Source of the DNA: Chryseobacterium sp. JV274
GTDB taxonomy: Bacteria; Bacteroidota; Bacteroidia; Flavobacteriales; Weeksellaceae
Length of the DNA: 64,000 nucleotides
Assembly: GCF_903969135.1 (NCBI RefSeq)
Contig: NZ_LR824569.1
Location: 5,163,722 to 5,227,721 of the forward strand
Direction: 5' to 3'
Below, piece after piece: positions 1 to 64,000 of the stretch. Each line of letters opens with the position of its first letter. The first letter of the stretch is position 1. The notes beneath the pieces are model-generated. The model did not search any database. It saw only the letters and a program-made list of their open reading frames with translations, and was not told where the DNA came from. The position numbers and the translations under genes are program-made.

Positions 1-1
1 C

Positions 2-697
2 GCTTCCAGAAAATGCATCCTTGATATAGAAGTCTATAAGCAAAGAGCACTTGCGTACTCTCAGATGGAAGGAGCAATATGTGTACTGAGCGATATGCAG
101 GCGAATAAAAGCTTTATTTATAAATCTGCAGCCGCTGGAGAACTTGGACTCACTATGGGAGAAAATCCCACAGAAATAGATTCTATCTGGGAAGAAGAGA
201 TGCTGAAAAAGATCCATCCGGATGACCGTCTGAAGAAATATATCCATGAACTCCGTTTTTTCAAATTAATGGATGCTATGGAAATGGAACAGCGTACAGA
301 ATACAGTGTGGTGTCAAAAATCAGGATGAAAGATAAAGATGGCGAGTACCGCTGGGTAAAACACCGTATGTTTTATGTGTATTCGCCTTCCAATGGCAGA
401 CTGAGGCTGGCTCTCTGCCTTTACAATATTGCTCTGGCTTCATCTGCGGTTCCTGATTTTATGATTATCAATACAATAAAGGGAGAAGTTGTTGTAAAAG
501 ATAAACTTGATTATAAAAATATTCTGAGTCCCAGAGAACTTGAAGTTTTGAAATTTGTGGGAGAGGGCTATGCCAGCAAAGAAATTGCAGATATACTTTT
601 CATAAGTATCAATACTGTCAGCAGACACCGTCAGAATATTCTGGAAAAACTAAAAGTAAAAAATTCTACACAAGCTTTCAAAGATAGTTTTTATTAA
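2..697 (+). CDS. LuxR-type HTH regulator with PAS-like sensor domain (5' end outside window)
   Basis: The reading frame is open from base 2 with no stop, so the gene probably starts left of the window; an internal ATG lies at 65. Counted from that ATG, residues about 30-125 look like a PAS-fold-3 region (pattern MKDKDGEYRWVKHR). Residues about 154-205 form a GerE/LuxR helix-turn-helix (LSPRELEVL, SKEIADIL, SINTVSRHRQNI). A DNA-binding regulator sensing a small molecule or stress is likely; the ligand is unknown. A stand-alone AraC-type gene follows, but nothing shows that they are co-regulated. Confidence 0.75.
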   Translation, partial: ASRKCILDIEVYKQRALAYSQMEGAICVLSDMQANKSFIYKSAAAGELGLTMGENPTEIDSIWEEEMLKKIHPDDRLKKYIHELRFFKLMDAMEMEQRTEYSVVSKIRMKDKDGEYRWVKHRMFYVYSPSNGRLRLALCLYNIALASSAVPDFMIINTIKGEVVVKDKLDYKNILSPRELEVLKFVGEGYASKEIADILFISINTVSRHRQNILEKLKVKNSTQAFKDSFY

Positions 698-790
698 CTA
701 CTTAGCTTTAAATATCCGAAAAGTTCACCATGTTATTTTGTATCTTATGATTAATTTTATACCTTGAATATAGATTAGCAAGAAAAATAC

Positions 791-1147
791 ATGATGAAAA
801 GAAGTGAAGAAATTACCCGTCAATATTTTACCTTTCTGGACAAGCACATTCAGGAGGTTATTTCCGGAACTGTTCCGGATTTTATGGAGCTGAACGAAAT
901 TGCCGGAGAGCTTGCTGTCTCTCATAAACATCTCACTGATACCATTAAAAAAGAAACCGGAGAGCACCCCTGCTATTTTTATGATGGAAAAATTATCGAA
1001 CAGGCCAAAAAGATGCTCATCAATTCCGATAAATCTATAGCAGAAGTTGCCCGTATTTTTACATATGACCCATCCAATTTTTCAAAATTTTTCAAAAAAA
1101 TGACCGGTTTTACTCCCGGAAAATTCAGGAATTCCAACAAAATTTAA
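791..1147 (+). CDS. Small AraC-family DNA-binding protein
   Basis: 118 residues, essentially an AraC/XylS DNA-binding domain with a short N-terminal helix. The second helix-turn-helix is clear near residues 75-112 (SIAEVARIFTYDPSNFSKFFKK, then TGFTPGKFR). No sensor or dimerisation domain is present, so it either acts without a ligand or pairs with another protein. Two ATGs sit in tandem at the start (791 and 794), and either could be used. Its target is unknown. Confidence 0.75.
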   Translation: MMKRSEEITRQYFTFLDKHIQEVISGTVPDFMELNEIAGELAVSHKHLTDTIKKETGEHPCYFYDGKIIEQAKKMLINSDKSIAEVARIFTYDPSNFSKFFKKMTGFTPGKFRNSNKI

Positions 1148-1575
1148 CCTGCTTATTTTATTTCTTTAAAATTGCTGTGGGAGGGAATTTGTGACGATTT
1201 TCATCTCTTGGTAGGGATTTAAGCATGCCGGATTTTCCATTATAATGAGTGTTTTAGTGAATAATCATCGGAAAACAGCCTGAAAATAATCTTTTATAAA
1301 TGAGATGGTTGTAAGGAATAACCGCCTTTTTTTATTATTTATTTATTAATATTTCTTTATTGTTTACTTTTTTTGTTAAATTTAGGTAAGAAAAAACTAA
1401 TTAATTCAATAGGAAAAAAAAGTTAAAAAGGGACAGATATATAAAATAGTTTGGTTACCAGATAATAAGAATAAATTATTGTGTCTTTAATAATATTTAA
1501 TCTTATTGCAGGCGTTTAAGCCCTCTAAATAGTTATATATTTGTTTCTTTTAAACCACAACAAACAAGATTAAGG
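1148..1575. other. 428-bp intergenic region, AT-rich
   Basis: No ORF or strong hairpin stands out. The right end carries a Bacteroidota-type -7 box 33 bp before the alpha-oxoamine synthase start. The centre has long A/T tracts. I see nothing else I can name. Confidence 0.5.
1536..1543 (+). promoter_or_regulatory. Putative -7 promoter box (TATATTTG)
   Basis: Matches the Bacteroidota -7 consensus TAnnTTTG exactly, 33 bp upstream of the ATG at 1576. No good -33 TTTG is seen at the expected spacing, so the assignment rests on the -7 box alone. Confidence 0.45.
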
Positions 1576-2832
1576 ATGAGCATCAATTTCACAACAGCAA
1601 CTATTAAAGACTTTGAGAATATACCAGATAATAATATGGCTCAAAGGGCTGAAATTTTTTATGAATATTTAGACTACGTAAAGTCTAATGGACACATGAA
1701 TTACAGACTGAAGAATACTTCAGGAACCAATGCGATACTGAATGTAAATATTGCAAACCAAAACAGAGAATTTGTTAGTTTTGTATCAAGTGATTATTTA
1801 GGATTTACGCAGCATCCAAAAGTAAAACAAGCTGCTATTGAAGGAATCGAAAAATATGGTACAGGTACAGGAGCTACTCCTCTCATCGGGGGATATTTTG
1901 ATTACCATAATGCTTTAGAAAAAAGAATTTCAAGTTTTTTTAAAAGAACAGAAGATGAAGCCGTAGTATTTACTACCGGTTATACTGCTAATAGTGCGAG
2001 TTTACAGTGTTTAATGCAGAAAGAAGATCTTGCTATTTTAGATATGGCAGTACATGCCAGTGTACACGAAGGATGCGCTTTTACCAATAAAAAAACTTTT
2101 CCGCACAATAATTTGGAATCTTTGGAACACATTTTGAAGGTATCTGAAAATCTGTACCGTACGAAACTCGTTATTGTGGACGGAGTGTATTCCCAGGATG
2201 GTGATACCTCCCGTATTAATGAGATCTACAATCTTGTGAAAAAGTATAATGCCTTTCTAATGGTAGACGATGTACATGGCGTTGGTATCCTTGGAGAAAC
2301 AGGCAGAGGTACTTTGGAACAGGCTGGTTTATTAGATAAAGTAGACATCATCACGGGAACATTCAGTAAAACGTTTGGAAACCTTGGTGGATATGTCATT
2401 GCCGATAAAAAATTGGCTGCATTTATCAGATTCCATTCCCGTCAGCAGATTTTCTCAGCAACAGCTCCACCATCATCCGCAGGAATTGTTAAAGCCATTG
2501 ATTTAATAGATGAAGAACCTATCTGGAGAGAAAAACTCTGGAGCAATATCAATTATTTCAAAAAAGGACTTGATGATCTTGGATTGGATACCGGAGTTAC
2601 CTGTTCCGCAATTATTCCAGTGAAAATAGGAGATCCCTATGTAACAGGTGAAGCAGGAAAACTACTAATAGAAAAAGGAATCTACACCAACCCGATTCTT
2701 TATCCGGCTGTACCAAGAAAAGATGCGCGTATCAGGATGAGTGTAACCGCAAGACACGAAAAAGAACATCTCGACAAAACGCTTAACGCGTTTGATGATA
2801 TTAATAAAAAATTGCATATTGCAAAAAAATAA
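1576..2832 (+). CDS. Alpha-oxoamine synthase (serine palmitoyltransferase / cysteate acyltransferase-like)
   Basis: 418-aa PLP enzyme of the KBL/AONS/SPT family, which joins an acyl thioester to an amino acid with loss of CO2. The PLP lysine is K265 (FSKTFGNLGG), with the aspartate and histidine of the cofactor pocket at D232 and H234 (VDDVHGVG). In Bacteroidota such enzymes make either 3-ketosphinganine from serine (SPT) or 3-ketocapnine from cysteate (CapA/SulA, the first step of sulfonolipid synthesis, known in Flavobacterium johnsoniae and Chryseobacterium). Biotin or threonine catabolism is less likely because no bio or tdh gene is near. The substrate cannot be fixed from sequence alone. 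A TetR gene follows 5 bp downstream, probably in the same transcript. Confidence 0.85.
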   Translation: MSINFTTATIKDFENIPDNNMAQRAEIFYEYLDYVKSNGHMNYRLKNTSGTNAILNVNIANQNREFVSFVSSDYLGFTQHPKVKQAAIEGIEKYGTGTGATPLIGGYFDYHNALEKRISSFFKRTEDEAVVFTTGYTANSASLQCLMQKEDLAILDMAVHASVHEGCAFTNKKTFPHNNLESLEHILKVSENLYRTKLVIVDGVYSQDGDTSRINEIYNLVKKYNAFLMVDDVHGVGILGETGRGTLEQAGLLDKVDIITGTFSKTFGNLGGYVIADKKLAAFIRFHSRQQIFSATAPPSSAGIVKAIDLIDEEPIWREKLWSNINYFKKGLDDLGLDTGVTCSAIIPVKIGDPYVTGEAGKLLIEKGIYTNPILYPAVPRKDARIRMSVTARHEKEHLDKTLNAFDDINKKLHIAKK

Positions 2833-2837
2833 TAATT

Positions 2838-3470
2838 ATGCCTAGAAAAGTAGTGCAGGGCCCCATTAGGGACAAAGAAAAAACAAAGCAAAAACTGCTT
2901 GCTGCAGTTGGTAAAATTTTAAGAGTAAAAGGATACTCCGGACTAAAAGTAAGTAAAATTGCCGCAGTGGCCGGATTTGATAAAAAATTGATCTATGAGT
3001 ACTTTGGAAGTACTGATAAACTGATTGATGAATATATCAAATCTCAGGATTACTGGAGCCAGGTCAATCAGGACGTTGATATGGATTTCTCTGACGGTGG
3101 ACACGAACTTACTAAAATGGTTGTACTCAACCAGTTCGAAAACCTGAAGAAGAATAAAGAACTTCAGAAGATTATCCTGTGGGAGCTTTCAGAAAGTAAA
3201 CCTATTCTTAAGAAATTAGTTGAACAACGTGAAGAGGTAGGAGAAGTTTTATTTGGGAATATCTCAGATCCTTATTTTGGTGAAGGGGTAGCTACAAGAC
3301 ACAGGGCAATTATGGCTTTGATTGTTTCCGGGGCTTACTATCTTAACCTTTATACAGGATATAACGCAAACAAGTTCTGCGGTATTGACCTGAAAACTGA
3401 AGAAGGTAGAAAAGAGATTGAAAGTGCTATTGTTGAGTTGATTGACTTTGCATACAGCAAAAAAAAGTAG
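2838..3470 (+). CDS. TetR/AcrR family regulator
   Basis: 210 residues. The N-terminal helix-turn-helix spans about residues 12-60 (SGLKVSKIAAVAGFDKKLIYEYFGS), followed by an all-helical ligand domain of a type common in Flavobacteriia. The start codon is 5 bp after the alpha-oxoamine synthase stop, so the two are probably co-transcribed and the regulator may control that lipid gene. It could equally act elsewhere; no operator was identified. Confidence 0.8.
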   Translation: MPRKVVQGPIRDKEKTKQKLLAAVGKILRVKGYSGLKVSKIAAVAGFDKKLIYEYFGSTDKLIDEYIKSQDYWSQVNQDVDMDFSDGGHELTKMVVLNQFENLKKNKELQKIILWELSESKPILKKLVEQREEVGEVLFGNISDPYFGEGVATRHRAIMALIVSGAYYLNLYTGYNANKFCGIDLKTEEGRKEIESAIVELIDFAYSKKK

Positions 3471-3568
3471 GGATTAAAAGTTTTCCGATTTAAACAGAAA
3501 TACGTTTTTTGTTGATATTTGAAAACTTTTAATTTTCAAATTAAAACTATATTTCTTATTTTTGACCA

Positions 3569-4654
3569 ATGGAAAATTTTATAGTATCTGCAAGAAAATA
3601 TCGTCCTCAGGAGTTTGATACGGTTGTAGGGCAATCCCATATTACGGATACTTTAGAACATGCAATTGAAGAAAGTCAATTAGCTCAGGCATTACTTTTT
3701 TGTGGTCCTCGTGGTGTGGGTAAAACTACTTGTGCCAGAATTCTTGCAAGAAAAATCAATGAGAAAGATGGCTCGGTTTCAGAAGATGGCTTTGCTTATA
3801 ATATCTATGAGCTGGATGCTGCATCCAATAACTCTGTAGATGATATAAGGGAACTGATAGATCAGGTAAGATTTGCACCTCAGGTTGGTAAATACAAAGT
3901 ATATATCATAGATGAGGTCCATATGCTGTCTTCTGCCGCTTTCAATGCTTTCCTTAAAACACTGGAAGAGCCACCTGCCCATGCCATCTTTATTCTGGCA
4001 ACAACAGAGAAACATAAAATTATTCCAACAATTTTATCCCGTTGTCAGATCTATGACTTCAAGAGAATTGTCATTGAAGATATCCAGAATCATCTGAGAA
4101 ATATTGCTCAAAAAGAAAATATCCAGTATGAAGATGATGCATTGTACCTGATTGCTCAGAAAGCTGACGGGGCACTAAGAGATGCGCTTTCTATCTTCGA
4201 CAGGCTTTCTACATTCTCCCAGAAAAATATTACGCTGGCAAAAGCAGCCGAAGTACTGAATATTCTGGATTACGATCAATACCTCAATATTGTAGATCTT
4301 GCCAAGGAAAACAAAATTCCTGAAGTGCTTTTTGCGTTCAATGAAATTGTAAAAAAAGGATTTGATCCCCATATTTTTATTGCCGGATTAGGAAATCATT
4401 TCAGAGACCTGATGATGGCGCAGAATGCTTCTACGATCGACCTCATTGAAGTAGGAGAGAAGACGAAATCCAAATTTATAGAACAGGGACAGAAGTGGGC
4501 TGCCCAGCAGCTGATTGATGGCATTGAAATCTGCAACCATGCAGATATTAATTATAAGAATTCCAAAAACCCAAGACTTACGGTTGAAATTGCATTAATG
4601 CAGCTTGCTTCACTGACAGCTAATTTAGGCGATACTAAAAAAAAAAGTTCCTGA
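3569..4654 (+). CDS. dnaX: DNA polymerase III clamp-loader ATPase, gamma-form reading frame of dnaX
   Basis: 361 residues of AAA+ clamp loader. Walker A is GPRGVGKTT at 46-54, Walker B is IIDE ending at D115-E116, with sensor-1 ILATTEKHK and arginine-finger motif ILSRC. The zinc module found in most bacterial DnaX (four cysteines after Walker A) is missing; the region is a short acidic loop, as I recall for other Flavobacteriia. The frame ends with KKK-SS-stop just after an A10 run at 4637-4646, while the tau-like continuation lies in the -1 frame. This is most simply read as gamma made by normal termination and tau by slippage at the A run. A one-base homopolymer error is the alternative. 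Confidence 0.9.
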   Translation: MENFIVSARKYRPQEFDTVVGQSHITDTLEHAIEESQLAQALLFCGPRGVGKTTCARILARKINEKDGSVSEDGFAYNIYELDAASNNSVDDIRELIDQVRFAPQVGKYKVYIIDEVHMLSSAAFNAFLKTLEEPPAHAIFILATTEKHKIIPTILSRCQIYDFKRIVIEDIQNHLRNIAQKENIQYEDDALYLIAQKADGALRDALSIFDRLSTFSQKNITLAKAAEVLNILDYDQYLNIVDLAKENKIPEVLFAFNEIVKKGFDPHIFIAGLGNHFRDLMMAQNASTIDLIEVGEKTKSKFIEQGQKWAAQQLIDGIEICNHADINYKNSKNPRLTVEIALMQLASLTANLGDTKKKSS

Positions 4655-4686
4655 TTCTGGCTCCGTTTCTTAGTGAGAAACAGGAG
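4637..4686 (+). promoter_or_regulatory. Candidate programmed -1 frameshift / transcriptional slippage site in dnaX
   Basis: Ten consecutive A (4637-4646) are followed by G. In the gamma frame this reads AAA AAA AAA AGT TCC TGA. The -1 frame opens at 4639, directly after a TAA at 4636-4638, and stays open to 5268. A bulged hairpin lies downstream: CTCC GTTTCT (4661-4670), loop 4671-4675, AGAAAC (4676-4681), bulged A, GGAG (4683-4686). The gap of about 15 nt to the hairpin is longer than usual for ribosomal stimulators, so RNA polymerase slippage on A10, as known in Thermus dnaX, fits better. Confidence 0.65.
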
Positions 4687-5268
4687 GTGAAGATACCGGA
4701 AAAAACTCCGGAGAAAAAAGAAGTTAAAGCAGAACAAAAGCCTGCTGCTTTGGAACAAGTTGAGGAAACTTTAGTAACAAAAACAACCAGGCCATTATCA
4801 AGACCGGGAATTTCTTCCGGTTTCAGCATCAATTCTTTCCTGAATAAAGAAGATAAAGTGGAAACAACAGAAGATGTTGTTGTGAAAACTGAACATCTTC
4901 CTCAAAACCATTTTACAGATACAGATCTGCAGATGGAATGGAAAATTATGCTTAAACAGCTTCAGGTAAAAAATAACTTTGTATTTAACGCAGTAAAAAC
5001 ATTCAAACTGGAAAAAGCTGCAGAAAATAAAATCAAAGTTTTATTCCCTTCAGATTCTGCCAAAGTAGAATTTGATAAAATAAGCGGAGAATTTTTTAAT
5101 CATTTTAAAAGAAAAATTCAAAACCATAGAATTGAGGTAGAATACGTCAGAGACGTTGAAAACCTGAAGATTGAAGTGGTGACCAAGAGGAAAATGTTTG
5201 AAAAAATGATCGAAAAAAATCCACTTTTAAAAGATCTTGATGATTTAATGAAGTTTGATTTGACATAA
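4645..5268 (+). CDS. dnaX: Tau-specific C-terminal part of DnaX (reached by -1 shift)
   Basis: Reading in the -1 frame from 4645 gives 207 residues joined directly to the gamma frame, for a tau product of about 566 aa, the usual length in this group. It has a Lys/Glu/Pro-rich linker (about residues 1-75) and then a folded C-terminal domain with WKIMLKQLQVKNNFVFNAVKT, probably the part that contacts polymerase or helicase. A GTG at 4687 with an upstream AGGAG could allow separate initiation, but that stretch is also the 3' arm of the frameshift hairpin. I treat this as one gene with two products, not as an independent gene. Confidence 0.7.
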   Translation, partial: KFLILAPFLSEKQEVKIPEKTPEKKEVKAEQKPAALEQVEETLVTKTTRPLSRPGISSGFSINSFLNKEDKVETTEDVVVKTEHLPQNHFTDTDLQMEWKIMLKQLQVKNNFVFNAVKTFKLEKAAENKIKVLFPSDSAKVEFDKISGEFFNHFKRKIQNHRIEVEYVRDVENLKIEVVTKRKMFEKMIEKNPLLKDLDDLMKFDLT

Positions 5269-5282
5269 TTTTTATATATTTG
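5254..5282 (+). promoter_or_regulatory. Promoter of the aromatic leader/DAHP synthase transcript
   Basis: TTTG at 5254-5257 and TATATTTG at 5275-5282 are separated by 17 bp, an excellent match to the Bacteroidota sigma-A pattern. It overlaps the end of dnaX. Transcription would start near 5288, giving a leader of about 380 nt before the ATG at 5669. Confidence 0.7.
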
Positions 5283-5294
5283 TCAGATATTTCT

Positions 5295-5314
5295 GTTGAA
5301 AATACGTTTTCAAC
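5295..5314 (+). other. Perfect hairpin at the start of the aro leader RNA
   Basis: GTTGAAAA and TTTTCAAC form an 8-bp stem around a TACG tetraloop, right after the predicted transcription start. No T-run follows, so it is not a terminator. It may protect the 5' end or take part in the leader's regulatory folding. Confidence 0.55.
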
Positions 5315-5365
5315 AAGAACAAATTACAACCAGAAACGCTAAAACAAAGACATTTCCAGAATAAA

Positions 5366-5497
5366 ATGGAAAAACTGACTAACACATATCTGTCTTTTTT
5401 TGCACCCGCTAATTACTTTTTTAGCGGTTATTTTAGTTTTTCTGCTTCTTATTATAGAAATTTCAGAACGTATTACCGATTTTATTGGTACTGTTAA
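5366..5497 (+). CDS. Aromatic-residue-rich leader peptide (candidate attenuator ORF)
   Basis: 43 codons with an A-rich stretch before the ATG, a usual start context here. The peptide holds 9 Tyr, 8 Phe and 1 Trp (18 of 43), with runs SFF, YFF, YY, YY and a final RFYWYC before TAA. It lies between a strong promoter and the DAHP synthase/chorismate mutase gene, the entry step of Phe/Tyr/Trp synthesis. Ribosome stalling on scarce aromatic tRNAs could therefore control read-through. A 7-bp hairpin (CCGCTAA 5406-5412, TTAGCGG 5421-5427) followed by a T-rich tract lies inside the ORF. The peptide content is seen; the mechanism is inferred. Confidence 0.65.
   Translation: MEKLTNTYLSFFAPANYFFSGYFSFSASYYRNFRTYYRFYWYC
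5406..5442 (+). terminator. Terminator-like hairpin within the aromatic leader
   Basis: CCGCTAA/TTAGCGG is a perfect 7-bp stem with an 8-nt loop, followed by a T-rich stretch ending TTTTT. It overlaps codons 14-26 of the leader peptide, so a moving or stalled ribosome would decide whether it forms. A second weak long-range pairing, AGCCCT (5532-5537) with AGGGCT (5615-5620), lies downstream. Confidence 0.45.
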
Positions 5498-5668
5498 CTG
5501 AATTTCTTTCCAAAAAATACAGGAGAAGTAGAGCCCTATTATTTTCCTGATTCCTTTAAAAATTTTTGAACGGCATTTTTTGAAAAGAATTATAAATTAA
5601 ATTTTATAATCCAAAGGGCTATTGCTGTCAACGAAAAAATTATATAAAAAAACAATAAAATTTAGAAT

Positions 5669-6751
5669 ATGAATTTAAATGATTTGAAAAATGAGTGGAT
5701 CGATGGGCTTACACAGCCACTAATGATCGCGGGACCATGTAGCGCAGAAAGTGAAGCTCAGATGCTTGAAACCGCCAGGAGAATTAAAGAATCCAATGCC
5801 AATGTATCGGTTTTCCGTGCGGGAATCTGGAAGCCTCGTACCAAACCAAACGGTTTTGAAGGAGTAGGAGTAATCGGTTTGAACTGGCTAAAAAAAGTAA
5901 AAGAAGAGTATGGTTTTAAAACAGCTACTGAGGTAGCCAATGCACACCATGTATTTGCAGCTCTGGAAGCAGATGTAGATGTTCTTTGGATTGGAGCACG
6001 TTCTACAGTGAACCCGTTTACAGTACAGGAAATTGCAATGGCTTTAAGAGGAACAGATAAACCTGTATTCGTGAAAAACCCTGTGAATCCGGATCTTGCA
6101 TTATGGATTGGAGCGTTGGAAAGACTTTTAGGTCAGGATATTAAAAACCTGGGAGTAATTCACAGAGGATTTTCAACATACCAGAAAACAAAATACAGAA
6201 ACAACCCGAACTGGCAGATTGCCCTTGATTTCAAAAGCCAGTTTCCAAATATTCCAATGTTGATTGACCCATCACACATCTGCGGAAACAGAACCGGTCT
6301 TGCTGATATTACACAGGAAGCTCTTAACGTAGGATACCAGGGTGCTATCATTGAATCACACTGTAATCCTGATGAAGCCTGGAGTGATGCTTCTCAGCAG
6401 ATTACTCCTGAAGTTCTTGCAGACCTTATTGGTAATCTGAAAGTAAGAAGCTCTAATCTTGCAGGATTTGAAGGAGAAATGGGAAGACACAGAACTTTAA
6501 TCTCGGATCTTGACTTCCAGTTAATAGAACTTCTTTCTCAAAGAATGAAAATTTCTGAAAAGATCGGTAAGCTTAAAAAGGAAAATGATATCGCGATTTT
6601 CCAGCCTGAACGTTGGAAAGTAATCACGGAATACGCTAATCAAAAAGCAAAAGAAACCGGAATGTCTCAGGAATTTATTGAAAAAGTCTTCAAAGCAATT
6701 CACGAAGAATCTATTGAAGTTCAGAACAGCATTATGATCGATAAGAGATAA
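5669..6751 (+). CDS. Bifunctional DAHP synthase / chorismate mutase
   Basis: 360 residues. About 1-260 are a KdsA-like (type I-beta) 3-deoxy-7-phosphoheptulonate synthase: MIAGPCSAES, VFRAGIWKPRTKP, KNPVNPDLALWIGA, HRGFS, DPSHICGNR, ESHCNPDEAWSDASQQ. About 270-355 are an AroQ-type chorismate mutase (MGRHRTLISDLDFQLIELLSQRM, KISEKIGKLK). The enzyme joins PEP and erythrose-4-phosphate, and also turns chorismate into prephenate, so it serves both the start of the pathway and the Phe/Tyr branch. It stands alone here, behind its own promoter and a long leader containing a Phe/Tyr-rich peptide, which suggests end-product control by attenuation as well as possible allostery through the mutase domain. 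Confidence 0.95.
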   Translation: MNLNDLKNEWIDGLTQPLMIAGPCSAESEAQMLETARRIKESNANVSVFRAGIWKPRTKPNGFEGVGVIGLNWLKKVKEEYGFKTATEVANAHHVFAALEADVDVLWIGARSTVNPFTVQEIAMALRGTDKPVFVKNPVNPDLALWIGALERLLGQDIKNLGVIHRGFSTYQKTKYRNNPNWQIALDFKSQFPNIPMLIDPSHICGNRTGLADITQEALNVGYQGAIIESHCNPDEAWSDASQQITPEVLADLIGNLKVRSSNLAGFEGEMGRHRTLISDLDFQLIELLSQRMKISEKIGKLKKENDIAIFQPERWKVITEYANQKAKETGMSQEFIEKVFKAIHEESIEVQNSIMIDKR

Positions 6752-6845
6752 ACAGCAGATAAACGGGTAAGGGGATTAGGGTTTAGGATAAGTAGAATTG
6801 ATTTAATTCCTGAAAACAATTACCTATTTACGGCAAAAAATATTT

Positions 6846-6922
6846 ATTAGGGCTTAGACCTCAGGATTTAGAAGAATTGAAACATGTGTTTTTAACCTAT
6901 TTCCTGAATGCTAAGCCCTAAT
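6846..6922. repeat. 12-bp perfect inverted repeat upstream of rsgA
   Basis: ATTAGGGCTTAG (6846-6857) and CTAAGCCCTAAT (6911-6922) are exact reverse complements, 53 bp apart. A related string, ATTAGGGTTTAG, occurs near 6776. It looks like a degenerate repeat or large stem-loop ending just before the rsgA promoter box. Confidence 0.6.
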
Positions 6923-6926
6923 TCCT

Positions 6927-6934
6927 TATATTTG
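6927..6934 (+). promoter_or_regulatory. Putative -7 box of rsgA (TATATTTG)
   Basis: Exact TAnnTTTG match ending 14 bp before the rsgA ATG, so the leader would be short (about 8-10 nt). No clear -33 TTTG is seen. Confidence 0.5.
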
Positions 6935-6948
6935 CACCAGTATTATCT

Positions 6949-7875
6949 ATGAAAGGAAAAATCATTAAATCTACAGGCAGCTGGTACCAGGTTTTGGAAT
7001 TGGAAACAAATAAAATTTTCGAGGCCAGAATCAGGGGGAAATTCAAATTAATAAAAACAAGGCTTACCAATCCACTTGCTGTAGGAGATTTTGTTGAGTT
7101 TCAACTGGAGCAGGATGATATTGCCTGGATCACGAAAATTGAGCCACGCTCCAATTATCTGATCAGAAAATCAGTAAACCTTTCAAAAGAAGCCCATATT
7201 ATCGCTTCCAATATTAATTTAGCGTGCTTTATCTTTACCCTGAAACATCCTGAAACATCTTTAGGATTTCTTGACAGATTTTTGGCATGCTGTGAAGCCT
7301 ATAATATTACTCCTTTGATTCTTTTTAATAAGATTGATGTTCTCCAGGGGGAAGAAATAGAAATTGTGAAAGATGTCGAGTTTCTCTACCAGGAAATTGG
7401 ATATAACACATTGGAAATTTCATCTTATTCAAGACTGAATCTAGATCAGTTGCAGGAAATCCTTAAAGATAGAACTTCAGTGTTCTTCGGACACTCCGGT
7501 TGTGGGAAATCTACTTTAGTAAATGCTTTGCAGCCAGGACTGAATTTGAAAACATCTGAAATTTCAGACACCCATCTGAAAGGAAAGCATACAACAACTT
7601 TTGCACAGATGCACTTCTGGGATTTTGGCGGAAATGTTATCGACACCCCTGGAGTTCGTGAATTTGCAATGATCGATATTGAAAAAGAAGAAGTACAGCA
7701 TTACTTCCCTGAGATTTTCAAAAAGAGAGAAGAGTGCAAATTTCACAATTGCCTTCACATTAATGAGCCGAAATGTGCTGTTCTTGATGCCCTTGAAACA
7801 GGCGAAATACAACATTCGCGCTATTCTACGTACATTAAATTGATGGATGAGGCGGAAGAAGCTTCTCAGAAATAA
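6949..7875 (+). CDS. rsgA: Ribosome small-subunit-dependent GTPase A
   Basis: 308-aa YjeQ/RsgA, which helps late maturation of the 30S subunit. It has an N-terminal OB-fold (about 1-70) and a circularly permuted GTPase domain in the expected order: G4 FNKID, then G1 GHSGCGKST at 181-189, G3 DTPG. The C-terminal zinc site is C263-x4-C268-x-H270-x5-C276. All hallmark residues are present. It is transcribed alone from the box just upstream. Confidence 0.95.
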   Translation: MKGKIIKSTGSWYQVLELETNKIFEARIRGKFKLIKTRLTNPLAVGDFVEFQLEQDDIAWITKIEPRSNYLIRKSVNLSKEAHIIASNINLACFIFTLKHPETSLGFLDRFLACCEAYNITPLILFNKIDVLQGEEIEIVKDVEFLYQEIGYNTLEISSYSRLNLDQLQEILKDRTSVFFGHSGCGKSTLVNALQPGLNLKTSEISDTHLKGKHTTTFAQMHFWDFGGNVIDTPGVREFAMIDIEKEEVQHYFPEIFKKREECKFHNCLHINEPKCAVLDALETGEIQHSRYSTYIKLMDEAEEASQK

Positions 7876-8067
7876 CCATATCAATTTCTATACTATTATA
7901 ACCACTGCAGATTAATTCGGACAATCTGTACAGATTCTATTGCTGTCATTTTAGTATAATATTTCTCAAATATTATTTTTTAATGTTCAAATTTAACATT
8001 CTTACTAATGGTCTGTTTTTTTTGATTTGTTTTTTCTAAATTTTAACGAAAAAAATCTCTTTTTTAT

Positions 8068-8121
8068 ATAACTCTACTTTTTGGCATAACAAATTTGGCA
8101 GATAACTCCACTTTTGGCATA
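8068..8121. repeat. Imperfect tandem direct repeat with TTTGGCA motifs
   Basis: ATAACTCTACTTTTTGGCATA (8068-8088, one T longer) and ATAACTCCACTTTTGGCATA (8102-8121) are spaced 34 bp start to start. A third TTTGGCA lies between them at about 8095. Regular spacing near three helical turns suggests a protein-binding array, but no regulator can be named. Confidence 0.5.
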
Positions 8122-8262
8122 TTTTAGTTTAGTGAGAAAATAATTTTCTGGAAAATCCGATTGTTTTAATAATTGAAATAAAAGCAATAATACTATTAAA
8201 TTTACTTTTATTTAGCTATTTAAAATGTTGAATTGATAAAAAATGGCATTGTTTTTTGAAAA

Positions 8263-8342
8263 TAAAAAACCCAGCCGAAGCTGGGTAAAAACTAATAACC
8301 ATGAAAACTCAAATTAAACATGAGAATCGCAGTAGAATAAAC
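8263..8342 (-). ncRNA. Candidate small RNA with intrinsic terminator
   Basis: On the minus strand, GTTTTT is followed by ACCCAGC, loop TTCG, GCTGGGT (8286-8269) and TTTTTT, a textbook terminator. About 60-70 nt upstream lies TTGGCAC-N5-TTGT (8356-8341), whose GG-to-G spacing of 12 fits a sigma-54 -24/-12 promoter. The RNA would run from about 8330 to 8263. It includes a 9-codon ORF (ATG to TAG) that may be chance. No protein gene explains the terminator. Confidence 0.4.
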
Positions 8343-8357
8343 AATTACTGTGCCAAA
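8340..8357 (-). promoter_or_regulatory. Sigma-54-like -24/-12 element
   Basis: Minus-strand TTGGCAC (8356-8350) and TTGT (8344-8341) keep the exact 12-base step between the invariant GG and the G of the -12 box; only the final C of TTGC is replaced by T. It lies directly upstream of the terminator-ended candidate RNA. Confidence 0.35.
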
Positions 8358-8434
8358 GATTGGTTCATAATTTCTTAATAAAAGTTATTTTTATGTTAAA
8401 AAAAAATTAAAATAAAAATCAAAGATATTTTTTG

Positions 8435-8442
8435 TAATTTTG
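8435..8442 (+). promoter_or_regulatory. Putative -7 box of ndk (TAATTTTG)
   Basis: Exact TAnnTTTG, 23 bp before the ndk ATG. The -33 region is A-rich without a clear TTTG. Confidence 0.5.
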
Positions 8443-8465
8443 CGCCATTAAAAAAATATACATTT

Positions 8466-8882
8466 ATGTCTAACATTACATTCACTATGATTAAGCCTGA
8501 TGCAGTTGCTGACGGACATATCGGTGCTATATTGGGTAAGATTGCTGAAGGAGGTTTTAAAATCAAAGCTTTAAAATTAACTCAGCTTACAGTTGCTGAT
8601 GCAAAAAAATTCTATGAAGTACACGCTGAAAGACCATTTTATGGTGAGTTGGTAGAATTCATGAGCTCTGGTCCTATCGTGGCTGCAGTTTTAGAAAAAG
8701 ATAATGCAGTTGAAGACTTCAGAACATTAATTGGTGCTACTAACCCTGCAGAAGCTGCAGAAGGTACAATCAGAAAAATGTTTGCAAGAAGCATCGGAGA
8801 AAATGCTGTTCACGGTTCAGATTCTAACGAGAATGCATTAATCGAAGCTCAGTTCCATTTTTCAGGAAGAGAGATTTTCTAA
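8466..8882 (+). CDS. ndk: Nucleoside diphosphate kinase
   Basis: 138 residues, the normal length. It passes the gamma-phosphate of ATP to other NDPs through phosphohistidine H116 in NAVHGSDS, next to the conserved SxxNA segment. Start [10 protein letters not shown] and mid-part [15 protein letters not shown] are typical. A strong terminator follows. Confidence 0.97.
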
Positions 8883-8905
8883 GAAATCATCTTACAAAAT
8901 AAAAG

Positions 8906-8937
8906 ATCCGGAGAGAATTCTCCGGATTTTGTTTTTT
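8906..8937. terminator. Bidirectional terminator between ndk and fucosidase
   Basis: ATCCGGAGA (8906-8914) and TCTCCGGAT (8919-8927) form a 9-bp stem with a 4-nt loop, then TTTGTTTTTT. The opposite strand also has a T-rich tail, so it serves both convergent genes. Confidence 0.9.
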
Positions 8938-8954
8938 ATGATATTCAACGCTTA

Positions 8955-10802
8955 TTAAAGATTGTTTTCAATAGCACCCACATTTTCTCTGTAAAGTTCA
9001 ATAGGCTTATTGAGTAAAACAGCAATGACAGTCATCTGCTTATCCAGCTTTTCCTTTGGAATATCAATATAAATAATTCCCGGTCTGTCACTCCAGTAAA
9101 GTTTATTATATATCGTATGTGACAGCATAGTGCCTTCGCCTACCACTCTTATTCTGGCAATTCCGTTTTTTATTCCTTTTAAGGCAATTGGACCTGTAGG
9201 GGTTCCTTCCACAAAAAGATAAAGTGTCTGTTTATCTTTTGACAATGCACTTATTCCTGAATAGTGGCCATCTGGTAATCCTTTTTCAGTTTCATAAAGT
9301 GCCTCCGCATGCTTACTTATCCATTGCAGAGTTTCCTGATTGGTGTTGGGTGTTGTCTTGATTTTCATATCGAGACCATCACTGGTCAGCCCTGAAGAGG
9401 TCGGCAGATTATAACCATTATATAGTGTATTGGCTATAGTATAGGCCGCTTCCTGTGTGTTTTTATTACCCATGATTTCAGCGAGAGAGTGATTTTCCTT
9501 TTTAAAATCTTTCAGAAATACAGGCGGAGTATCAAAAGTAAGTTCTACAACGGTGACGTCTTTATCAAATTTCACATTGGAAAAATTCAATGTGAGTGTT
9601 TTTTCAGCGTTGTAATCTGTTTTGATAATAGCTGAAGGATCTCCTATTATTTTTGCTGAAGCAGGTTTTGTTTCCAATCCATAAATCTTTGCGAAGTTTT
9701 TGGCTTCCTCCAGGTAAAGGAATAAGGATTTTTTTGAGGTAGATAAAGAAGATTTTCCTTTATAATTTTCAAAAGGAATTCCACGGGTTGTTTCATAAAT
9801 GGCGTGCTGGTTTTTAGAGGTCCATCGGCCAAGGTTTTTCAGAATTTCCACTTGCTCCTCGGGAATTGTACCATCTGATCTGGGTCCGATATCAAGCAGA
9901 AGATTTCCTCCCATACTGATAACATCTGCCAGCGTTCTTACGATCATATTAGGTGTTTTATAGCTTTTATCATAAGGCTGATATCCCCAGGAATCATTCA
10001 TGGTATAACAAAGCTCCCAGTATGGATTTTGTGGTGGAACGACCGGAATTCCCTGTTCAGGAGTGTCATAATCCCCATGATTGTTGAGCCTTGAATTGAT
10101 GATGATATTTGAATTGTATTTCTTGAGCAGATCCAGAGTCTGAGAAGCTTTCCATTCCTCAGAAGTATGTTCCCAGTCTCCATCAAACCAAAGAAGGTCA
10201 GGGGAGTACTGAGAGGAAAGTTCATTAAGCTGGCTTTGATAGTAACTGATGAAATTCTGCCATCGTTTCGGATCGTTTTTTATTTCGTATCGCTTTTTTG
10301 TCCGCGTATTGATATCATAATAGGGATGGCTCCAATCCGGCAAGGAGAAGTAAAGCCCTGTTTTTAATCCGGAATTTTTCAAAGCAGAAATAAAAGGACT
10401 TAGAACATTTTTTTTGGCCAAAGACTGTCCGGGAATTGTGATCGCTTTTTCAGCCTTAGAGTTCCACAATGAAACCCCGTCATGATGTTTGGTCGTAATA
10501 ACAGCGTATTTTGCTCCGGATTCTTTAATAAGGTTTACCCACTGTTCAGGCTGATATTTTGAAGCTGAAAAACCATTCAGCTGTTTCATGTAATTTTCGT
10601 GATTGATATAATTGTTGAAAAATGACCATGATTCAGATATTCCATTTACGGAGTAGATTCCCCAATGAATAAAAATACCCAGTTTGGCATTTTTAAACCA
10701 TTCCATTTTCTTGCTGTTGTCAACTGTTTGAACCTGTGCATTGGTATTATAAGCAGATAACACCAACCCAAGGAAAACAGCTTTAATCAGACTGCTTTTC
10801 AT
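8955..10802 (-). CDS. Secreted alpha-L-fucosidase (GH29)
   Basis: 615 residues from the ATG at 10802, chosen because it begins a signal peptide (MKSSLIKAVFLGLVLSAYN, cleavage near NAQ). The frame stays open to 10874, but that extension has no secretion signal. Family features: FIHWGIYSV, TKHHDG, nucleophile region WFDGDW with D207, and GGNLLLDIGPRSDGTIP. The last ~200 residues hold beta-rich modules of a type seen in many GH29. It removes alpha-linked fucose from glycans, probably in the periplasm. It stands alone, outside the polysaccharide locus at the other end of the window. Confidence 0.92.
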   Translation of the reverse strand: MKSSLIKAVFLGLVLSAYNTNAQVQTVDNSKKMEWFKNAKLGIFIHWGIYSVNGISESWSFFNNYINHENYMKQLNGFSASKYQPEQWVNLIKESGAKYAVITTKHHDGVSLWNSKAEKAITIPGQSLAKKNVLSPFISALKNSGLKTGLYFSLPDWSHPYYDINTRTKKRYEIKNDPKRWQNFISYYQSQLNELSSQYSPDLLWFDGDWEHTSEEWKASQTLDLLKKYNSNIIINSRLNNHGDYDTPEQGIPVVPPQNPYWELCYTMNDSWGYQPYDKSYKTPNMIVRTLADVISMGGNLLLDIGPRSDGTIPEEQVEILKNLGRWTSKNQHAIYETTRGIPFENYKGKSSLSTSKKSLFLYLEEAKNFAKIYGLETKPASAKIIGDPSAIIKTDYNAEKTLTLNFSNVKFDKDVTVVELTFDTPPVFLKDFKKENHSLAEIMGNKNTQEAAYTIANTLYNGYNLPTSSGLTSDGLDMKIKTTPNTNQETLQWISKHAEALYETEKGLPDGHYSGISALSKDKQTLYLFVEGTPTGPIALKGIKNGIARIRVVGEGTMLSHTIYNKLYWSDRPGIIYIDIPKEKLDKQMTVIAVLLNKPIELYRENVGAIENNL

Positions 10803-11035
10803 ATATAGTTTTATTTTACCATTAAATATAAATAAAGAAAGCATTACCGCAATAATATCTTGAGATTTACTCATAATTATTATCAGAGCGTCTCCTTTAT
10901 TATTGTATTTTTATGATTTAAACTAAAAATTAAAATAAAACCATCTCCATATAATTTGAACTTAAAATAAAAGGTTGAATATATTGGACGAGATAAATGG
11001 AACGTTTATTGTAAATTTTATTTGAAAAAGCAATT

Positions 11036-11257
11036 ATGAAAATTCCAGCAATATTAATGGCGAGTTTATTAGCAGTAGGAGCTTCTGCACAAAGCACTAA
11101 ACCTGAAACTAGAACTAAAAAGCCTGTAAAAAAAGTAAAGAAAGCAACAGCACCCGATACTGTTGAAAAGAAAAAACCGGGAACTCCTAAGTCAATCGTA
11201 AAAAAAGATACGCTTGTTCTTCGTGGCCATGGCTGCCCGGCTTGTGGAATGGGATAA
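11036..11257 (+). CDS. Secreted RiPP-type precursor peptide with C-terminal CPACGMG
   Basis: 73 residues: a signal peptide (1-18, ASA before Gln), a Lys/Thr/Pro-rich middle (20-58), and a short tail LRGHGCPACGMG at the very end with the only cysteines, C67 and C70. The next gene, 3 bp downstream, is a DUF692/MNIO enzyme. MNIOs modify cysteines in precursor peptides, and from memory the Chryseobacterium ChrA/ChrH system acts on a similar Cys-containing C-terminal segment. The pair therefore fits a RiPP whose C-terminal Cys motif is rebuilt. An export signal on the precursor is typical of the bufferin-like branch tied to metal handling. The product itself is unknown. Confidence 0.75.
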   Translation: MKIPAILMASLLAVGASAQSTKPETRTKKPVKKVKKATAPDTVEKKKPGTPKSIVKKDTLVLRGHGCPACGMG

Positions 11258-11260
11258 AAG

Positions 11261-12358
11261 ATGAAAAAACCACTATTAGGAATATCAATGATGGCAGAAG
11301 CTGATTTTGTTTCTGCTGTTTTGCCGTTGCTGCAGAACAACACTATTGATGTTCTGGAATGGTCCTTTGATACCCTTTATCATGCCAATGAACCGGATTG
11401 GCTTCGTGATCTGCTAAACTTTTATGCAGAAAATAACCGTTTGATAGGCCATGGTGTTTATTATTCCCTGTTTGATGCAAGATGGACAGAAAGGCAGGAA
11501 GATTGGCTGAAAAAGCTAAAAGAAGAAGTCGGCTTAAGGAAATACAATCATATCACGGAACATTTTGGTTTCATGAATACTGAAAACTTTCATCAGGGAG
11601 TACCATTGCCGGTATCTCTGCATCCCAAAACTTTACAAATAGGAAAAGACAGGCTGTACAGGCTTCAGGAGACGATAGATATTCCTGTAGGTATAGAAAA
11701 TTTAGCGTTTTCATTTTCTATTGATGATGTCAAAGAACAAGGGATTTTTCTTGATAAACTAACGGAGGATACCAATGGCTTTCTGATTCTCGATCTTCAT
11801 AATATTTATTGTCAATCCTGTAATTTTGGAGTGAAAATGCAGGAAATAATTGATCTGTACCCTTTGGATAAGGTAAAAGAGATTCATCTTTCCGGAGGAA
11901 GCTGGCAGGAGAGTGTATATGGGAAAAAGCAGGTGAGAAGAGATACCCATGATGATATTATTCCCGAAGAGATTTTTTCTGTTTTGCCTTCCGTTTTAGC
12001 AAAGTGTCAAAATCTGGAATATATTATTACCGAAAGGCTGGGGCATACGCTGAAAACAGAAGAGGAAAAAGAAAATTTCCTGAATGATTTCAATAAAATT
12101 AAAACAATAATCGAAGCTTCTGATTGGAAAGGAAGAAAAATAAGCAGTTGGAACAAGCGGCAAATACAACTTCCGGAGAAACCTGTCGAAGATCTGGCTT
12201 TGTTTGAAGAGCAGTCAAGGCTTACCAGACTTCTTTTTGACAATGCGGGAGCAGCAGTTATCAAAGATCAGGATTTTCATTACTTTAAAACAGAGAACTG
12301 GGATCCTGAAATGATTCTTACTGCCCAGAATATTATCAAAAAATGGAATCCTTATTAA
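11261..12358 (+). CDS. MNIO (DUF692) peptide-modifying iron enzyme with C-terminal extension
   Basis: 365 residues. About 1-275 form the DUF692 TIM barrel with its metal-binding motifs: GHGVYYS, ITEHFGF, GIENLAF, LDLHNIYCQ, EIHLSGG, DTHDDIIPEE and the final ITERLGH. MNIOs carry two or three irons and oxidise cysteine-containing peptides. Residues ~285-365 are an extra domain (EEQSRLTRLLFDNAG...) that may recognise the leader, a task usually done by a separate partner protein; no separate partner gene is next to it. The 3-bp gap to the precursor gene points to one transcript. Family is sure; exact chemistry is not. Confidence 0.85.
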   Translation: MKKPLLGISMMAEADFVSAVLPLLQNNTIDVLEWSFDTLYHANEPDWLRDLLNFYAENNRLIGHGVYYSLFDARWTERQEDWLKKLKEEVGLRKYNHITEHFGFMNTENFHQGVPLPVSLHPKTLQIGKDRLYRLQETIDIPVGIENLAFSFSIDDVKEQGIFLDKLTEDTNGFLILDLHNIYCQSCNFGVKMQEIIDLYPLDKVKEIHLSGGSWQESVYGKKQVRRDTHDDIIPEEIFSVLPSVLAKCQNLEYIITERLGHTLKTEEEKENFLNDFNKIKTIIEASDWKGRKISSWNKRQIQLPEKPVEDLALFEEQSRLTRLLFDNAGAAVIKDQDFHYFKTENWDPEMILTAQNIIKKWNPY

Positions 12359-12387
12359 TTCTATCCTGATAACCAAAATCAAAATAT

Positions 12388-12879
12388 ATGAAAATGACAA
12401 CACTAGTATTGATCATTACCGCTGTCCTCACTGCTCTGATAGGAGGACTTTTCTATGCTTATTCATGTTCTGTAGTCCTTGGACTGGGAAAACTCTCTGA
12501 TGTAGAATATCTGAAAGCTATGCAGAACATCAACCGGGAAATTCTGAACCCTGTTTTCTTCATGAGTTTTATGGGAACAGCGGCTTTTCTGCCGGTATCT
12601 GTCTTTTTGTTCCGCGGACATCAGTCTGTTTTTATCTTTCTCCTGCTGGCTGCACTGGCCTATCTGATTGGGGTTTTTGGAGTGACGGTTGCGGGGAATG
12701 TTCCGATGAATGACGCACTGGATAAGTTTGATATTTCCAATTCTACAACGGAAGCCATCAGGCAGATGCGCGCTAATTTTGAAAACAGATGGAATTTTCT
12801 GAATAATATAAGAACCGTTTTCTCTGTTATTTCTATCATTTTTGTAGTCTGTGCCTGTATCTGGAATAAGGAGGTGTAA
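12388..12879 (+). CDS. DUF1772-type small membrane protein
   Basis: 163 residues with about four transmembrane helices and a soluble loop (DKFDISNSTTEAIRQMRANFENRWNFLNNIRT) typical of the DUF1772/anthrone-oxygenase-like family. It starts 29 bp after the MNIO gene on the same strand, so it may belong to that operon, though the family also occurs alone in many genomes. No enzymatic role can be assigned. Confidence 0.7.
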   Translation: MKMTTLVLIITAVLTALIGGLFYAYSCSVVLGLGKLSDVEYLKAMQNINREILNPVFFMSFMGTAAFLPVSVFLFRGHQSVFIFLLLAALAYLIGVFGVTVAGNVPMNDALDKFDISNSTTEAIRQMRANFENRWNFLNNIRTVFSVISIIFVVCACIWNKEV

Positions 12880-12890
12880 ATGGGCGAATA

Positions 12891-12927
12891 CGTAGAAATA
12901 CTTAATGTTAGATTCGGTATTTCTACG
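12891..12927. repeat. 11-bp perfect inverted repeat
   Basis: CGTAGAAATAC (12891-12901) and GTATTTCTACG (12917-12927) pair perfectly around a 15-nt loop, 12 bp after the DUF1772 stop. No T-run follows; the real terminator lies 120 bp further on. Confidence 0.6.
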
Positions 12928-13045
12928 GATGTGTACCTATGGTTTTATTCTGATCTTTGTGTTGTTAGCAAGACAAAACAGATTTAACATTTTCAAAATG
13001 TTGAGAAAAAATTTATAACCACGAAGACTTCATTTCAAACAAGAG

Positions 13046-13076
13046 AAAAGGCAGCCATTGGCTGCCTTTTGTTTTT
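13046..13076. terminator. Bidirectional terminator
   Basis: AAAAGGCAGCC and GGCTGCCTTTT form an 11-bp stem with a 3-nt loop between the convergent DUF1772 and rpe genes; it is followed by GTTTTT on the plus strand and an A/T-rich tail on the other. Confidence 0.9.
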
Positions 13077-13092
13077 ATAATAAAGATAATTA

Positions 13093-13743
13093 TTAAATCT
13101 TTAGAAGTTCAATCGTTCTCTCAGGGCTTTCTGCTGAGAAAACAGCATTTCCTGCCACAAGTACATCAGCTCCGGCTTCAAAAAGTTTAGAAGCGTTGTC
13201 AAGGTTCACTCCACCGTCTATTTCAATAAGGGCTGTAGAGTTGTTGCTTAAGATTAGGTCTTTGGTTTCAGCAATTTTTTTGTAAGTATTTTCAATGAAT
13301 TTCTGTCCTCCAAACCCTGGATTTACACTCATTAACAATACCAGATCCACATCTGCAATGATGTCTTCAAGCATTAATACCGGAGTAGAAGGGTTCAAAA
13401 CAACACCTGCTTTTACTCCTTTGCTCTGAATGTGATGAATGGTTCTGTGAAGGTGAGTACATGCTTCATAATGTACTGAAATAAGGTCTGCACCATGATT
13501 GATAAATTCATCAACATATTTCTCAGGCTCCACAATCATCAGGTGAACATCTACAAATTTTTTGGCATGCTGCTGAACAGTTTTCATTACCGGAAAACCA
13601 AATGAAATATTGGGTACAAAACGGCCGTCCATTACATCAATGTGGAACCAGTCGGCCTGGGAATTGTTCAGCATTTCAATGTCTCTTTGCAGATTCCCAA
13701 AGTCTGCAGATAAAAGGGATGGAGCAATAAGCTTCGTTTTCAT
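13093..13743 (-). CDS. rpe: Ribulose-phosphate 3-epimerase
   Basis: 216 residues, full length. It interconverts ribulose-5-phosphate and xylulose-5-phosphate in the pentose phosphate pathway. Motifs: FHIDVMDGRFVPNISFG, VDVHLMI, VNPGFGGQ, and the phosphate-binding EIDGGV...GADVLVAGNAVF. It probably has its own promoter, because the upstream M42 gene is separated by 117 bp that hold an imperfect inverted repeat (GAATCAAGA at 13773-13781 with TCTTGATTC at 13850-13858). Confidence 0.96.
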   Translation of the reverse strand: MKTKLIAPSLLSADFGNLQRDIEMLNNSQADWFHIDVMDGRFVPNISFGFPVMKTVQQHAKKFVDVHLMIVEPEKYVDEFINHGADLISVHYEACTHLHRTIHHIQSKGVKAGVVLNPSTPVLMLEDIIADVDLVLLMSVNPGFGGQKFIENTYKKIAETKDLILSNNSTALIEIDGGVNLDNASKLFEAGADVLVAGNAVFSAESPERTIELLKI

Positions 13744-13860
13744 TTTTACTTTATATTAGATATTTAGAGTCAGGAATCAAGAACCAAAACATGGTCAAAA
13801 CAGGTGTTTTATATGTGTATTTTGGTTATCTTGAATCTTGTGTCTGGCATCTTGATTCTA

Positions 13861-14934
13861 TTAATGATACTTCAGTTTCATTTCCGGTTTGATCTTAAGA
13901 ACGGTTTCGTAGATAAGTTTAATCACATTCCCTACATCTTCTTTGGACACCATTTCTACCGTAGTATGCATATAACGCAAAGGTAAGGAAATTAACGCAC
14001 TTGGTACTCCGCCATTAGAATGAGCAAAAGCATCTGTATCAGTTCCTGTAGCTCTGCTTGCTGCTGCTCTTTGGAAAGGAATTTTTTTAACTTTTGCTGT
14101 GTCAATAATCAATTCTCTGATGGTATGGTGAACACTTGGCGCAAAGAATACTACCGGTCCTGCACCACATTTCTGATCTCCTTCTTTCTTCTTTTCAATC
14201 ATCGGAGTGGTAGTGTCATGGGTAACATCCGTTACAATAGCAATATTCGGTTTGATGGTGTCAGCGATCATATCTGCGCCGTATAAACCTACTTCTTCCT
14301 GTACAGAATTGGTAATATAAAGTCCGAATGGAATAGATTTTTTATTTTCTTTCAAAAGTCTTGCTACTTCTGCAATCATGAAACCTCCGATTCTGTTGTC
14401 CAACGCTCTGCAGACAAAATATCTGTCGTTCATTTCAAAGAACTCGTCCGGGTAAGTAATCATACATCCTACAAAGATTCCCATTTCTTCCACTTCTTTT
14501 TTGGAAGTAGCACCACAGTCGATGAAGATATTTTCAATTTTAGGAGTAGGCTCATTCTGATTCGTTCTCGTATGAATAGCCGGCCATCCGAATACTCCTT
14601 TTACAATTCCGTTTTCTCCGTGAATATGAACCACTTTTGAAGGGGCAATCGTCTGATCGGAACCTCCGTTTCTGATGACATAGATTAATCCGTCATCTGT
14701 AATATAATTGATGTACCATGAAATTTCATCAGCATGTGCTTCAATCACTACTTTAAATTCAGCTTCCGGGTTGATGATCCCATAACAGGTACCATAATGG
14801 TCTACTTCTATTGTGTCAACATAGGGTCTGATATAGTCCATCCAGACTTCTTGTCCTTTATGTTCGTAACCTGTTGGAGATGATGTGTTTAAATATTTTT
14901 CTAAAAATTTCAAAGATTTCTTTTCAAATTTCAT
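13861..14934 (-). CDS. M42 family metallo-aminopeptidase
   Basis: 357 residues, a cytoplasmic two-metal aminopeptidase related to FrvX/CelM/PepA-type TET enzymes. Visible metal and catalytic motifs: IEAHADEISW, CRALDNRIGGF, VQEEVGLYGA (catalytic and ligand glutamates), VTDVTHDT, and the late histidine in LPLRYMHTTVEMV. No signal peptide. It likely trims short peptides. Its start lies 51 bp from the divergent DUF4294 gene. Confidence 0.93.
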   Translation of the reverse strand: MKFEKKSLKFLEKYLNTSSPTGYEHKGQEVWMDYIRPYVDTIEVDHYGTCYGIINPEAEFKVVIEAHADEISWYINYITDDGLIYVIRNGGSDQTIAPSKVVHIHGENGIVKGVFGWPAIHTRTNQNEPTPKIENIFIDCGATSKKEVEEMGIFVGCMITYPDEFFEMNDRYFVCRALDNRIGGFMIAEVARLLKENKKSIPFGLYITNSVQEEVGLYGADMIADTIKPNIAIVTDVTHDTTTPMIEKKKEGDQKCGAGPVVFFAPSVHHTIRELIIDTAKVKKIPFQRAAASRATGTDTDAFAHSNGGVPSALISLPLRYMHTTVEMVSKEDVGNVIKLIYETVLKIKPEMKLKYH

Positions 14935-14985
14935 AAAAAGGAATGATTTTTGCGTTTAATTTTTGTTCTTATAAGTGTAAAAATA

Positions 14986-15690
14986 ATGAATTTTAGTAAG
15001 ATTATCTGCCTTTTTATTCTCTTTTTTGGAGTCAGTGCTTTTGGCCAAAAGGATGGTGTAGTGGCGAAACCACTCAATCAGTATCCACCTGAATCCTTGA
15101 AAACGGATGAATTTGGTAATAAATACTATTATGACGAGCAGCAAAAAGTCAAGATTTATGAAATTAACGGCGAGCCTGTAGTTGTATTAGACGAGTTGGT
15201 TTTGGTTAATAAACCGAGATTTAATAACCAGCTGGATAAAAATTACTATTATTTTCTGAATAAAAAGCTGTACAGAGTATATCCGCTATTTGTCACTGCA
15301 TTACAGCAGTACAGAGACATCCAGAAAGATATGAATGATATGGATAGCAAGGCTAAAAGAAAATTTGTAAGAGAACGACAGAATATGCTGGCAGATCAAT
15401 ATGAAAAACAACTGAGAGATCTTACCACTACCGAAGGGCAGGTTTTTGCAAAACTGATGAACAGGGCTACCGGAAAAAATGTCTATGAAATAATCAAAGA
15501 ACTGAGAGGCGGATGGAGCGCTTTCTGGTGGAATGTAAAAGGAAAAATGGCCGATATTGATCTGAAAGAACAATACGATCCACACAAAAACAGAACTGAT
15601 GAATTTGTAGAATCATTGCTTCAGTCCAATTGGAATTCAGGGTATTTGCAGCCTTACCCGGGAGCAAGCGATTTTAAAGTCAAGAAATAA
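14986..15690 (+). CDS. Secreted DUF4294-type protein
   Basis: 234 residues from the ATG at 14986, preferred over an upstream in-frame ATG at 14950 because it begins a clean signal peptide (MNFSKIICLFILFFGVSAFG-Q). The body is Tyr-, Lys- and Asn-rich and helical, with a conserved-looking RGGWSAFWWNVKGKMADIDLKEQYDP segment near the C-terminus. It resembles the DUF4294 family found almost only in Bacteroidota. No function is known; periplasmic location is inferred from the signal. Confidence 0.7.
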   Translation: MNFSKIICLFILFFGVSAFGQKDGVVAKPLNQYPPESLKTDEFGNKYYYDEQQKVKIYEINGEPVVVLDELVLVNKPRFNNQLDKNYYYFLNKKLYRVYPLFVTALQQYRDIQKDMNDMDSKAKRKFVRERQNMLADQYEKQLRDLTTTEGQVFAKLMNRATGKNVYEIIKELRGGWSAFWWNVKGKMADIDLKEQYDPHKNRTDEFVESLLQSNWNSGYLQPYPGASDFKVKK

Positions 15691-15693
15691 TAT

Positions 15694-15730
15694 AAATTCC
15701 TGTAAGAATGCTTACAGGAATTTTTCTTTT
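15694..15730. terminator. Terminator overlapping the end of the Nudix gene
   Basis: AAATTCCTGTAAG (15694-15706) and CTTACAGGAATTT (15711-15723) make a 13-bp stem with an AATG loop, then TTCTTTT. The 3' arm also encodes the last codons and stop of the convergent Nudix gene. Confidence 0.85.
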
Positions 15731-16128
15731 AATTTATCAAATACAATCTTATCTATTGGAAGAGGGAAAGGATTGTCTGGTCTGTCTATATCAATCCATT
15801 CTGTTTTTTCGATGCAGGGATCCATGATAATGAAATCTTCTTCATTCACAATATCTACTATATAATATATCGTAAGAAGCTGTTCGTTTTCTTTGAAGCG
15901 GGAAACCAGAAAGTTTTCCTGAGTATAAAAATGTTCCAGAACATTAATCTGTACATTCAGTTCTTCATCAAATTCACGATGCAGGCATTCCAGTACTCCT
16001 TCACCATATTCTAATCCGCCACCCGGAAATTTCATTAAAGGTTCGCCGGCATATTCTTCAAATAAAGTCAGAACTTGTTTGTCTTTTACCGCACACGCAT
16101 ACACTCTAATGTTGATCTTATCTATCAT
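15712..16128 (-). CDS. Nudix hydrolase
   Basis: 138 residues with a full Nudix box (GGGLEYGEGVLECLHREFDEELNV pattern: G-x5-E-x7-REFxEE-x-N), which binds Mg2+ and cleaves nucleoside diphosphates linked to another group. The substrate cannot be told; a house-cleaning or ADP-sugar/CoA role is possible. The last codons lie within a terminator hairpin shared with the convergent gene. Confidence 0.88.
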   Translation of the reverse strand: MIDKINIRVYACAVKDKQVLTLFEEYAGEPLMKFPGGGLEYGEGVLECLHREFDEELNVQINVLEHFYTQENFLVSRFKENEQLLTIYYIVDIVNEEDFIIMDPCIEKTEWIDIDRPDNPFPLPIDKIVFDKLKEKFL

Positions 16129-16323
16129 ATATATAATGTATAATATTTGTATAGCTAATGTAAGAAATTTTGTTGAAAAAAGCTGGCTGTAGGAAGCGTG
16201 AAGCTGGAAGTTTTATGCTATCTGTTTTATTTCTGAAAATTTCCAAATCAATCTATCTTTACTATAGAATGATTATTATAAAAAATAGAAAATTAAAGTA
16301 TATTTCCTTAGTAGCTTTACATT

Positions 16324-16998
16324 CTACAATTTAACGGCATTGATCATTTCTCTTTTTCCCGGAGGTCCCTGTTTTTTTTCTACCTGGAAATTCAGTTCCT
16401 GAAGAATTCTTCTTACACTGCCTTTAGAAGAGTAGGTAGTTAATAATCCGTTAATGGCCATTTTGTCAGAAACCAGTTCAAATAGTGGCTTTTCCCAAAG
16501 ATCAGGCTGTACTCTGGCACCGAAACAATCAAAATAAACAAGATTGATTTTAGGCAAGTCAATGTCTTTTAGGTCAAAAAAATCACATTCTATCTTTTTT
16601 AAGTTGAATCCACTAATGATTTCTACTGACTTTTCCCAATCTGCCAGATGAATTTTCTGATAAATATTTTTAAACTCAGGGTTATCAAAATGTTCAAAGT
16701 AAGCCAGATCCTTAACTTCGGATTCATTTATGGGATATTTTTCAAGCGAAAAATAATTGATGACATGATTTTTGTCAGTTTTTAAATATTCATTAATTGT
16801 TACTAAAACATTCAAACCTGTTCCAAAACCGAGTTCTAAAATATTAATTTCGCAATCATTTATCAAATTTAATCCATTTTTAATAAACACATGTTCGGCT
16901 TCCTGAAGTGCTCCGTGATGAGAATGGTAATTTTCATTTAATTCATTGATAAACAATGTTTTACTGCCGTCGTTTGTGGTCTTAATCTCTCTTTTCAA
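16324..16998 (-). CDS. mnmD: tRNA U34 methyltransferase MnmD
   Basis: 224 residues, SAM-dependent. Methylates 5-aminomethyl-2-thiouridine at the wobble position of tRNA, the last step of mnm5s2U synthesis. In E. coli this is the N-terminal half of MnmC; here the oxidase half is absent, as in other stand-alone MnmD. Motifs: TLFINELNENYHSHHGALQEAEHVF, the SAM loop LELGFGTGLN, and YFDCFGARVQPDLWEKPLF. It is divergent from ilvE with 85 bp between. Confidence 0.92.
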   Translation of the reverse strand: MKREIKTTNDGSKTLFINELNENYHSHHGALQEAEHVFIKNGLNLINDCEINILELGFGTGLNVLVTINEYLKTDKNHVINYFSLEKYPINESEVKDLAYFEHFDNPEFKNIYQKIHLADWEKSVEIISGFNLKKIECDFFDLKDIDLPKINLVYFDCFGARVQPDLWEKPLFELVSDKMAINGLLTTYSSKGSVRRILQELNFQVEKKQGPPGKREMINAVKL

Positions 16999-17050
16999 GC
17001 TATTTTTTTGTCAAATTTACTCTAAAATTTTTATATTTAGAAAATTATGT

Positions 17051-17058
17051 TAAATTTG
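17051..17058 (+). promoter_or_regulatory. Putative -7 box of ilvE (TAAATTTG)
   Basis: Exact TAnnTTTG match, 25 bp before the ilvE ATG, in the short divergent region shared with mnmD. Confidence 0.5.
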
Positions 17059-17083
17059 TAGAACATCGTAAAAATTTTAAAAA

Positions 17084-18154
17084 ATGATAATTCAAAAAAC
17101 TGAAAACTCCAGAATTTCTACATTTGACCCTAACGATTTTTCATTTGGTGGTACTTTCATAGATCATATGATTATATGTGAGTATGAAGATGGGAAATGG
17201 GGTGATGTAAAATTAGTTCCTTACGGTCCGATTCCATTTACGCCTGCCATGATGGGGGTAAACTATGGACAAGCTTGTTTTGAAGGTATGAAAGCCTATA
17301 AAGACAAAGACGGGCAGGTTTTCCTTTTCAGGCCTGAAAAGAATTTTGAACGTATCAATAAGTCAGCAAAGCGTCTTGCTATGCCTGAGGTGACTGAAGA
17401 AATGTTTTTGGACGGATTAAAAGCATTGGTAGATATGGATAGAGAGTGGATTCCACAGGGGGAAGGAATGTCTCTTTATATCAGACCATTGATCTTTGCA
17501 ACGGAGGAAGCTTTGAAAGCAAGAGTATCTAATAAATATATGTTTGCAATCGTTGCAACACCAGCGAAGAGCTATTATTCTGAGCCTGTATCTGTAAAGA
17601 TCTCTGATCACTATTCAAGAGCAGCAAACGGAGGAGTAGGTTCTGCAAAAGCTGCAGGTAACTATGCTGCTTCTTTCTATCCTACGCAATTGGCGATCGA
17701 AGAAGGATATGAGCAAATCATCTGGACAGATGATGCTACTCACGAATATTTCGAAGAAAGTGGTACAATGAACGTATTTGTAAGAATCAATGATACAATC
17801 TATACACCTCCAACTTCTGAGAAAATCCTTGACGGAGTAACAAGAGACAGTTTCATTCAACTGGCTAAGAAAAGAGGAATTGAAGTGAAAATAGAACCAA
17901 TTCCTGTGAAAACAGTTATTGAAGCATTGAAGAATGGTTCTCTTAAAGAAGTTTGGGGAGTAGGTACAGCAGTGGTAACCACTCAGTTCCAGGCTTTAGG
18001 ATATGAGGGTGTAAAACTTGAGCTTCCAAGATTATCTGATGAAGAAAGCTTCGCTGCTATTCTTAAGAAAGACTTGGTAGACCTGCAGACTAATCTTTCT
18101 GAAGATCCTTTCGGATGGAGAGTTGTAGTAGATCATGCATTAGAAACAGTTTAA
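17084..18154 (+). CDS. ilvE: Branched-chain amino acid aminotransferase
   Basis: 356 residues, PLP class IV, the long form seen in Bacteroidota and eukaryotes. It moves the amino group between Leu/Ile/Val and 2-oxoglutarate. PLP lysine K189 lies in SAKAAGNYAAS; other family marks are GPIPFTPAMMGVNYGQACFEGMKAY, FRPEKNFERIN and EESGTMNVFV. A strong terminator follows the stop, so it is a single-gene unit. Confidence 0.95.
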   Translation: MIIQKTENSRISTFDPNDFSFGGTFIDHMIICEYEDGKWGDVKLVPYGPIPFTPAMMGVNYGQACFEGMKAYKDKDGQVFLFRPEKNFERINKSAKRLAMPEVTEEMFLDGLKALVDMDREWIPQGEGMSLYIRPLIFATEEALKARVSNKYMFAIVATPAKSYYSEPVSVKISDHYSRAANGGVGSAKAAGNYAASFYPTQLAIEEGYEQIIWTDDATHEYFEESGTMNVFVRINDTIYTPPTSEKILDGVTRDSFIQLAKKRGIEVKIEPIPVKTVIEALKNGSLKEVWGVGTAVVTTQFQALGYEGVKLELPRLSDEESFAAILKKDLVDLQTNLSEDPFGWRVVVDHALETV

Positions 18155-18177
18155 TATTTTTTTAAAATAAACTATAT

Positions 18178-18206
18178 AAAAGTCGGGTTTTTCCCGGCTT
18201 TTTTTG
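18178..18206 (+). terminator. Terminator of ilvE
   Basis: A 10-bp stem (AAAAGTCGGG with CCCGGCTTTT, one G-T pair) around a T5 loop, followed by a T-run. Confidence 0.9.
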
Positions 18207-18362
18207 TATTTATGTATTCGTGTAAAATGTATGAATAACTTTTAATCAGAGGATTCAGCCAGCTGCCTTGTTTTATTAGCAGATTGATACATTCTTACAT
18301 TCACATATTTCTGGGTCAAGTTTTGTAATTGATTCGCGAAATGTGTATTTTCGCAAAAGTTT

Positions 18363-18875
18363 ATGAAAAAAATACTCTTCATATCAGCCATAAGCCTATT
18401 AAGCTGCAACAGAAATACACAGACGGCCCATCCTCCGGTAGGCGGTGTTTTAAGCCAAAAAGATCTGGATGTTTCTAAAAACAGGATGAAAAATCTGAAT
18501 ATCATAGAAAGAGGCCAGATTCAGGATTGGATCAGCGGGCAGTCTGTGAAATTTTATCCTACACAGCTTAATTACTGGGTAACCGCTGAAGGTTATGATC
18601 AGAGAGAAAGAAGGAAAGATGAAACTTTGATTTCCTATTCTTATGATCTGTATGATTTTGATCAGACAAAAATATACGATCAGTCTTTTGAAAGAAGAGA
18701 TGCCAGATTCGGGCACTTTGATGAACTGAGGGCAGTGGAGAACGCTTTGCGTTTTATACATGATGGAGAGGAAGTAACGCTTTTGGTACCGTCTTCTTTG
18801 GCTTACGGAACTTTTGGAGACGAAAAGAAAATAGATAACGATATTCCATTAATCATAAAATTAAAAGCGCTATAA
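18363..18875 (+). CDS. gldI: GldI-like FKBP lipoprotein
   Basis: 170 residues with a lipobox ending at C15 (ISLLSC). The C-terminal 100 residues form a divergent FKBP-type prolyl isomerase domain (ISYSYDLYDFDQTKIYD, GEEVTLLVPSSLAYGTFG). This matches GldI, needed for gliding and type IX secretion in Flavobacterium johnsoniae. Chryseobacteria are mostly non-gliding, so a role in folding exported proteins, perhaps T9SS parts, is more likely. It lies 3 bp before the cyclophilin-FKBP gene. Confidence 0.82.
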   Translation: MKKILFISAISLLSCNRNTQTAHPPVGGVLSQKDLDVSKNRMKNLNIIERGQIQDWISGQSVKFYPTQLNYWVTAEGYDQRERRKDETLISYSYDLYDFDQTKIYDQSFERRDARFGHFDELRAVENALRFIHDGEEVTLLVPSSLAYGTFGDEKKIDNDIPLIIKLKAL

Positions 18876-18878
18876 TAC

Positions 18879-19994
18879 ATGAAATTGTTTAACAAGAATA
18901 TAATTCTGGCAGCGGCAAGTATCTCGCTGATGAGTTGTACCCCAATTTATAAAAAAATGAACGTAGACAAAGAAACTTACGAAGGTCTTAATGACGGGCT
19001 TTATGCCAATCTTCAAACCACAAAAGGTAATTTGATTGTAAAGTTTGAAGACAAGAAAGCACCAGTAACTGTAGCCAACTTTATTGGTCTTGCAGAAGGG
19101 AAAATCGACAACAAAGCTAAGGCTAAAGGAGTTCCTTATTATGACGGAACTATTTTCCACAGAGTAATCAAAGATTTCATGATCCAGGGGGGAGATCCTC
19201 AGGGAACTGGCGCGGGTGATCCGGGATATAAATTCGAGGACGAAAGAAACGACCTTAAACATACAGGAAAAGGTATTCTTTCAATGGCGAACTCAGGACC
19301 TAATACAAACGGGTCTCAGTTCTTCATCACTGAAGTAGCTACGCCTTGGTTAGACGGAAAACACACGATCTTCGGAAAAGTGGTAAAAGGTAATGATGTG
19401 ATTGATGCTATTGCTAACGTTGAAAAAGGAGCTCAGGATAAACCTAAAACAAATATCGTTCTAGAAAAAGTTTCTGTTTTCAGCAAAGGTGATGAGTACA
19501 AGCACTATGATGCTGCTAAAACATTTACTGAAGGAAAAGCAAAGATTGCAGAAAATAATAAAGCTTTCATCGCTAAAGAAGAAGCTGAAAAGAAGAAAAA
19601 AGAAGAAGAATTCAAAGCTAACCAGGAGAAATTAGTTGAAAACCTAAAAGCTGGTATGCAAAAAACTGAATCAGGTCTTTACTATAAAATCACAAAAACA
19701 GCTGACGGTAAAGCTCCAAAAGCGGGTGATAATGTATCTGTACATTATGCAGGTAAACTGGTAGACGGAACTGAATTCGATTCTTCATTCAAAAGAAATG
19801 AGCCGATCGAAATTCCAATCGGAATGGGAAGAGTAATCAAAGGATGGGATGAAGGTATCCTATTGTTGAAAGAAGGTGAAACTGCTACATTATTGATCCC
19901 GCCGGCAATGGCTTACGGAGAAAGAGGTGCAGGAGGAGTGATCCCGCCAAACTCTTGGTTAGTTTTCGATGTTGAGCTTGTAAAAGTAAAATAA
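18879..19994 (+). CDS. Cyclophilin-FKBP fusion lipoprotein (dual prolyl isomerase)
   Basis: 371 residues with a lipobox at C20 (SLMSC). A cyclophilin domain (about 42-205: FHRVIKDFMIQGGD, NTNGSQFFIT) is joined by a charged, probably coiled-coil linker rich in Lys and Glu (about 225-260) to an FKBP domain (about 265-371: VSVHYAGKLVDGTEFDSS, GWDEGILLLKEGE, YGERGAGGVIPPNSWLVFDVEL). Both domains keep the residues expected for activity. The unusual pairing is known from flavobacterial dual-family immunophilins. It follows gldI with a 3-bp gap, so two lipid-anchored isomerases with three domains in all are made together for the periplasm. Confidence 0.93.
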   Translation: MKLFNKNIILAAASISLMSCTPIYKKMNVDKETYEGLNDGLYANLQTTKGNLIVKFEDKKAPVTVANFIGLAEGKIDNKAKAKGVPYYDGTIFHRVIKDFMIQGGDPQGTGAGDPGYKFEDERNDLKHTGKGILSMANSGPNTNGSQFFITEVATPWLDGKHTIFGKVVKGNDVIDAIANVEKGAQDKPKTNIVLEKVSVFSKGDEYKHYDAAKTFTEGKAKIAENNKAFIAKEEAEKKKKEEEFKANQEKLVENLKAGMQKTESGLYYKITKTADGKAPKAGDNVSVHYAGKLVDGTEFDSSFKRNEPIEIPIGMGRVIKGWDEGILLLKEGETATLLIPPAMAYGERGAGGVIPPNSWLVFDVELVKVK

Positions 19995-20015
19995 TTGAAT
20001 CTTAAAAATATTCTC

Positions 20016-20045
20016 AAAAGCCGTCCGGAAGGATGGCTTTTTTTA
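20016..20045 (+). terminator. Terminator of the gldI/isomerase operon
   Basis: AAAGCCGTCC and GGATGGCTTT (one G-T pair) around a GGAA loop, followed by a T-run. Confidence 0.88.
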
Positions 20046-20164
20046 TTCTGTTCAAATACATTCTGTAACGATCTGTGTAAAGATTGCGACCCATTTTAAT
20101 ATCTGGGAAGTTCAATGATTTTTCCGGTAAAAAGTAATCTTAAATTTGTAACAACTACTAAATA

Positions 20165-20740
20165 ATGAAAACCAAATCACTTCTGTTTCTGTTCGTTCTG
20201 CTTTCGTTTATAGCTTTTTCACAGACCAAGGCAAATCCTGACGATACAGCGATAAAGAAATCACTTACTTATTTTGTAAACAGTATTAAATCTAAACAGC
20301 TAGATCAGGCAGTAAGCTGTATATATCCAAAATTCTTCACTATAGTTTCAAAAGAACAGATGACGCAGATTTTGAATATGACATATAATAATCCATTCAT
20401 GAAAATTGAAGTACAGGATTTGAAGTTTGGAAATATTGAAAAACCTGAACTCATTACTGGTGAGTATTTCTCTATTACCAATTATTTTTTGAAACTGAAA
20501 TGTAATGTAAGCTCATTAAATGATGATATGAAAAAGAAAATGAACAGCGCTTTAACAGCCAAATATGGTGCAAATAATGTTAAATATTTAGCTAACGAAG
20601 GTTCATATCTCATCAACGCTAATATGAAAGCATGTGCTGTTTCAAAAGATAAAAAGTCATGGAAATTTGTTATTCTTGAAAAGGAATATAAAAAAGAACT
20701 GGTGAAAATCTTACCGAAGAAAATTCTGGATACATTTTAA
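20165..20740 (+). CDS. Secreted hypothetical protein
   Basis: 191 residues with a signal peptide (MKTKSLLFLFVLLSFIAFSQ). The body begins with a helix-rich stretch (TAIKKSLTYFVNSIKSKQLDQAVSCIYPKFF) and continues with beta-rich sequence, reminiscent of NTF2-like or DUF4878-type accumulation domains, but I cannot assign a family. Lys-rich C-terminus. It stands alone; periplasmic location is inferred from the signal. Confidence 0.65.
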   Translation: MKTKSLLFLFVLLSFIAFSQTKANPDDTAIKKSLTYFVNSIKSKQLDQAVSCIYPKFFTIVSKEQMTQILNMTYNNPFMKIEVQDLKFGNIEKPELITGEYFSITNYFLKLKCNVSSLNDDMKKKMNSALTAKYGANNVKYLANEGSYLINANMKACAVSKDKKSWKFVILEKEYKKELVKILPKKILDTF

Positions 20741-20895
20741 AAGGTTAAGCAGTAAGCATCAACTTTTATATTAAAATAATGCCGTCTTGAAAAAGATGGT
20801 TTTTTTTTCCTGTAAATACCGTAAAAATACGGATTTCGGTAAAACATTATTACATCTATCTTTATCCTGCACTTATAAGAAACAAAATAAGAGAT

Positions 20896-21117
20896 ATGTT
20901 TGATCTGAATTACGACCTTATAAAAAAAGAAATTGAGTCAGAAATGTGTGAAGAACACGGTCTGCACCCGGAATTGATTAAAACAGATGAAGGCTTTGGA
21001 ATAAAAGCCTGTTGTGAACCTTTCAGAGAAAAAATGGTTGAGAAGTCCGGACATATGATCGAAGAAGAAACCAAAAAGGTCCTTGAAAAAATGATGAAGG
21101 ACCTGTTTAAAGAATAA
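20896..21117 (+). CDS. Small hypothetical protein with Cys motifs
   Basis: 73 residues, acidic and helical. It has EEHGLHP and ACCEPF elements and three cysteines (C18, C39, C40), then a long amphipathic helix. No signal peptide. The Cys and His residues could bind a metal, but no family is recognised. A weak terminator-like hairpin lies about 30 bp downstream. Confidence 0.6.
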   Translation: MFDLNYDLIKKEIESEMCEEHGLHPELIKTDEGFGIKACCEPFREKMVEKSGHMIEEETKKVLEKMMKDLFKE

Positions 21118-21150
21118 GTTTTTACGATGTTAAGATAACTTTGTTGTTAT

Positions 21151-21183
21151 CGCAGAGCTGCTCCGGAGGGGGTGGCTTTTTTG
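21151..21183 (+). terminator. Weak terminator after the 73-aa gene
   Basis: GC-rich imperfect stem (GCTGCTCC / GGGGGTGGC region) followed by TTTTTT. The pairing has mismatches. Confidence 0.45.
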
Positions 21184-21271
21184 CTGGAAAGATTGTAATT
21201 CATAAGGACTATTAATTATAATTAAAAAAAAATTATGGGTTTTAATGATTGTATAGTTTAGTTATACAAAT

Positions 21272-21303
21272 AAAAAACCGCCCCAAACAGGACGGTTTTT
21301 TCA
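21272..21303. terminator. Bidirectional terminator
   Basis: AAAAACCG-C-CC pairs with GG-A-CGGTTTTT around CAAACA, with T-runs on both strands. It serves the convergent small genes at 20896-21117 and 21332-21562. Confidence 0.8.
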
Positions 21304-21331
21304 GTAAAAATTAATTGAAAGTTATATTTTA

Positions 21332-21562
21332 TTATCTTTTCTTCATACTTGTTCCGGCTAAAGAACTGATGAATACAAGGCCGAAGCCAATATAAGCGGC
21401 AAATGCCATCAGATATATAATTAAGCTGTTAAAGCTTGGTTTTAAGGCGTATACCAATACAGAAAATGCAGCAAAACTTAGTACCAGCAATAGGCTCCAT
21501 ATATTCAACTTTGCAGCATCTTCATTTCTCTTAAAAATCATTTCAAAAAAGGCTCTCATCAT
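21332..21562 (-). CDS. Small two-helix membrane protein
   Basis: 76 residues with two hydrophobic segments (about 21-39 and 46-68) and a basic C-terminus (SMKKR). Two ATGs are adjacent at the start; the second may be used. No family recognised. The upstream minus strand carries several hairpins and a candidate short transcript, so its mRNA could have a long leader. Confidence 0.6.
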   Translation of the reverse strand: MMRAFFEMIFKRNEDAAKLNIWSLLLVLSFAAFSVLVYALKPSFNSLIIYLMAFAAYIGFGLVFISSLAGTSMKKR

Positions 21563-21615
21563 TACTTACATTTTAAGGGTTATACAATTAATTAAAAAAA
21601 TAAAGGCGTACTCAT

Positions 21616-21724
21616 CGCGGTAAAAAGAATAAATTCCTTTACTGGGCTAAGGTTCGTGATGACTTTGCCGTTTATCTATATCGTAATACCGGGCCAAAAG
21701 TCCGGGATATTTTTGTTTTTTTTG
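21616..21724 (+). ncRNA. Candidate structured RNA with terminator
   Basis: CGGTAAA (21618-21624) pairs with TTTGCCG (21664-21670, one G-T), enclosing a CCTT/AAGG stem. Then CCGGGC (21689-21694) pairs with GTCCGG (21700-21705) and is followed by GATATTTTTG and a long T-run. This is an intrinsic terminator on the plus strand, where no protein gene precedes it. The 5' end is not known; no known RNA family was recognised. Confidence 0.4.
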
Positions 21725-21725
21725 A

Positions 21726-21835
21726 ATCAATAAATGATTCGTGGTTATTGATGATACCAGTGAGATACGGGTGCAAAATTGCTGTGAAAAATCAACGGGG
21801 GTTAATTAATCACAAGCCCGTATCTGTTACGGCAT
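21726..21835. repeat. Nested inverted repeats
   Basis: ATCAATAA/TTATTGAT (21726-21733, 21745-21752) competes with GAATCA/TGATTC. AGATACGGG (21763-21771) pairs with CCCGTATCT (21827-21835) and encloses TGTGA/TCACA. No T-run on either side, so these are not terminators. Strand and function are unknown. Confidence 0.5.
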
Positions 21836-21840
21836 CGTAG

Positions 21841-21947
21841 AAAAAAAAGGATTCATATACTAGATATGAATTTGAATCAGTGGAAAAACTGAAAATCCAC
21901 AGAAAACCTTTTTTCTCATCCTTAGTGTTTTTTTTAATTTTTTCTCA
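21841..21947 (-). ncRNA. Candidate short minus-strand transcript with 19-codon ORF and terminator
   Basis: On the minus strand ATTCATAT-CTAGT-ATATGAAT (21871-21851) is followed by CC and eight T, a good terminator. Upstream, TTGGCATGATATTAGCA (21974-21958) has the sigma-54 GG/GC spacing of 12. Between them a 19-codon ORF (21919-21860) starts after CTAAGG and stops inside the hairpin loop. Promoter and ORF are tentative; the terminator is clear. Confidence 0.35.
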
Positions 21948-21957
21948 ATATTTTACA

Positions 21958-21974
21958 TGCTAATATCATGCCAA
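21958..21974 (-). promoter_or_regulatory. Second sigma-54-like -24/-12 element
   Basis: Minus strand TTGGCAT-N7-AGCA with GG and GC exactly 12 apart; it departs from consensus at two positions. It lies 16 bp after the 43-codon ORF stop. Confidence 0.3.
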
Positions 21975-21990
21975 AATAAAACTTTCTCGA

Positions 21991-22122
21991 TTAACACTTT
22001 GTTTCACGGGACTGGCGAAGCTCCTCATGAAGCGTGTTTTCATCTGTTATTTCCTTAAACAAAGAAAAATTTTCTGTTTTTAAGCTTAAGTTGCCTGAAG
22101 CAAAGAAAATATTACGGTGCAT
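21991..22122 (-). CDS. Candidate 43-aa small protein
   Basis: ATG at 22122 to TAA at 21991. The sequence begins MHRNIFFASGNLSLKTENF and ends HEELRQSRETKC, with varied codons that look like real coding DNA rather than AT-rich noise. An AGGAG lies about 20 nt upstream. It is divergent from the 172-aa gene with only 37 bp between. No family recognised. Confidence 0.4.
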   Translation of the reverse strand: MHRNIFFASGNLSLKTENFSLFKEITDENTLHEELRQSRETKC

Positions 22123-22159
22123 TTTTTATATATTTAAACTCCTTTAGTATAGTTTAAAA

Positions 22160-22678
22160 ATGAACCGGGAAAGTTTAAAAGACAGTATCAATATCTGTAT
22201 AACAAATCTTTTGCAGCTGGCTGAAATCAATTGTCGGAATGCGATTTCCCCGAAATTGTTTTTTATTTTGTCTGATTTTAATGAATTTGAAGGATCCGAT
22301 TTCAGTGAACAGAGGATATCCCGAAACAGGATAAATAATTCAAAAACATTGCTTACTTTGGATCTTGCACTGGAGATTTTACAAAAAGAGTTTGATGATC
22401 TTTATGATGTTACTCTGTATATTTTCCGGGCAAATACAAGAGAAACTATTATAGAAATCCAATATTACAGAAAATCAAATTTTGATGCTGATTATTTTGC
22501 TGTAGTAAAAGATAATCCACCAATGTTCCATTCAAAAATTGCAATGCCTGTATATGCATGGGAAGGAGAGAAATTTGATGTCAATTGGGAATCGGGAGGT
22601 GGAATACATCATGAGTGGAAAACTTTTTTATGGAGAAATTTTCTTTACAGGCGTAAAATTAAAAAATTCAAAAGATAA
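22160..22678 (+). CDS. Hypothetical protein
   Basis: 172 residues, no signal peptide, Asn- and Phe-rich. A central mixed alpha/beta part (LFFILSDFNEFEGSDFSEQ, TRETIIEIQYYRKS) is followed by an aromatic C-terminal region (YAWEGEKFDVNWESGGGIHHEWKTFLW) and a basic tail. I do not recognise the family; probably a cytoplasmic protein restricted to Bacteroidota. Flanked by the hairpin-rich gap on the left and a dispersed repeat on the right. Confidence 0.6.
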   Translation: MNRESLKDSINICITNLLQLAEINCRNAISPKLFFILSDFNEFEGSDFSEQRISRNRINNSKTLLTLDLALEILQKEFDDLYDVTLYIFRANTRETIIEIQYYRKSNFDADYFAVVKDNPPMFHSKIAMPVYAWEGEKFDVNWESGGGIHHEWKTFLWRNFLYRRKIKKFKR

Positions 22679-22714
22679 TTTTGTAGGATAAGAAATTAGT
22701 TATTACCATTTATA

Positions 22715-22849
22715 CAATCATCTGTGTCAATCTGTGAAATCAGTGGTTATAAAATCAATATAAGTTTTGGCTGAAGCCATTGGAAGGTATTTGTAAAATT
22801 AAACGGCTCCCTTCGCCTACGCTTAGGATGATAGCCCGTTCCTATTGAA
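22715..22849. repeat. Dispersed repeat, copy A
   Basis: About 135 bp, matching copy B (33502-33647) in inverted orientation. The ends are best conserved: CAATCATCTGTGTCAATCTG and 7 more bases (22715-22741) are identical, and 45 bp at 22805-22849 differ at 4 positions. The centre is looser but shares a TTTTGGCT(G/A)AAGCCA core. Non-coding. Confidence 0.8.
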
Positions 22850-22875
22850 ATAATGAGATATTGTATGTAAAAAAC

Positions 22876-22901
22876 AAAAACCGCCTTTAAAGACGGTTTT
22901 T
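22876..22901 (-). terminator. Terminator of the M28 operon
   Basis: AAAAACCG and CGGTTTTT flank an inner CTT/AAG pair; on the minus strand a T-run follows. It lies just after the stop of the last M28 gene. Confidence 0.75.
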
Positions 22902-22908
22902 ATATTTG

Positions 22909-24267
22909 TTACCAGTTTTTATCAATCATATAAATAATCTGCGTCAAAGCTGTAGCGCCTAATAAAAGCTCTCTTCTGTTCACTTTTTCAAAAGTATCTT
23001 CTTCTGTATGGTGAATATCGAAATAGCGCTGAGAATCCGGCATCAATTCAGCAGCAGGAATTCCCATGTCATGAAGCGGGTAGAGGTCTGTTCCGGAAAA
23101 TCGTTCCTCAAAATTATAAACTCCGTAGGGAATGAATAGACTTGACCAGCCTTTGATCTGATTTCTTTTGGTATCATCCATATCCAGGGCAATTCCTCTT
23201 GGTGTAAAACCTCCGGCATCCGTTTCTATGGCAAAAAGATGTTTTTCATTCTTCTCTTTTACCGTTTTACCGTATTGAATTCCGCCCTTTACTCCGTTTT
23301 CTTCATTGGCAAAGCAAACCACTCTGATAGTATGGTTATTTTGTAATCCTAACTTTTTAAAGGTTCTCAAAACCTCAATACTTTGAACAATTCCGGCTCC
23401 GTCATCATGAGCGCCTTCACCTACATCCCAGGAATCAAGGTGTCCTCCAACTACGATAACGCTTTGGTCTTTTTTACCTGTGATTTCCCCGATTACAGAA
23501 TGGGAAAGCTTTTCGCCTTTCATTCCGCAGTTGGAATTAAGTTTAGCAGTAATTTTCTGGCTTTTCAGTAAAGCTTCCAGTTCATCTGCTGTCGTACTTC
23601 CGATGGCTACGGCAGGTATTTTAGAGACTTTGTCTTCGTAGCGCATTGCTCCTGTGTGAGGTACATCATCAAAAGCAGAAGAAAGTGATCTGACGATGGC
23701 AAACTTACCTCCTTTTTTTGCCGTTAATGAAGCGGCTGTGGTTCTGTATTTTGCGGCATCACCATATGCTTTAAAGGTTTCTACAAACGACTGGCTGAAG
23801 GGGTAGTTGAAGAATACAATCTTATCTTTCACCTTTTCAGCGGGAAGTTTGTCATATTCTTCCATAGATTTTACCATGATAATTTCTCCCGAAACATCTT
23901 TTCCTCCGGTTCCTTCAGAATTTCCAAGGGAAAGCATTTTAAGACTTTTCCATTTTCCGTTAGAAGCCTGGATATGCAGAGATTCTTTTCCTCTTTCCCA
24001 TACCGGAATCATAACTTCCTGAAGCCATACTTTATCAGCTCCGGCATCACGAAGTTTCTGCTCTGCCCATTTTACTGACTTCTCGTAAGCTTCAGATCCG
24101 CTTAAGCGATGTCCGATATTTTTTGTAAGCTCTCTCAGCTCAGTATATCCTTTTCCGTTGTTCAGAATTTCCGTAGAGATTTTTCTGAACTGAATAGAAT
24201 CGTCTTTGGATTGGCCAAAAACAGCCATTCCAAAAAGTAATAATGAAGTTCCTACTATCTTTTTCAT
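22909..24267 (-). CDS. Secreted M28 family metallopeptidase (third of three in operon)
   Basis: 452 residues starting at ATG 24267, 2 nt after the stop of the upstream paralogue; a signal peptide follows (MKKIVGTSLLLFGMAVFGQ). A PA-like inserted domain precedes the peptidase core. Zinc and catalytic motifs are intact: GGHLDSWD with H276, GAHDDGAG, ANEENG with the catalytic and ligand glutamates, IETDAGG and IHHTEEDTF. Probably a periplasmic or surface aminopeptidase. It is very similar to its neighbour along its whole length, a recent tandem duplicate. Confidence 0.93.
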   Translation of the reverse strand: MKKIVGTSLLLFGMAVFGQSKDDSIQFRKISTEILNNGKGYTELRELTKNIGHRLSGSEAYEKSVKWAEQKLRDAGADKVWLQEVMIPVWERGKESLHIQASNGKWKSLKMLSLGNSEGTGGKDVSGEIIMVKSMEEYDKLPAEKVKDKIVFFNYPFSQSFVETFKAYGDAAKYRTTAASLTAKKGGKFAIVRSLSSAFDDVPHTGAMRYEDKVSKIPAVAIGSTTADELEALLKSQKITAKLNSNCGMKGEKLSHSVIGEITGKKDQSVIVVGGHLDSWDVGEGAHDDGAGIVQSIEVLRTFKKLGLQNNHTIRVVCFANEENGVKGGIQYGKTVKEKNEKHLFAIETDAGGFTPRGIALDMDDTKRNQIKGWSSLFIPYGVYNFEERFSGTDLYPLHDMGIPAAELMPDSQRYFDIHHTEEDTFEKVNRRELLLGATALTQIIYMIDKNW

Positions 24268-24269
24268 AG

Positions 24270-25628
24270 TTACCAATTTTTATCAATCATATAAATAAGT
24301 TGTGTCATTACCGCAGAACCAAGTAACAGTTCTCTCCGGTTGACTTTTTCAAAAGTGTCTTCTGCTGTATGGTGAATGTCAAAATAACGCTGTGGATCTG
24401 GAACCAGCTCAGCTGTGGGAACTCCCATTTCGTGAAGCGGTGCTATATCCGAACCAGAATATTTACCCTCAAAATTGTAGACTCCATAAGGTAAAAACAG
24501 GTTGACCCAGCTTTTGATCTGGTTTCTTTGAGGATCATCCATTTCCAGGGAAATTCCCCTTGGTGAAAAACCTCCGGCATCTGTTTCTATCGCAAAAATA
24601 TGTTTTTCATTGTTTTCTTTAACAACTTTGCCATATTGTTTTCCGCCTTTTGTTCCGTTTTCTTCGTTGGCAAAGCAAACAGCGCGGATGGTGTGGTTAT
24701 TTTGTATTCCTAATTTTTTAAATGTTCTCAGAACCTCAATACTTTGCACAATTCCGGCTCCGTCATCATGAGCACCTTCACCCACATCCCAGGAATCAAG
24801 GTGTCCGCCAACTACGATAACACTCTGGTCTTTTTTGCCAGTGATTTCCCCGATTACAGAATGAGAAAGCTTTTCGCCTTTCATTCCACAGTTGGAATTA
24901 AGTTTGGCTGTTACTTTCTGATTTTTTAACAGGATTTCCAGTTCATCAGCAGAAGTATTTCCGATCGTAATGGCCGGTATTTTTGAAACGTTTTCATCAT
25001 AGCGCATATTGCCTGTGTGAGGAACATCATCAAAAGCGGAAGAAAGTGACCGGATGATGGCAAATTTCCCTCCCTTTTTAGCAGTCAATGAAGCCGCAGT
25101 TCTTCTGTAGGGGCTGGCATCGCGATAAGAAATGAAAGTCTGTACATTTTCCTGATTAAAAGGATAGTTGAAAAATACAATCTTATCTTTCACCTTTTCT
25201 GCAGGAAGTTTATCATATTCTTCCAGTGATTTTACCATAATAATATCACCTGAGATGTCCTTTCCTTTTGTACCTTCGGAATTTCCGAGAGAAAGCATTT
25301 TAATACTTTTCCATTTTCCGTTTGAAGTCTGGATGTGCAGAGATTCTTTTCCTCTTACCCAAACCGGGATCATGACTTCCTGAAGCCATACTTTATCAGC
25401 TCCGGCATCACGGAGTTTCTGTGCTGCCCATTGTACTGATTTCTCATAGGCTTCAGATCCGCTTAAACGGTTGCCTATAGTTTTGGTAAGTTCTCTCAGT
25501 TCATTGTATCCTTTGCCGTTGTTCAGAATTTCTGTGGAAATCCTTTTAAATTGGATAGAGTCTTCTTTAGTCTGACCAAAAACAGCCATTCCAAAAAGCA
25601 ATAATGAAGTTCCAAATATCTTTTTCAT
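24270..25628 (-). CDS. Secreted M28 family metallopeptidase (second of three)
   Basis: 452 residues from ATG 25628, 1 nt after the stop of the first gene. Signal peptide MKKIFGTSLLLFGMAVFG. Active-site set complete: H276 in GGHLDSWD, the DDG aspartate, E322-E323 in ANEENG, IETDAGG, and IHHTAEDTF. It differs from the third gene mainly at surface positions. The 1-2 nt gaps indicate translational coupling of all three. Confidence 0.93.
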   Translation of the reverse strand: MKKIFGTSLLLFGMAVFGQTKEDSIQFKRISTEILNNGKGYNELRELTKTIGNRLSGSEAYEKSVQWAAQKLRDAGADKVWLQEVMIPVWVRGKESLHIQTSNGKWKSIKMLSLGNSEGTKGKDISGDIIMVKSLEEYDKLPAEKVKDKIVFFNYPFNQENVQTFISYRDASPYRRTAASLTAKKGGKFAIIRSLSSAFDDVPHTGNMRYDENVSKIPAITIGNTSADELEILLKNQKVTAKLNSNCGMKGEKLSHSVIGEITGKKDQSVIVVGGHLDSWDVGEGAHDDGAGIVQSIEVLRTFKKLGIQNNHTIRAVCFANEENGTKGGKQYGKVVKENNEKHIFAIETDAGGFSPRGISLEMDDPQRNQIKSWVNLFLPYGVYNFEGKYSGSDIAPLHEMGVPTAELVPDPQRYFDIHHTAEDTFEKVNRRELLLGSAVMTQLIYMIDKNW

Positions 25629-25629
25629 A

Positions 25630-27033
25630 TTACCAGTTTTTATCAACCATAAAAATCATCTGTGTAATGGCAACTGCTCCGAGAAGAAGTTCTCTTTTAT
25701 TCACCTTGTCAAAAGTATCCTGTTCGGAATGATGGTAGTCGAAATACCTTTGTGTATCTACCACTAGTTCTGCTAAGGGAATGTCAAGTTTTTTTAAGGG
25801 TGAAATGTCCTGAATTGCCTCAGTTTGGTCAAAATCATAAACGCCATAAGGAAGAAAATATTCTTTCCATGGGTAAATCAATCTTCTTCTCTGAGGTGAC
25901 ATATCCAGAGAAAATCCTCGCGGAGAATAGCCTCCGGCATCTGTTCCTAAGGCAAAAACGTGTTTTTCGTCTCTCTTTTTTACAAAAGCGGCATACATCT
26001 CACGGCCCTGGCCTCCGTTTTCACTGTTGGCATACAGGACTACGCGGATGGTGTGGTTATTTTCGTATCCGAGTGCTTTCAGTGTTCTTAAAACTTCTAT
26101 ACACTGGACTACACCTGTTCCATCATCAATGGCCCCTTCACCAAAATCCCACGAATCAAGCTGGGCACCCAAAACGATCACTTTAGAATCTTTCTTACCC
26201 TGAATTTCAGCAATAATATTGGGGTTTGTAGTATCACCTTTTGATTCGGCAGTCATGTTGATTTTAGCAGTAACTTTTTGCTTTTTCAATATTTTTTCCA
26301 ACTCATCTGCGGATCTTACTCCAATGGATAAAGCCGGAATTTTAACTTTATCATCTGGTTCATAGTAAATCATTTTAGCATGAGGAGTGTCGTCATTAGC
26401 TGTTGTCAGTGATCTTATGATTAATGCTTTTGCGCCTGTTTTAGCAATGATAGAAGCGGAAATTAATTTCGATTTTGCAGTCTGTAAATAGGAGTCACTT
26501 GTATTGATAATTTTCGGGTCCATAGGAACATTCACGAAAACGATCTTGTCTTTTAACTGGCCTATTGACATTGCATTAAGCTCTGAAGTGGAGTTAATTA
26601 AGACAACTTCACCTGTAAGGTCTTTTCCGCCTGTTCCTTCAGAGTTTCCAAAAGAAAGCATTCTGATATTTTTCCAATCTCCATTTCCTGCTTTTATCTG
26701 TAAAGATTCTTTTCCTCTGATCCAGACAGGTGCTTTGGCTTCTTGTCTCCAGATCATATCAATACCAATTTCCTTGAACTTTTTTTCTGCCCATTCTACA
26801 GCTTTTGTATAGCCTGGAGTTGCGCTGAAACGCGATCCGATTCCTTTCGTAAGCTCTCCAAGATTATCATAAGCCTTACCATTGGTCATGATTTCATCTG
26901 AAATTTTTCTGAACTCATCATGATAATTGAATTTGGCAAGCGTTGTTTTTTTTGCCGGATTTTTTTGTGGCTTTTTTTGAGAAAATAAAAATCCACTCAA
27001 AAAGAGTGGAAGTATAATGAATATTTTTTTCAT
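25630..27033 (-). CDS. M28-like secreted protein with altered active site (first of three)
   Basis: 467 residues, signal peptide MKKIFIILPLFLSGFLFSQ, then a Lys/Pro-rich stretch. It is full-length and clearly homologous to the two downstream peptidases, but the first zinc ligand of HLDS is glutamine (Q291, GAQLDSWD) and the catalytic glutamate of EEN is serine (S337, ANSENGG). The other ligands (DDG, E338, TDAGG, YHHSEQDTF) remain. It is therefore probably not an active peptidase; it might bind peptides or partner its paralogues. A changed metal use cannot be excluded. Confidence 0.88.
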   Translation of the reverse strand: MKKIFIILPLFLSGFLFSQKKPQKNPAKKTTLAKFNYHDEFRKISDEIMTNGKAYDNLGELTKGIGSRFSATPGYTKAVEWAEKKFKEIGIDMIWRQEAKAPVWIRGKESLQIKAGNGDWKNIRMLSFGNSEGTGGKDLTGEVVLINSTSELNAMSIGQLKDKIVFVNVPMDPKIINTSDSYLQTAKSKLISASIIAKTGAKALIIRSLTTANDDTPHAKMIYYEPDDKVKIPALSIGVRSADELEKILKKQKVTAKINMTAESKGDTTNPNIIAEIQGKKDSKVIVLGAQLDSWDFGEGAIDDGTGVVQCIEVLRTLKALGYENNHTIRVVLYANSENGGQGREMYAAFVKKRDEKHVFALGTDAGGYSPRGFSLDMSPQRRRLIYPWKEYFLPYGVYDFDQTEAIQDISPLKKLDIPLAELVVDTQRYFDYHHSEQDTFDKVNKRELLLGAVAITQMIFMVDKNW

Positions 27034-27088
27034 TTTTTATTTACCTTTCTTTTTCCTTTGATAAAAGTAGGGAAAAAATGGGAATTTA

Positions 27089-28333
27089 TTAAGGTTTCAT
27101 ATCATACATTACCAGCGCTGTAATCAACTTTGGTTCAATAAATGTACATTTTGGAGGCATGCTTAATTTTAAATCCGAAATTTTAATCATATCATTAAAA
27201 CTTACAGGATAAATTCCAAAGCCAACCTTGCCTTCACCACTGTCTACTTTCTCTTTTAAAAGATTGATTCCGTTGATATTGGATGTTCCTTTTACATAAG
27301 AAATAAGCTCAGAGCTGTCCGGATCTTCAATTTTCAATATATTTTTAAAAATATACTTGTCAATAAGGTGGTGATCCAGATTATCAAGAGACATTTCTTT
27401 GGAACGAAGATCGTGCTTCACATGAAGAGAATAGAACTTCCCATCCATATACATTGAAATGTGGAATTTCTGAGAAGGGTAGTAGGATGTTTCTCCTTTT
27501 TCATGAATAAGGAAATAATGTTCAAGTTCCTTCAGGAAAGCTTCGGGAGAAATACCGTTCAGATCATGTAAGATTCTGTTATAATCATGAATTTTAATAG
27601 ACTGATTGGAAACAATAAAGCTGTAGACAAAGTTGTAAAGCTCTGTACCATTATGTTTTTTGTTTTTCTCCTTATGATATTTGGCATTTATCGCTGTAGA
27701 CCCAATTCTGTGGTGTCCGTCAGCAATATAAAATGAATCAATCTGATCAATCACTTCTTTAAACTGCTGTAACTTCAGGCGGTTGTCTATTCTCCAGATT
27801 TTATGTCTGATACCGATAGTGTCTACATGGTTGAAGATAGGGACATTTTTTTCCTCATGATTCATCAGCAGCTCAATTTTTGAGTTGGCCGGATAGGTAA
27901 GGAGTACAGGTTCTGCCTGCAGGTTTACTTTTTCAAGGTAATGAGCCAGTTTTTCTTTTTTCTGGGGAATGGTACTTTCATGTCTTTTGATTTTTCCATT
28001 CCAGAAATCTTCAATACTTGCTAATCCCAGAAGTCCTCTGAACACCTGTTTGTTGGGGTAGATCTGCTCATAAAGATAGTAGGCTGAATTGTCCTGGACC
28101 AATTTCTTTTCGTCCAGAAGTTCTTCAAATGTAGAACGGATCTTTCGCAGATTCCGGTCAATATCTTTAGATTTACTTACAACATAGGGTTTAATCATAT
28201 TGATGTAAGTATTTTCAACTTGAGCCTTCTCTGTGATCTCTTCCTGGGTAAAATTATCCAGTGGATGTGTAGGGAAAGTGCTCTCGAAGTCTCTATGAGG
28301 TCTTATTCCACGGAAAGGTTTAAAAACAGGCAT
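27089..28333 (-). CDS. DUF1015 family protein linked to serine synthesis
   Basis: 414 residues, no signal peptide. It starts with FKPFRGIRP and has YIADGHHRIGS near residues 200-210; DGHHR resembles the nucleotide-binding GxHR/DGHHR signature of ParB/sulfiredoxin-fold serine kinases (SerK, SbnI). It starts 2 bp after serA and is in line with serC, a linkage seen in many bacteria. A role in phosphoserine/serine metabolism, possibly as a serine kinase, is inferred from motif and context, not shown. Confidence 0.85.
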   Translation of the reverse strand: MPVFKPFRGIRPHRDFESTFPTHPLDNFTQEEITEKAQVENTYINMIKPYVVSKSKDIDRNLRKIRSTFEELLDEKKLVQDNSAYYLYEQIYPNKQVFRGLLGLASIEDFWNGKIKRHESTIPQKKEKLAHYLEKVNLQAEPVLLTYPANSKIELLMNHEEKNVPIFNHVDTIGIRHKIWRIDNRLKLQQFKEVIDQIDSFYIADGHHRIGSTAINAKYHKEKNKKHNGTELYNFVYSFIVSNQSIKIHDYNRILHDLNGISPEAFLKELEHYFLIHEKGETSYYPSQKFHISMYMDGKFYSLHVKHDLRSKEMSLDNLDHHLIDKYIFKNILKIEDPDSSELISYVKGTSNINGINLLKEKVDSGEGKVGFGIYPVSFNDMIKISDLKLSMPPKCTFIEPKLITALVMYDMKP

Positions 28334-28335
28334 AT

Positions 28336-29301
28336 TTATCTTATAGTTTCTTTTTGTAGCTTAATAATTTGTTCTGCAAGTTCGATACCGATTTTTTCCT
28401 GAGCATCTACTGTGTTTCCTCCAACATGTGGAGAAAGAGATAGTGCAGGGTTCATCAGTAAAGGCAATTCCGGGCTTGGCTCGTTTTCAAAAACGTCCAA
28501 TGCAGCTCCGGCTACTTTTCCTGACTCGATAAAATCAATCAATGTCACTTCATTGATGACACCTCCTCTTGCAGTATTTACAATATAGACCCCATCTTTC
28601 ATTTTTTCAAACTGAGGGGTATCTATAATATATTCATTCGTTTTCGGCGTATTGATACTGATGAAATCTGCATCTTGCAGGAATGCATCCATATCATTGG
28701 TGGAAGTGATTTCAAAGTCGACAGATTGTCCGTTGAAGAAATTCAGGGTAAGAACTTCTGTTTTAGGGCTTCTTGTCAGAACGTTTACTTTCATTCCTAA
28801 AGCAATTCCTATTTTTATGACTTCCTGGCCAATACTTCCAAAGCCGATTACTCCTAATGTTTTCCCTGAAAGTTCATATGCATTGCTGAATGACTTTTTC
28901 ATAGCACTGAAATGAGTATCTCCTTCCAGAGGCATCAGTCTGTTGGATTCGTGAAGGAATCTTGCCAGTGAAATGAAATGTCCAAACACTAATTCTGCCA
29001 CCGATTTTGAAGATGCTGTAGGAGTATTGATTACTTTAATCCCCTTGCTTTTGGCATATTCCACGTCAATGTTGTCCATCCCGATACCACCTCTTCCAAT
29101 GATTTTAAGGCCGGGACATGCATCAATCAGCTCTTGTCTCACTTTCGTTACACTTCTTACAAGAAGGACGTCCACATTATTATCGTTGATAAAATTAATA
29201 ACGTGATCCTGAGCGACTCTATTGTCCAGGATTTCAATTCCAGCTTCTTTTAAAGCGTTTTCTCCTGCTTTTGAGATTCCATCGTTTGCTAAAACTTTCA
29301 T
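28336..29301 (-). CDS. serA: D-3-phosphoglycerate dehydrogenase
   Basis: 321 residues, the short form without the C-terminal ACT or ASB domain, so not expected to show classical serine feedback through ACT. D-isomer 2-hydroxyacid dehydrogenase fold: Rossmann GFGSIGQEV, NTARGGVINE and SPHVGGNT, with the catalytic Arg, Glu and His in the expected order. First step of serine synthesis from 3-phosphoglycerate. It lies between serC (upstream, 123 bp) and the DUF1015 gene (2 bp downstream). Confidence 0.93.
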   Translation of the reverse strand: MKVLANDGISKAGENALKEAGIEILDNRVAQDHVINFINDNNVDVLLVRSVTKVRQELIDACPGLKIIGRGGIGMDNIDVEYAKSKGIKVINTPTASSKSVAELVFGHFISLARFLHESNRLMPLEGDTHFSAMKKSFSNAYELSGKTLGVIGFGSIGQEVIKIGIALGMKVNVLTRSPKTEVLTLNFFNGQSVDFEITSTNDMDAFLQDADFISINTPKTNEYIIDTPQFEKMKDGVYIVNTARGGVINEVTLIDFIESGKVAGAALDVFENEPSPELPLLMNPALSLSPHVGGNTVDAQEKIGIELAEQIIKLQKETIR

Positions 29302-29424
29302 GAATTATTTGATTTAAAGATTGAAAAATGTAAATATTTCAAAATTTTAAAACTGAGGCGCAAATTAATAAATTTAAATTAACTGCTTTTCAATCTTTCA
29401 ATCTTTGAATTTTTAATGCTTAAA

Positions 29425-30489
29425 TTATTTGATTGATTTCATTACATCTACCAAAACCTGTACGCTTTCAATGGGTAAGGCATTGTATAAACTTGCTCTG
29501 TATCCGCCCAGGCTTCTGTGTCCGTTTAATCCACTGATACCTGCAGCTTTCCATGCATTGTCAAATTCTTCTTTTTTGCTTTCGTCAGTAATTTTGAAAG
29601 AAACATTCATCAGTGAACGGTCTTCTTTCACGCAGAAAGTTTCAAATAAAGGATTGCTGTCGATTTCATCATATAAAAGCTTAGCTTTTGCTTCGTTTCT
29701 TTGTTCTGCAGCCGCAATTCCTCCGTTTTTTTCAAGATACTGAAGGGTAAGTAAAGAGGCATATACAGGGAATACCGGCGGCGTATTGTACATTGATTCT
29801 TTGGCGATATGCTGAGAATAGTCCAATATAGAAAACATGTTTTCTCTTCCTGTTTTTCCAAGGATTTCTTTTTTGATCACCACTAAGGTAACACCTGCAG
29901 GTCCCATATTTTTCTGAGCACCCGCATAGATCAGATCAAATTTGGAAAAATCCAGTTGTCTTGAGAAAATATCAGAACTCATATCACAAACCATCAGAGT
30001 ATCCACTTCAGGGAAAGATTTCATCTGAGTTCCATAAATCGTGTTGTTGGAAGTACAGTGGAAATAATCGTATTCTGAACCAACCGTATAATTTTTAGGG
30101 ATAAAAGAGTAATTTTCTTCTTTTGAAGAACCTACTACATCTACTGTTCCTACTTTTTTTGCTTCTTTAATGGCTCCGGCTGCCCACGTTCCTGTATCCA
30201 GGTAAGCTGCTTTTCCACCTACTTTCATCAGGTTGTAAGGAACCATTGCAAACTGCAGGCTGGCACCTCCTCCTAGATAAAGAACTTCATAATCATCACC
30301 AAGATTCATCAATCTTTTTACAATTGCACGCGCTTCGTCCATTACAGCTACGAAATCCTTACTTCTGTGAGAAATTTCAAGAAGAGACAATCCGATACCG
30401 TTAAAGTCCAGGATAGCCTGTGCTGATTTTTCAAATACCTCCTGTGGCAAAATACATGGCCCTGCGCTGAAGTTGTGCTTTTTGTTCAT
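29425..30489 (-). CDS. serC: Phosphoserine aminotransferase
   Basis: 354 residues, PLP class V. It begins HNFSAGPCILP; the PLP lysine lies in AGAQKNMGPAG. It makes O-phosphoserine from 3-phosphohydroxypyruvate and also acts in pyridoxine synthesis. Full length. No serB phosphatase gene is in the window. A ferredoxin gene with its own terminator lies upstream, so transcription of serC probably starts in the 30490-30560 stretch. Confidence 0.96.
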   Translation of the reverse strand: MNKKHNFSAGPCILPQEVFEKSAQAILDFNGIGLSLLEISHRSKDFVAVMDEARAIVKRLMNLGDDYEVLYLGGGASLQFAMVPYNLMKVGGKAAYLDTGTWAAGAIKEAKKVGTVDVVGSSKEENYSFIPKNYTVGSEYDYFHCTSNNTIYGTQMKSFPEVDTLMVCDMSSDIFSRQLDFSKFDLIYAGAQKNMGPAGVTLVVIKKEILGKTGRENMFSILDYSQHIAKESMYNTPPVFPVYASLLTLQYLEKNGGIAAAEQRNEAKAKLLYDEIDSNPLFETFCVKEDRSLMNVSFKITDESKKEEFDNAWKAAGISGLNGHRSLGGYRASLYNALPIESVQVLVDVMKSIK

Positions 30490-30560
30490 ATTTTTATTTT
30501 TTGGTTGCTTCCGGATTGATAGTCTTTCAGCTTTATTTTTGGTTAAATTGGATTTTTGGA

Positions 30561-30598
30561 CAAAAAAACCGCCTCACAGATAATGAGACGGAATTTTT
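30561..30598. terminator. Terminator after the ferredoxin gene
   Basis: CCGCCTCA (30569-30576) and TGAGACGG (30584-30591) pair with one wobble around a 7-nt loop, with T-runs on both strands; on the minus strand it ends the ferredoxin transcript before serC. Confidence 0.85.
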
Positions 30599-30949
30599 TT
30601 ATTCGCCATGTAAGAATGTTTTTTTATTAAGAAGAGATTCTTCAGATTCTACGTGATCCTCGTCAGGAACACAACAGTCTACAGGGCATACCGCCGCACA
30701 CTGAGGTTCTTCGTGGAATCCTTTACATTCTGTACATTTATCTGTTACAATGAAATAAACATCATCACTTACAGGTTCCTGTGGTGCATCTGCATCTACA
30801 GTAAGTCCCGACGGCATTGTAATTGTACCTTGAAGAGCCGTACCGTCAGAAGCTTTCCAATCTACAGCTCCTTCATATATTGCATTGTTGGGACATTCCG
30901 GTTCGCAAGCTCCACAATTAATGCATTCATCAGTTATTTTAATAGCCAT
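30599..30949 (-). CDS. Ferredoxin with two 4Fe-4S clusters
   Basis: 116 residues. The first cluster motif is CINCGACEPECP; the second set is CTECKGFHEEPQCAAVCPVDCC, so two [4Fe-4S] sites separated by a ~50-residue insert. A cytoplasmic electron carrier. It is divergent from an acyl-CoA reductase gene 59 bp away, a pairing I recall from other Bacteroidota, which suggests a shared promoter region. Confidence 0.9.
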   Translation of the reverse strand: MAIKITDECINCGACEPECPNNAIYEGAVDWKASDGTALQGTITMPSGLTVDADAPQEPVSDDVYFIVTDKCTECKGFHEEPQCAAVCPVDCCVPDEDHVESEESLLNKKTFLHGE

Positions 30950-31008
30950 CGCTAATTTTTTTTAAATTTGCACAAAATTACAAAATATTCCCCAATTTTA
31001 AAGTAATT

Positions 31009-32043
31009 ATGAATACCGAAAATCAAGTTTTAGGACTTATTAAATTAAGTGACTATATAAAAGCGTTTTTAGCGAAGAAACCGGAAGATCACAATGAAGA
31101 TGATGTAGATATTGAATTATTGTTGAAAAGATCTGAAATAGAGAATCCGTGGTTTACTATTGATAATCAGAAATTTGCTTTACAGCAATGGGCAGATCTT
31201 TTGACTGACGAAAATATCAAAAACTGGCTTGGAAATTATTCAACCTCTAAAATATCAAAAAGAGTTGGACTTATTTTAGCCGGAAATATTCCTTTGGTAG
31301 GCTTTCATGATGTGATGTCCGTTGTGTTGGGTAATCATATTCCTGTTATTAAGCTGTCGTCAAAAGATAAATATATGGTTCCGTTTTTATTGAAAAAATG
31401 GAATGAATTTTCCAATGAGAATGTAGTGTTTGAATTTGTAGAGAGATTAGAGAATTTTGATGCAGTTATCGCTACAGGAAGTAATAATACAGCCAGATAT
31501 CTTGAATATTATTTTAAAAATCACTTAAGCATTATACGCAAGAACAGAACTTCCATTGCTGTGTTGAAAGGTGATGAAACGGAGGCAGAACTACAGTTGC
31601 TGGCAAAAGATATTTTCCAGTATTTTGGACTTGGATGCCGTAATGTGACGAGAATTTTTATTCCACAGGACTTCGTTATTGACAGACTGTTTGAGAGCTT
31701 CGTAGGATTCCAGGATATCATCAATCATAACAAGTATGCCAATAATTATGACTATAACAGAGCAGTTTATCTTTTAAATCAGGATAAATTCTGGGATAAT
31801 AATTTTGTGATGCTGAAAGAAGATGATAAACTTTTCAGTCCGCTTTCTGTAATCAATTTCAGTAGATATGAGTCTTTGGATGATGTGAAAACATTTATTG
31901 CTGAAAACGAAGAAAATATCCAGTGTGTGGTGTCTAAAGAGGAGTTGGGATTGAATGCTATTCCGTTTGGAGAAGCACAAAATCCAGGTCTTGATACCTA
32001 TGCAGATAATGTGGATACAATGAAATTTTTAGAACTGGTCTGA
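31009..32043 (+). CDS. Acyl-CoA reductase (LuxC family)
   Basis: 344 residues of the LuxC/aldehyde-dehydrogenase-like fold, which reduces an acyl-CoA or acyl-enzyme to the aldehyde with NADPH. Visible: RVGLILAGNIPLVGFHD, ATGSNNTARYLEYYF, a likely catalytic Cys in FGLGCRNVTRIFIP, and the C-terminal FGEAQNPGLDTYADNVDTM. No lux genes are nearby, so this is a fatty-aldehyde or lipid-related role rather than light. The real substrate is unknown. Confidence 0.82.
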   Translation: MNTENQVLGLIKLSDYIKAFLAKKPEDHNEDDVDIELLLKRSEIENPWFTIDNQKFALQQWADLLTDENIKNWLGNYSTSKISKRVGLILAGNIPLVGFHDVMSVVLGNHIPVIKLSSKDKYMVPFLLKKWNEFSNENVVFEFVERLENFDAVIATGSNNTARYLEYYFKNHLSIIRKNRTSIAVLKGDETEAELQLLAKDIFQYFGLGCRNVTRIFIPQDFVIDRLFESFVGFQDIINHNKYANNYDYNRAVYLLNQDKFWDNNFVMLKEDDKLFSPLSVINFSRYESLDDVKTFIAENEENIQCVVSKEELGLNAIPFGEAQNPGLDTYADNVDTMKFLELV

Positions 32044-32083
32044 TTTTCGTATCTTCCATCACTTATTTCACCAGATAACAAAA

Positions 32084-32530
32084 ATGAATACTATGAAAAA
32101 ATTATTGCTGGGAATTGCTCTCGTAGGTGCACAGTTGATGTTTGCTCAGAAAGTGGCAGGTGTGAAGGTTGAGGGTGGCCAGAAAAAAGAGCAGCCCGCT
32201 GCTATAAGTAAGGAGAAAGTCAGTTTGTACAATGATAACTTTCTTAAGTTTATTGAGGCTTTACAGGCTTCTGACCGTAAAACAATTGATGGATTGCTTT
32301 CTGTGAAGGTAAAGGAAATTGTAACGGATGATGTTCTTAAAAAAGTAAAAGACGGCATTGATCCCAACAAAAAGCTTGAAATCTTAAAAGCAGGATATTA
32401 TAAAACCATGGATGGTATCAATCATCCAAGTATTAAATATAAATATGCAGGCGAATCATCTTCCAAAGAGGCTATTACCGCTGTATTTGAGGATGATGGG
32501 AAAATCCTGGGTGTTTTGCCTTCGAAATAG
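32084..32530 (+). CDS. Secreted hypothetical protein
   Basis: 148 residues (or 145 from the ATG at 32093). Signal peptide MKKLLLGIALVGAQLMFAQ. The body is one compact domain with Lys/Asp-rich helices (DNFLKFIEALQASDRKTIDGLLSVKVKEIV) and a short beta C-terminus, similar in style to the 191-aa secreted protein at 20165. No family recognised. Confidence 0.6.
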   Translation: MNTMKKLLLGIALVGAQLMFAQKVAGVKVEGGQKKEQPAAISKEKVSLYNDNFLKFIEALQASDRKTIDGLLSVKVKEIVTDDVLKKVKDGIDPNKKLEILKAGYYKTMDGINHPSIKYKYAGESSSKEAITAVFEDDGKILGVLPSK

Positions 32531-32568
32531 ATAAAATTTATTTTCGATTAACTAAAAAAATATTAACT

Positions 32569-33258
32569 ATGATGACAGATGTTTTAGTCGCTCATTCTTC
32601 GGACGTGGAGAAGGCGGATTTTTACAAGAAGACGTATTTGCATGTTGCTTTATCTATTCTTGCATTTATTGGAGTTGAAACGATATTATTGAAAACGGTT
32701 CCGAAAGAAATTATTTTCATGATGTTTGCTCAGAAATATATTTGGTTACTAATCATTGGAGTTTTCTGGTTAGCTTCTGTTTTAGCTTCTAAATGGTCAC
32801 TTTCACAAAGTAAATCTACTCAGTATATGGGATTAGGTTTTTACATCTTTTTGGAAGCGATTATCTTTATGCCTCTGCTTTTTATTGCTACCAATATGGC
32901 AGGCGGTACAAATGTAATTTTCCAGGCTGCTACTTTAACGATCGCAATGTTTGCCGGTATTTCAGCGGTAGCATTCACTTCTAAAAGAGATTTTTCTTTT
33001 TTAAGAAATATCATTGTGATTGGTGGATTTATTTCCATCGGACTTATTGCAGGTGGAATGATCTTCGGTTTTAACCTTGGTTTATGGTTTTCAGTAGGAA
33101 TGGTAATTTTAGCTTCGGCTGCTATTTTATATCAGACAAGTAAATTAAAAGACTCTTATGGAACGAACCAGTATGTAGGAGCGGCATTGCAGCTTTTTGC
33201 TTCAATTATGCTTTTATTCTGGTATATCCTGAGTATTCTGATGAGCAGAAGAAACTAA
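32569..33258 (+). CDS. Bax inhibitor-1 / YccA family membrane protein
   Basis: 229 residues with about seven transmembrane helices after a short charged N-terminus (SSDVEKADFYKKTYLHVALSI). Family traits include FMPLLFIATNMAGG and the aspartate-containing last loop (SKLKDSYGTNQYVGAALQLFASIMLLFWYILSI). Bacterial members are pH-sensitive ion-leak channels or FtsH regulators. A strong terminator follows. Confidence 0.88.
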   Translation: MMTDVLVAHSSDVEKADFYKKTYLHVALSILAFIGVETILLKTVPKEIIFMMFAQKYIWLLIIGVFWLASVLASKWSLSQSKSTQYMGLGFYIFLEAIIFMPLLFIATNMAGGTNVIFQAATLTIAMFAGISAVAFTSKRDFSFLRNIIVIGGFISIGLIAGGMIFGFNLGLWFSVGMVILASAAILYQTSKLKDSYGTNQYVGAALQLFASIMLLFWYILSILMSRRN

Positions 33259-33288
33259 TAGATAAGTTGATTATCTTTATAATAATAG

Positions 33289-33318
33289 TCCCGGTGATTT
33301 TTCATCGGGATTTTTTTT
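33289..33318 (+). terminator. Terminator of the BI-1 gene
   Basis: TCCCGGTGA and TCATCGGGA (one G-T pair) with a 4-nt loop, then eight T. Confidence 0.9.
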
Positions 33319-33501
33319 GAATAAAAGTTTTTTTTAAACACAAATGTCACAAATGGTTTCACGAGTAACACGAATTCAATGGGAGCGGGATTTAGTCAAA
33401 ACTTATGATGATATTGATTTATTGTCCACAGATTTCATAAATCAACACTTTTGATAGAGTGGGTTTATCTTTGGTTCAATTGCATAAATCCTTGTTGTTT
33501 A

Positions 33502-33647
33502 TTCAATAAGAACAGGCTATCATCCTGAGCGTAGACGAAGGGAGCCCTTTTACTTAAAAAGCCATTATCTATTGGCTTTAGCCAAAATTTATAATAATTA
33601 AAAATGTTTTTTTAACCGCAGATTTCACAGATTGACACAGATGATTG
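33502..33647. repeat. Dispersed repeat, copy B (inverted relative to copy A)
   Basis: About 146 bp. The right end 33621-33647 is the exact reverse complement of 22715-22741 (27 bp), and the left end 33502-33546 matches 22805-22849 with 4 differences. It contains the hairpin TTGGC-TTTA-GCCAA near 33573. Non-coding. Confidence 0.8.
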
Positions 33648-33740
33648 CATGTAATTTTGATAATTTGATAGCTATTGTCCTATTTGTGAAATTTGTGTAG
33701 AATATTTGTGCTATTAGTGTTTTAAACCATAAACCCAAAA

Positions 33741-33766
33741 AATCCGGATGATATTTCACCAGGATT
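33741..33766 (-). terminator. Weak terminator of the peroxiredoxin-thioredoxin operon
   Basis: On the minus strand AATCCTGGTGA and TCATCCGGATT pair with one mismatch and one wobble, followed by TTTT. It is about 190 bp after the last stop of the operon. Confidence 0.4.
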
Positions 33767-33954
33767 TTATTGGATATTCTTTAAAACTTCCACACAACAT
33801 CCAGCCTCATGTGACCGGGTAAGGTCCTTTGAAGTACATTTTATAGTTGAAATAAAAGATTCTTAAAGAATAGAAAAAAGTATAGTAATGAGGAAAACCT
33901 CAGGTATTGTATATGTGTTTTTATAATCTTTTAATTAAAAATAATCAAAAGATA

Positions 33955-34203
33955 TTATTTGTCGATTGATCCTAAAACCTTCTGAGCAAAAGAGTTTAAA
34001 GCATCTTTTTCACTCATTCCGTTCTGTACGTTGGCATGAACTTCTAAAGCTCCACAAATGTTGGTGATCAATTCTCCTGCAACATTTAAGTCTTCTTCGC
34101 TTGTTCCTCTGAATTCGCAGAAGCTTTCCAGTACTTCTAATGTTTTTTCAAGGTTTTCAGGAGTCTGATTCTGGTAAAACTGTCTGATTACGGGTAATTT
34201 CAT
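33955..34203 (-). CDS. Small conserved protein in peroxiredoxin operon (DUF6952-like)
   Basis: 82 residues, helical. It starts MKLPVIRQFYQ and has CEFRGTSEEDLNVAGELITNICGALEVH with two cysteines, then KDALNSFAQKVLGSIDK. Its ATG overlaps the thioredoxin stop (TAATG), so it is translationally coupled. From memory this is the DUF6952 family, found with thioredoxin and peroxiredoxin in flavobacteria; its role is unknown, perhaps as a partner in peroxide defence. Confidence 0.75.
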   Translation of the reverse strand: MKLPVIRQFYQNQTPENLEKTLEVLESFCEFRGTSEEDLNVAGELITNICGALEVHANVQNGMSEKDALNSFAQKVLGSIDK

Positions 34204-34511
34204 TATGCTAATTCGTTAAAAAGGTTAATTAAACTTTCTGTCTGGTTAGATTGAACCTGATTTACCAATTCTCCGTTTTTAAAGATCGCGAAAGTAGGTA
34301 AGTTGTCTACTTTTGCTAATTTTCTGCTTTCAGGAAGCTTTTCAGCATCTACATATAAAAATGGAATAGTATCATTTTCAGATGCCAGTTTTTTGAATTT
34401 TGGCTTCATGATTCTGCAGTTTCCGCACCATGTTGCGCCATATTGAACAACTACTTTTTCGTTGTCGTTAACGATATTTTGTAATGTATCTTCGGTTAAT
34501 TCTGTGTACAT
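34203..34511 (-). CDS. Thioredoxin-like protein with WCGNC active site
   Basis: 102 residues from ATG 34511; an upstream in-frame ATG at 34583 would add an unlikely 24-residue tail. Thioredoxin fold with QYGATWCGNCRIMKPKF: the usual Pro between the cysteines is Asn, which tends to change redox potential. The conserved cis-Pro is in NLPTFAIFKNG. It probably reduces the upstream peroxiredoxin. Confidence 0.88.
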   Translation of the reverse strand: MYTELTEDTLQNIVNDNEKVVVQYGATWCGNCRIMKPKFKKLASENDTIPFLYVDAEKLPESRKLAKVDNLPTFAIFKNGELVNQVQSNQTESLINLFNELA

Positions 34512-34635
34512 GATTGTAATTTGAAAATTTATTAATTGGGATGTGTCAATGTTTTGTAAAGAAGAAAATGAGATAATTTTCAAAAATCTTGAGATTATTT
34601 TTCAAATTATCTCATTTTCAAATTAACAAATTATA

Positions 34636-35268
34636 TTAGTTCTTAGCTAAATATTCTGCTGTAGAAGTTCTGTCAGCTTTCATAGCATCCTTTCCTTCTT
34701 CCCAGTTTGCAGGACATACTTCACCATGTTTTTGAACGTGTGTGTAAGCGTCAATTAATCTTAAGAATTCTTTTACGTTTCTTCCTAGAGGCATATCGTT
34801 TACCGCTTCATGGAAGATTTTTCCAGTTTCGTCGATAAGGTAAGTTGCTCTGTAAGTTACATTAGAACCTGTGAAAACTTCTTCTCCTTCTTCATTATAT
34901 TCAAAATCCTGATCTACAATTCCTAATGTGTTTGCCAATTGTCTGTGAGTATCAGCTAAAAGTGGGTAAGTTACTCCTTCGATACCTCCGTTATCTTTTG
35001 GTGTGTTCAACCATGCGAAGTGTACTTCGTTAGTATCACAAGATGCACCAATTACTTTAGTGTTTCTTTTTTCGAACTCTCCTAAAGCCTCCTGAAAAGC
35101 GTGAAGCTCAGTAGGGCATACGAAAGTAAAATCTTTAGGGTACCAGAATAAAAGAACTTTTTGCTGGTTGTTTACTGCTTCATCAAGGATGTTGATTCTT
35201 AAATCGTCACCCATTTCGGACATTGCGTCAATTGTTAAATTTGGGAATTTTTTTCCTACTAAAGACAT
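34636..35268 (-). CDS. 2-Cys peroxiredoxin (Prx1/AhpC type)
   Basis: 210 residues. Peroxidatic cysteine C51 in DFTFVCPTEL and resolving cysteine C185 in GEVCPANW; catalytic Thr and Arg are in place. It reduces hydrogen peroxide and alkyl hydroperoxides. It is the first gene of an operon with the thioredoxin and the 82-aa protein, with 124 bp before the thioredoxin start. Confidence 0.95.
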   Translation of the reverse strand: MSLVGKKFPNLTIDAMSEMGDDLRINILDEAVNNQQKVLLFWYPKDFTFVCPTELHAFQEALGEFEKRNTKVIGASCDTNEVHFAWLNTPKDNGGIEGVTYPLLADTHRQLANTLGIVDQDFEYNEEGEEVFTGSNVTYRATYLIDETGKIFHEAVNDMPLGRNVKEFLRLIDAYTHVQKHGEVCPANWEEGKDAMKADRTSTAEYLAKN

Positions 35269-35382
35269 AATTTTCTGTTTTTATATTTAAATTTCTATCG
35301 CAAAGATATGAAAGATTCATCTATCGAACAAACAAATATTGATAAATAAAATCTATAATTGTTTTTGACACGCTGTTAAATA

Positions 35383-35408
35383 AAAAAGCCCTGATAACAG
35401 GGCTTTTT
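35383..35408. terminator. Terminator after the M16 peptidase gene
   Basis: AAAAAGCCCTG and CAGGGCTTTTT form an 11-bp stem with an ATAA loop; it works in both directions. Confidence 0.9.
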
Positions 35409-35415
35409 GTTTATT

Positions 35416-38355
35416 TTAGTAACCAAATACTTCGGTTAAATTAAGTTTTTTTACCTCACCTAATTTCTGCATATCAGCCTCATTTACTTTATCTTGAGAA
35501 GCAACGAGACAGTATGTGTAGTTTTTGTTCTTCATTTCCTTATCGTGGAACGTATTGATGTCTGCAAAAGACAGTTTTGGTACCTGTTCGTAGACGTTCT
35601 TTCTCATGTCAAAGTTGTTTCCAAGTCTTTGAGATTTCAGATAAGAGAAGATGATTCCGTCCTGAGTAATTCTTTCAGAAGCAATAGATTTTTTCAACCC
35701 GCTTTTTGCAGTTTCAAATAACTGTTCAGATTTTGGAAGAGTTGTTAAAAGCTCATTCATTGCTGTTGTAGACTCATTGAATTTGTCTGCCTGTGTTCCT
35801 ACATACGCCATAATCATATCCTTGTCTGTTTTCTTGCTAGGAAGTGCAAAATAAGAGTAGGTAGAATAAGCCAGTGCTTTAGATTCTCTGATCGTCTGGA
35901 AAACAATAGATCCCATTCCGCCTCCAAAATAGTTGTTGAACAAGCTTACAGTAGGCGTCGTAGAAGGGTTGTATTGATCTGCGTTTCTCACCCAGAAAAT
36001 TTCTGCCTGTACCATGTCATAATGAGCAAATAATACCTTGTTCTTATCAGTCGGGATCTGAGCAAAAGTTTTTGACTTAGGAAGATCTTTCAGGGTTGCA
36101 GGAAGTTTGTGGACAGGTTTTAGAGATGCTACCACATCATTTCCTGATTTCGGACCGTAATACAATACTTTGTGCTTGAAATTGAAAAGATCGTGAAGTA
36201 CATTGATCAGATCTTCTGCTTTTAAGGCGTCAAGTTCAGCATCGCTCAGTACATTGTTGAAAGGATTCTGTGCACCATACTGGGCATAACTTCTCAGTCC
36301 GGCCATGATGGTTCCTTTATTTTGCTTCGCATTCGCTCTGGCTTTTTTCAGTCTTGTTTTGTAAGCATCAAGAGCGGTTTGGTCTGCCTGGCAGTTTTTA
36401 ATCAGATCTTCAAATAAAGAGATCGTTTTATCGAAGTTTTCATTTAAACCTTCAAGTGATACATAAGTTTCTTCATTTCCTGCGCCAACATTGAAGCTTG
36501 AAGCAAGTTTATAGAATTCTTTGCTGATTACTTCTGAAGATTTGTCTTTAGTTCCTAAATACTGAAGATATTCTGCTGCTATAGGAAGAATTTTGTTGTT
36601 CCATTTTCCGGAATCAAAGTGATAATACATTCTGAACAGCGCATTATCTGTATTTTTTACAGAAAGTACCTCTACATCGGCCAATTTGTTTTTAGCAATG
36701 TCTTTATCATAATTCAACCATACCGGAGCGATAGGGTTTTCAGGCATATCATCAATCTTCTTAAGGAAAGGAGATTGGTCTTCTCTGTTTACAGAAACCG
36801 GAGTGATTGTTGGCTTGTCAACTTTCACTATACTCTTGTCTTCTCCTTTTCTTTTGTAAACTGCAACGTAGTTGTTATTCTGAAGATATTTGGATACGAA
36901 ATCCATGATGTCTTTCTTCGTAAGTTTTGAAATTTCGTCTACATACTCCAGTGTTGCTTTGTGGTCAATGTCTGAAGTAAATTCATCCATCAGGATGCTT
37001 GCTCTTGACGAATATTTTTCATCTTTCTGAATAATACCTTTCTTTTCGTTGTTGACGATAGATTGAATCAGGTCATCAGAAAATTCTCCTTTTCTTAATT
37101 TATCAATTTCCTGAAGAAGAAGATTTTTTACTTCATCCAGAGACTGTCCTTCAGTTGGTTTTCCTTGAAGAAGTAATACTGAATAATCTTTTAAAGTATA
37201 AGAACCTGCATAAGCCCCAAGTAATTTTTGTTTTTTTACCAGGTTAAGGTCAATCAATCCAGCCTGTCCGTTGGTAAGCATATTTCCAACAAGGTTCAGC
37301 ATTCTTGCATCTTTTGTAGAAGCTCCCGGAAATCTGAAACCAAGCATTACATTTTCAGGATTAGGTCCTACAACTTCTTTTACAATGGGAGCTGTAATGG
37401 GTTTTTCCTGTCCTACTTTATATTCAGGAATGGCTTTGGGCTTCATATATGAGAAAGCCTTGTCAATTTTTGCAATCACTTCATCCGGGTTAAAATCTCC
37501 GGACATGATGATTCCCATGTTATTGGGAACGTAATAATTGTTGTAATATTCTCTGATAGCGTGTAGAGAAGGGTTCTTCAAATGTTCAATCGTCCCGATG
37601 GTTGTTTGCTTTCCGTAATTATTGTTAGGGAAAAGACTGGCAAACATCGTATCATAAACTTTATCTCCATCATCATCAAGAGACCTGTTTTTTTCTTCAT
37701 ATACTGCTTCAAGCTCTGTGTGGAAGAGTCTCAAAACAGGCTCTCTGAATCTTTCAGCCTGTACAGCAAGAAATTTGTCAAGAACATTGGATGGTACATC
37801 TTCTGTGTATACCGTTTGTTCAAAGGAAGTGAAGGCATTGGTTCCGTCAGCTCCCATACCGGCCATCATTTTGTCGTATTCATTCGCTATTGCATATTTG
37901 GCAGCCTCTCCGGAAACCTTGTCAATCTCTTTGTAGATCTCTTTTCTTTTAGCTTCGTCTTTAGTTTGGTTGTACTTTTCGTAAAGAGCATCAATCTGGT
38001 CTAAAAGAGGTTTTTCTTTTGCCCAGTCCTTAGATCCGAATTGATTGGTGCCTTTGAAAAGCATATGCTCCAGATAATGGGCAAGACCGGTGTGGTCTGC
38101 AGGGTCGGTTTTACTTCCTGCCTTTGTGGCAATATATGTTTGTATCCTCGGGTCCTTATTGGTAGGGCTCAGGATAACCGTTAATCCGTTCTTTAAGGTA
38201 TAATACCTTGCAGAAGTAGGGTCGTTGGTAACATATTTATACTTATAGCCATTAGAATTTCCTTCTTTCCATTGGAAATCCTGGCCAAAAGCATATCCTG
38301 CAAAACTTGCGGCGGCAATACTGGTCGCGATGGTTAGTTTTTTTAACAGATTCAT
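35416..38355 (-). CDS. M16 family metallopeptidase, two-half form
   Basis: 979 residues with a signal peptide (AAASFAGYAFGQ). The first half carries the inverted zinc motif H93-xx-E96-H97 in GLAHYLEHMLFKGTNQ and the distal glutamate in ELEAVYEEKNRSLDDD. The second half (about 520-979) is a non-catalytic M16 repeat that closes the chamber. This pitrilysin-like form degrades short peptides in the periplasm. An aminotransferase gene lies 33 bp upstream on the same strand, so co-transcription is possible. Confidence 0.93.
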   Translation of the reverse strand: MNLLKKLTIATSIAAASFAGYAFGQDFQWKEGNSNGYKYKYVTNDPTSARYYTLKNGLTVILSPTNKDPRIQTYIATKAGSKTDPADHTGLAHYLEHMLFKGTNQFGSKDWAKEKPLLDQIDALYEKYNQTKDEAKRKEIYKEIDKVSGEAAKYAIANEYDKMMAGMGADGTNAFTSFEQTVYTEDVPSNVLDKFLAVQAERFREPVLRLFHTELEAVYEEKNRSLDDDGDKVYDTMFASLFPNNNYGKQTTIGTIEHLKNPSLHAIREYYNNYYVPNNMGIIMSGDFNPDEVIAKIDKAFSYMKPKAIPEYKVGQEKPITAPIVKEVVGPNPENVMLGFRFPGASTKDARMLNLVGNMLTNGQAGLIDLNLVKKQKLLGAYAGSYTLKDYSVLLLQGKPTEGQSLDEVKNLLLQEIDKLRKGEFSDDLIQSIVNNEKKGIIQKDEKYSSRASILMDEFTSDIDHKATLEYVDEISKLTKKDIMDFVSKYLQNNNYVAVYKRKGEDKSIVKVDKPTITPVSVNREDQSPFLKKIDDMPENPIAPVWLNYDKDIAKNKLADVEVLSVKNTDNALFRMYYHFDSGKWNNKILPIAAEYLQYLGTKDKSSEVISKEFYKLASSFNVGAGNEETYVSLEGLNENFDKTISLFEDLIKNCQADQTALDAYKTRLKKARANAKQNKGTIMAGLRSYAQYGAQNPFNNVLSDAELDALKAEDLINVLHDLFNFKHKVLYYGPKSGNDVVASLKPVHKLPATLKDLPKSKTFAQIPTDKNKVLFAHYDMVQAEIFWVRNADQYNPSTTPTVSLFNNYFGGGMGSIVFQTIRESKALAYSTYSYFALPSKKTDKDMIMAYVGTQADKFNESTTAMNELLTTLPKSEQLFETAKSGLKKSIASERITQDGIIFSYLKSQRLGNNFDMRKNVYEQVPKLSFADINTFHDKEMKNKNYTYCLVASQDKVNEADMQKLGEVKKLNLTEVFGY

Positions 38356-38388
38356 TGCTGTTGTACTTTATTTTTGGTTATTAATTTG

Positions 38389-39582
38389 TTAGTTGAATTG
38401 CTCCAATAAATTTTTGATTCGCTTCATTGCTTCTCTCAAATCTTCTTCAGATGCAGCGTAAGAGAATCTGATACATTCCGGACTTCCGAAAGAGAATCCG
38501 CCGACACAGCCTACGTGAGCATTTTCCAGTAGGAACATTGCAAAATCGTCAGAGTCCTTAATTTCAGTTCCGTTCAGGTTTTTTCCGATATAATGCGAAA
38601 TGTCCGGGAAGAAATAGAATGCTGCTTTAGGAAGCAATACTTTAAATCCTGGAATTTCTTTGATCAGTTCATACACAAGATCTCTTCTTTCTTTGAAAGC
38701 ATCAATCATGTATTTATATTCAGAAGGATCTGTTTTCAATGCGGTGATAGAAGCTCTCTGTGCCATGGTGTTGGCTCCGCTGGTCATCTGTCCCTGTACT
38801 TTTTCACACGCTTTTGCCAGCCATTCCGGACAGGCAGAATAACCGATTCTCCATCCTGTCATTGCGAATGCTTTTGACATTCCGTTGATCACCGCTGTCT
38901 GTTCATATACTTCAGGAAACTGTGCAATAGAAGTCGTTTTTGTTTCGTAATTGATATACTCGTAAATCTCATCAGAAATTATCGTTATCTGAGGGTATTT
39001 GGCGATAACTTTTGCAATGGATTTTAATTCGTCATAAGTGTAATAGCCACCTGATGGATTACATGGAGAACTGAAAAGTACCGCTTTGGTTTTCTCTGTA
39101 ATAGCCCCTTCAAGCTGTTCTGCTGTTACTTTAAAGTCCGTTAAATAAGAGGTAGGAAGCATTACGGAAGCTCCACCCATCATTTTTACCATTTCATCAT
39201 AGCTTACCCAATATGGAGCTGGAAGAAGAACTTCATCCCCATCATTGATAATGGAGGCAAGAACATTTATAATAGCTTGTTTGGCGCCATTTGAAACACA
39301 GATCTGGGTGGGTTTGTATTCCAGGTTGTTATCTCTTTTTAATTTATGAGCAATAGCCTCTCGCAGTTCCAGAAATCCGGGTACAGGAGAGTAGTGGCTG
39401 TAGTTTTGGTTGATGGCATCAAAAGCGGCCTGTTTGATATTGTCCGGAACATCAAAATCCGGTTCACCAAGAGTTAAGCTGATCACGTCTATTCCGCTGG
39501 CTTTCATTTCTCTGGCTTTGTTAGACATTACAAATGTCTGTGAGTATCCTAATCTTTTTACTCTATCTGAAAGTTTATCCAT
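38389..39582 (-). CDS. Aspartate-type aminotransferase (PLP class I)
   Basis: 397 residues, subgroup I-gamma/beta aspartate or prephenate aminotransferase. Markers: SLTLGEPDFDVP, SNGAKQAI, SSPCNPSGGYY, ISDEIYEYINYE, PLP lysine in NGMSKAFAMTGWRIGY, and the substrate arginine in IRFSYA. Likely makes aspartate or glutamate-linked amino acids; action on prephenate is possible but not decidable here. Confidence 0.92.
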   Translation of the reverse strand: MDKLSDRVKRLGYSQTFVMSNKAREMKASGIDVISLTLGEPDFDVPDNIKQAAFDAINQNYSHYSPVPGFLELREAIAHKLKRDNNLEYKPTQICVSNGAKQAIINVLASIINDGDEVLLPAPYWVSYDEMVKMMGGASVMLPTSYLTDFKVTAEQLEGAITEKTKAVLFSSPCNPSGGYYTYDELKSIAKVIAKYPQITIISDEIYEYINYETKTTSIAQFPEVYEQTAVINGMSKAFAMTGWRIGYSACPEWLAKACEKVQGQMTSGANTMAQRASITALKTDPSEYKYMIDAFKERRDLVYELIKEIPGFKVLLPKAAFYFFPDISHYIGKNLNGTEIKDSDDFAMFLLENAHVGCVGGFSFGSPECIRFSYAASEEDLREAMKRIKNLLEQFN

Positions 39583-39811
39583 GTATTTTTTTGAATTTTA
39601 ACAAATATATAATAAAAACGCCTTTCAGGGATAATAAAAGTGGGTTTGGTTAGAAGATTTTTGTCAGGTTTTAACCAAATTTAACCTGTTTGAGAATCAT
39701 TGCATCTTTTTCACGGTTTGGCAGATATTAACCCATAATGAACTTCATTAAAATAAAAAACTATATAGTAGCCCTATGGTTTTGTATCTTTAACAATCTA
39801 AGATTGATCCT

Positions 39812-41149
39812 ATGAAATATTTCGTTTTTCTGCTGCTGATTTCCTGCACTGTTTTCTCTCAGAAACATTCAAAAGATGAGGAAGTGAAAAAATATGTCTC
39901 GCAAGTGAGTGAAGACTCATTGAAGTCATACATCGGTAAGCTGGTGAGTTTTGAAACAAGACATACTTTAAGCACGCTGGATGATCCAAAGCATGGAATA
40001 GGAGCAGCAAGAAACTGGATTATTAAAAAATTCAATGAATATGCAAAAAACTCCGGAGGCAGAATGGAAGTATACCTTCAGCAGGAAGATCTTCAGCCGG
40101 ATGGAAAGCGAATTGATAAAGCAGTCAATCTTGGAAATGCTGTTGCTTTTCTGAAAGGTACGGATCCTGATGATAAAAGAATATTTCTGATCGGCGGGCA
40201 CCTTGACTCCAGGGTGACAGATGTGATGAACAGAACTTCCAAAGCACCCGGAGCCAATGATGATGGCAGTGGAGTAAGCGCCGTTATAGAATCTGCAAGG
40301 ATATTAAGCAGATCTTCATTTCCGGCCTCCATTATCTTTGTGGCGTTTTCAGGAGAAGAGCAATCACTTTTGGGATCTAAACAATTGGCTGAAAAAATTA
40401 AGAGAGAAAATTTACAGTTGGAAGCTGTTCTGAACAATGATATGATTGGTAACCCAGAGGCAGGAGAAACTGGAGAAGTCAATACCCGCATACTCCGTGT
40501 ATTCAGTGAAGGTCTGCCGTATAAAGATTTGGACAAAAAGGCAATGACGATCAGAAATCTGGGTTTTGAAAATGACAGCGAATCCAGACAGCTGGCAAGA
40601 TATATCAAAGAAATTACAGAACAGTACATCAAAGGACTTGAAATAAAACTGATCTACAGAAATGACAGGTTTCTGCGCGGAGGAGATCATACCAGCTTTG
40701 TTAATAATGGTTTTCCTTCAGTAAGACTTACCGAGTATTATGAAAATTACGATCATCAGCATCAGGATATAAGAGTAGAAAACAATAAGCAATATGGTGA
40801 CCTTCCGGAATTTATAGATTTTAAATATCTGAAAAAGAATGTGGCTGCCAATATAGCGGTACTTGCCAGTCTTGCGAAATCCACTTCAAAACCTGAAAAA
40901 GTAGAAATGGATGTTAAAGAACTGACCAATTCCACAACTCTGCATTGGGAAAAACCAAAATCAGGAACTCCGGCAGGATATTATGTGCTGGCCCGTGAAA
41001 CAGACAGTCCGGTATGGCAGAAAAAAATATTTACAAAAGAGCTTTCCATTAAAGTTCCGCTTTCCAAAGACAATTATATTTTTGCCGTACAGACAATCAG
41101 CCAGTCCGGAAACCTGAACGTGCCTGTAATTCCGGGTATTGCAAAGTGA
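39812..41149 (+). CDS. Secreted M28 family aminopeptidase with C-terminal FN3-like domain
   Basis: 445 residues, signal peptide MKYFVFLLLISCTVFSQ. Zinc site complete: GGHLDSR, GANDDGSG, SGEEQSLLGS, NNDMIG and the histidine in DHTSFVNNG. The last ~90 residues look like a fibronectin-III/beta-sandwich module (STTLHWEKPKSGTPAGYYVLAR). It belongs to a different branch from the three M28 genes at 22.9-27.0 kb, with a shorter N-terminal part and no long inserted domain. Confidence 0.92.
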   Translation: MKYFVFLLLISCTVFSQKHSKDEEVKKYVSQVSEDSLKSYIGKLVSFETRHTLSTLDDPKHGIGAARNWIIKKFNEYAKNSGGRMEVYLQQEDLQPDGKRIDKAVNLGNAVAFLKGTDPDDKRIFLIGGHLDSRVTDVMNRTSKAPGANDDGSGVSAVIESARILSRSSFPASIIFVAFSGEEQSLLGSKQLAEKIKRENLQLEAVLNNDMIGNPEAGETGEVNTRILRVFSEGLPYKDLDKKAMTIRNLGFENDSESRQLARYIKEITEQYIKGLEIKLIYRNDRFLRGGDHTSFVNNGFPSVRLTEYYENYDHQHQDIRVENNKQYGDLPEFIDFKYLKKNVAANIAVLASLAKSTSKPEKVEMDVKELTNSTTLHWEKPKSGTPAGYYVLARETDSPVWQKKIFTKELSIKVPLSKDNYIFAVQTISQSGNLNVPVIPGIAK

Positions 41150-41246
41150 TGATCTCTGTTGAAAAACAGGGATCAAGGCCTGCCGGGAAAAGTAGATTTG
41201 AATACAAGAGAAATAAAACTTATTTTTGCTGTTTATAATAATTCAC

Positions 41247-41882
41247 ATGTCTGCATCGTTACTATTAAAATATTTCCCGGATCTTACTGAAAGACAGAGA
41301 GAACAGTTTTCGCAATTGGAAAATCTGTACAATGAATGGAATGAAAAAATCAATGTAATTTCCAGAAAAGATATGGAGTCGCTGTATGAAAAGCATATTC
41401 TCCACTCTTTGGGAATTGCAAAAGTGATGGAATTTGCTCCTGGAACAAAAGTTTTGGATATCGGAACCGGAGGTGGTTTTCCGGGAATTCCTTTGGCGAT
41501 CCTGTTTCCTGAGACAGAATTTACGCTTATTGATTCTATCGGTAAGAAAATCAGTGTAGTACAGGCGGTATCAGAAGGTGTAGGATTGACGAATGTAACA
41601 GCGATCCACGGAAGAGCAGAAAAACTGAAAGAAAAATTCCACTTTGTAGTCAGCAGAGCGGTAACCCAGATGCCGGAATTTTTAAGATGGCTGAAAGGAA
41701 AGTTTGAAAAAGAACAGTTTAACACTAAACATAACGGAATTTTATATTTGAAAGGCGGGGATCTCGCAGAAGAACTTGCTGGCCTTAAATGTGAAATTTT
41801 CAACCTTAAACACTATTTTGATGAAGAATTTTTTGATACTAAAAAAGTAGTTTATGTATCAAAAGGTAATTTTAATTCCTGA
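41247..41882 (+). CDS. rsmG: 16S rRNA m7G527 methyltransferase
   Basis: 211 residues from ATG 41247; a TTG at 41226 is less likely. GidB/RsmG family: VLDIGTGGGFPGIPLAI SAM loop, LIDSIGKKISVVQ, HGRAEKL, and VSRAVTQMPEFLRW. It methylates G527 in the 530 loop of 16S rRNA; loss gives low-level streptomycin resistance in several bacteria. Confidence 0.95.
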   Translation: MSASLLLKYFPDLTERQREQFSQLENLYNEWNEKINVISRKDMESLYEKHILHSLGIAKVMEFAPGTKVLDIGTGGGFPGIPLAILFPETEFTLIDSIGKKISVVQAVSEGVGLTNVTAIHGRAEKLKEKFHFVVSRAVTQMPEFLRWLKGKFEKEQFNTKHNGILYLKGGDLAEELAGLKCEIFNLKHYFDEEFFDTKKVVYVSKGNFNS

Positions 41883-41944
41883 TTTTTATGTAAATAAGGA
41901 ATAATTTTTGCTAATATTTGTTAATAATCAGAAAACTAAAGGTT

Positions 41945-42349
41945 ATGAAAAAACTTTTAAATATTGGATTTTCAGTATTACTGTTTGGCGGGCTTCTGGT
42001 TTCGTGTAATGACGACGATTACCATACAATTGAATCTATTGATAAGATCAAAATAGACAGCGTAAAAATTGTCAATGACACCATGGATGTTTTTGCGATA
42101 CAGAGCATAAAAACTTATTCCACCTATCCCTCTCATTGTGATGGCTTTTACGGCTATGATTATATTTACAATACTAATCTTGAAAGAACGGTGACTTCCT
42201 ACAAATATATCACAAACGGACCTTGTACGCAGGGAAGTTATGTAGGAGCCAATCAGATCAACTTCAGTCCGCAGAGAAAAGGAACTTATACTTTTAAATT
42301 CTGGAACGGAGGAAATAACTGGATTACGAAAACAATTGTGGTAGAATAA
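41945..42349 (+). CDS. Small lipoprotein of unknown function
   Basis: 134 residues from ATG 41945. Lipobox GGLLVSC followed by NDDD, an acidic run often seen in Bacteroidota lipoproteins. The rest is beta-rich with four cysteines in HCDGFYGYDYIYN and NGPCTQGSYVG surroundings. Its stop overlaps the next ATG (TAATG), so it is coupled to the zincin-like gene. Confidence 0.65.
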   Translation: MKKLLNIGFSVLLFGGLLVSCNDDDYHTIESIDKIKIDSVKIVNDTMDVFAIQSIKTYSTYPSHCDGFYGYDYIYNTNLERTVTSYKYITNGPCTQGSYVGANQINFSPQRKGTYTFKFWNGGNNWITKTIVVE

Positions 42350-42885
42350 TGAGATTGACTTTTGTATTGTGCTTATTGGCCGCTGAGTTGGTATTCGGGC
42401 AAAAGATTACCTGGGAGGAAGGCAGAAAGCTGACCTGGGATAATTTTAAAAGTCCGGTGAATAAGAAAAATAATCCTGATATAGCAGCGTATACCCATTG
42501 CGGCTGGGAGTTTTCCTCTATAAAATCTTCCAATCCAAAAGCACCGGTTACCATTACCATCAAAACCATATTTAACGAAGAGAAATCCTGGAAGGATGTT
42601 AAAAAAATGGATGATTATATCCTGCTTCATGAACAAAAACATTTTGATATTGCAGAATTATTTGTGAGAAAATTCAGAAAGGCAGTCGCTGAAAAAATCA
42701 GGACTTCCGGTGATTATAACAAGTATTTCAAAGCAATTTATGACGGGATATCCGTTGATTATCAAAACTTTCAGATGGCCTATGACAGAGAAACCCGTCA
42801 CGGGATCAATAAAGAAAAACAGGCAGAATATAATAATATGATTTCTGAACAACTCGACAACTTAAAAAGCTATCAAGCCCCTTGA
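42349..42885 (+). CDS. Secreted zincin-like protein (DUF922 type)
   Basis: 178 residues with a signal peptide (MRLTFVLCLLAAELVFGQ). It carries an HExxH motif (H94-E95-QK-H98 in LLHEQKHFDIAE), with a downstream Asp/Glu-rich helix and AYDRETRHG near the end. This fits DUF922-type predicted zinc peptidases. It is coupled at both ends: TAATG with the lipoprotein before and 4-bp overlap with the nuclease after. Confidence 0.75.
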   Translation: MRLTFVLCLLAAELVFGQKITWEEGRKLTWDNFKSPVNKKNNPDIAAYTHCGWEFSSIKSSNPKAPVTITIKTIFNEEKSWKDVKKMDDYILLHEQKHFDIAELFVRKFRKAVAEKIRTSGDYNKYFKAIYDGISVDYQNFQMAYDRETRHGINKEKQAEYNNMISEQLDNLKSYQAP

Positions 42886-45569
42886 AATTCCTCAATAAGA
42901 TCATTCACGAACTGCTAGCGCAAAACCCGGACCTTTCTGCGTTTAATATCATTCTGCCCGGAAAACGTCCTATTGTGTTTATCAGACAGATTCTGGAGGA
43001 AAATAGCTATTCAGGGCTTCTTCCCAATTTTTTTACCGTAGAAGAACTTATCAATAAAATTTCAGATCAACAGCCGATTCAGGGAATTCCATTGTGGCTT
43101 TTCTCATTCGATGTGTACAGAAGTCTGAATCTTATTCCCAGGGATGATTTTTCGGACTTTTTGAAGTGGTTTCCTACCCTGCAGAAGGACTGGGATGATA
43201 TTCTCAAATTTTCAGACAGTGATCAGGCAGTTCTTCAGTATATGTTTGATGAGGAAAGAATCAAAGAATGGGCTCAGGATCTTGGTGAGGATGATGATGT
43301 ACCAAGAAAGAAGTTCCTTAATTTCTGGCAGAATATGAATGTTTTTCTCCCCGTTTTGAAGGAGAGACTACAGGAAAAAAACTGGGCGACCTCCGGAATG
43401 ATTCATGAGGCTGCTAAAGCTAAGATTGCTGATTTTGCTGAAAATACCAAAGAAGAATTTGTCTTTTGTGGATTCAATGCTTTTACTCCGGTGGAGGAAA
43501 AGCTGGTAAGAAGCCTTTTGAAATGGAATAAAGCTCAATGTTTCTTTCAGGCAGACCATTATTATTTCGACGATGAAAGACAGGAAGCCGGAAAGTTTCT
43601 GAGAAACCATAAAACCTGGAAAGAATTTGATGAAAACAGAACTTTTCAATGGATAGAAGACGACTTTAACCAACCTAAAAAAATTAAGGTATACGAAGTA
43701 TCCGGGAATGTGACCCAGACCAAAGTACTGCCGGAAATTTTTAAGGAAATCAATAATAAAACCTATTCCAATACAGCAGTGGTATTGCTGGATGAAAACC
43801 TTCTTCCTGCAAGCCTGGATGTGATGCATGGTGTTGATAATTTGAATATTACGATGGGTTTTCCATTGAAGAACCTATCTTTCTCCAACGCTGTGAAACG
43901 TCTTTTTTATCTGCAGAAACAACTGGAAAAAAATAAATCCTCCTATTATTACCGAGATGTTTTCCCGATTCTGGAAGAACTTCCTAAATCTGATGAGGAC
44001 GAGCTTATTATCAATGATTTTAAATCCAAAGTAGAGGAGAGAAATATTGTTTATATTTCTAATAAACTTTTACATGAACTGCTGAGTGGGTTATCGTACT
44101 TTAACCTTCTTCAAAAAGCTGAGGGGACAAATATTTATCTAGATATGCTCATTACGTTTTGCCAGCAGGTAAAATGGCTGGAAATAGACGATATTCAGTA
44201 TGAGAATGTTTCTCACTTTGAAAACGCATTCAGGATCATCAAAAACCAGCTGACTCCCTACAATATTGAGATCAAAATGGAAACGCTGGAAATTCTTATC
44301 AACCAGCATATTAATTCTGAAAGTATCGATTTTCAGGGTGAACCGTTGAGAGGACTGCAGATCATGGGATTGCTGGAAACGCGTCTCCTGAATTTTGAAA
44401 ACGTTATTCTGCTTTCTGTGAATGAAGGAAAACTTCCCCTTGGAAACTCTCAGAATACCTATATTCCTTTTGATATCCGAAGGTTCTTTGATCTTCATAC
44501 TTTCCTGGAAAATGACAGCATTTATGCTTATCACTTTTACAGACTGATTCAGGATGCTAAGAATGTTCATTTGCTCTATAATGCATTAAGTTCCGGAGTG
44601 AATACAGGAGAGAAGAGTCGTTTTATTACACAGATTGAAATGGAGAGTTCACATGAGATTGAACACCTGATTATTGAGAATTCTTCCGAGCCTATTACCA
44701 CCAAACCTATAGAAATTTCTAAGACGCAGATTGTACAGGACCGTCTTCAGAAATGGAAGGAAAAAGTATCTGCATCCCACCTTACAAGTTACCTCTATAA
44801 TCCGATTGATTTCTATCTATCCAAGATTTTGAATACCTCGGAAACAGATGAAATTGAAGAAGAACTTTCTGTGAAAAATTACGGAAATCTGGTCCATTAT
44901 TCACTTCAAGAAGTGTATGAGGTGTTGAAGGGTAAAGTTTTAAAAGAAAGTGATTTAAGAGATTCAGTTAAAGCGATAGATTACTATATAAATATTGCTA
45001 TTGAAAAGCTGAAGCACCAGCCGGAATTCTATGAGAAGGGGATGAATTATATTCATAAAGCAATTGCTAAAAAAGTAATTGAAAACGTACTTACTCATGA
45101 TCTTGAATTGATAAAACAGGGAAACAAACTGGAGATTATTGACATCGAAAGAAGGTTTGAAAACATTGATTTTCCTCTTGATGGAAATGATAAAATTTCT
45201 TTCTTCGGATTCATTGACCGGATTGATAAACTGAACGGAACTCTAAGAATTATCGATTATAAAACAGCCAAGATCAAAAATCTCAGCGTGAAAATTGACG
45301 GAGATAATGTAGCTGAATATTTCCATAACAGTGAAAGAAAACAGGCACTTCAGCTTTGTATTTATCATTATGTGGTGCAGCATCTTCCTGAGTTTTGGGG
45401 ATACCCTATCGAAACAGGAATATGGAGCTTTGCAGATGCTAAAAAAGGAATGGTTTCCCTGCAGTTTGACAAAGGAAATATTGATGATGCAATGAAGTCA
45501 GTCAAAAGCCTGATCCTTGAAATCCTAAATCCGGATGTTAATTTTGTGGAAACAATAAAAGCATATTAA
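42882..45569 (+). CDS. AddB-like PD-(D/E)XK nuclease family protein
   Basis: 895 residues. The start is a TTG overlapping the previous stop (TTGA); no closer ATG gives the N-terminal fold. The long N-terminal part (NIILPGKRPIVFIRQIL) resembles the inactivated helicase-like region of AddB. The C-terminal ~270 residues form a RecB-type nuclease: FFGFIDRIDKL, then RIIDYKTAK (D-x-K). Predicted partner of an AddA helicase-nuclease in double-strand break repair; no addA gene lies in the window. Confidence 0.82.
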   Translation: MKFLNKIIHELLAQNPDLSAFNIILPGKRPIVFIRQILEENSYSGLLPNFFTVEELINKISDQQPIQGIPLWLFSFDVYRSLNLIPRDDFSDFLKWFPTLQKDWDDILKFSDSDQAVLQYMFDEERIKEWAQDLGEDDDVPRKKFLNFWQNMNVFLPVLKERLQEKNWATSGMIHEAAKAKIADFAENTKEEFVFCGFNAFTPVEEKLVRSLLKWNKAQCFFQADHYYFDDERQEAGKFLRNHKTWKEFDENRTFQWIEDDFNQPKKIKVYEVSGNVTQTKVLPEIFKEINNKTYSNTAVVLLDENLLPASLDVMHGVDNLNITMGFPLKNLSFSNAVKRLFYLQKQLEKNKSSYYYRDVFPILEELPKSDEDELIINDFKSKVEERNIVYISNKLLHELLSGLSYFNLLQKAEGTNIYLDMLITFCQQVKWLEIDDIQYENVSHFENAFRIIKNQLTPYNIEIKMETLEILINQHINSESIDFQGEPLRGLQIMGLLETRLLNFENVILLSVNEGKLPLGNSQNTYIPFDIRRFFDLHTFLENDSIYAYHFYRLIQDAKNVHLLYNALSSGVNTGEKSRFITQIEMESSHEIEHLIIENSSEPITTKPIEISKTQIVQDRLQKWKEKVSASHLTSYLYNPIDFYLSKILNTSETDEIEEELSVKNYGNLVHYSLQEVYEVLKGKVLKESDLRDSVKAIDYYINIAIEKLKHQPEFYEKGMNYIHKAIAKKVIENVLTHDLELIKQGNKLEIIDIERRFENIDFPLDGNDKISFFGFIDRIDKLNGTLRIIDYKTAKIKNLSVKIDGDNVAEYFHNSERKQALQLCIYHYVVQHLPEFWGYPIETGIWSFADAKKGMVSLQFDKGNIDDAMKSVKSLILEILNPDVNFVETIKAY

Positions 45570-45751
45570 AATAATTTAATATTGATACATTGGCTTATTG
45601 TATTTGAAAATCAGTTTGTTATTGATTTTAAATAATAGATAGAAATACATTTGCTTACTTCATAAAAACGGCCGTAAAGCAGGTGGCTTTTTTGTGTATC
45701 TTTACTCCTTATTACTTTTAAAGTTTCAATCGGATACACCAAGAATCACCA

Positions 45752-48115
45752 ATGAAAAAGATCCTGATATTTTTTGCCATAGCTTTCTCTCTTATTATCA
45801 AGTCTCAGCAAAAGAATGATTCCCTGAATATTGCTCTTCAGAATGTGACCAAAGACACTAAATTTGGCCTTGCGCTCAGTGGCGGTGGTGCAAAAGGTTT
45901 TGCACACATTGGAATTCTGAAGATGATTGACTCATTGGGAATCAAAGTAGATTATATTACAGGAACCAGTATGGGAGGGATTTTAGGAGGTTTGTATGCA
46001 ATGGGGTATAATGCGGATCAGCTGAAGCATACGATCTATAAAATGGACTGGAACAGGATTCTGAGCAATAAAATTCCTTACAGCAAAGTCAATATCAGTG
46101 AAAAAGACGAGTATGACAAATATATCCTCGAGTTTCCTGTAGTCAAAGGATTTCCGACTCTTCCTAGCTCATATATTGAAGGGCAGTATATGGGAGAAGT
46201 TCTTAATACACTTACTTTCAATGCAAAACATATCAATGATTTCAGCAAACTGAAGATTCCTGTTCAGCTTACTTCTTCCGATATTGAAAATGGTGGTCTG
46301 ATCATGCAGAAACAAGGTTCTTTACCGCTTGCTATTCGTGCTACATTGGCAATTCCTGCAGCTTTTGCACCTGTTTATATTGACGGAAAACTTTTGGTTG
46401 ACGGTGGATTGGATCGTAATTATCCAGCCAATGAGGTTCGGGAGATGGGTGCGGATTTTGTGATCGGAGGCTATACAGGCTTCAGGCTTTTTACCAAGAA
46501 AGAAATTGAAAATCCGATGAAGATGATTTATCAGACCCATGCCATCCGTTCGGTAGAGGATTTTAAACATCAAAAGGAGCTGTCTAATGTATTGGTAGAC
46601 TTTGTGGATCCATTGGGTGAGATTACAACGAAAGATTTTGCTAAATTCAGGAGGATCATCAAAATTGGAGAGGTGGAAGCGAGAAAGCATCTTCCTGAGT
46701 TTGTAGCCCTGGCAGAAGCTCAGCGAAAGGCAGGAATTCAATATGAACATCAGATGATTGAAGAGGTGAAACTGCCTACTACAAAATTTACTTTTAACGA
46801 AGAAGACGGAACTCCTATTAATGATGCGGCAGAAATTGAGGTGCTTAAGAAGCAAATGGGGCTGACAGAAGGAAAGTATTACGATGCAAAAACTGTAAAT
46901 GAAGCAATAGACAGAGTATTTGGAATGCGTCAGTATGTAAAGGTGTATTATACCTACACGAATGAAAATGATGGTCTTGTAATGAATGTTTTTGTGAAAA
47001 GAGCAAAAAAAGGAGCTTTTAAACTGGCTCTGCACTATGATACGGAACAATCAGTAGGAATTATTGTTAATTATACTTACAGGAATATTCTTCTGAACAG
47101 ATCTCGATTTTTAGCAACCGTAGATATTTCTGAACGTTTTAAGGCTAAACTGGCTTATCAGCAGTTCCTTGACAGCGGAGAGCGTTTGTGGCTGGATCTG
47201 GAGGCTAAGATGGTTAATCTTAAAAGTAATGACCTGAACTTCAGATTGTATGATGTAAGCGAAGACGGGAGCGACCGTTTTCCTAACCATATGTACCGGA
47301 ATATAACCGGAAAGATTGCGCTGAACTATAACATCAATCCAAATGCTTACCTGTCACTGGGAACAGAGTTCAGCACAGAAAGAATGTACAGCTTACTGGA
47401 TAAAGTGGATCAGGCAAAAGTGGATAATTATAGTAAGAAATTATATAACCACAGCAATTTCAACACTTTCCTGAAATTTGAACAGAATAATCTCAATAAA
47501 AGATATTTTACTACAAAAGGGAATCATCTTCAGGTGAGTACAAGATTTTATTATGGAGATCAGTATAAGCTTTATGATCTGAACACAGTACAGCCACTTC
47601 TTTATCTGATACTTAACCCAAAAGAATCTTATTATTACGAGCCTAAAAACCTCGTGTCATTCACTTTAAATGAGAATTTTTTCTATCCAATCACAAGAAG
47701 ACTGACTGTGAAAGCAAATGTATTTTTGGGAGCAAGTTTTGGATCAGGGAAGGATGATCAGGTTCCCTACCTTTTCCTGAATCAGAAATATAATCTTGGA
47801 GGAAGTGAATATAATTATGATCTCTTAAGTCCTGAATTCAATGGTCTTCGTCAGAAAGAACTTCCTATGACCTCGGTTGCTAAAACAGCAATATCACTTC
47901 AGTACAGGATCATGAAAAAGCTTTATCTTACCCCATCGTTCAGCTATGGTAAGGTGAGTGAAGAGCTGTCTCCTTTTAATGATAGTTTCGATATGTTTGG
48001 ATATGGAGTGAATCTTGGGTATGAATCTCTCATAGGTCCTATCAGTTTAAATGTCTCCAGAAACAGCCAGCTTGATTTTTCAAGAATATATTTCAGCGTT
48101 GGTTTTAAGTTTTAA
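45752..48115 (+). CDS. Patatin-like phospholipase with outer-membrane barrel
   Basis: 787 residues, signal peptide, then a patatin domain (about 40-300). The oxyanion loop is SGGGAKGFAHIG, nucleophile S73 in GTSMGG, catalytic D217 in DGGLDRNYP. Next comes a POTRA-like part (about 345-420) and a C-terminal Omp85/BamA-type barrel (about 425-787, ending IYFSVGFKF). This is the PlpD layout, in which the lipase is tied to an outer-membrane barrel. It probably acts on phospholipids at the cell surface or periplasm. Confidence 0.92.
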   Translation: MKKILIFFAIAFSLIIKSQQKNDSLNIALQNVTKDTKFGLALSGGGAKGFAHIGILKMIDSLGIKVDYITGTSMGGILGGLYAMGYNADQLKHTIYKMDWNRILSNKIPYSKVNISEKDEYDKYILEFPVVKGFPTLPSSYIEGQYMGEVLNTLTFNAKHINDFSKLKIPVQLTSSDIENGGLIMQKQGSLPLAIRATLAIPAAFAPVYIDGKLLVDGGLDRNYPANEVREMGADFVIGGYTGFRLFTKKEIENPMKMIYQTHAIRSVEDFKHQKELSNVLVDFVDPLGEITTKDFAKFRRIIKIGEVEARKHLPEFVALAEAQRKAGIQYEHQMIEEVKLPTTKFTFNEEDGTPINDAAEIEVLKKQMGLTEGKYYDAKTVNEAIDRVFGMRQYVKVYYTYTNENDGLVMNVFVKRAKKGAFKLALHYDTEQSVGIIVNYTYRNILLNRSRFLATVDISERFKAKLAYQQFLDSGERLWLDLEAKMVNLKSNDLNFRLYDVSEDGSDRFPNHMYRNITGKIALNYNINPNAYLSLGTEFSTERMYSLLDKVDQAKVDNYSKKLYNHSNFNTFLKFEQNNLNKRYFTTKGNHLQVSTRFYYGDQYKLYDLNTVQPLLYLILNPKESYYYEPKNLVSFTLNENFFYPITRRLTVKANVFLGASFGSGKDDQVPYLFLNQKYNLGGSEYNYDLLSPEFNGLRQKELPMTSVAKTAISLQYRIMKKLYLTPSFSYGKVSEELSPFNDSFDMFGYGVNLGYESLIGPISLNVSRNSQLDFSRIYFSVGFKF

Positions 48116-48179
48116 GTATCAGGAGAATCTGTTACTTAAGCTATTAATTTAAGTAAGACCATTTATTATAATTATTGAT

Positions 48180-48207
48180 ATAAAAAAGCACTTCATTGCT
48201 GAAGTGC
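48180..48207 (-). terminator. Terminator of the secreted hydrolase gene
   Basis: GCACTTCA and TGAAGTGC form an 8-bp stem with a TTGC loop (plus strand); on the minus strand six T follow. Confidence 0.85.
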
Positions 48208-48248
48208 CAAAAATTAACTTGAAATGAGATATAGAAGAGTGATTGATT

Positions 48249-50207
48249 CTACAGTTTTACTTTTTTATTAATAACTTTTCCATTAGAAAGGGTGATTTGT
48301 ACCAGATACACACCGGATTCTAAATTTCTGGATTCAAATAATGGCTTATTGACTTCCTGCTGAATGATCAGAGCTCCGGAAATACTATAAATACTGATGT
48401 TTTTAATATCATTGGCGGATTTTGCAACAATTTGCTGTTTTTGAGTGAAAATATCAGTACTGTTCTCAGAAGATTGGGTACCTCCAATTGCTTTATTGAA
48501 CTGAAGATTGTAATACGGAGTTACCACTTCAAAAGTATAGTTTTTATTTTCGAGATCCTGCACATTGATTCCTCCGGCTTCGCGATATTGTTTTTGAGAA
48601 ATACTTTTGATCATTGTTTTATTTTCATCAAAAACGTTTACAGCAGTAAGTTCATCCAGATCAACTTTTAATTGCAAAACTGATGAGTTCGCAGACTGTA
48701 CGATTTCATTTTCAGTAACTTCTTTAGGAGTGTTTTTGATGTACGGAATTATTTTATTCTCGTTGTTTTCCGATACTTTCAACAGATAAACTCCGTCTTT
48801 TAAAGTTGATAGACTACGGTCATTAGCTGTCCTGCTGTGAATTTTTTCTTTATTAAAATCTGTGATTTCAACCAGCTGCATGTTGCCCAAATCCGGTTGT
48901 ATTTGTGAAGAAAAAGGAGTAGGCTTTTCATTCGTTTTCTCTGCTGACTGCTTCCCGAAAATAGACCCTGCAATCGCCCATTCATTAAGAAGTCCGCCGC
49001 TTCTCAATGTATTGAATTTGGCATTGGAAGCTAGAGTGAATGGAAGAATTCCTCCAACATGTCCTAGTGGTCCCCAATAAAAAGAATCCAGTTTGTATTT
49101 ATTCAGATCCCACCATGCATAATATCCACGCTGAACATCAATGGTTTTAGAAGTATTTTCAGGCGGAATCGCTAAATCAACAGTAGAATGACCTAATGTC
49201 ATAGGTGTTTTGTTGTACCAGTCGTATACATCCTTCGGTTTCATGCACTGTCTTAGCTTGTTATTGGGGTTATTGGTAACATCATTCACGAAGCTTGTCG
49301 TAAAGAGTTTTCTCCATATCACCGGACCCCATAAAAGCCCGCCGTTATCCTGAACAACGTGGTAATTGTATTTATCAAGATATTCTGCAGAAATAACTTC
49401 TGAAATGTCGTTATTATATGTTTTATATCCTGTACTGTTGCAGGTATTGAGAACATTGGCCAGGAATGAGGTAAACGGATAAATATCTTTTTCCAGAACT
49501 CCTTTATTTAAAGTAACTCCGGAGAAATCATACGGTCCGTCGCCCATATATGCATATTTGAATTTGATATTATTGGGATTCGAAATGCTTAATCTTTTTA
49601 AAGTAGACATCGCAGCATGAGCACCCTGTGAATATCCGGCTAAAAAGTATTCATCATACCGTTTAACACCTAATTGACCCAGTACTTTATTGGCAGCAGT
49701 GATGAAATCAATGGTGGCACCTGCTTCAGTGGCATAATCTACATAAGGGTGAACTCCGTCTCCGGTTCCCATCCCTACATAATCAGGAGCCATTAAAATA
49801 TAGCCATTGAGTACATAAGACAATTCAACAACAAATCCTGCTGTCAATGCTCCCTTAAAATTAGACGGAACATTATTTCTACTGTCTGTTGTTCCATGAT
49901 CTGATACCACTGTTGAAAGTTTGAAAGGTACACTAGGATACATAAGAAGCCCCGTAGCTTTCACAAGAACATTATTTTCGTTTTTGGTGTAATAAGTGAT
50001 CTTGTACCCCTTTAGTCCTACATTAAAACTGTTCAGGTAGCCGGCAAATTCCGGAGCATCCTGATCACCGAGATTATTGGCGATGAAATTGATGACTTCC
50101 TGTGGGGTTAAATCCAGTTTCTGTTCCGCACTTACGACGTCTCCAGCCTGCTGTGCAAAGTAGAATGAGGCAGTAAGGCCCAGTAAAAAAGTTGTAATTT
50201 TTCTCAT
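48249..50207 (-). CDS. T9SS-secreted alpha/beta hydrolase (lipase-like)
   Basis: 652 residues. Signal peptide, then a secretory-lipase-like alpha/beta hydrolase (about 30-400): VSDHGTT oxyanion region, MAPDYVGMG, nucleophile S193 in GYSQGAH. A linker region (about 420-560) precedes a C-terminal type IX sorting domain (ISIYSISGALIIQQ, ESGVYLVQITLSNGKVINKKVKL). The protein should cross the outer membrane by T9SS and be released or anchored at the surface. The substrate, lipid or other ester, is open. Confidence 0.9.
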   Translation of the reverse strand: MRKITTFLLGLTASFYFAQQAGDVVSAEQKLDLTPQEVINFIANNLGDQDAPEFAGYLNSFNVGLKGYKITYYTKNENNVLVKATGLLMYPSVPFKLSTVVSDHGTTDSRNNVPSNFKGALTAGFVVELSYVLNGYILMAPDYVGMGTGDGVHPYVDYATEAGATIDFITAANKVLGQLGVKRYDEYFLAGYSQGAHAAMSTLKRLSISNPNNIKFKYAYMGDGPYDFSGVTLNKGVLEKDIYPFTSFLANVLNTCNSTGYKTYNNDISEVISAEYLDKYNYHVVQDNGGLLWGPVIWRKLFTTSFVNDVTNNPNNKLRQCMKPKDVYDWYNKTPMTLGHSTVDLAIPPENTSKTIDVQRGYYAWWDLNKYKLDSFYWGPLGHVGGILPFTLASNAKFNTLRSGGLLNEWAIAGSIFGKQSAEKTNEKPTPFSSQIQPDLGNMQLVEITDFNKEKIHSRTANDRSLSTLKDGVYLLKVSENNENKIIPYIKNTPKEVTENEIVQSANSSVLQLKVDLDELTAVNVFDENKTMIKSISQKQYREAGGINVQDLENKNYTFEVVTPYYNLQFNKAIGGTQSSENSTDIFTQKQQIVAKSANDIKNISIYSISGALIIQQEVNKPLFESRNLESGVYLVQITLSNGKVINKKVKL

Positions 50208-50317
50208 ATTGATGTATTTTCTTTGGTATTAAGGTAATAACTTTAATAAATTCATGAAAATATTACGACATCAACAATTATTCATTGAATATCAATTCTC
50301 TGAAATGTGAGTAAAAT

Positions 50318-50350
50318 AAAAGAGTCTGACCGACGGCCAGACTCTTTTTA
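50318..50350. terminator. Bidirectional terminator
   Basis: AAAAGAGTCTG (50318-50328) and CAGACTCTTTT (50338-50348) form an 11-bp stem with a 9-nt loop; it ends the acyl-CoA dehydrogenase transcript on the minus strand. Confidence 0.88.
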
Positions 50351-50365
50351 TATATATTGTCTTTT

Positions 50366-51544
50366 TTAGAAAGCGTTGATTCCCGTAATGTCTAATCCGG
50401 TGATCAGTAAGTGAACATCATGCGTTCCTTCGTAAGTGATCACAGATTCCAGGTTTGCAGCATGTCTCATCATTGGGAATTCACCCATGATTCCCATACC
50501 ACCAAGGATCTGTCTGGATTCTCTCGCAATTTCAATAGCCATATTAACGTTATTACGTTTCGCCATAGAAATCTGAGCCGGAGTTGCTTTGTGAGCATTT
50601 TTAAGATTTCCTAACTGAAGACATAATAACTGAGCTTTTGTGATCTCTGTTAAGAATTCAGCCAGTTTTTTCTGTTGAAGCTGGTAAGAACCGATTGGTT
50701 TTCCAAACTGTTTTCTTTCTTTAGAATACTGAACAGCAGTACAGTGGCAGTCAATAGCAGCACCAATTACTCCCCAAGAAATTCCATATCGTGCAGAGTT
50801 CAGACAAGATAAAGGTCCTTTCAGTCCTGTTACTCCGGGAAGAAGGTTTTCTTTTGGAACTTTTACGTCATTGAATACCAATTCTCCGGTTTTTGAAGCT
50901 CTTAAACTCCATTTATTGTGAGTTTCAGGCGTAGTAAATCCTTCCATTCCTCTTTCAACGATCAATCCCTGTACTTTTCCTTCTTCATTTTTTGCCCATA
51001 CCACAGCGATATCGCATAGAGGAGAGTTCGTGATCCACATTTTAGCTCCATTCAAAAGATAATGATCTCCCATATCTTTAAAATAAGTTTCCATAGAACT
51101 TGGGTCTGAACCATGATTAGGTTCTGTCAATCCAAAAGATCCGATCATTTCTCCGGCAGCAAGCTTAGGAAGATATTTCATTTTCTGTTCCTCAGAACCG
51201 AATTCATTGATAGGAAACATCACCAAAGAACTCTGAACCGAAGCTGCAGAACGTACTGCAGAATCTCCTCTTTCCAACTCCTGCATAATCAGACCATAAG
51301 AAATCTGGTCTAATCCTGAACCGCCATACTCAACCGGGATATAAGGTCCCAGTGCTCCGATTTTCCCTAATTCTCTCATAAGATTAGGTATATCGGTATG
51401 ATTTTGAGCGGCCTGATCAATCTGCGGCATTACAAAACTTTCAACCCAGTCTCTTACAGATTGGCGGATTAGTTTGTGTTCTTCAGTAAGTAAAGCATCA
51501 ATTCCATAATAATCAGGGATGCTTGTAAGAGGATAATATGACAT
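50366..51544 (-). CDS. Glutaryl-CoA dehydrogenase-like acyl-CoA dehydrogenase
   Basis: 392 residues, FAD-dependent. The catalytic base is E372 in TYEGTHDVHLLITGLDITGINAF, a C-terminal pattern typical of glutaryl-CoA dehydrogenase, which turns glutaryl-CoA into crotonyl-CoA in lysine/tryptophan breakdown. FAD-site motifs GSFGLTEPNHGSDP and WITNSP are present. No other catabolic genes are adjacent, so the substrate rests on similarity alone. Confidence 0.88.
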   Translation of the reverse strand: MSYYPLTSIPDYYGIDALLTEEHKLIRQSVRDWVESFVMPQIDQAAQNHTDIPNLMRELGKIGALGPYIPVEYGGSGLDQISYGLIMQELERGDSAVRSAASVQSSLVMFPINEFGSEEQKMKYLPKLAAGEMIGSFGLTEPNHGSDPSSMETYFKDMGDHYLLNGAKMWITNSPLCDIAVVWAKNEEGKVQGLIVERGMEGFTTPETHNKWSLRASKTGELVFNDVKVPKENLLPGVTGLKGPLSCLNSARYGISWGVIGAAIDCHCTAVQYSKERKQFGKPIGSYQLQQKKLAEFLTEITKAQLLCLQLGNLKNAHKATPAQISMAKRNNVNMAIEIARESRQILGGMGIMGEFPMMRHAANLESVITYEGTHDVHLLITGLDITGINAF

Positions 51545-51672
51545 GATTTTTTGATTTGGTTAAAAGTAACATTTTTCGTGGTGTCTTGAAAATTTTTTTG
51601 AAAACTTATCTTAAGTTTGGTTTTCAGACAGATAATGCTCTTTTAATTTGTTTATAAAATAAATTCTGTGTT

Positions 51673-52461
51673 TTAAGCCTCCTCATCATTGGATATAGGA
51701 TACTGATTGGTAGAATTGTGAACCTTACTTTTAAATTTGTACAGGTAAGGAGCTTTATTGGCTGAGCCATCATACAATTTTTCCAGTCTGTCAAGAATAT
51801 TTAAACTTAAAATTTTACGCTGGAAATTATTCCTTCTGAATTTTTGGCCTAAAATGGTTTCGTAAAGAGACTGAAGATCTTTCATCGTAAACTTCTCAGG
51901 AAGCAGATTGCTGGCCGCCACCTCTGTATTGATATTCATTCGCAGGTATTCTAACCCTGTTTCTATGATCCTATCATGATCGAAAGCCATCTTGGGCAAA
52001 TTGCTTACCTCAAACCATTCACAGCTTTCGTTGAAGGCATCAGGGAAAGTATTGGCCATTGAAAAATCAATAAGGCTGCAATAACCTACTGTAATGAATC
52101 TTTGAAAAATCCAGTGATCTTCCGGTACCTCAATTCCTTTATTGTTAAGAAGAATCTGATGAACATTATTTTCTGTACGGTCTATCCTTCCAAACGTATG
52201 AAACTGTTTCAGAAATATATCTTTAAGATGTGTTCTTTCAAATAAAACCCTTGCTGCAGCTTCCCTTAAATCTTCATCATTGAAAACAAAACCACCTGGA
52301 AGTGACCATAGATCAAGATCATGATACTTTAAAAGAAGGACTTTCAAAATATTATTATGAAAGCCGAATATAGTACAGTCAACAGATATATGGGCAACAA
52401 AATCTTTGGTATCGATAAGTTCCCGAAGTGTTTCTTTACTTTTTGTGTCTTTGATTTTCAT
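51673..52461 (-). CDS. Nudix-domain transcription regulator (NrtR/AraR type)
   Basis: 262 residues from ATG 52461, chosen because it avoids overlap with the upstream stop at 52478. An N-terminal Nudix-like domain (LPGGFVFNDEDLREAAARVLFERTHL) has lost the catalytic REUxEE core, then a C-terminal winged helix (about 180-245: FTMKDLQSLYETILGQKFRRNNFQRKIL). Such proteins in Bacteroidota regulate sugar use. It follows an MFS transporter gene and is next to a glucan locus, so it probably responds to a phosphorylated sugar from that pathway. Confidence 0.85.
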   Translation of the reverse strand: MKIKDTKSKETLRELIDTKDFVAHISVDCTIFGFHNNILKVLLLKYHDLDLWSLPGGFVFNDEDLREAAARVLFERTHLKDIFLKQFHTFGRIDRTENNVHQILLNNKGIEVPEDHWIFQRFITVGYCSLIDFSMANTFPDAFNESCEWFEVSNLPKMAFDHDRIIETGLEYLRMNINTEVAASNLLPEKFTMKDLQSLYETILGQKFRRNNFQRKILSLNILDRLEKLYDGSANKAPYLYKFKSKVHNSTNQYPISNDEEA

Positions 52462-52477
52462 GGCTGTAAAAATAAAA

Positions 52478-53662
52478 CTATTTTCTTTTTGAAACATTAA
52501 AAAATACCAAACTAGTCACAAAAAGAAGAATTACGAAAGATAAGATATATAACGGATAAAAATTTAATAATTGTTTTTCAAACAGAACAGCCATGATAAT
52601 CGAGCTTACAGAGCTGCCCAGTGAGGAAAATATAACAATAAGAGAAGTGAATAAGTTTACTTTTTCCTTATCCATCTGTGCAATCATTTTTGAATTGATG
52701 ACAGGGTAGAGTGGTGACAAAAATAAACCGATCACCGGAAATAAGAAGAGAATAATCTTTGAATCTGCTGAATCAAAATACTGTACACCTACAATAATGA
52801 TCAATAAAGAAATAATAAAAGCCATGCATGAAAGATAGTAACCCGGCAATGAAAATCTTCGGATAATGTTGGCTGTTATTGTTCTTCCTGCATAAGAAAA
52901 TACTGCCAGAAAAGAAGTAGCCTGAAGGGCAAAAAATGAATTGACTTTCAAATGATTCTTATAAAAAGACGGAAGCCATGAGTTGAATCCCTGTTCTATA
53001 AAAACAATAAAAAATATAACCCCAAGGAATAGCATTATAGAAGGAGTTACAAACCCTGAAAGTTCAGAGAATATACTTTTATTTTCCAATGGTTTGGCCT
53101 CAGAAATTGTAATTTTTGATAAAAGGAATATTGTTAATGCAGATAAGAAAGCGATTAATAAAAAGCAAAATTTCCAATATTCAGAATATTCACTTGATAC
53201 TACCCATCCAAAGCAGGTATTCACTACAAAAATTCCGATCATGAAAGAAGCTTCTACACTGTTCATAGTCTTTGCCAGCGACTTTTCATCTGAAATATTG
53301 TTCCTTATAATTCCAAAAACACAGATTTTACCAATCGCAAAACAGGCACCGATGATGGCAAACCATAATTTGAAAAACCAGAAAACTTCTATAAATGGCA
53401 GCAGACAAGAACAAAAGCTAACAATTATTAAAGCCGAAATCAATGCTTTTTTTGTTCCGGTTTTGTTGATAAAACCCACTGCAAAAAGAGAAATAAAAGC
53501 GATGGGCAGATCTTTAAATGATTCTAAAAAACCCAATTCTCCGTAAGTGATTTTCTCTTCGGCCAACTGCAGAATAATAAGCCCCATACAGTTCAAAACC
53601 ATTGAAAAAATAAGAAAGGTAAGTTTTAACGGAAGAGAAATTTTAGAAAGCTTGATGATCAT
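52478..53662 (-). CDS. MFS transporter, probably sugar uptake
   Basis: 394 residues with about twelve transmembrane helices. The FucP/NagP-like style is suggested by LGFLESFKDLPIAFISLFAVG and the conserved acidic residues in helices 1 and 4. It is in the same transcript as the Nudix regulator and divergent from susC. A role in bringing glucose or a short glucan sugar from the periplasm to the cytoplasm is inferred from location. Confidence 0.8.
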   Translation of the reverse strand: MIIKLSKISLPLKLTFLIFSMVLNCMGLIILQLAEEKITYGELGFLESFKDLPIAFISLFAVGFINKTGTKKALISALIIVSFCSCLLPFIEVFWFFKLWFAIIGACFAIGKICVFGIIRNNISDEKSLAKTMNSVEASFMIGIFVVNTCFGWVVSSEYSEYWKFCFLLIAFLSALTIFLLSKITISEAKPLENKSIFSELSGFVTPSIMLFLGVIFFIVFIEQGFNSWLPSFYKNHLKVNSFFALQATSFLAVFSYAGRTITANIIRRFSLPGYYLSCMAFIISLLIIIVGVQYFDSADSKIILFLFPVIGLFLSPLYPVINSKMIAQMDKEKVNLFTSLIVIFSSLGSSVSSIIMAVLFEKQLLNFYPLYILSFVILLFVTSLVFFNVSKRK

Positions 53663-53808
53663 TTTGGGAGGCTTCTTTATTGTTTTTTTGTGAAATTTTA
53701 TGAAATATTGATGCGAAGATAGGGCTTCTAACCCTGAAAAATAAAAGAAAAATTAAAATATTTATGAATAGAATGTTAATTAATTGAAAAAAAATATATT
53801 TTTATTGT

Positions 53809-53819
53809 CTCAATTTGAG
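53809..53819. promoter_or_regulatory. Palindrome in the susC/MFS divergent region (candidate operator)
   Basis: CTCAATTTGAG is an 11-bp perfect palindrome (5+1+5), 20 bp before the susC ATG and in the region shared with the divergent transporter/regulator genes. A site for the neighbouring Nudix regulator is possible but unproven. Confidence 0.3.
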
Positions 53820-53838
53820 AATTAAACAATAACTGTAT

Positions 53839-56754
53839 ATGAATGTAAGAATATCACGAAGCGTAGGAGTGGTTGCCGTCCTCTATTTTACGGCCAACTT
53901 CAGTGCCCAGACCACCAAGGCGAAGGACACAATTGCTAAAGAAAACAAAATAGACGAAGTTGTAGTGATTGGTTACGGTACTCAGAAAAAGAGTAATGTG
54001 ACAGGTGCTATAGCGAGTATTAAAGCCAGCGATATTGAAAATGCTCCTACAGCTGGAAGGCCGGAGCAGGTACTTCAGGGAAGAGCTGCTGGAATTTCCG
54101 TCGTGTCAAATTCCGGACAACCGGGAACCGCTGCAACAGTTCGTGTTCGTGGTATTACCAGTTTTGGAGCGGGAAGTAATGATCCTTTATGGGTGGTTGA
54201 TGGAATTGTAGTGGATAATATAGGCTGGCTAAATCAGTCTGATATTGAAGGGATTGAAGTTCTTAAAGACGGAGCATCCGCTGCTATTTATGGAGTGTCT
54301 GCAGCCAAAGGAGTTATTTTGATCACTACAAGGAAAGGAACCAAAGGGAAATTAGGTCTTTCCTATAATGGCTTCTTTGGTGTTGGAACTGTCTCTAAAA
54401 AGCTGGACTTATTAAATGGGTCACAATATGCAACCATTATGAACGAGGCTTATACCAATGATGGTTTGAAACCGGTACTTGGAGATCCGTCATCTTATGG
54501 AACAGGCACAGACTGGCAAAAACAAATCTTTAACAGTGCACAACGCCAATCTCATGAATTCAGCATTAATGGAGGAAATGATAAATCTACTTTTTATTCA
54601 TCTTTTGGATATTACGACCAGCAAGGTATTGTATTAAGGGATATCTCAAATTACAAAAGGGTGAATGCCAGATTAAATTCAACCCATAAAGTATTCGACT
54701 TTCTGACCATAGGCCAGACCTTTGCATATACCCACACAAGATCTCAAGGAGTTACTGACAATGGAGAGTTTGGAGGTCCATTAAGTTCTGCAATAAACCT
54801 TGATCCTTTAACACCGGTAGTTGTAACTAATGGTATTAATAATCAGCCAAACTTTAGTGATTATATCAATAATCCAAATTATGTGAGAGATCCTAATGGG
54901 AATCCCTATGGACTTTCACAATTCGTAAGTAAAGAAATGTCCAATCCGCTGGCTTTTAGACAAACCAAGTTAGGAGGATATAAGTGGTCTGATGATATTA
55001 TTGCAAATGTATTTGCTGAACTGAAGCTAAATAAGCATATCACTTTTAAGTCAAGTATGAACGGGAAACTGTCGTATTGGGGTGAGCAGGTTTTCACTCC
55101 GACTAATTACCTGAGTACGGCTAATAAAAATGATATTAACAACTTATTCAGGCAGACTGATAAAAAGTTTGAGTGGAGTACCGAAAACACCCTGACCTAC
55201 CAAAATAAGTTTGGATTACATAGCTTAAATGTATTACTAGGACAAGGATATTACGAATATAATATCTCTTCAGGACAGAATATAAGATTTACCAATCTTC
55301 CTGTAAATAACTGGGAAGATGCCTCTTTCAGTTTTGATATTGCTCAGGAAAATAAAACGGGTAATGCCTGGGATGGGAAACAAACACATAAAGCTTCTTA
55401 TTTTGCCAGAATAGTTTACGATTATGATAACAAGTATCTTTTCACGGGGACTATCCGTAGAGATGGTTCCTCAAAATTTGGAGGTAATAACCACTGGGGG
55501 AACTTCCCGGCAATGTCTTTAGGGTGGAATGTATCTAACGAGAATTTCTGGCCGGAAAATAAAGTAATTACTACGTTTAAACTTAGAGGTGGGTATGGAG
55601 TATTGGGTAATGATGCTATTGATGATTTCCAGTTTGCTAATTTCCTGATAGCCGGAAGTAATTACACATTCGGAGATAATATTATCCGTGTTGGCTATGC
55701 CCCAAGTACCCTCGAAAATCCTAATTTGAAATGGGAAAGGACGTCACAGTTCAATATTGCAGCAGACCTTAAGATTTTCAGAAATTTTGATCTTAGTGTG
55801 GATGTTTACAGAAAGAAAAGTACAGATATCTTGAGAAAAGTTGAGCTTCCCGGCTATTTAGGTTTAATTAATAATCCATTTAGAAATATTGGGGATATGA
55901 ACAATGATGGGGTTGAAGTAAGCTTAGGATATAAAAAGAATTGGGGTGACTTTGGCTTTTCTGCAAATGGTAATTTTGCCTATTTGAAAAATGAAATTAC
56001 AAGACTTGAAGATAACAGACCTTATGTAAACTTTGCTTCTTTCCAAACATTGGGAGCAGTTTCCAGATTGCAGGTTGGGGAATCATATGGTTCTTTCTAT
56101 GGATATCAAAACCTTGGTGTTTTTCAAAATCAGGCAGAAGTTGATGCCTATAAAAATGCTAATGGAGGGTTGATCCAGCCTAATGCAAAACCGGGAGATT
56201 TCAAAAGACTTGATGCAAACGGTGATGGGGTAATTGATGAGAAAGATTATGTAAATCTGGGCAATTCAGTTCCAAAATATACATTTGGTTTAACCATCAA
56301 TATGAATTATAAAAATTTCGATTTGATGATTTTTGCTCAAGGGCAAGCCGGCAATAAAATTTTTCAGGGACTCAGAAGACTTGATATTCAGGAAGCTAAT
56401 TACCAAACAGCTATTTTGGACCGTTGGACAGGTGAAGGAACGTCTAATACGATAGCAAGAGTTACAAGAAATGATGATAATCAGAACTATACCAGAATGT
56501 CTGACTATTATCTTCAAAAAGGAGATTACTTGCGTCTTAAACTTGTTCAGTTAGGATATACTCTGTCGAAAGATGTTGCAAAAACTATTGGAGCTTCAAA
56601 AATCAGATTCTATGTAACTGCAGAAAACCTTGTAACTTTTACAAAATATACAGGATACGATCCTGAAATTGCAGGTACTGATACCTATGGAATAGACAGA
56701 GCCTTCTATCCGCAGGCAAGAACTTTCCTTTTTGGGGCTAATGTTCAATTTTAA
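53839..56754 (+). CDS. SusC/RagA-type TonB-dependent outer-membrane receptor
   Basis: 971 residues. Signal peptide, then at once the TonB box/plug (DEVVVIGYGTQKKSNVTGAI, VRVRGITSFGAGSNDPLWVVDGI) and a barrel ending RTFLFGANVQF. The N-terminal carboxypeptidase-like extension usual in Bacteroides SusC is absent. With SusD it imports oligosaccharides using TonB energy. It is the first gene of the glucan locus and overlaps no other; susD follows after 10 bp. Confidence 0.95.
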   Translation: MNVRISRSVGVVAVLYFTANFSAQTTKAKDTIAKENKIDEVVVIGYGTQKKSNVTGAIASIKASDIENAPTAGRPEQVLQGRAAGISVVSNSGQPGTAATVRVRGITSFGAGSNDPLWVVDGIVVDNIGWLNQSDIEGIEVLKDGASAAIYGVSAAKGVILITTRKGTKGKLGLSYNGFFGVGTVSKKLDLLNGSQYATIMNEAYTNDGLKPVLGDPSSYGTGTDWQKQIFNSAQRQSHEFSINGGNDKSTFYSSFGYYDQQGIVLRDISNYKRVNARLNSTHKVFDFLTIGQTFAYTHTRSQGVTDNGEFGGPLSSAINLDPLTPVVVTNGINNQPNFSDYINNPNYVRDPNGNPYGLSQFVSKEMSNPLAFRQTKLGGYKWSDDIIANVFAELKLNKHITFKSSMNGKLSYWGEQVFTPTNYLSTANKNDINNLFRQTDKKFEWSTENTLTYQNKFGLHSLNVLLGQGYYEYNISSGQNIRFTNLPVNNWEDASFSFDIAQENKTGNAWDGKQTHKASYFARIVYDYDNKYLFTGTIRRDGSSKFGGNNHWGNFPAMSLGWNVSNENFWPENKVITTFKLRGGYGVLGNDAIDDFQFANFLIAGSNYTFGDNIIRVGYAPSTLENPNLKWERTSQFNIAADLKIFRNFDLSVDVYRKKSTDILRKVELPGYLGLINNPFRNIGDMNNDGVEVSLGYKKNWGDFGFSANGNFAYLKNEITRLEDNRPYVNFASFQTLGAVSRLQVGESYGSFYGYQNLGVFQNQAEVDAYKNANGGLIQPNAKPGDFKRLDANGDGVIDEKDYVNLGNSVPKYTFGLTINMNYKNFDLMIFAQGQAGNKIFQGLRRLDIQEANYQTAILDRWTGEGTSNTIARVTRNDDNQNYTRMSDYYLQKGDYLRLKLVQLGYTLSKDVAKTIGASKIRFYVTAENLVTFTKYTGYDPEIAGTDTYGIDRAFYPQARTFLFGANVQF

Positions 56755-56764
56755 TGACAAAAAA

Positions 56765-58303
56765 ATGAAAAATAAAAGATTTATATATAAAAGTGTATCT
56801 GTTTTACTATTAACAGGTATAAGTTTTGGAGCCATATCTTGTGACAGAGGAAATTTAGAAGATGTAAAGAATACAGGAACTTTTGATTCAGGCAACTATT
56901 TTAAAAATGAAGAACAGGCATTCAGTGGCCTAGTTGCTACTTATGATATGCTGAGAAAATATTCAGGTGGATTTGAAAATATGGTAACCTTCTTTAATGG
57001 AGCTTCTGATGATTTTTATTCAGGAGGAGGGAATTCTTCAGATGGCGCAGGAATTCAAGGGTTCTCCAATTATTCAATTAACCCTATTATTATGCCAGCC
57101 AGCTATTGGAAAGACTATTATCAGGGGATTGCAAAGGCAAATTTATTATTAGATAGAATTCCGGCCGCTAGTATGAATGATCAGACCAGAAAAAGATTTA
57201 TTGCAGAAGCTAAAGTATTGAGATCATTATACTATTTTGAATTATTGAGAATGTTTAAAAATATTCCTCTCATTTTGAAACCTGTTTTGGCAACTGACGA
57301 TTTCTATAATATTCCTCAAGAAGACCCTGCAAAAGTATATGCTCAAATAGAATCTGATATTGTTTCGGCTTTGCCTGACCTTATGCTGGTCCCATCTGGA
57401 GCAAGTGAAAAAGGCAGAATTACACAAGGAACAGCGCATGCTATTTTAGGAAAAATTTATTTATATGATAAAAAGAATGCTGAAGCAGCTGCCCAGTTTG
57501 AAATGGTTAATGGTACACCAGGACAGACAAGCCAATATGGATATAAATTAGTCAGCAATTTTGCAGATTTGTGGAAGGTAGATAATAAATTTACAACAGA
57601 GTCTGTTCTTGAGGTAATGCATACTAACATAAGTAATGCAGATTGGCCGTTTTGGGGATCTGGAAAAGATGAAGGCAACTCAATTAATGTAATGTTGGGG
57701 ATAAAATCTTACGGACGCGTTGCCAATGTACCAAATAACGACGCTCCGGACCTTTATGCAAGTTGGGGTTTTAATCCTGTTACAGATGATTTATTTAATT
57801 TCATGCAGGGAGATCCTCGTTTGGATGCTACGATTTTTAATGGTAAAAAATTCAAAGACGAGGGCAAAATTACCTATTCACCTGGGTATAAAGATACAGG
57901 GTATTTTTTAAATAAATACTTGCCAAGAAATGCAGATAAATCAAATTTGCCAGGACCTACAGAACTTAATTTTCGTCAGAATTATATCGCGATTAGATTA
58001 GCAGATACGTATTTAATGGAGGCAGAAGCGCTGGGCGGTGCTGGAGGAAGAGCTCAGGCATTATTAGATGCCGTAAGGGCAAGAGTGGGTTTAGCATCAG
58101 TTCCGGTTTCTTTACAAGCTATTAAAGATGAAAGAAGAAGAGAACTTGCTGGAGAAGGCCATAGATGGTTTGACCTGGTTCGATGGGGAGATGCATCAGC
58201 AAAACTGGGAGCAAGAGGATTTAAGGTAGGAAAAAATGAAATACTGCCTATACCTTTTAACGAATTGGCAAATACAGCTTTAAAACAAAATCCTGGTTAC
58301 TAA
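56765..58303 (+). CDS. SusD/RagB-type surface glycan-binding lipoprotein
   Basis: 512 residues from ATG 56765, which precedes a signal with lipobox GAISC (an earlier in-frame start at 56732 would overlap susC). SusD fold with TPR-like helices; typical end LAGEGHRWFDLVRWG and NEILPIPFNELANTALKQNPGY. It sits on the SusC barrel as a lid and captures glycans at the cell surface. Confidence 0.94.
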   Translation: MKNKRFIYKSVSVLLLTGISFGAISCDRGNLEDVKNTGTFDSGNYFKNEEQAFSGLVATYDMLRKYSGGFENMVTFFNGASDDFYSGGGNSSDGAGIQGFSNYSINPIIMPASYWKDYYQGIAKANLLLDRIPAASMNDQTRKRFIAEAKVLRSLYYFELLRMFKNIPLILKPVLATDDFYNIPQEDPAKVYAQIESDIVSALPDLMLVPSGASEKGRITQGTAHAILGKIYLYDKKNAEAAAQFEMVNGTPGQTSQYGYKLVSNFADLWKVDNKFTTESVLEVMHTNISNADWPFWGSGKDEGNSINVMLGIKSYGRVANVPNNDAPDLYASWGFNPVTDDLFNFMQGDPRLDATIFNGKKFKDEGKITYSPGYKDTGYFLNKYLPRNADKSNLPGPTELNFRQNYIAIRLADTYLMEAEALGGAGGRAQALLDAVRARVGLASVPVSLQAIKDERRRELAGEGHRWFDLVRWGDASAKLGARGFKVGKNEILPIPFNELANTALKQNPGY

Positions 58304-58306
58304 AAT

Positions 58307-59728
58307 ATGAAGTTTCACAACTTATATAGTTTCTTTAGAGGTGCCGCACTACTTAGTGGTGTGGCCCTTTTTTCTTTGTCGTGTACAGTTGTATCCAATA
58401 AAGGAAATGAAGTACAGTACTGGCTTACAAAAGGTGATGAAAGTGTAAAGTTACAGCAGCAGACTTCTGTTAAATTTGTAAATACTTCCAACAGTTTTCA
58501 GAATATTGAAATTGATGATTCTCAAAAGTTTCAATATGTTGATGGCTTTGGATATACATTAACAGGGGGAAGTGTTGAGGTAATCAACCGATTGTCATCT
58601 TCCAAAAGAAAAGCACTGCTTAACGAACTTTTTGGAAATGATAAAAACTCAATTTCCATCAGCTATTTAAGGTTAAGTATAGGAGCTTCCGATCTTGATG
58701 GTAAAGTATTTTCATATGATGATCTGCCGGAAGGACAGACTGATCCTTCTCTTTCAAATTTCAGTTTGGAAAAAGATAAAAATCTGATTGCTACGTTAAA
58801 AGAGATTTTAGCAATCAATCCTTCTGTTAAAATCATTGCTGCGCCATGGTCACCTCCGGTTTGGATGAAAGACAATGGCCAGTCAAAAGGAGGAAGTTTG
58901 AAACCTGAATTCTATGGAACATATGCCCAATATTTTGTAAAATACATCCAGGGCATGAAAAAAGAGGGCATTACCATCGATGCAGTAACCCCTCAGAATG
59001 AACCTTTACACCCGGGAAATAATCCGAGTTTGTATATGCCGTCTGAAAAGCAGGGAGATTTTATTAAGAACCATCTCGGACCGGTTTTTAAAGCCAATGG
59101 AATTACTACGAAAATTGTTGTCTACGATCACAATTGCAACAAACCTGAATATGCCATTGATATTTTAAAAGATTCTGAAGCGAACAAGTATATAGACGGA
59201 TCCGCTTTTCATTTGTATGAAGGAGAGATTTCGGCTCTAAGTACTGTGCATAATGCTTTCCCTGATAAAAATCTATACTTTACCGAACAGTGGACCGGAT
59301 CAAAAGGAACTTTTACCGAAGATCTGAACTGGCACACAAAAAATGTAATTATCGGCTCCATGAGAAACTGGAGTAAAATCGCTTTGGAATGGAATCTTGC
59401 TAACGATCCGGAATATGCTCCGCATACACCAGGCGGTTGTACAGAATGTAAAGGAGCAGTTACCGTGTCTGACAGTGAGAATTTCACAAGAAATGTTTCC
59501 TATTATATAATTGCCCACGCTTCGAAATTTGTTCCGGCAGGATCACAGCGTATCGCTTCCACACAGACAGATAAACTTTCCACTGCTGCTTTTAAGACTC
59601 AATTTGGGAAAATAGTTTTAATTGTGCAGAACGATAACCCTTCAGATGATAATTTTAATATTAAATTTGCCGGGAAAACCGCTGCTGTAACAATTTCAGG
59701 ACGTTCTACAGCAACCTATATTTTTTAA
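58307..59728 (+). CDS. GH30 glycoside hydrolase, lipoprotein
   Basis: 473 residues, lipobox SLSC. A (beta/alpha)8 barrel with acid/base E232 (TPQNEPL) and nucleophile E327 (YFTEQWTG), plus a C-terminal beta side domain. Family GH30 includes beta-1,6-glucanase, glucosylceramidase and related beta-glucosidases; within a locus carrying GH16 and GH3, an endo-beta-1,6-glucanase or exo-glucosidase on branched glucan is the best guess. Starts 3 bp after susD. Confidence 0.9.
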   Translation: MKFHNLYSFFRGAALLSGVALFSLSCTVVSNKGNEVQYWLTKGDESVKLQQQTSVKFVNTSNSFQNIEIDDSQKFQYVDGFGYTLTGGSVEVINRLSSSKRKALLNELFGNDKNSISISYLRLSIGASDLDGKVFSYDDLPEGQTDPSLSNFSLEKDKNLIATLKEILAINPSVKIIAAPWSPPVWMKDNGQSKGGSLKPEFYGTYAQYFVKYIQGMKKEGITIDAVTPQNEPLHPGNNPSLYMPSEKQGDFIKNHLGPVFKANGITTKIVVYDHNCNKPEYAIDILKDSEANKYIDGSAFHLYEGEISALSTVHNAFPDKNLYFTEQWTGSKGTFTEDLNWHTKNVIIGSMRNWSKIALEWNLANDPEYAPHTPGGCTECKGAVTVSDSENFTRNVSYYIIAHASKFVPAGSQRIASTQTDKLSTAAFKTQFGKIVLIVQNDNPSDDNFNIKFAGKTAAVTISGRSTATYIF

Positions 59729-59737
59729 TTTGATACT

Positions 59738-61960
59738 ATGAAAAGAGCTTATTTCTTACTGGCATTTTCCGCATTGGGAATGAATGCATACGGACAGAAA
59801 ACAATTGATCAGAAAGTAGCAGAATTGCTGTCTAAAATGACCCTTGAGGAAAAAGTAGGGCAAATGGTACAGTACAGTGGGTTTGAATATGCTACAGGAC
59901 CTCAGAAATCTAATTCGGCAGCCGTTTTGGAAGAAATTAAAAAAGGTAAAGTGGGTTCTATGCTGAATGTGGCAGGATCAGAAGAAACCAGATCATTTCA
60001 GAAACTGGCAATGCAGTCTAGGCTTAAAATTCCTTTGCTGTTTGGGCAGGACGTTATCCACGGATATCGTACCACATTTCCTGTAAATCTGGGGCAGGCG
60101 GCAAGCTGGGATATGGGAATGATAGAAAAATCGGAAAGAATTGCTGCAACAGAAGCGGCGGCATATGGGATTCACTGGACGTTTGCTCCAATGGTGGATA
60201 TTGCCAGAGATCCGAGATGGGGAAGAGTAATGGAAGGTTCCGGAGAAGATACTTACCTGGGAACAAAAATAGGATTGGCAAGGATCAAAGGATTTCAGGG
60301 CAGAGGTTTGGGAAGTCTTGATGCCGTGATGGCCTGTGCAAAACATTTTGCAGCATACGGTGCAGCAGTAGGCGGAAGAGATTACAATTCTGTAGATATG
60401 AGCCTCAGACAGCTGAATGAAACGTACCTTCCTCCGTTTAAAGCTGCTGCTGAAGCAGGAGTAGCTACTTTTATGAACTCTTTCAATGACATCAACGGAA
60501 TTCCGGCGACAGCCAACAAATATATTCAAAGAGACCTTTTAAAAGGAAAATGGAACTATAAAGGTTTTGTGGTTTCAGACTGGGGAAGCATCGGGGAAAT
60601 GGTTCCTCACGGTTATGCCAAAGATGCTAATGAAGCGGCTGAAAAAGCAATACAGGGTGGAAGTGATATGGATATGGAAAGCCGTGTCTATATGGCAGAA
60701 CTTCCAAAACTGGTGAAAGAAGGAAAAGTAGACCCCAAACTGATAGATGATGCAACAGGAAGAATTTTAACCAAAAAATTTGAAATGGGTCTTTTTGATG
60801 ATCCTTACCGGTTCAGCAATGAAAAGAGACAGAAAGAACAGACCGATAATCAGGAGAACAGAAAATTCGGAAGAGAATTTGGTTCAAAAAGTATTGTTCT
60901 TCTTAAAAACCAGGGAAATATTCTTCCCCTTTCAAAAACTACGAAAACAGTTGCTCTGATTGGCCCTTTTGGTAAAGAAACAGTGGCAAATCATGGGTTC
61001 TGGTCTATTGCTTTTAAAGATGATAACCAAAGAATCGTTTCACAATTTGACGGAATTAAAAATCAACTGGATAAAAATTCCACTTTACTTTATGCAAAAG
61101 GCTGTAATGTCGATGATCAGGACAGAACCCAGTTTGCAGAAGCTGTAGAAACGGCAAAGAAAGCGGATGTAGTGATTATGACATTGGGAGAAGGACATGC
61201 GATGAGTGGAGAAGCAAAAAGCAGAAGTAATATTGGGTTTACAGGAGTTCAGGAAGATTTATTGAAAGAAATTGCCAAAACAGGCAAGCCAATCATTCTG
61301 ATGATTAACGCCGGAAGGCCTTTGATTTTCAACTGGGCAGCAGATCATATTCCGACAATCGTGTACACATGGTGGCTGGGAACTGAAGCCGGAAACTCTA
61401 TTGCAGACGTTTTATTCGGTACTGTGAATCCTGGTGGGAAACTTCCGATGAGCTTTCCGAGAACTGAAGGGCAGATTCCTGTGTATTACAATCATTATAA
61501 TACGGGTAGGCCTGCAAAAAATAATACAGACAGAAACTATGTTTCAGCCTATATAGATCTTGATAATGATCCGAAATATCCGTTTGGATATGGCTTAAGC
61601 TATGCAGATTTTAAATATTCTGACATGGTTTTAAGTTCTGCAAGCCTTACAGGAAATCAGACTCTGAATATCAGCGTTACCGTTTCCAATACAGGGAAAT
61701 ATGATGGTGAAGAGGTGGTACAGCTTTATATCAGAGATCTTTTCGGTAAAGTGGTAAGACCTGTGAAGGAACTGAAAGGTTTCCAGAAAGTACTTATCAA
61801 AAAAGGAGAAAGTAAAAAGGTAGAGTTTAAGCTGACACCGGAAGACCTGAAGTTTTTTGATGACAATCTGAATTTTGACTGGGAAAGTGGAGAATTCGAT
61901 ATTATGATCGGAACCAATTCTCAAAATGTACAGACCAAAAGAATTAACTGGACAAAGTAA
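59738..61960 (+). CDS. GH3 beta-glucosidase
   Basis: 740 residues, signal peptide MKRAYFLLAFSALGMNAYGQ. Two-domain GH3 with nucleophile D281 (VVSDWGS), substrate Lys-His (AKHFAAYG), and a C-terminal FN3-like domain (EEVVQLYIRDLFGKVVRPVKELKGF). BglX-like. It cleaves beta-linked gluco-oligosaccharides imported by SusCD to glucose in the periplasm. Confidence 0.95.
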   Translation: MKRAYFLLAFSALGMNAYGQKTIDQKVAELLSKMTLEEKVGQMVQYSGFEYATGPQKSNSAAVLEEIKKGKVGSMLNVAGSEETRSFQKLAMQSRLKIPLLFGQDVIHGYRTTFPVNLGQAASWDMGMIEKSERIAATEAAAYGIHWTFAPMVDIARDPRWGRVMEGSGEDTYLGTKIGLARIKGFQGRGLGSLDAVMACAKHFAAYGAAVGGRDYNSVDMSLRQLNETYLPPFKAAAEAGVATFMNSFNDINGIPATANKYIQRDLLKGKWNYKGFVVSDWGSIGEMVPHGYAKDANEAAEKAIQGGSDMDMESRVYMAELPKLVKEGKVDPKLIDDATGRILTKKFEMGLFDDPYRFSNEKRQKEQTDNQENRKFGREFGSKSIVLLKNQGNILPLSKTTKTVALIGPFGKETVANHGFWSIAFKDDNQRIVSQFDGIKNQLDKNSTLLYAKGCNVDDQDRTQFAEAVETAKKADVVIMTLGEGHAMSGEAKSRSNIGFTGVQEDLLKEIAKTGKPIILMINAGRPLIFNWAADHIPTIVYTWWLGTEAGNSIADVLFGTVNPGGKLPMSFPRTEGQIPVYYNHYNTGRPAKNNTDRNYVSAYIDLDNDPKYPFGYGLSYADFKYSDMVLSSASLTGNQTLNISVTVSNTGKYDGEEVVQLYIRDLFGKVVRPVKELKGFQKVLIKKGESKKVEFKLTPEDLKFFDDNLNFDWESGEFDIMIGTNSQNVQTKRINWTK

Positions 61961-61970
61961 AATTCAATAG

Positions 61971-61990
61971 AAGCGGGCTTTAGCCCGCTT
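61971..61990 (+). other. Intercistronic hairpin between GH3 and GH16
   Basis: AAGCGGGC-TTTA-GCCCGCTT, an 8-bp perfect stem directly after the GH3 stop. No T-run follows, so it may slow RNases or tune downstream expression rather than end transcription. A smaller TAGC-TTTA-GCTA stem follows near 62008. Confidence 0.5.
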
Positions 61991-62033
61991 AATAAAGAAG
62001 TCAGAAAATAGCTTTAGCTAAAATCTAATAAAA

Positions 62034-62843
62034 ATGAATTTGAAAGTTAAAAATATCATCACAATAGGTGCAGCAGGGACTTCGTTTTTCTTTGCTTTAA
62101 ACTGTGCCTCGCACAAATCTGATGCTCACAGAACCCTGATCTGGAATGATGAATTCAATGGGAAAGGTCTTCCGGATTCATTAAAATGGAATTATGATGT
62201 AGGTGGAGGCGGTTTTGGAAATGAGGAAGCTCAGTTTTATACCAAAAACAGGCTTGAAAATGCCAGAATGGAAAAAGGAAACCTCATCATTGAAGCTAGA
62301 AAAGAAAATTGGGAAACCAATAAATATACTTCCGCCAGACTTTTAACCAAAGGGAAATTCGCTTTTCAATATGGAACAGTAGAAGTCCGGGCAAAACTTC
62401 CCAAAGGTCGCGGAACATGGCCGGCAATCTGGATGATGAGCGAAAATATGAAGAAGTGGCCTGATGATGGTGAACTGGATATCATGGAACATGTTGGGTA
62501 TAACCAGGGATTTATACATGCATCTGTTCACACTAAAAAGTACAATCATATCCTGGGAACACAGAAAACAGATACTCTGTTTGTAAAAGATGCCAGCGAA
62601 AAGTTTCATGTCTATAAAGCAGACTGGACCCCGGAAAAAATTGATGTTTACATAGATGATCAGAAATTTTTCACCTATGAGAATATGGAAAAAAATAATG
62701 AGGCATGGCCTTTTGACAGACCTTACTATATCATTTTAAACCTTGCAGTAGGGGGAATGTGGGGAGGTCAGAAGGGAATTGATGACTCTATTTTTCCACA
62801 AAAGTATTACATAGACTACGTAAGAGTCTATCAGAATAAATAA
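62034..62843 (+). CDS. GH16 endo-beta-1,3-glucanase-like lipoprotein (laminarinase type)
   Basis: 269 residues, lipobox ALNC. The GH16 catalytic set is E147-x-D149-xx-E152 in DGELDIMEHVG, with the M between D and E typical of laminarinases; WPAIWMMSENM and the ending YIDYVRVYQNK are also typical. It should cut internal beta-1,3 (or 1,3/1,4) bonds at the cell surface, giving oligosaccharides for SusCD. Confidence 0.93.
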   Translation: MNLKVKNIITIGAAGTSFFFALNCASHKSDAHRTLIWNDEFNGKGLPDSLKWNYDVGGGGFGNEEAQFYTKNRLENARMEKGNLIIEARKENWETNKYTSARLLTKGKFAFQYGTVEVRAKLPKGRGTWPAIWMMSENMKKWPDDGELDIMEHVGYNQGFIHASVHTKKYNHILGTQKTDTLFVKDASEKFHVYKADWTPEKIDVYIDDQKFFTYENMEKNNEAWPFDRPYYIILNLAVGGMWGGQKGIDDSIFPQKYYIDYVRVYQNK

Positions 62844-62882
62844 TGAAAATGAGGACAAAAGGTCCAAAAACAGAAGAAAATC

Positions 62883-64000
62883 ATGAGAAAACTAATTGTA
62901 AGTTGTTTTGTAGTAGGCGTTGTCATCAATGTCAATGCACAGAATTATTGGAAAAAGAATGCAGGAAAAACAGCTAAGGTGATCCTTACCAACTCGAAAG
63001 CGGATGAGAAGATGGTGGATAAAGGAGCCGTTAAATTTGAACAATTTGGACAACCCAAAGAAACAGAAGCCTGTATTTTTGTGGCCCCCAATTTTAAATA
63101 CCAGAAACTGATAGGAATTGGTGGTGCTATTACAGATGCGTCAGCAGAAACTTTTTATAAAATGCCAAAGAATAAGCAAAAGGAAATTCTTGACGCTTAT
63201 TTTGGGAAGAACGGATTGGGATATACTGTTGTTCGTACCAATATGAACTCCTGTGACTTCTCCAGTGATTCTTACACTTATGTAGAGGATAATGACACTT
63301 CCCTGAAAACGTTTAACGTTGCTCATGATGAGAAGTATAAAATTCCGATGATAAAAGAAGCTCAGAAAGCGATCGGGAATAATTTTACGTTCTATTTCTC
63401 CCCATGGAGTCCTCCAGCCTGGATGAAATCAAATAAAAGTTTGTATAAAGGCGGAAGATTAGAAAATGAATACTACCAAACGTGGGCAGATTATTATATC
63501 AAATTTATCAAAGAATACGAAAAAAGAGGAATTAATATCTGGGGACTGACGGTTCAAAACGAGCCGATGGCTACCCAAAGCTGGGAATCATGTATCTATA
63601 CTGCTGAAGAAGAAGGAGAATTCCTGAAAAAGAATCTTGGGCCAACACTTTGGAAAAACGGATATAAAGATAAAAAAGTAATGATCTGGGATCACAACAG
63701 AGACCTTATTTATCAAAGAGCAACCACTACGCTAAGTGATCCGGAAACTTCAAAATATGCTCATGGAATCGGCTATCACTGGTATGAAACATGGAACAAT
63801 AAAACGCAGCTCTTTGACAATTTAGCAGAAACTCACAGAGCTTTTCCTGATAAATTTCTGGCCTTCACGGAAGGATGTAAAGAACAGTTCAGTATGGATA
63901 AGATTTATGATGTAAGTCTGGGAGAATTGTACAGCAAAAATATGCTGAATGATTTCAACAAAGGGAATGCACTATGGACCGACTGGAATATTCTGTTAGA
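62883..64000 (+). CDS. GH30 glycoside hydrolase (3' end outside window)
   Basis: Open from ATG 62883 to the window edge, 372 codons, with a signal peptide (MRKLIVSCFVVGVVINVNAQ). It carries the GH30 motifs GIGGAITDASAETF, FSPWSPPAWMKSN, acid/base E227 (TVQNEPM) and nucleophile E330 (FTEGC). It resembles glucosylceramidase-like beta-1,6-glucanases. A second GH30 in the locus, distant in sequence from the one at 58307, suggests the two cut different linkages or chain lengths. Length and end cannot be judged here. Confidence 0.92.
   Translation, partial: MRKLIVSCFVVGVVINVNAQNYWKKNAGKTAKVILTNSKADEKMVDKGAVKFEQFGQPKETEACIFVAPNFKYQKLIGIGGAITDASAETFYKMPKNKQKEILDAYFGKNGLGYTVVRTNMNSCDFSSDSYTYVEDNDTSLKTFNVAHDEKYKIPMIKEAQKAIGNNFTFYFSPWSPPAWMKSNKSLYKGGRLENEYYQTWADYYIKFIKEYEKRGINIWGLTVQNEPMATQSWESCIYTAEEEGEFLKKNLGPTLWKNGYKDKKVMIWDHNRDLIYQRATTTLSDPETSKYAHGIGYHWYETWNNKTQLFDNLAETHRAFPDKFLAFTEGCKEQFSMDKIYDVSLGELYSKNMLNDFNKGNALWTDWNILL

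Follow-up and report, generated by a model that had tools for sequence, protein, structure and literature searches.

Chryseobasin genes chrA-chrH-chrI in a Chryseobacterium genome: a suggested two-gene core, a separable ChrI and a conserved promoter-like element

Introduction

The closest described system to the locus presented here is the chryseobasin RiPP cluster chrAHI. Its chemistry, established on a Chryseobacterium ChrH, consists of a macrocycle, an imidazolidinedione and an S-methyl group, and that paper leaves open the final product and the biological role of chryseobasin (PMC10214503). ChrI was named there as the partner of ChrH, and the first co-expression needed it (PMC10214503). 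According to a 2025 preprint, ChrH still modifies ChrA without ChrI, giving +10 Da (PMC12636315), and a review calls ChrI dispensable (PMC12452194).

Two further types share features with chryseobasin. The DybA/DybH type of other Bacteroidota has a CPxCGxG tail, a fused C-terminal domain on the enzyme and the same macrocycle chemistry; it differs in that DybA is a lipoprotein with a lipobox Cys and that the product of DybH is unmethylated (-4 Da) (PMC12636315). DybH, with its domain fused, is active without any partner, and a 7-residue motif is enough for it (PMC12636315). The mel type of Cyanobacteria resembles chryseobasin in its CPACGMG tail and in needing the C-terminal domain, which is a helical bundle in ChrH; there, however, the domain is a separate protein, MelHc, and the precursor exceeds 30 kDa (PMC12636315).

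Results and Discussion

Layout and identity of the locus

The window analysed here, 64 kb in length, is the final part of a 5.2-Mb single-contig genome (G000:C1:5163722-5227721). The genes in question run in the order rsgA, ndk, a divergent fucosidase-type gene, chrA-chrH-chrI, rpe and an M42 peptidase gene (Table 1). Since ChrA, ChrH and ChrI all exceed their NCBIfam equivalog cut-offs, the locus is almost certainly the chryseobasin RiPP cluster. It shares with the published cluster the gene order, the CPACGMG tail, the C-terminal extension of ChrH, a DUF1772 ChrI, and rpe and an M42 gene next door (PMC10214503). The window nevertheless stems from another species or strain, its ChrH being 72% identical (264/365) to a protein ascribed to Chryseobacterium sp. 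JM1. We take JM1 to be the IW22 strain studied for chryseobasin. A search for MNIO genes in the whole genome gives one match and no second copy.

The cluster itself is already known. What the comparison adds is that chrA and chrH probably form the core, that ChrI can be separated from them, that two neighbouring genes are probably bystanders, and that a promoter-like element is strongly conserved. With gaps of only 3 nt between chrA and chrH and 29 nt between chrH and chrI, one transcript is likely for all three genes. The hairpin beyond chrI belongs to a scan in which 4 terminator-like sites were found, against 1.7 expected. The fucosidase-type gene on the other flank adjoins the chr cassette often, not always, in the compared loci.

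A sequence-only reading of this DNA had described an exported precursor whose two cysteines both lie in CPACGMG, immediately followed by a DUF692/MNIO enzyme with a C-terminal extension and then by a DUF1772 membrane protein. Coordinates and composition agree with that description, and the extension amounts to about 100 residues beyond the Pfam model. Its statement that no separate partner is adjacent was mistaken, as the DUF1772 protein is ChrI. It recognised, correctly, a ChrA/ChrH-type RiPP locus with an export signal, but treated it as a relative of the chryseobasin system: the three equivalog matches make it chryseobasin itself.

Table 1. Features at the chryseobasin locus (positions within the window)
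Feature	Coordinates	Strand	Evidence
alpha-L-fucosidase-type gene, divergent flank	8955..10874	-	PF01120
candidate promoter element TGGAACGTTTATTGTAA, sigma-54-like -24/-12 spacing (GG-N10-GT)	10998..11014	+	putative sigma-54 identity, from spacing
chrA, chryseobasin precursor, 73 aa	11036..11257	+	NF050124 119.1 bits, cut-off 50
chrH, MNIO (DUF692) maturase, 365 aa	11261..12358	+	NF050165 713.1 bits, cut-off 600; PF05114
ChrH C-terminal domain, about residues 281-365	12101..12355	+	9 invariant columns in a 24-row alignment reaching DybH-type enzymes
chrI, DUF1772/Anthrone_oxy membrane protein, 163 aa	12388..12879	+	NF050162 321.6 bits, cut-off 275; PF08592 63.1 bits
terminator-like 11-pair hairpin between chrI and rpe, listed in both directions	13046..13070	.	
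rpe (ribulose-phosphate 3-epimerase), published name chrE	13093..13743	-	PF00834 265.1 bits
M42 peptidase, published name chrP	13861..14934	-	PF05343 243 bits

The precursor and its expected modification

ChrA consists of a signal peptide (about residues 1-18, with cleavage placed by eye between GASA and QST), a variable Lys-rich middle and the C-terminal CPACGMG. An SPI signal has been noted on ChrA (PMC12636315). Over 21 loci from a set of 32 with chrA, mean pairwise identity is 0.97 in the last 7 residues, 0.81 in residues 1-19 and 0.58 in the Lys-rich middle. Against the DybA-type family NF050125 the window's ChrA scores 16.6 bits, below the cut-off of 40, and it has no lipobox Cys.

By analogy with the published chemistry (PMC10214503), ChrH, an MNIO-family iron enzyme that includes its own C-terminal helical domain, would act on the last seven residues of ChrA. 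With O2 and SAM it would link the sulfur of the first Cys to what had been the beta-carbon of the second. The carbonyl of the second Cys would become part of an imidazolidinedione, a five-membered ring placed between Gly and Met, and S-methylation would bring the net change to +10 Da. The signal peptide would then take the modified peptide to the periplasm or beyond, presumably unlipidated because a lipobox Cys is absent. In this scheme chrA and chrH would carry the core function, ChrI would be an accessory membrane protein, and transcription of chrAHI may start from a sigma-54 promoter at the element listed in Table 1.

Several minor points concern the precursor genes. The ChrA signal (11036-11092 in the window) shows an identity of 0.81 against 0.63 for the fucosidase signal over 21 loci, one fucosidase row being partial; the signal of a DUF4294 neighbour reaches 0.89 in the same 21 loci, so that of ChrA is not better conserved than that one. 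A start resembling MKLSKxLLxAI, similar to that of ChrA, is common to many distant DybA-type precursors. Three of the 90 chrA genes are odd, two ending early in frame (L390 and L406, the latter from the 75% complete genome G160) and one having CPAYGMG in place of CPACGMG (L395).

chrA and chrH as the core

The distribution of the three genes was followed in 173 genomes of the genus, the window's own included, where chrA is over its cut-off in 90, chrH in 88 and chrI in 98. Every one of the 88 chrH genomes also has chrA, and in the two extra chrA genomes (G116, and G160) chrH is in pieces. On these sequence comparisons, the functional core is suggested to be chrA plus chrH. Together, chrH and chrI occur in 78 of the 173 genomes, among them one (G075) with a stop inside chrI. 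Ten genomes have chrH without chrI over its cut-off (G035, G070, G094, G106, G135, G142, G143, G144, G168 and G177); in G168 a contig ends at the site, and G070 holds a chrI remnant. The reverse, chrI without chrH over its cut-off, is seen in 20 genomes, namely G116 and 19 others in which no trace of chrH was seen. Among the same-genus relatives chrH is over its cut-off in 19 of 35, in addition to the window's own genome. A quick tree of 62 loci, partly picked as exceptions and offering few independent pairs, requires at least 6 changes for chrH and 8 for chrI.

A promoter-like element before chrA

The element GGAA-N3-T-N2-TTG(T/C) lies shortly upstream of chrA, and its form in the window, TGGAACGTTTATTGTAA, occurs there once, against 0.00 expected. 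In each of the 90 chrA genomes the 70 nt ahead of the ATG contain a match to GG-N8-TTG(C/T); its GG is 34-49 nt away from the chrA ATG, and 35-37 nt away in 64 of them. The search pattern itself demands the GG, the TTG and the final C/T; beyond it, two A after the GG and one T are invariant in 90/90, the common form being TGGAAyryTTATTGTAA. In single-base shuffled 70-nt stretches the pattern appeared in 154 of 18000 trials. Between 4 and 60 nt upstream of the GG no column exceeds 1.3 bits, versus 2.0 for the invariant columns; values of 1.5-1.8 bits occur in some columns beside the element and close to the ATG. At the -12 position T stands in 76 of the 90 and C in 14, and GG-N10-G(T/C) is present in all of them.

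A GG and a G(C/T) ten bases apart are the layout of sigma-54 promoters, whose consensus is given as TGGCAC-N5-7-TTGCT (PMC12316311). We lean slightly towards a sigma-54 promoter at the element, one that may drive chrAHI. The genome has one rpoN and eight PF00158 matches, of which three are strong enhancer-binding proteins (genome positions 26580, 4155309 and 2835198) and the other five are weak matches. In F. psychrophilum, three proteins with this domain are likewise predicted, and the genes attributed to sigma-54 there cover chaperones, envelope stress, gliding and exported proteins (PMC9723704).

It is quite possible, although we would put it at somewhat under an even chance, that the element is instead an operator or a promoter of another type. 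The consensus C at -12 is, after all, replaced by T in 76 of the 90 genomes, and the sigma-54 reading gained no support from a check across the genome. A relaxed motif, TGGMAYNNNNNTTGYW, has 59 sites genome-wide versus 32 for the reversed pattern. Thirty sites from each set were placed relative to ORFs, with orientation uncorrected: 9/30 motif and 6/30 reversed-control sites lay between ORFs, and 1 motif site versus 3 reversed sites also had an ORF start close by. Over all 59 sites, with orientation corrected and no control, 6 are intergenic with an ORF start 16-160 nt downstream, that of chrA included. An intergenic enrichment of the relaxed motif is hence not clear in this genome, and a genome-wide sigma-54 regulon derived from it was rejected; the region upstream of groES, taken as an internal control for its sigma-54 dependence in F. 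psychrophilum, has no match to it. Nevertheless, the occurrence of the pattern in the last 70 nt before chrA in every chrA genome, together with the invariant two A and one T, speaks for the sigma-54 promoter, as do the presence of rpoN with three strong activators and the service of sigma-54 to envelope stress and exported proteins, again with three activators, in F. psychrophilum (PMC9723704). It should also be noted that a scan for E. coli-like promoters finds a sigma-70-type match (9 of 12) before chrA, at 10956-10985.

In 19/19 loci that have chrI only, the element is absent from the 150 nt upstream of chrI. Extending the sigma-54 promoter to the biology of the peptide, chryseobasin may be a sigma-54-controlled exported peptide, with an enhancer-binding protein activating the core of chrA and chrH, perhaps alongside the flavobacterial envelope-stress or surface regulon, while chrE and chrP stand outside and ChrI is an independent membrane protein that shares the site. 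We hold this fuller picture tentatively, at just short of an even chance. If true, it would be the first handle on when, and hence why, the peptide is made; and should the operon depend on sigma-54, its inducing condition could be traced directly by way of rpoN and the three strong candidates for an activator. A thin literature search found no mention of sigma-54 control of chryseobasin: PMC12636315 has 'sigma' only as a supplier name, none of the papers searched mentions MNIO together with sigma54, and Chryseobacterium is not mentioned among the matches listed for sigma54/RpoN literature.

Two further upstream sequences are of note. By eye, four loci (L063, L066, L071 and L138) have a perfect palindrome, TGATAATTGTTATCA, about 30 nt upstream of the element; it is absent from the window. 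In L323, TGGCACATTTATTGTT closely resembles a sigma-54 site, has T at -12 and is situated 66 nt before an ORF that by eye resembles an exported barrel protein.

ChrI as a separable module

In all 19 loci with chrI only (L079; L150-L167), chrI occupies the same slot directly before rpe. These 19 copies share 58 invariant columns with 22 copies beside chrH, and their median dN/dS is 0.14, from only 16 usable pairs, the corresponding value beside chrH being 0.084 (42 pairs). The chrI-only copies therefore look selected. A quick ChrI tree largely separates copies that have chrH beside them from those that do not (3 changes versus 13.8 in shuffles), and for this reason the chrI-only pattern does not simply represent scattered recent losses of chrAH. 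Judged from these comparisons, ChrI is a separable module in evolution, probably an accessory membrane protein that serves a purpose of its own besides.

The view that ChrH catalysis strictly depends on ChrI as a partner draws on its requirement in the first co-expression (PMC10214503) and on its presence over cut-off in 78 of the 88 chrH genomes, one of them (G075) with an internal stop; the largely separate tree groups (3 changes) may also mean that chrI has specialised in two settings. We consider it unlikely, as 10 of the 88 chrH genomes lack chrI over its cut-off, one of these at a contig end, 20 genomes retain chrI over cut-off without an intact chrH, and the 19 chrI-only copies, with their shared columns, are apparently under selection. 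The +10 Da obtained in the absence of ChrI (PMC12636315) points the same way, towards an accessory role. In L149, from G075, the premature stop lies in chrI while chrA and chrH are intact, which would be a recent loss of ChrI or a sequencing error.

rpe and the M42 peptidase as probable bystanders

The gene order rpe then M42 is the same in 33/33 examined loci without chrH. This set combines 15 of the 16 chrH-less relatives, fetched via M42, with 18 chrI-only loci fetched via chrI; the 15 test the presence and order of rpe only, and G021, having no M42 match, was left out. In one of the loci, L080, an oxazolin-type cluster is inserted between rpe and M42, the order being otherwise kept. Both genes also change slowly, with a mean pN of 0.031 for rpe and 0.028 for M42 (62 loci each), whereas chrH reaches 0.185 over 30 loci and chrA 0.225 over 32; the locus sets differ by gene, L145 and L147 having been dropped for chrH, and L138 and L149 for chrI. 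Given the conserved order and the slow change, rpe and the M42 gene are, on sequence grounds, judged to be flanking housekeeping genes that probably stand outside the pathway.

A five-gene cluster, in which epimerisation by ChrE and proteolysis by ChrP finish the product as the 2023 paper supposes, we regard as quite improbable. Both genes were given chr names (PMC10214503), and both lie downstream of the chr genes in 20/20 chrH loci of a first set, the window included, and in 9/12 of a second, the other three being cut by a contig end (L145), without a flank gene (L144) or with neither gene in the available stretch (L146); recruitment of a housekeeping enzyme onto the peptide would, moreover, be compatible with the synteny. 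However, the order is identical where chrH is lacking, the M42 gene is present in 34/35 same-genus relatives, and the two genes are on the opposite strand, beyond the bidirectionally listed hairpin. If they are indeed bystanders, efforts to finish the product with them are misdirected.

ChrH and its C-terminal domain

The NF050165 match spans positions 1-363 of ChrH, whereas Pfam MbnB_TglH_ChrH (PF05114) covers residues 48-259 and leaves the C-terminal extension outside. The nearest PDB sequences to ChrH are DUF692 proteins (8hci, E 5e-15; 3bww, E 9e-7). Ten residues, H64, H97, E100, E146, D178, H180, H209, D228, H230 and E258, are invariant in 49/49 rows; by analogy and from general knowledge of the family, we take them to be candidate iron ligands.

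The extension is standard for ChrH. In an alignment of ChrH and DybH types, its positions L34, Q38, L41, L45, W67, T74, A75, K81 and W82 are invariant, and over 20 loci it evolves faster than the rest of ChrH (identity 0.58 versus 0.77). The sequence-only reading had suggested that the extension does the job of a partner. That it matters agrees with the published view, MelHc being required where the domain is detached (PMC12636315), but by sequence no likeness to an MNIO partner of the HvfC type emerged: as a degenerate HvfC-type partner the domain was rejected, with an hhalign probability of 0.1% against a two-protein HvfC-type alignment. The idea on the extension was accordingly close to what has been published, and the idea of a missing partner was wrong. 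Searched by sequence against the PDB, the domain has its best match at E 0.57, to an unrelated regulator. A search for stand-alone proteins of the domain gave 30 matches, 25 of them from assemblies whose longest contig is under 5 kb, probably fragments.

That the locus is a new RiPP system, its extension replacing a missing partner and its product a metal-binding periplasmic peptide, is very improbable. In its favour are the conservation of the extension, the need for its detached counterpart in the mel cluster (PMC12636315) and the signal peptide of the precursor. Against it, all three proteins are equivalogs of named chr genes with ChrI adjacent, no part of ChrA varies more than its Lys-rich middle, no support was seen for a metal-binding product, and as a methanobactin, bufferin or oxazolin maturase ChrH scores far under the cut-offs (MbnB 25.4 of 325, BufB 86.7 of 310 and HvfB 65.2 of 360).

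Wider family and neighbouring MNIO systems

The ChrH model reaches E 1e-30 or better in 6 of 395 evenly drawn genomes of the phylum, the window's own included, with 3 over the cut-off. A distant set was formed from the best 80 of 298 Bacteroidota loci retrieved with a DybH-type alignment. Within 1.5 kb upstream of the enzyme, 78 of these 80 have an ORF ending in C-x-x-C-G-x-x; CPACGMG closes 52 of the distant precursors, and a loose pattern finds a lipobox-like stretch in 63. Precursor and enzyme are thus conserved together across genomes, both here and in the 88/88 chrH genomes with chrA, and the pairing is not due to chance. The DybA/DybH type further departs from chryseobasin in having no obvious partner gene, and the sigma-54-like element is found in the 150 nt before only 5 of the 78 distant precursors.

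The oxazolin HvfABC type, present in the relatives L080, L092 and L094, is like chryseobasin in making an exported peptide matured by an MNIO enzyme. It is unlike it in its EGKCG-type repeats, its HvfC-type partner and its 277-279-aa enzyme without the C-terminal domain. In L080 (from G009, which is without chrH), the cluster occupies 7501-9843 between rpe and M42 and comprises an HvfB-family MNIO (382.7 bits, cut-off 360), an oxazolin-type peptide with a KCGExKCG domain (22.7, cut-off 19.5) and an HvfC-like partner at 109.7 bits, below its cut-off of 142. Presumably a DoxX-like protein belongs to it as well. Oxazolin-type clusters are also found elsewhere in L094 and, by eye, in L092.
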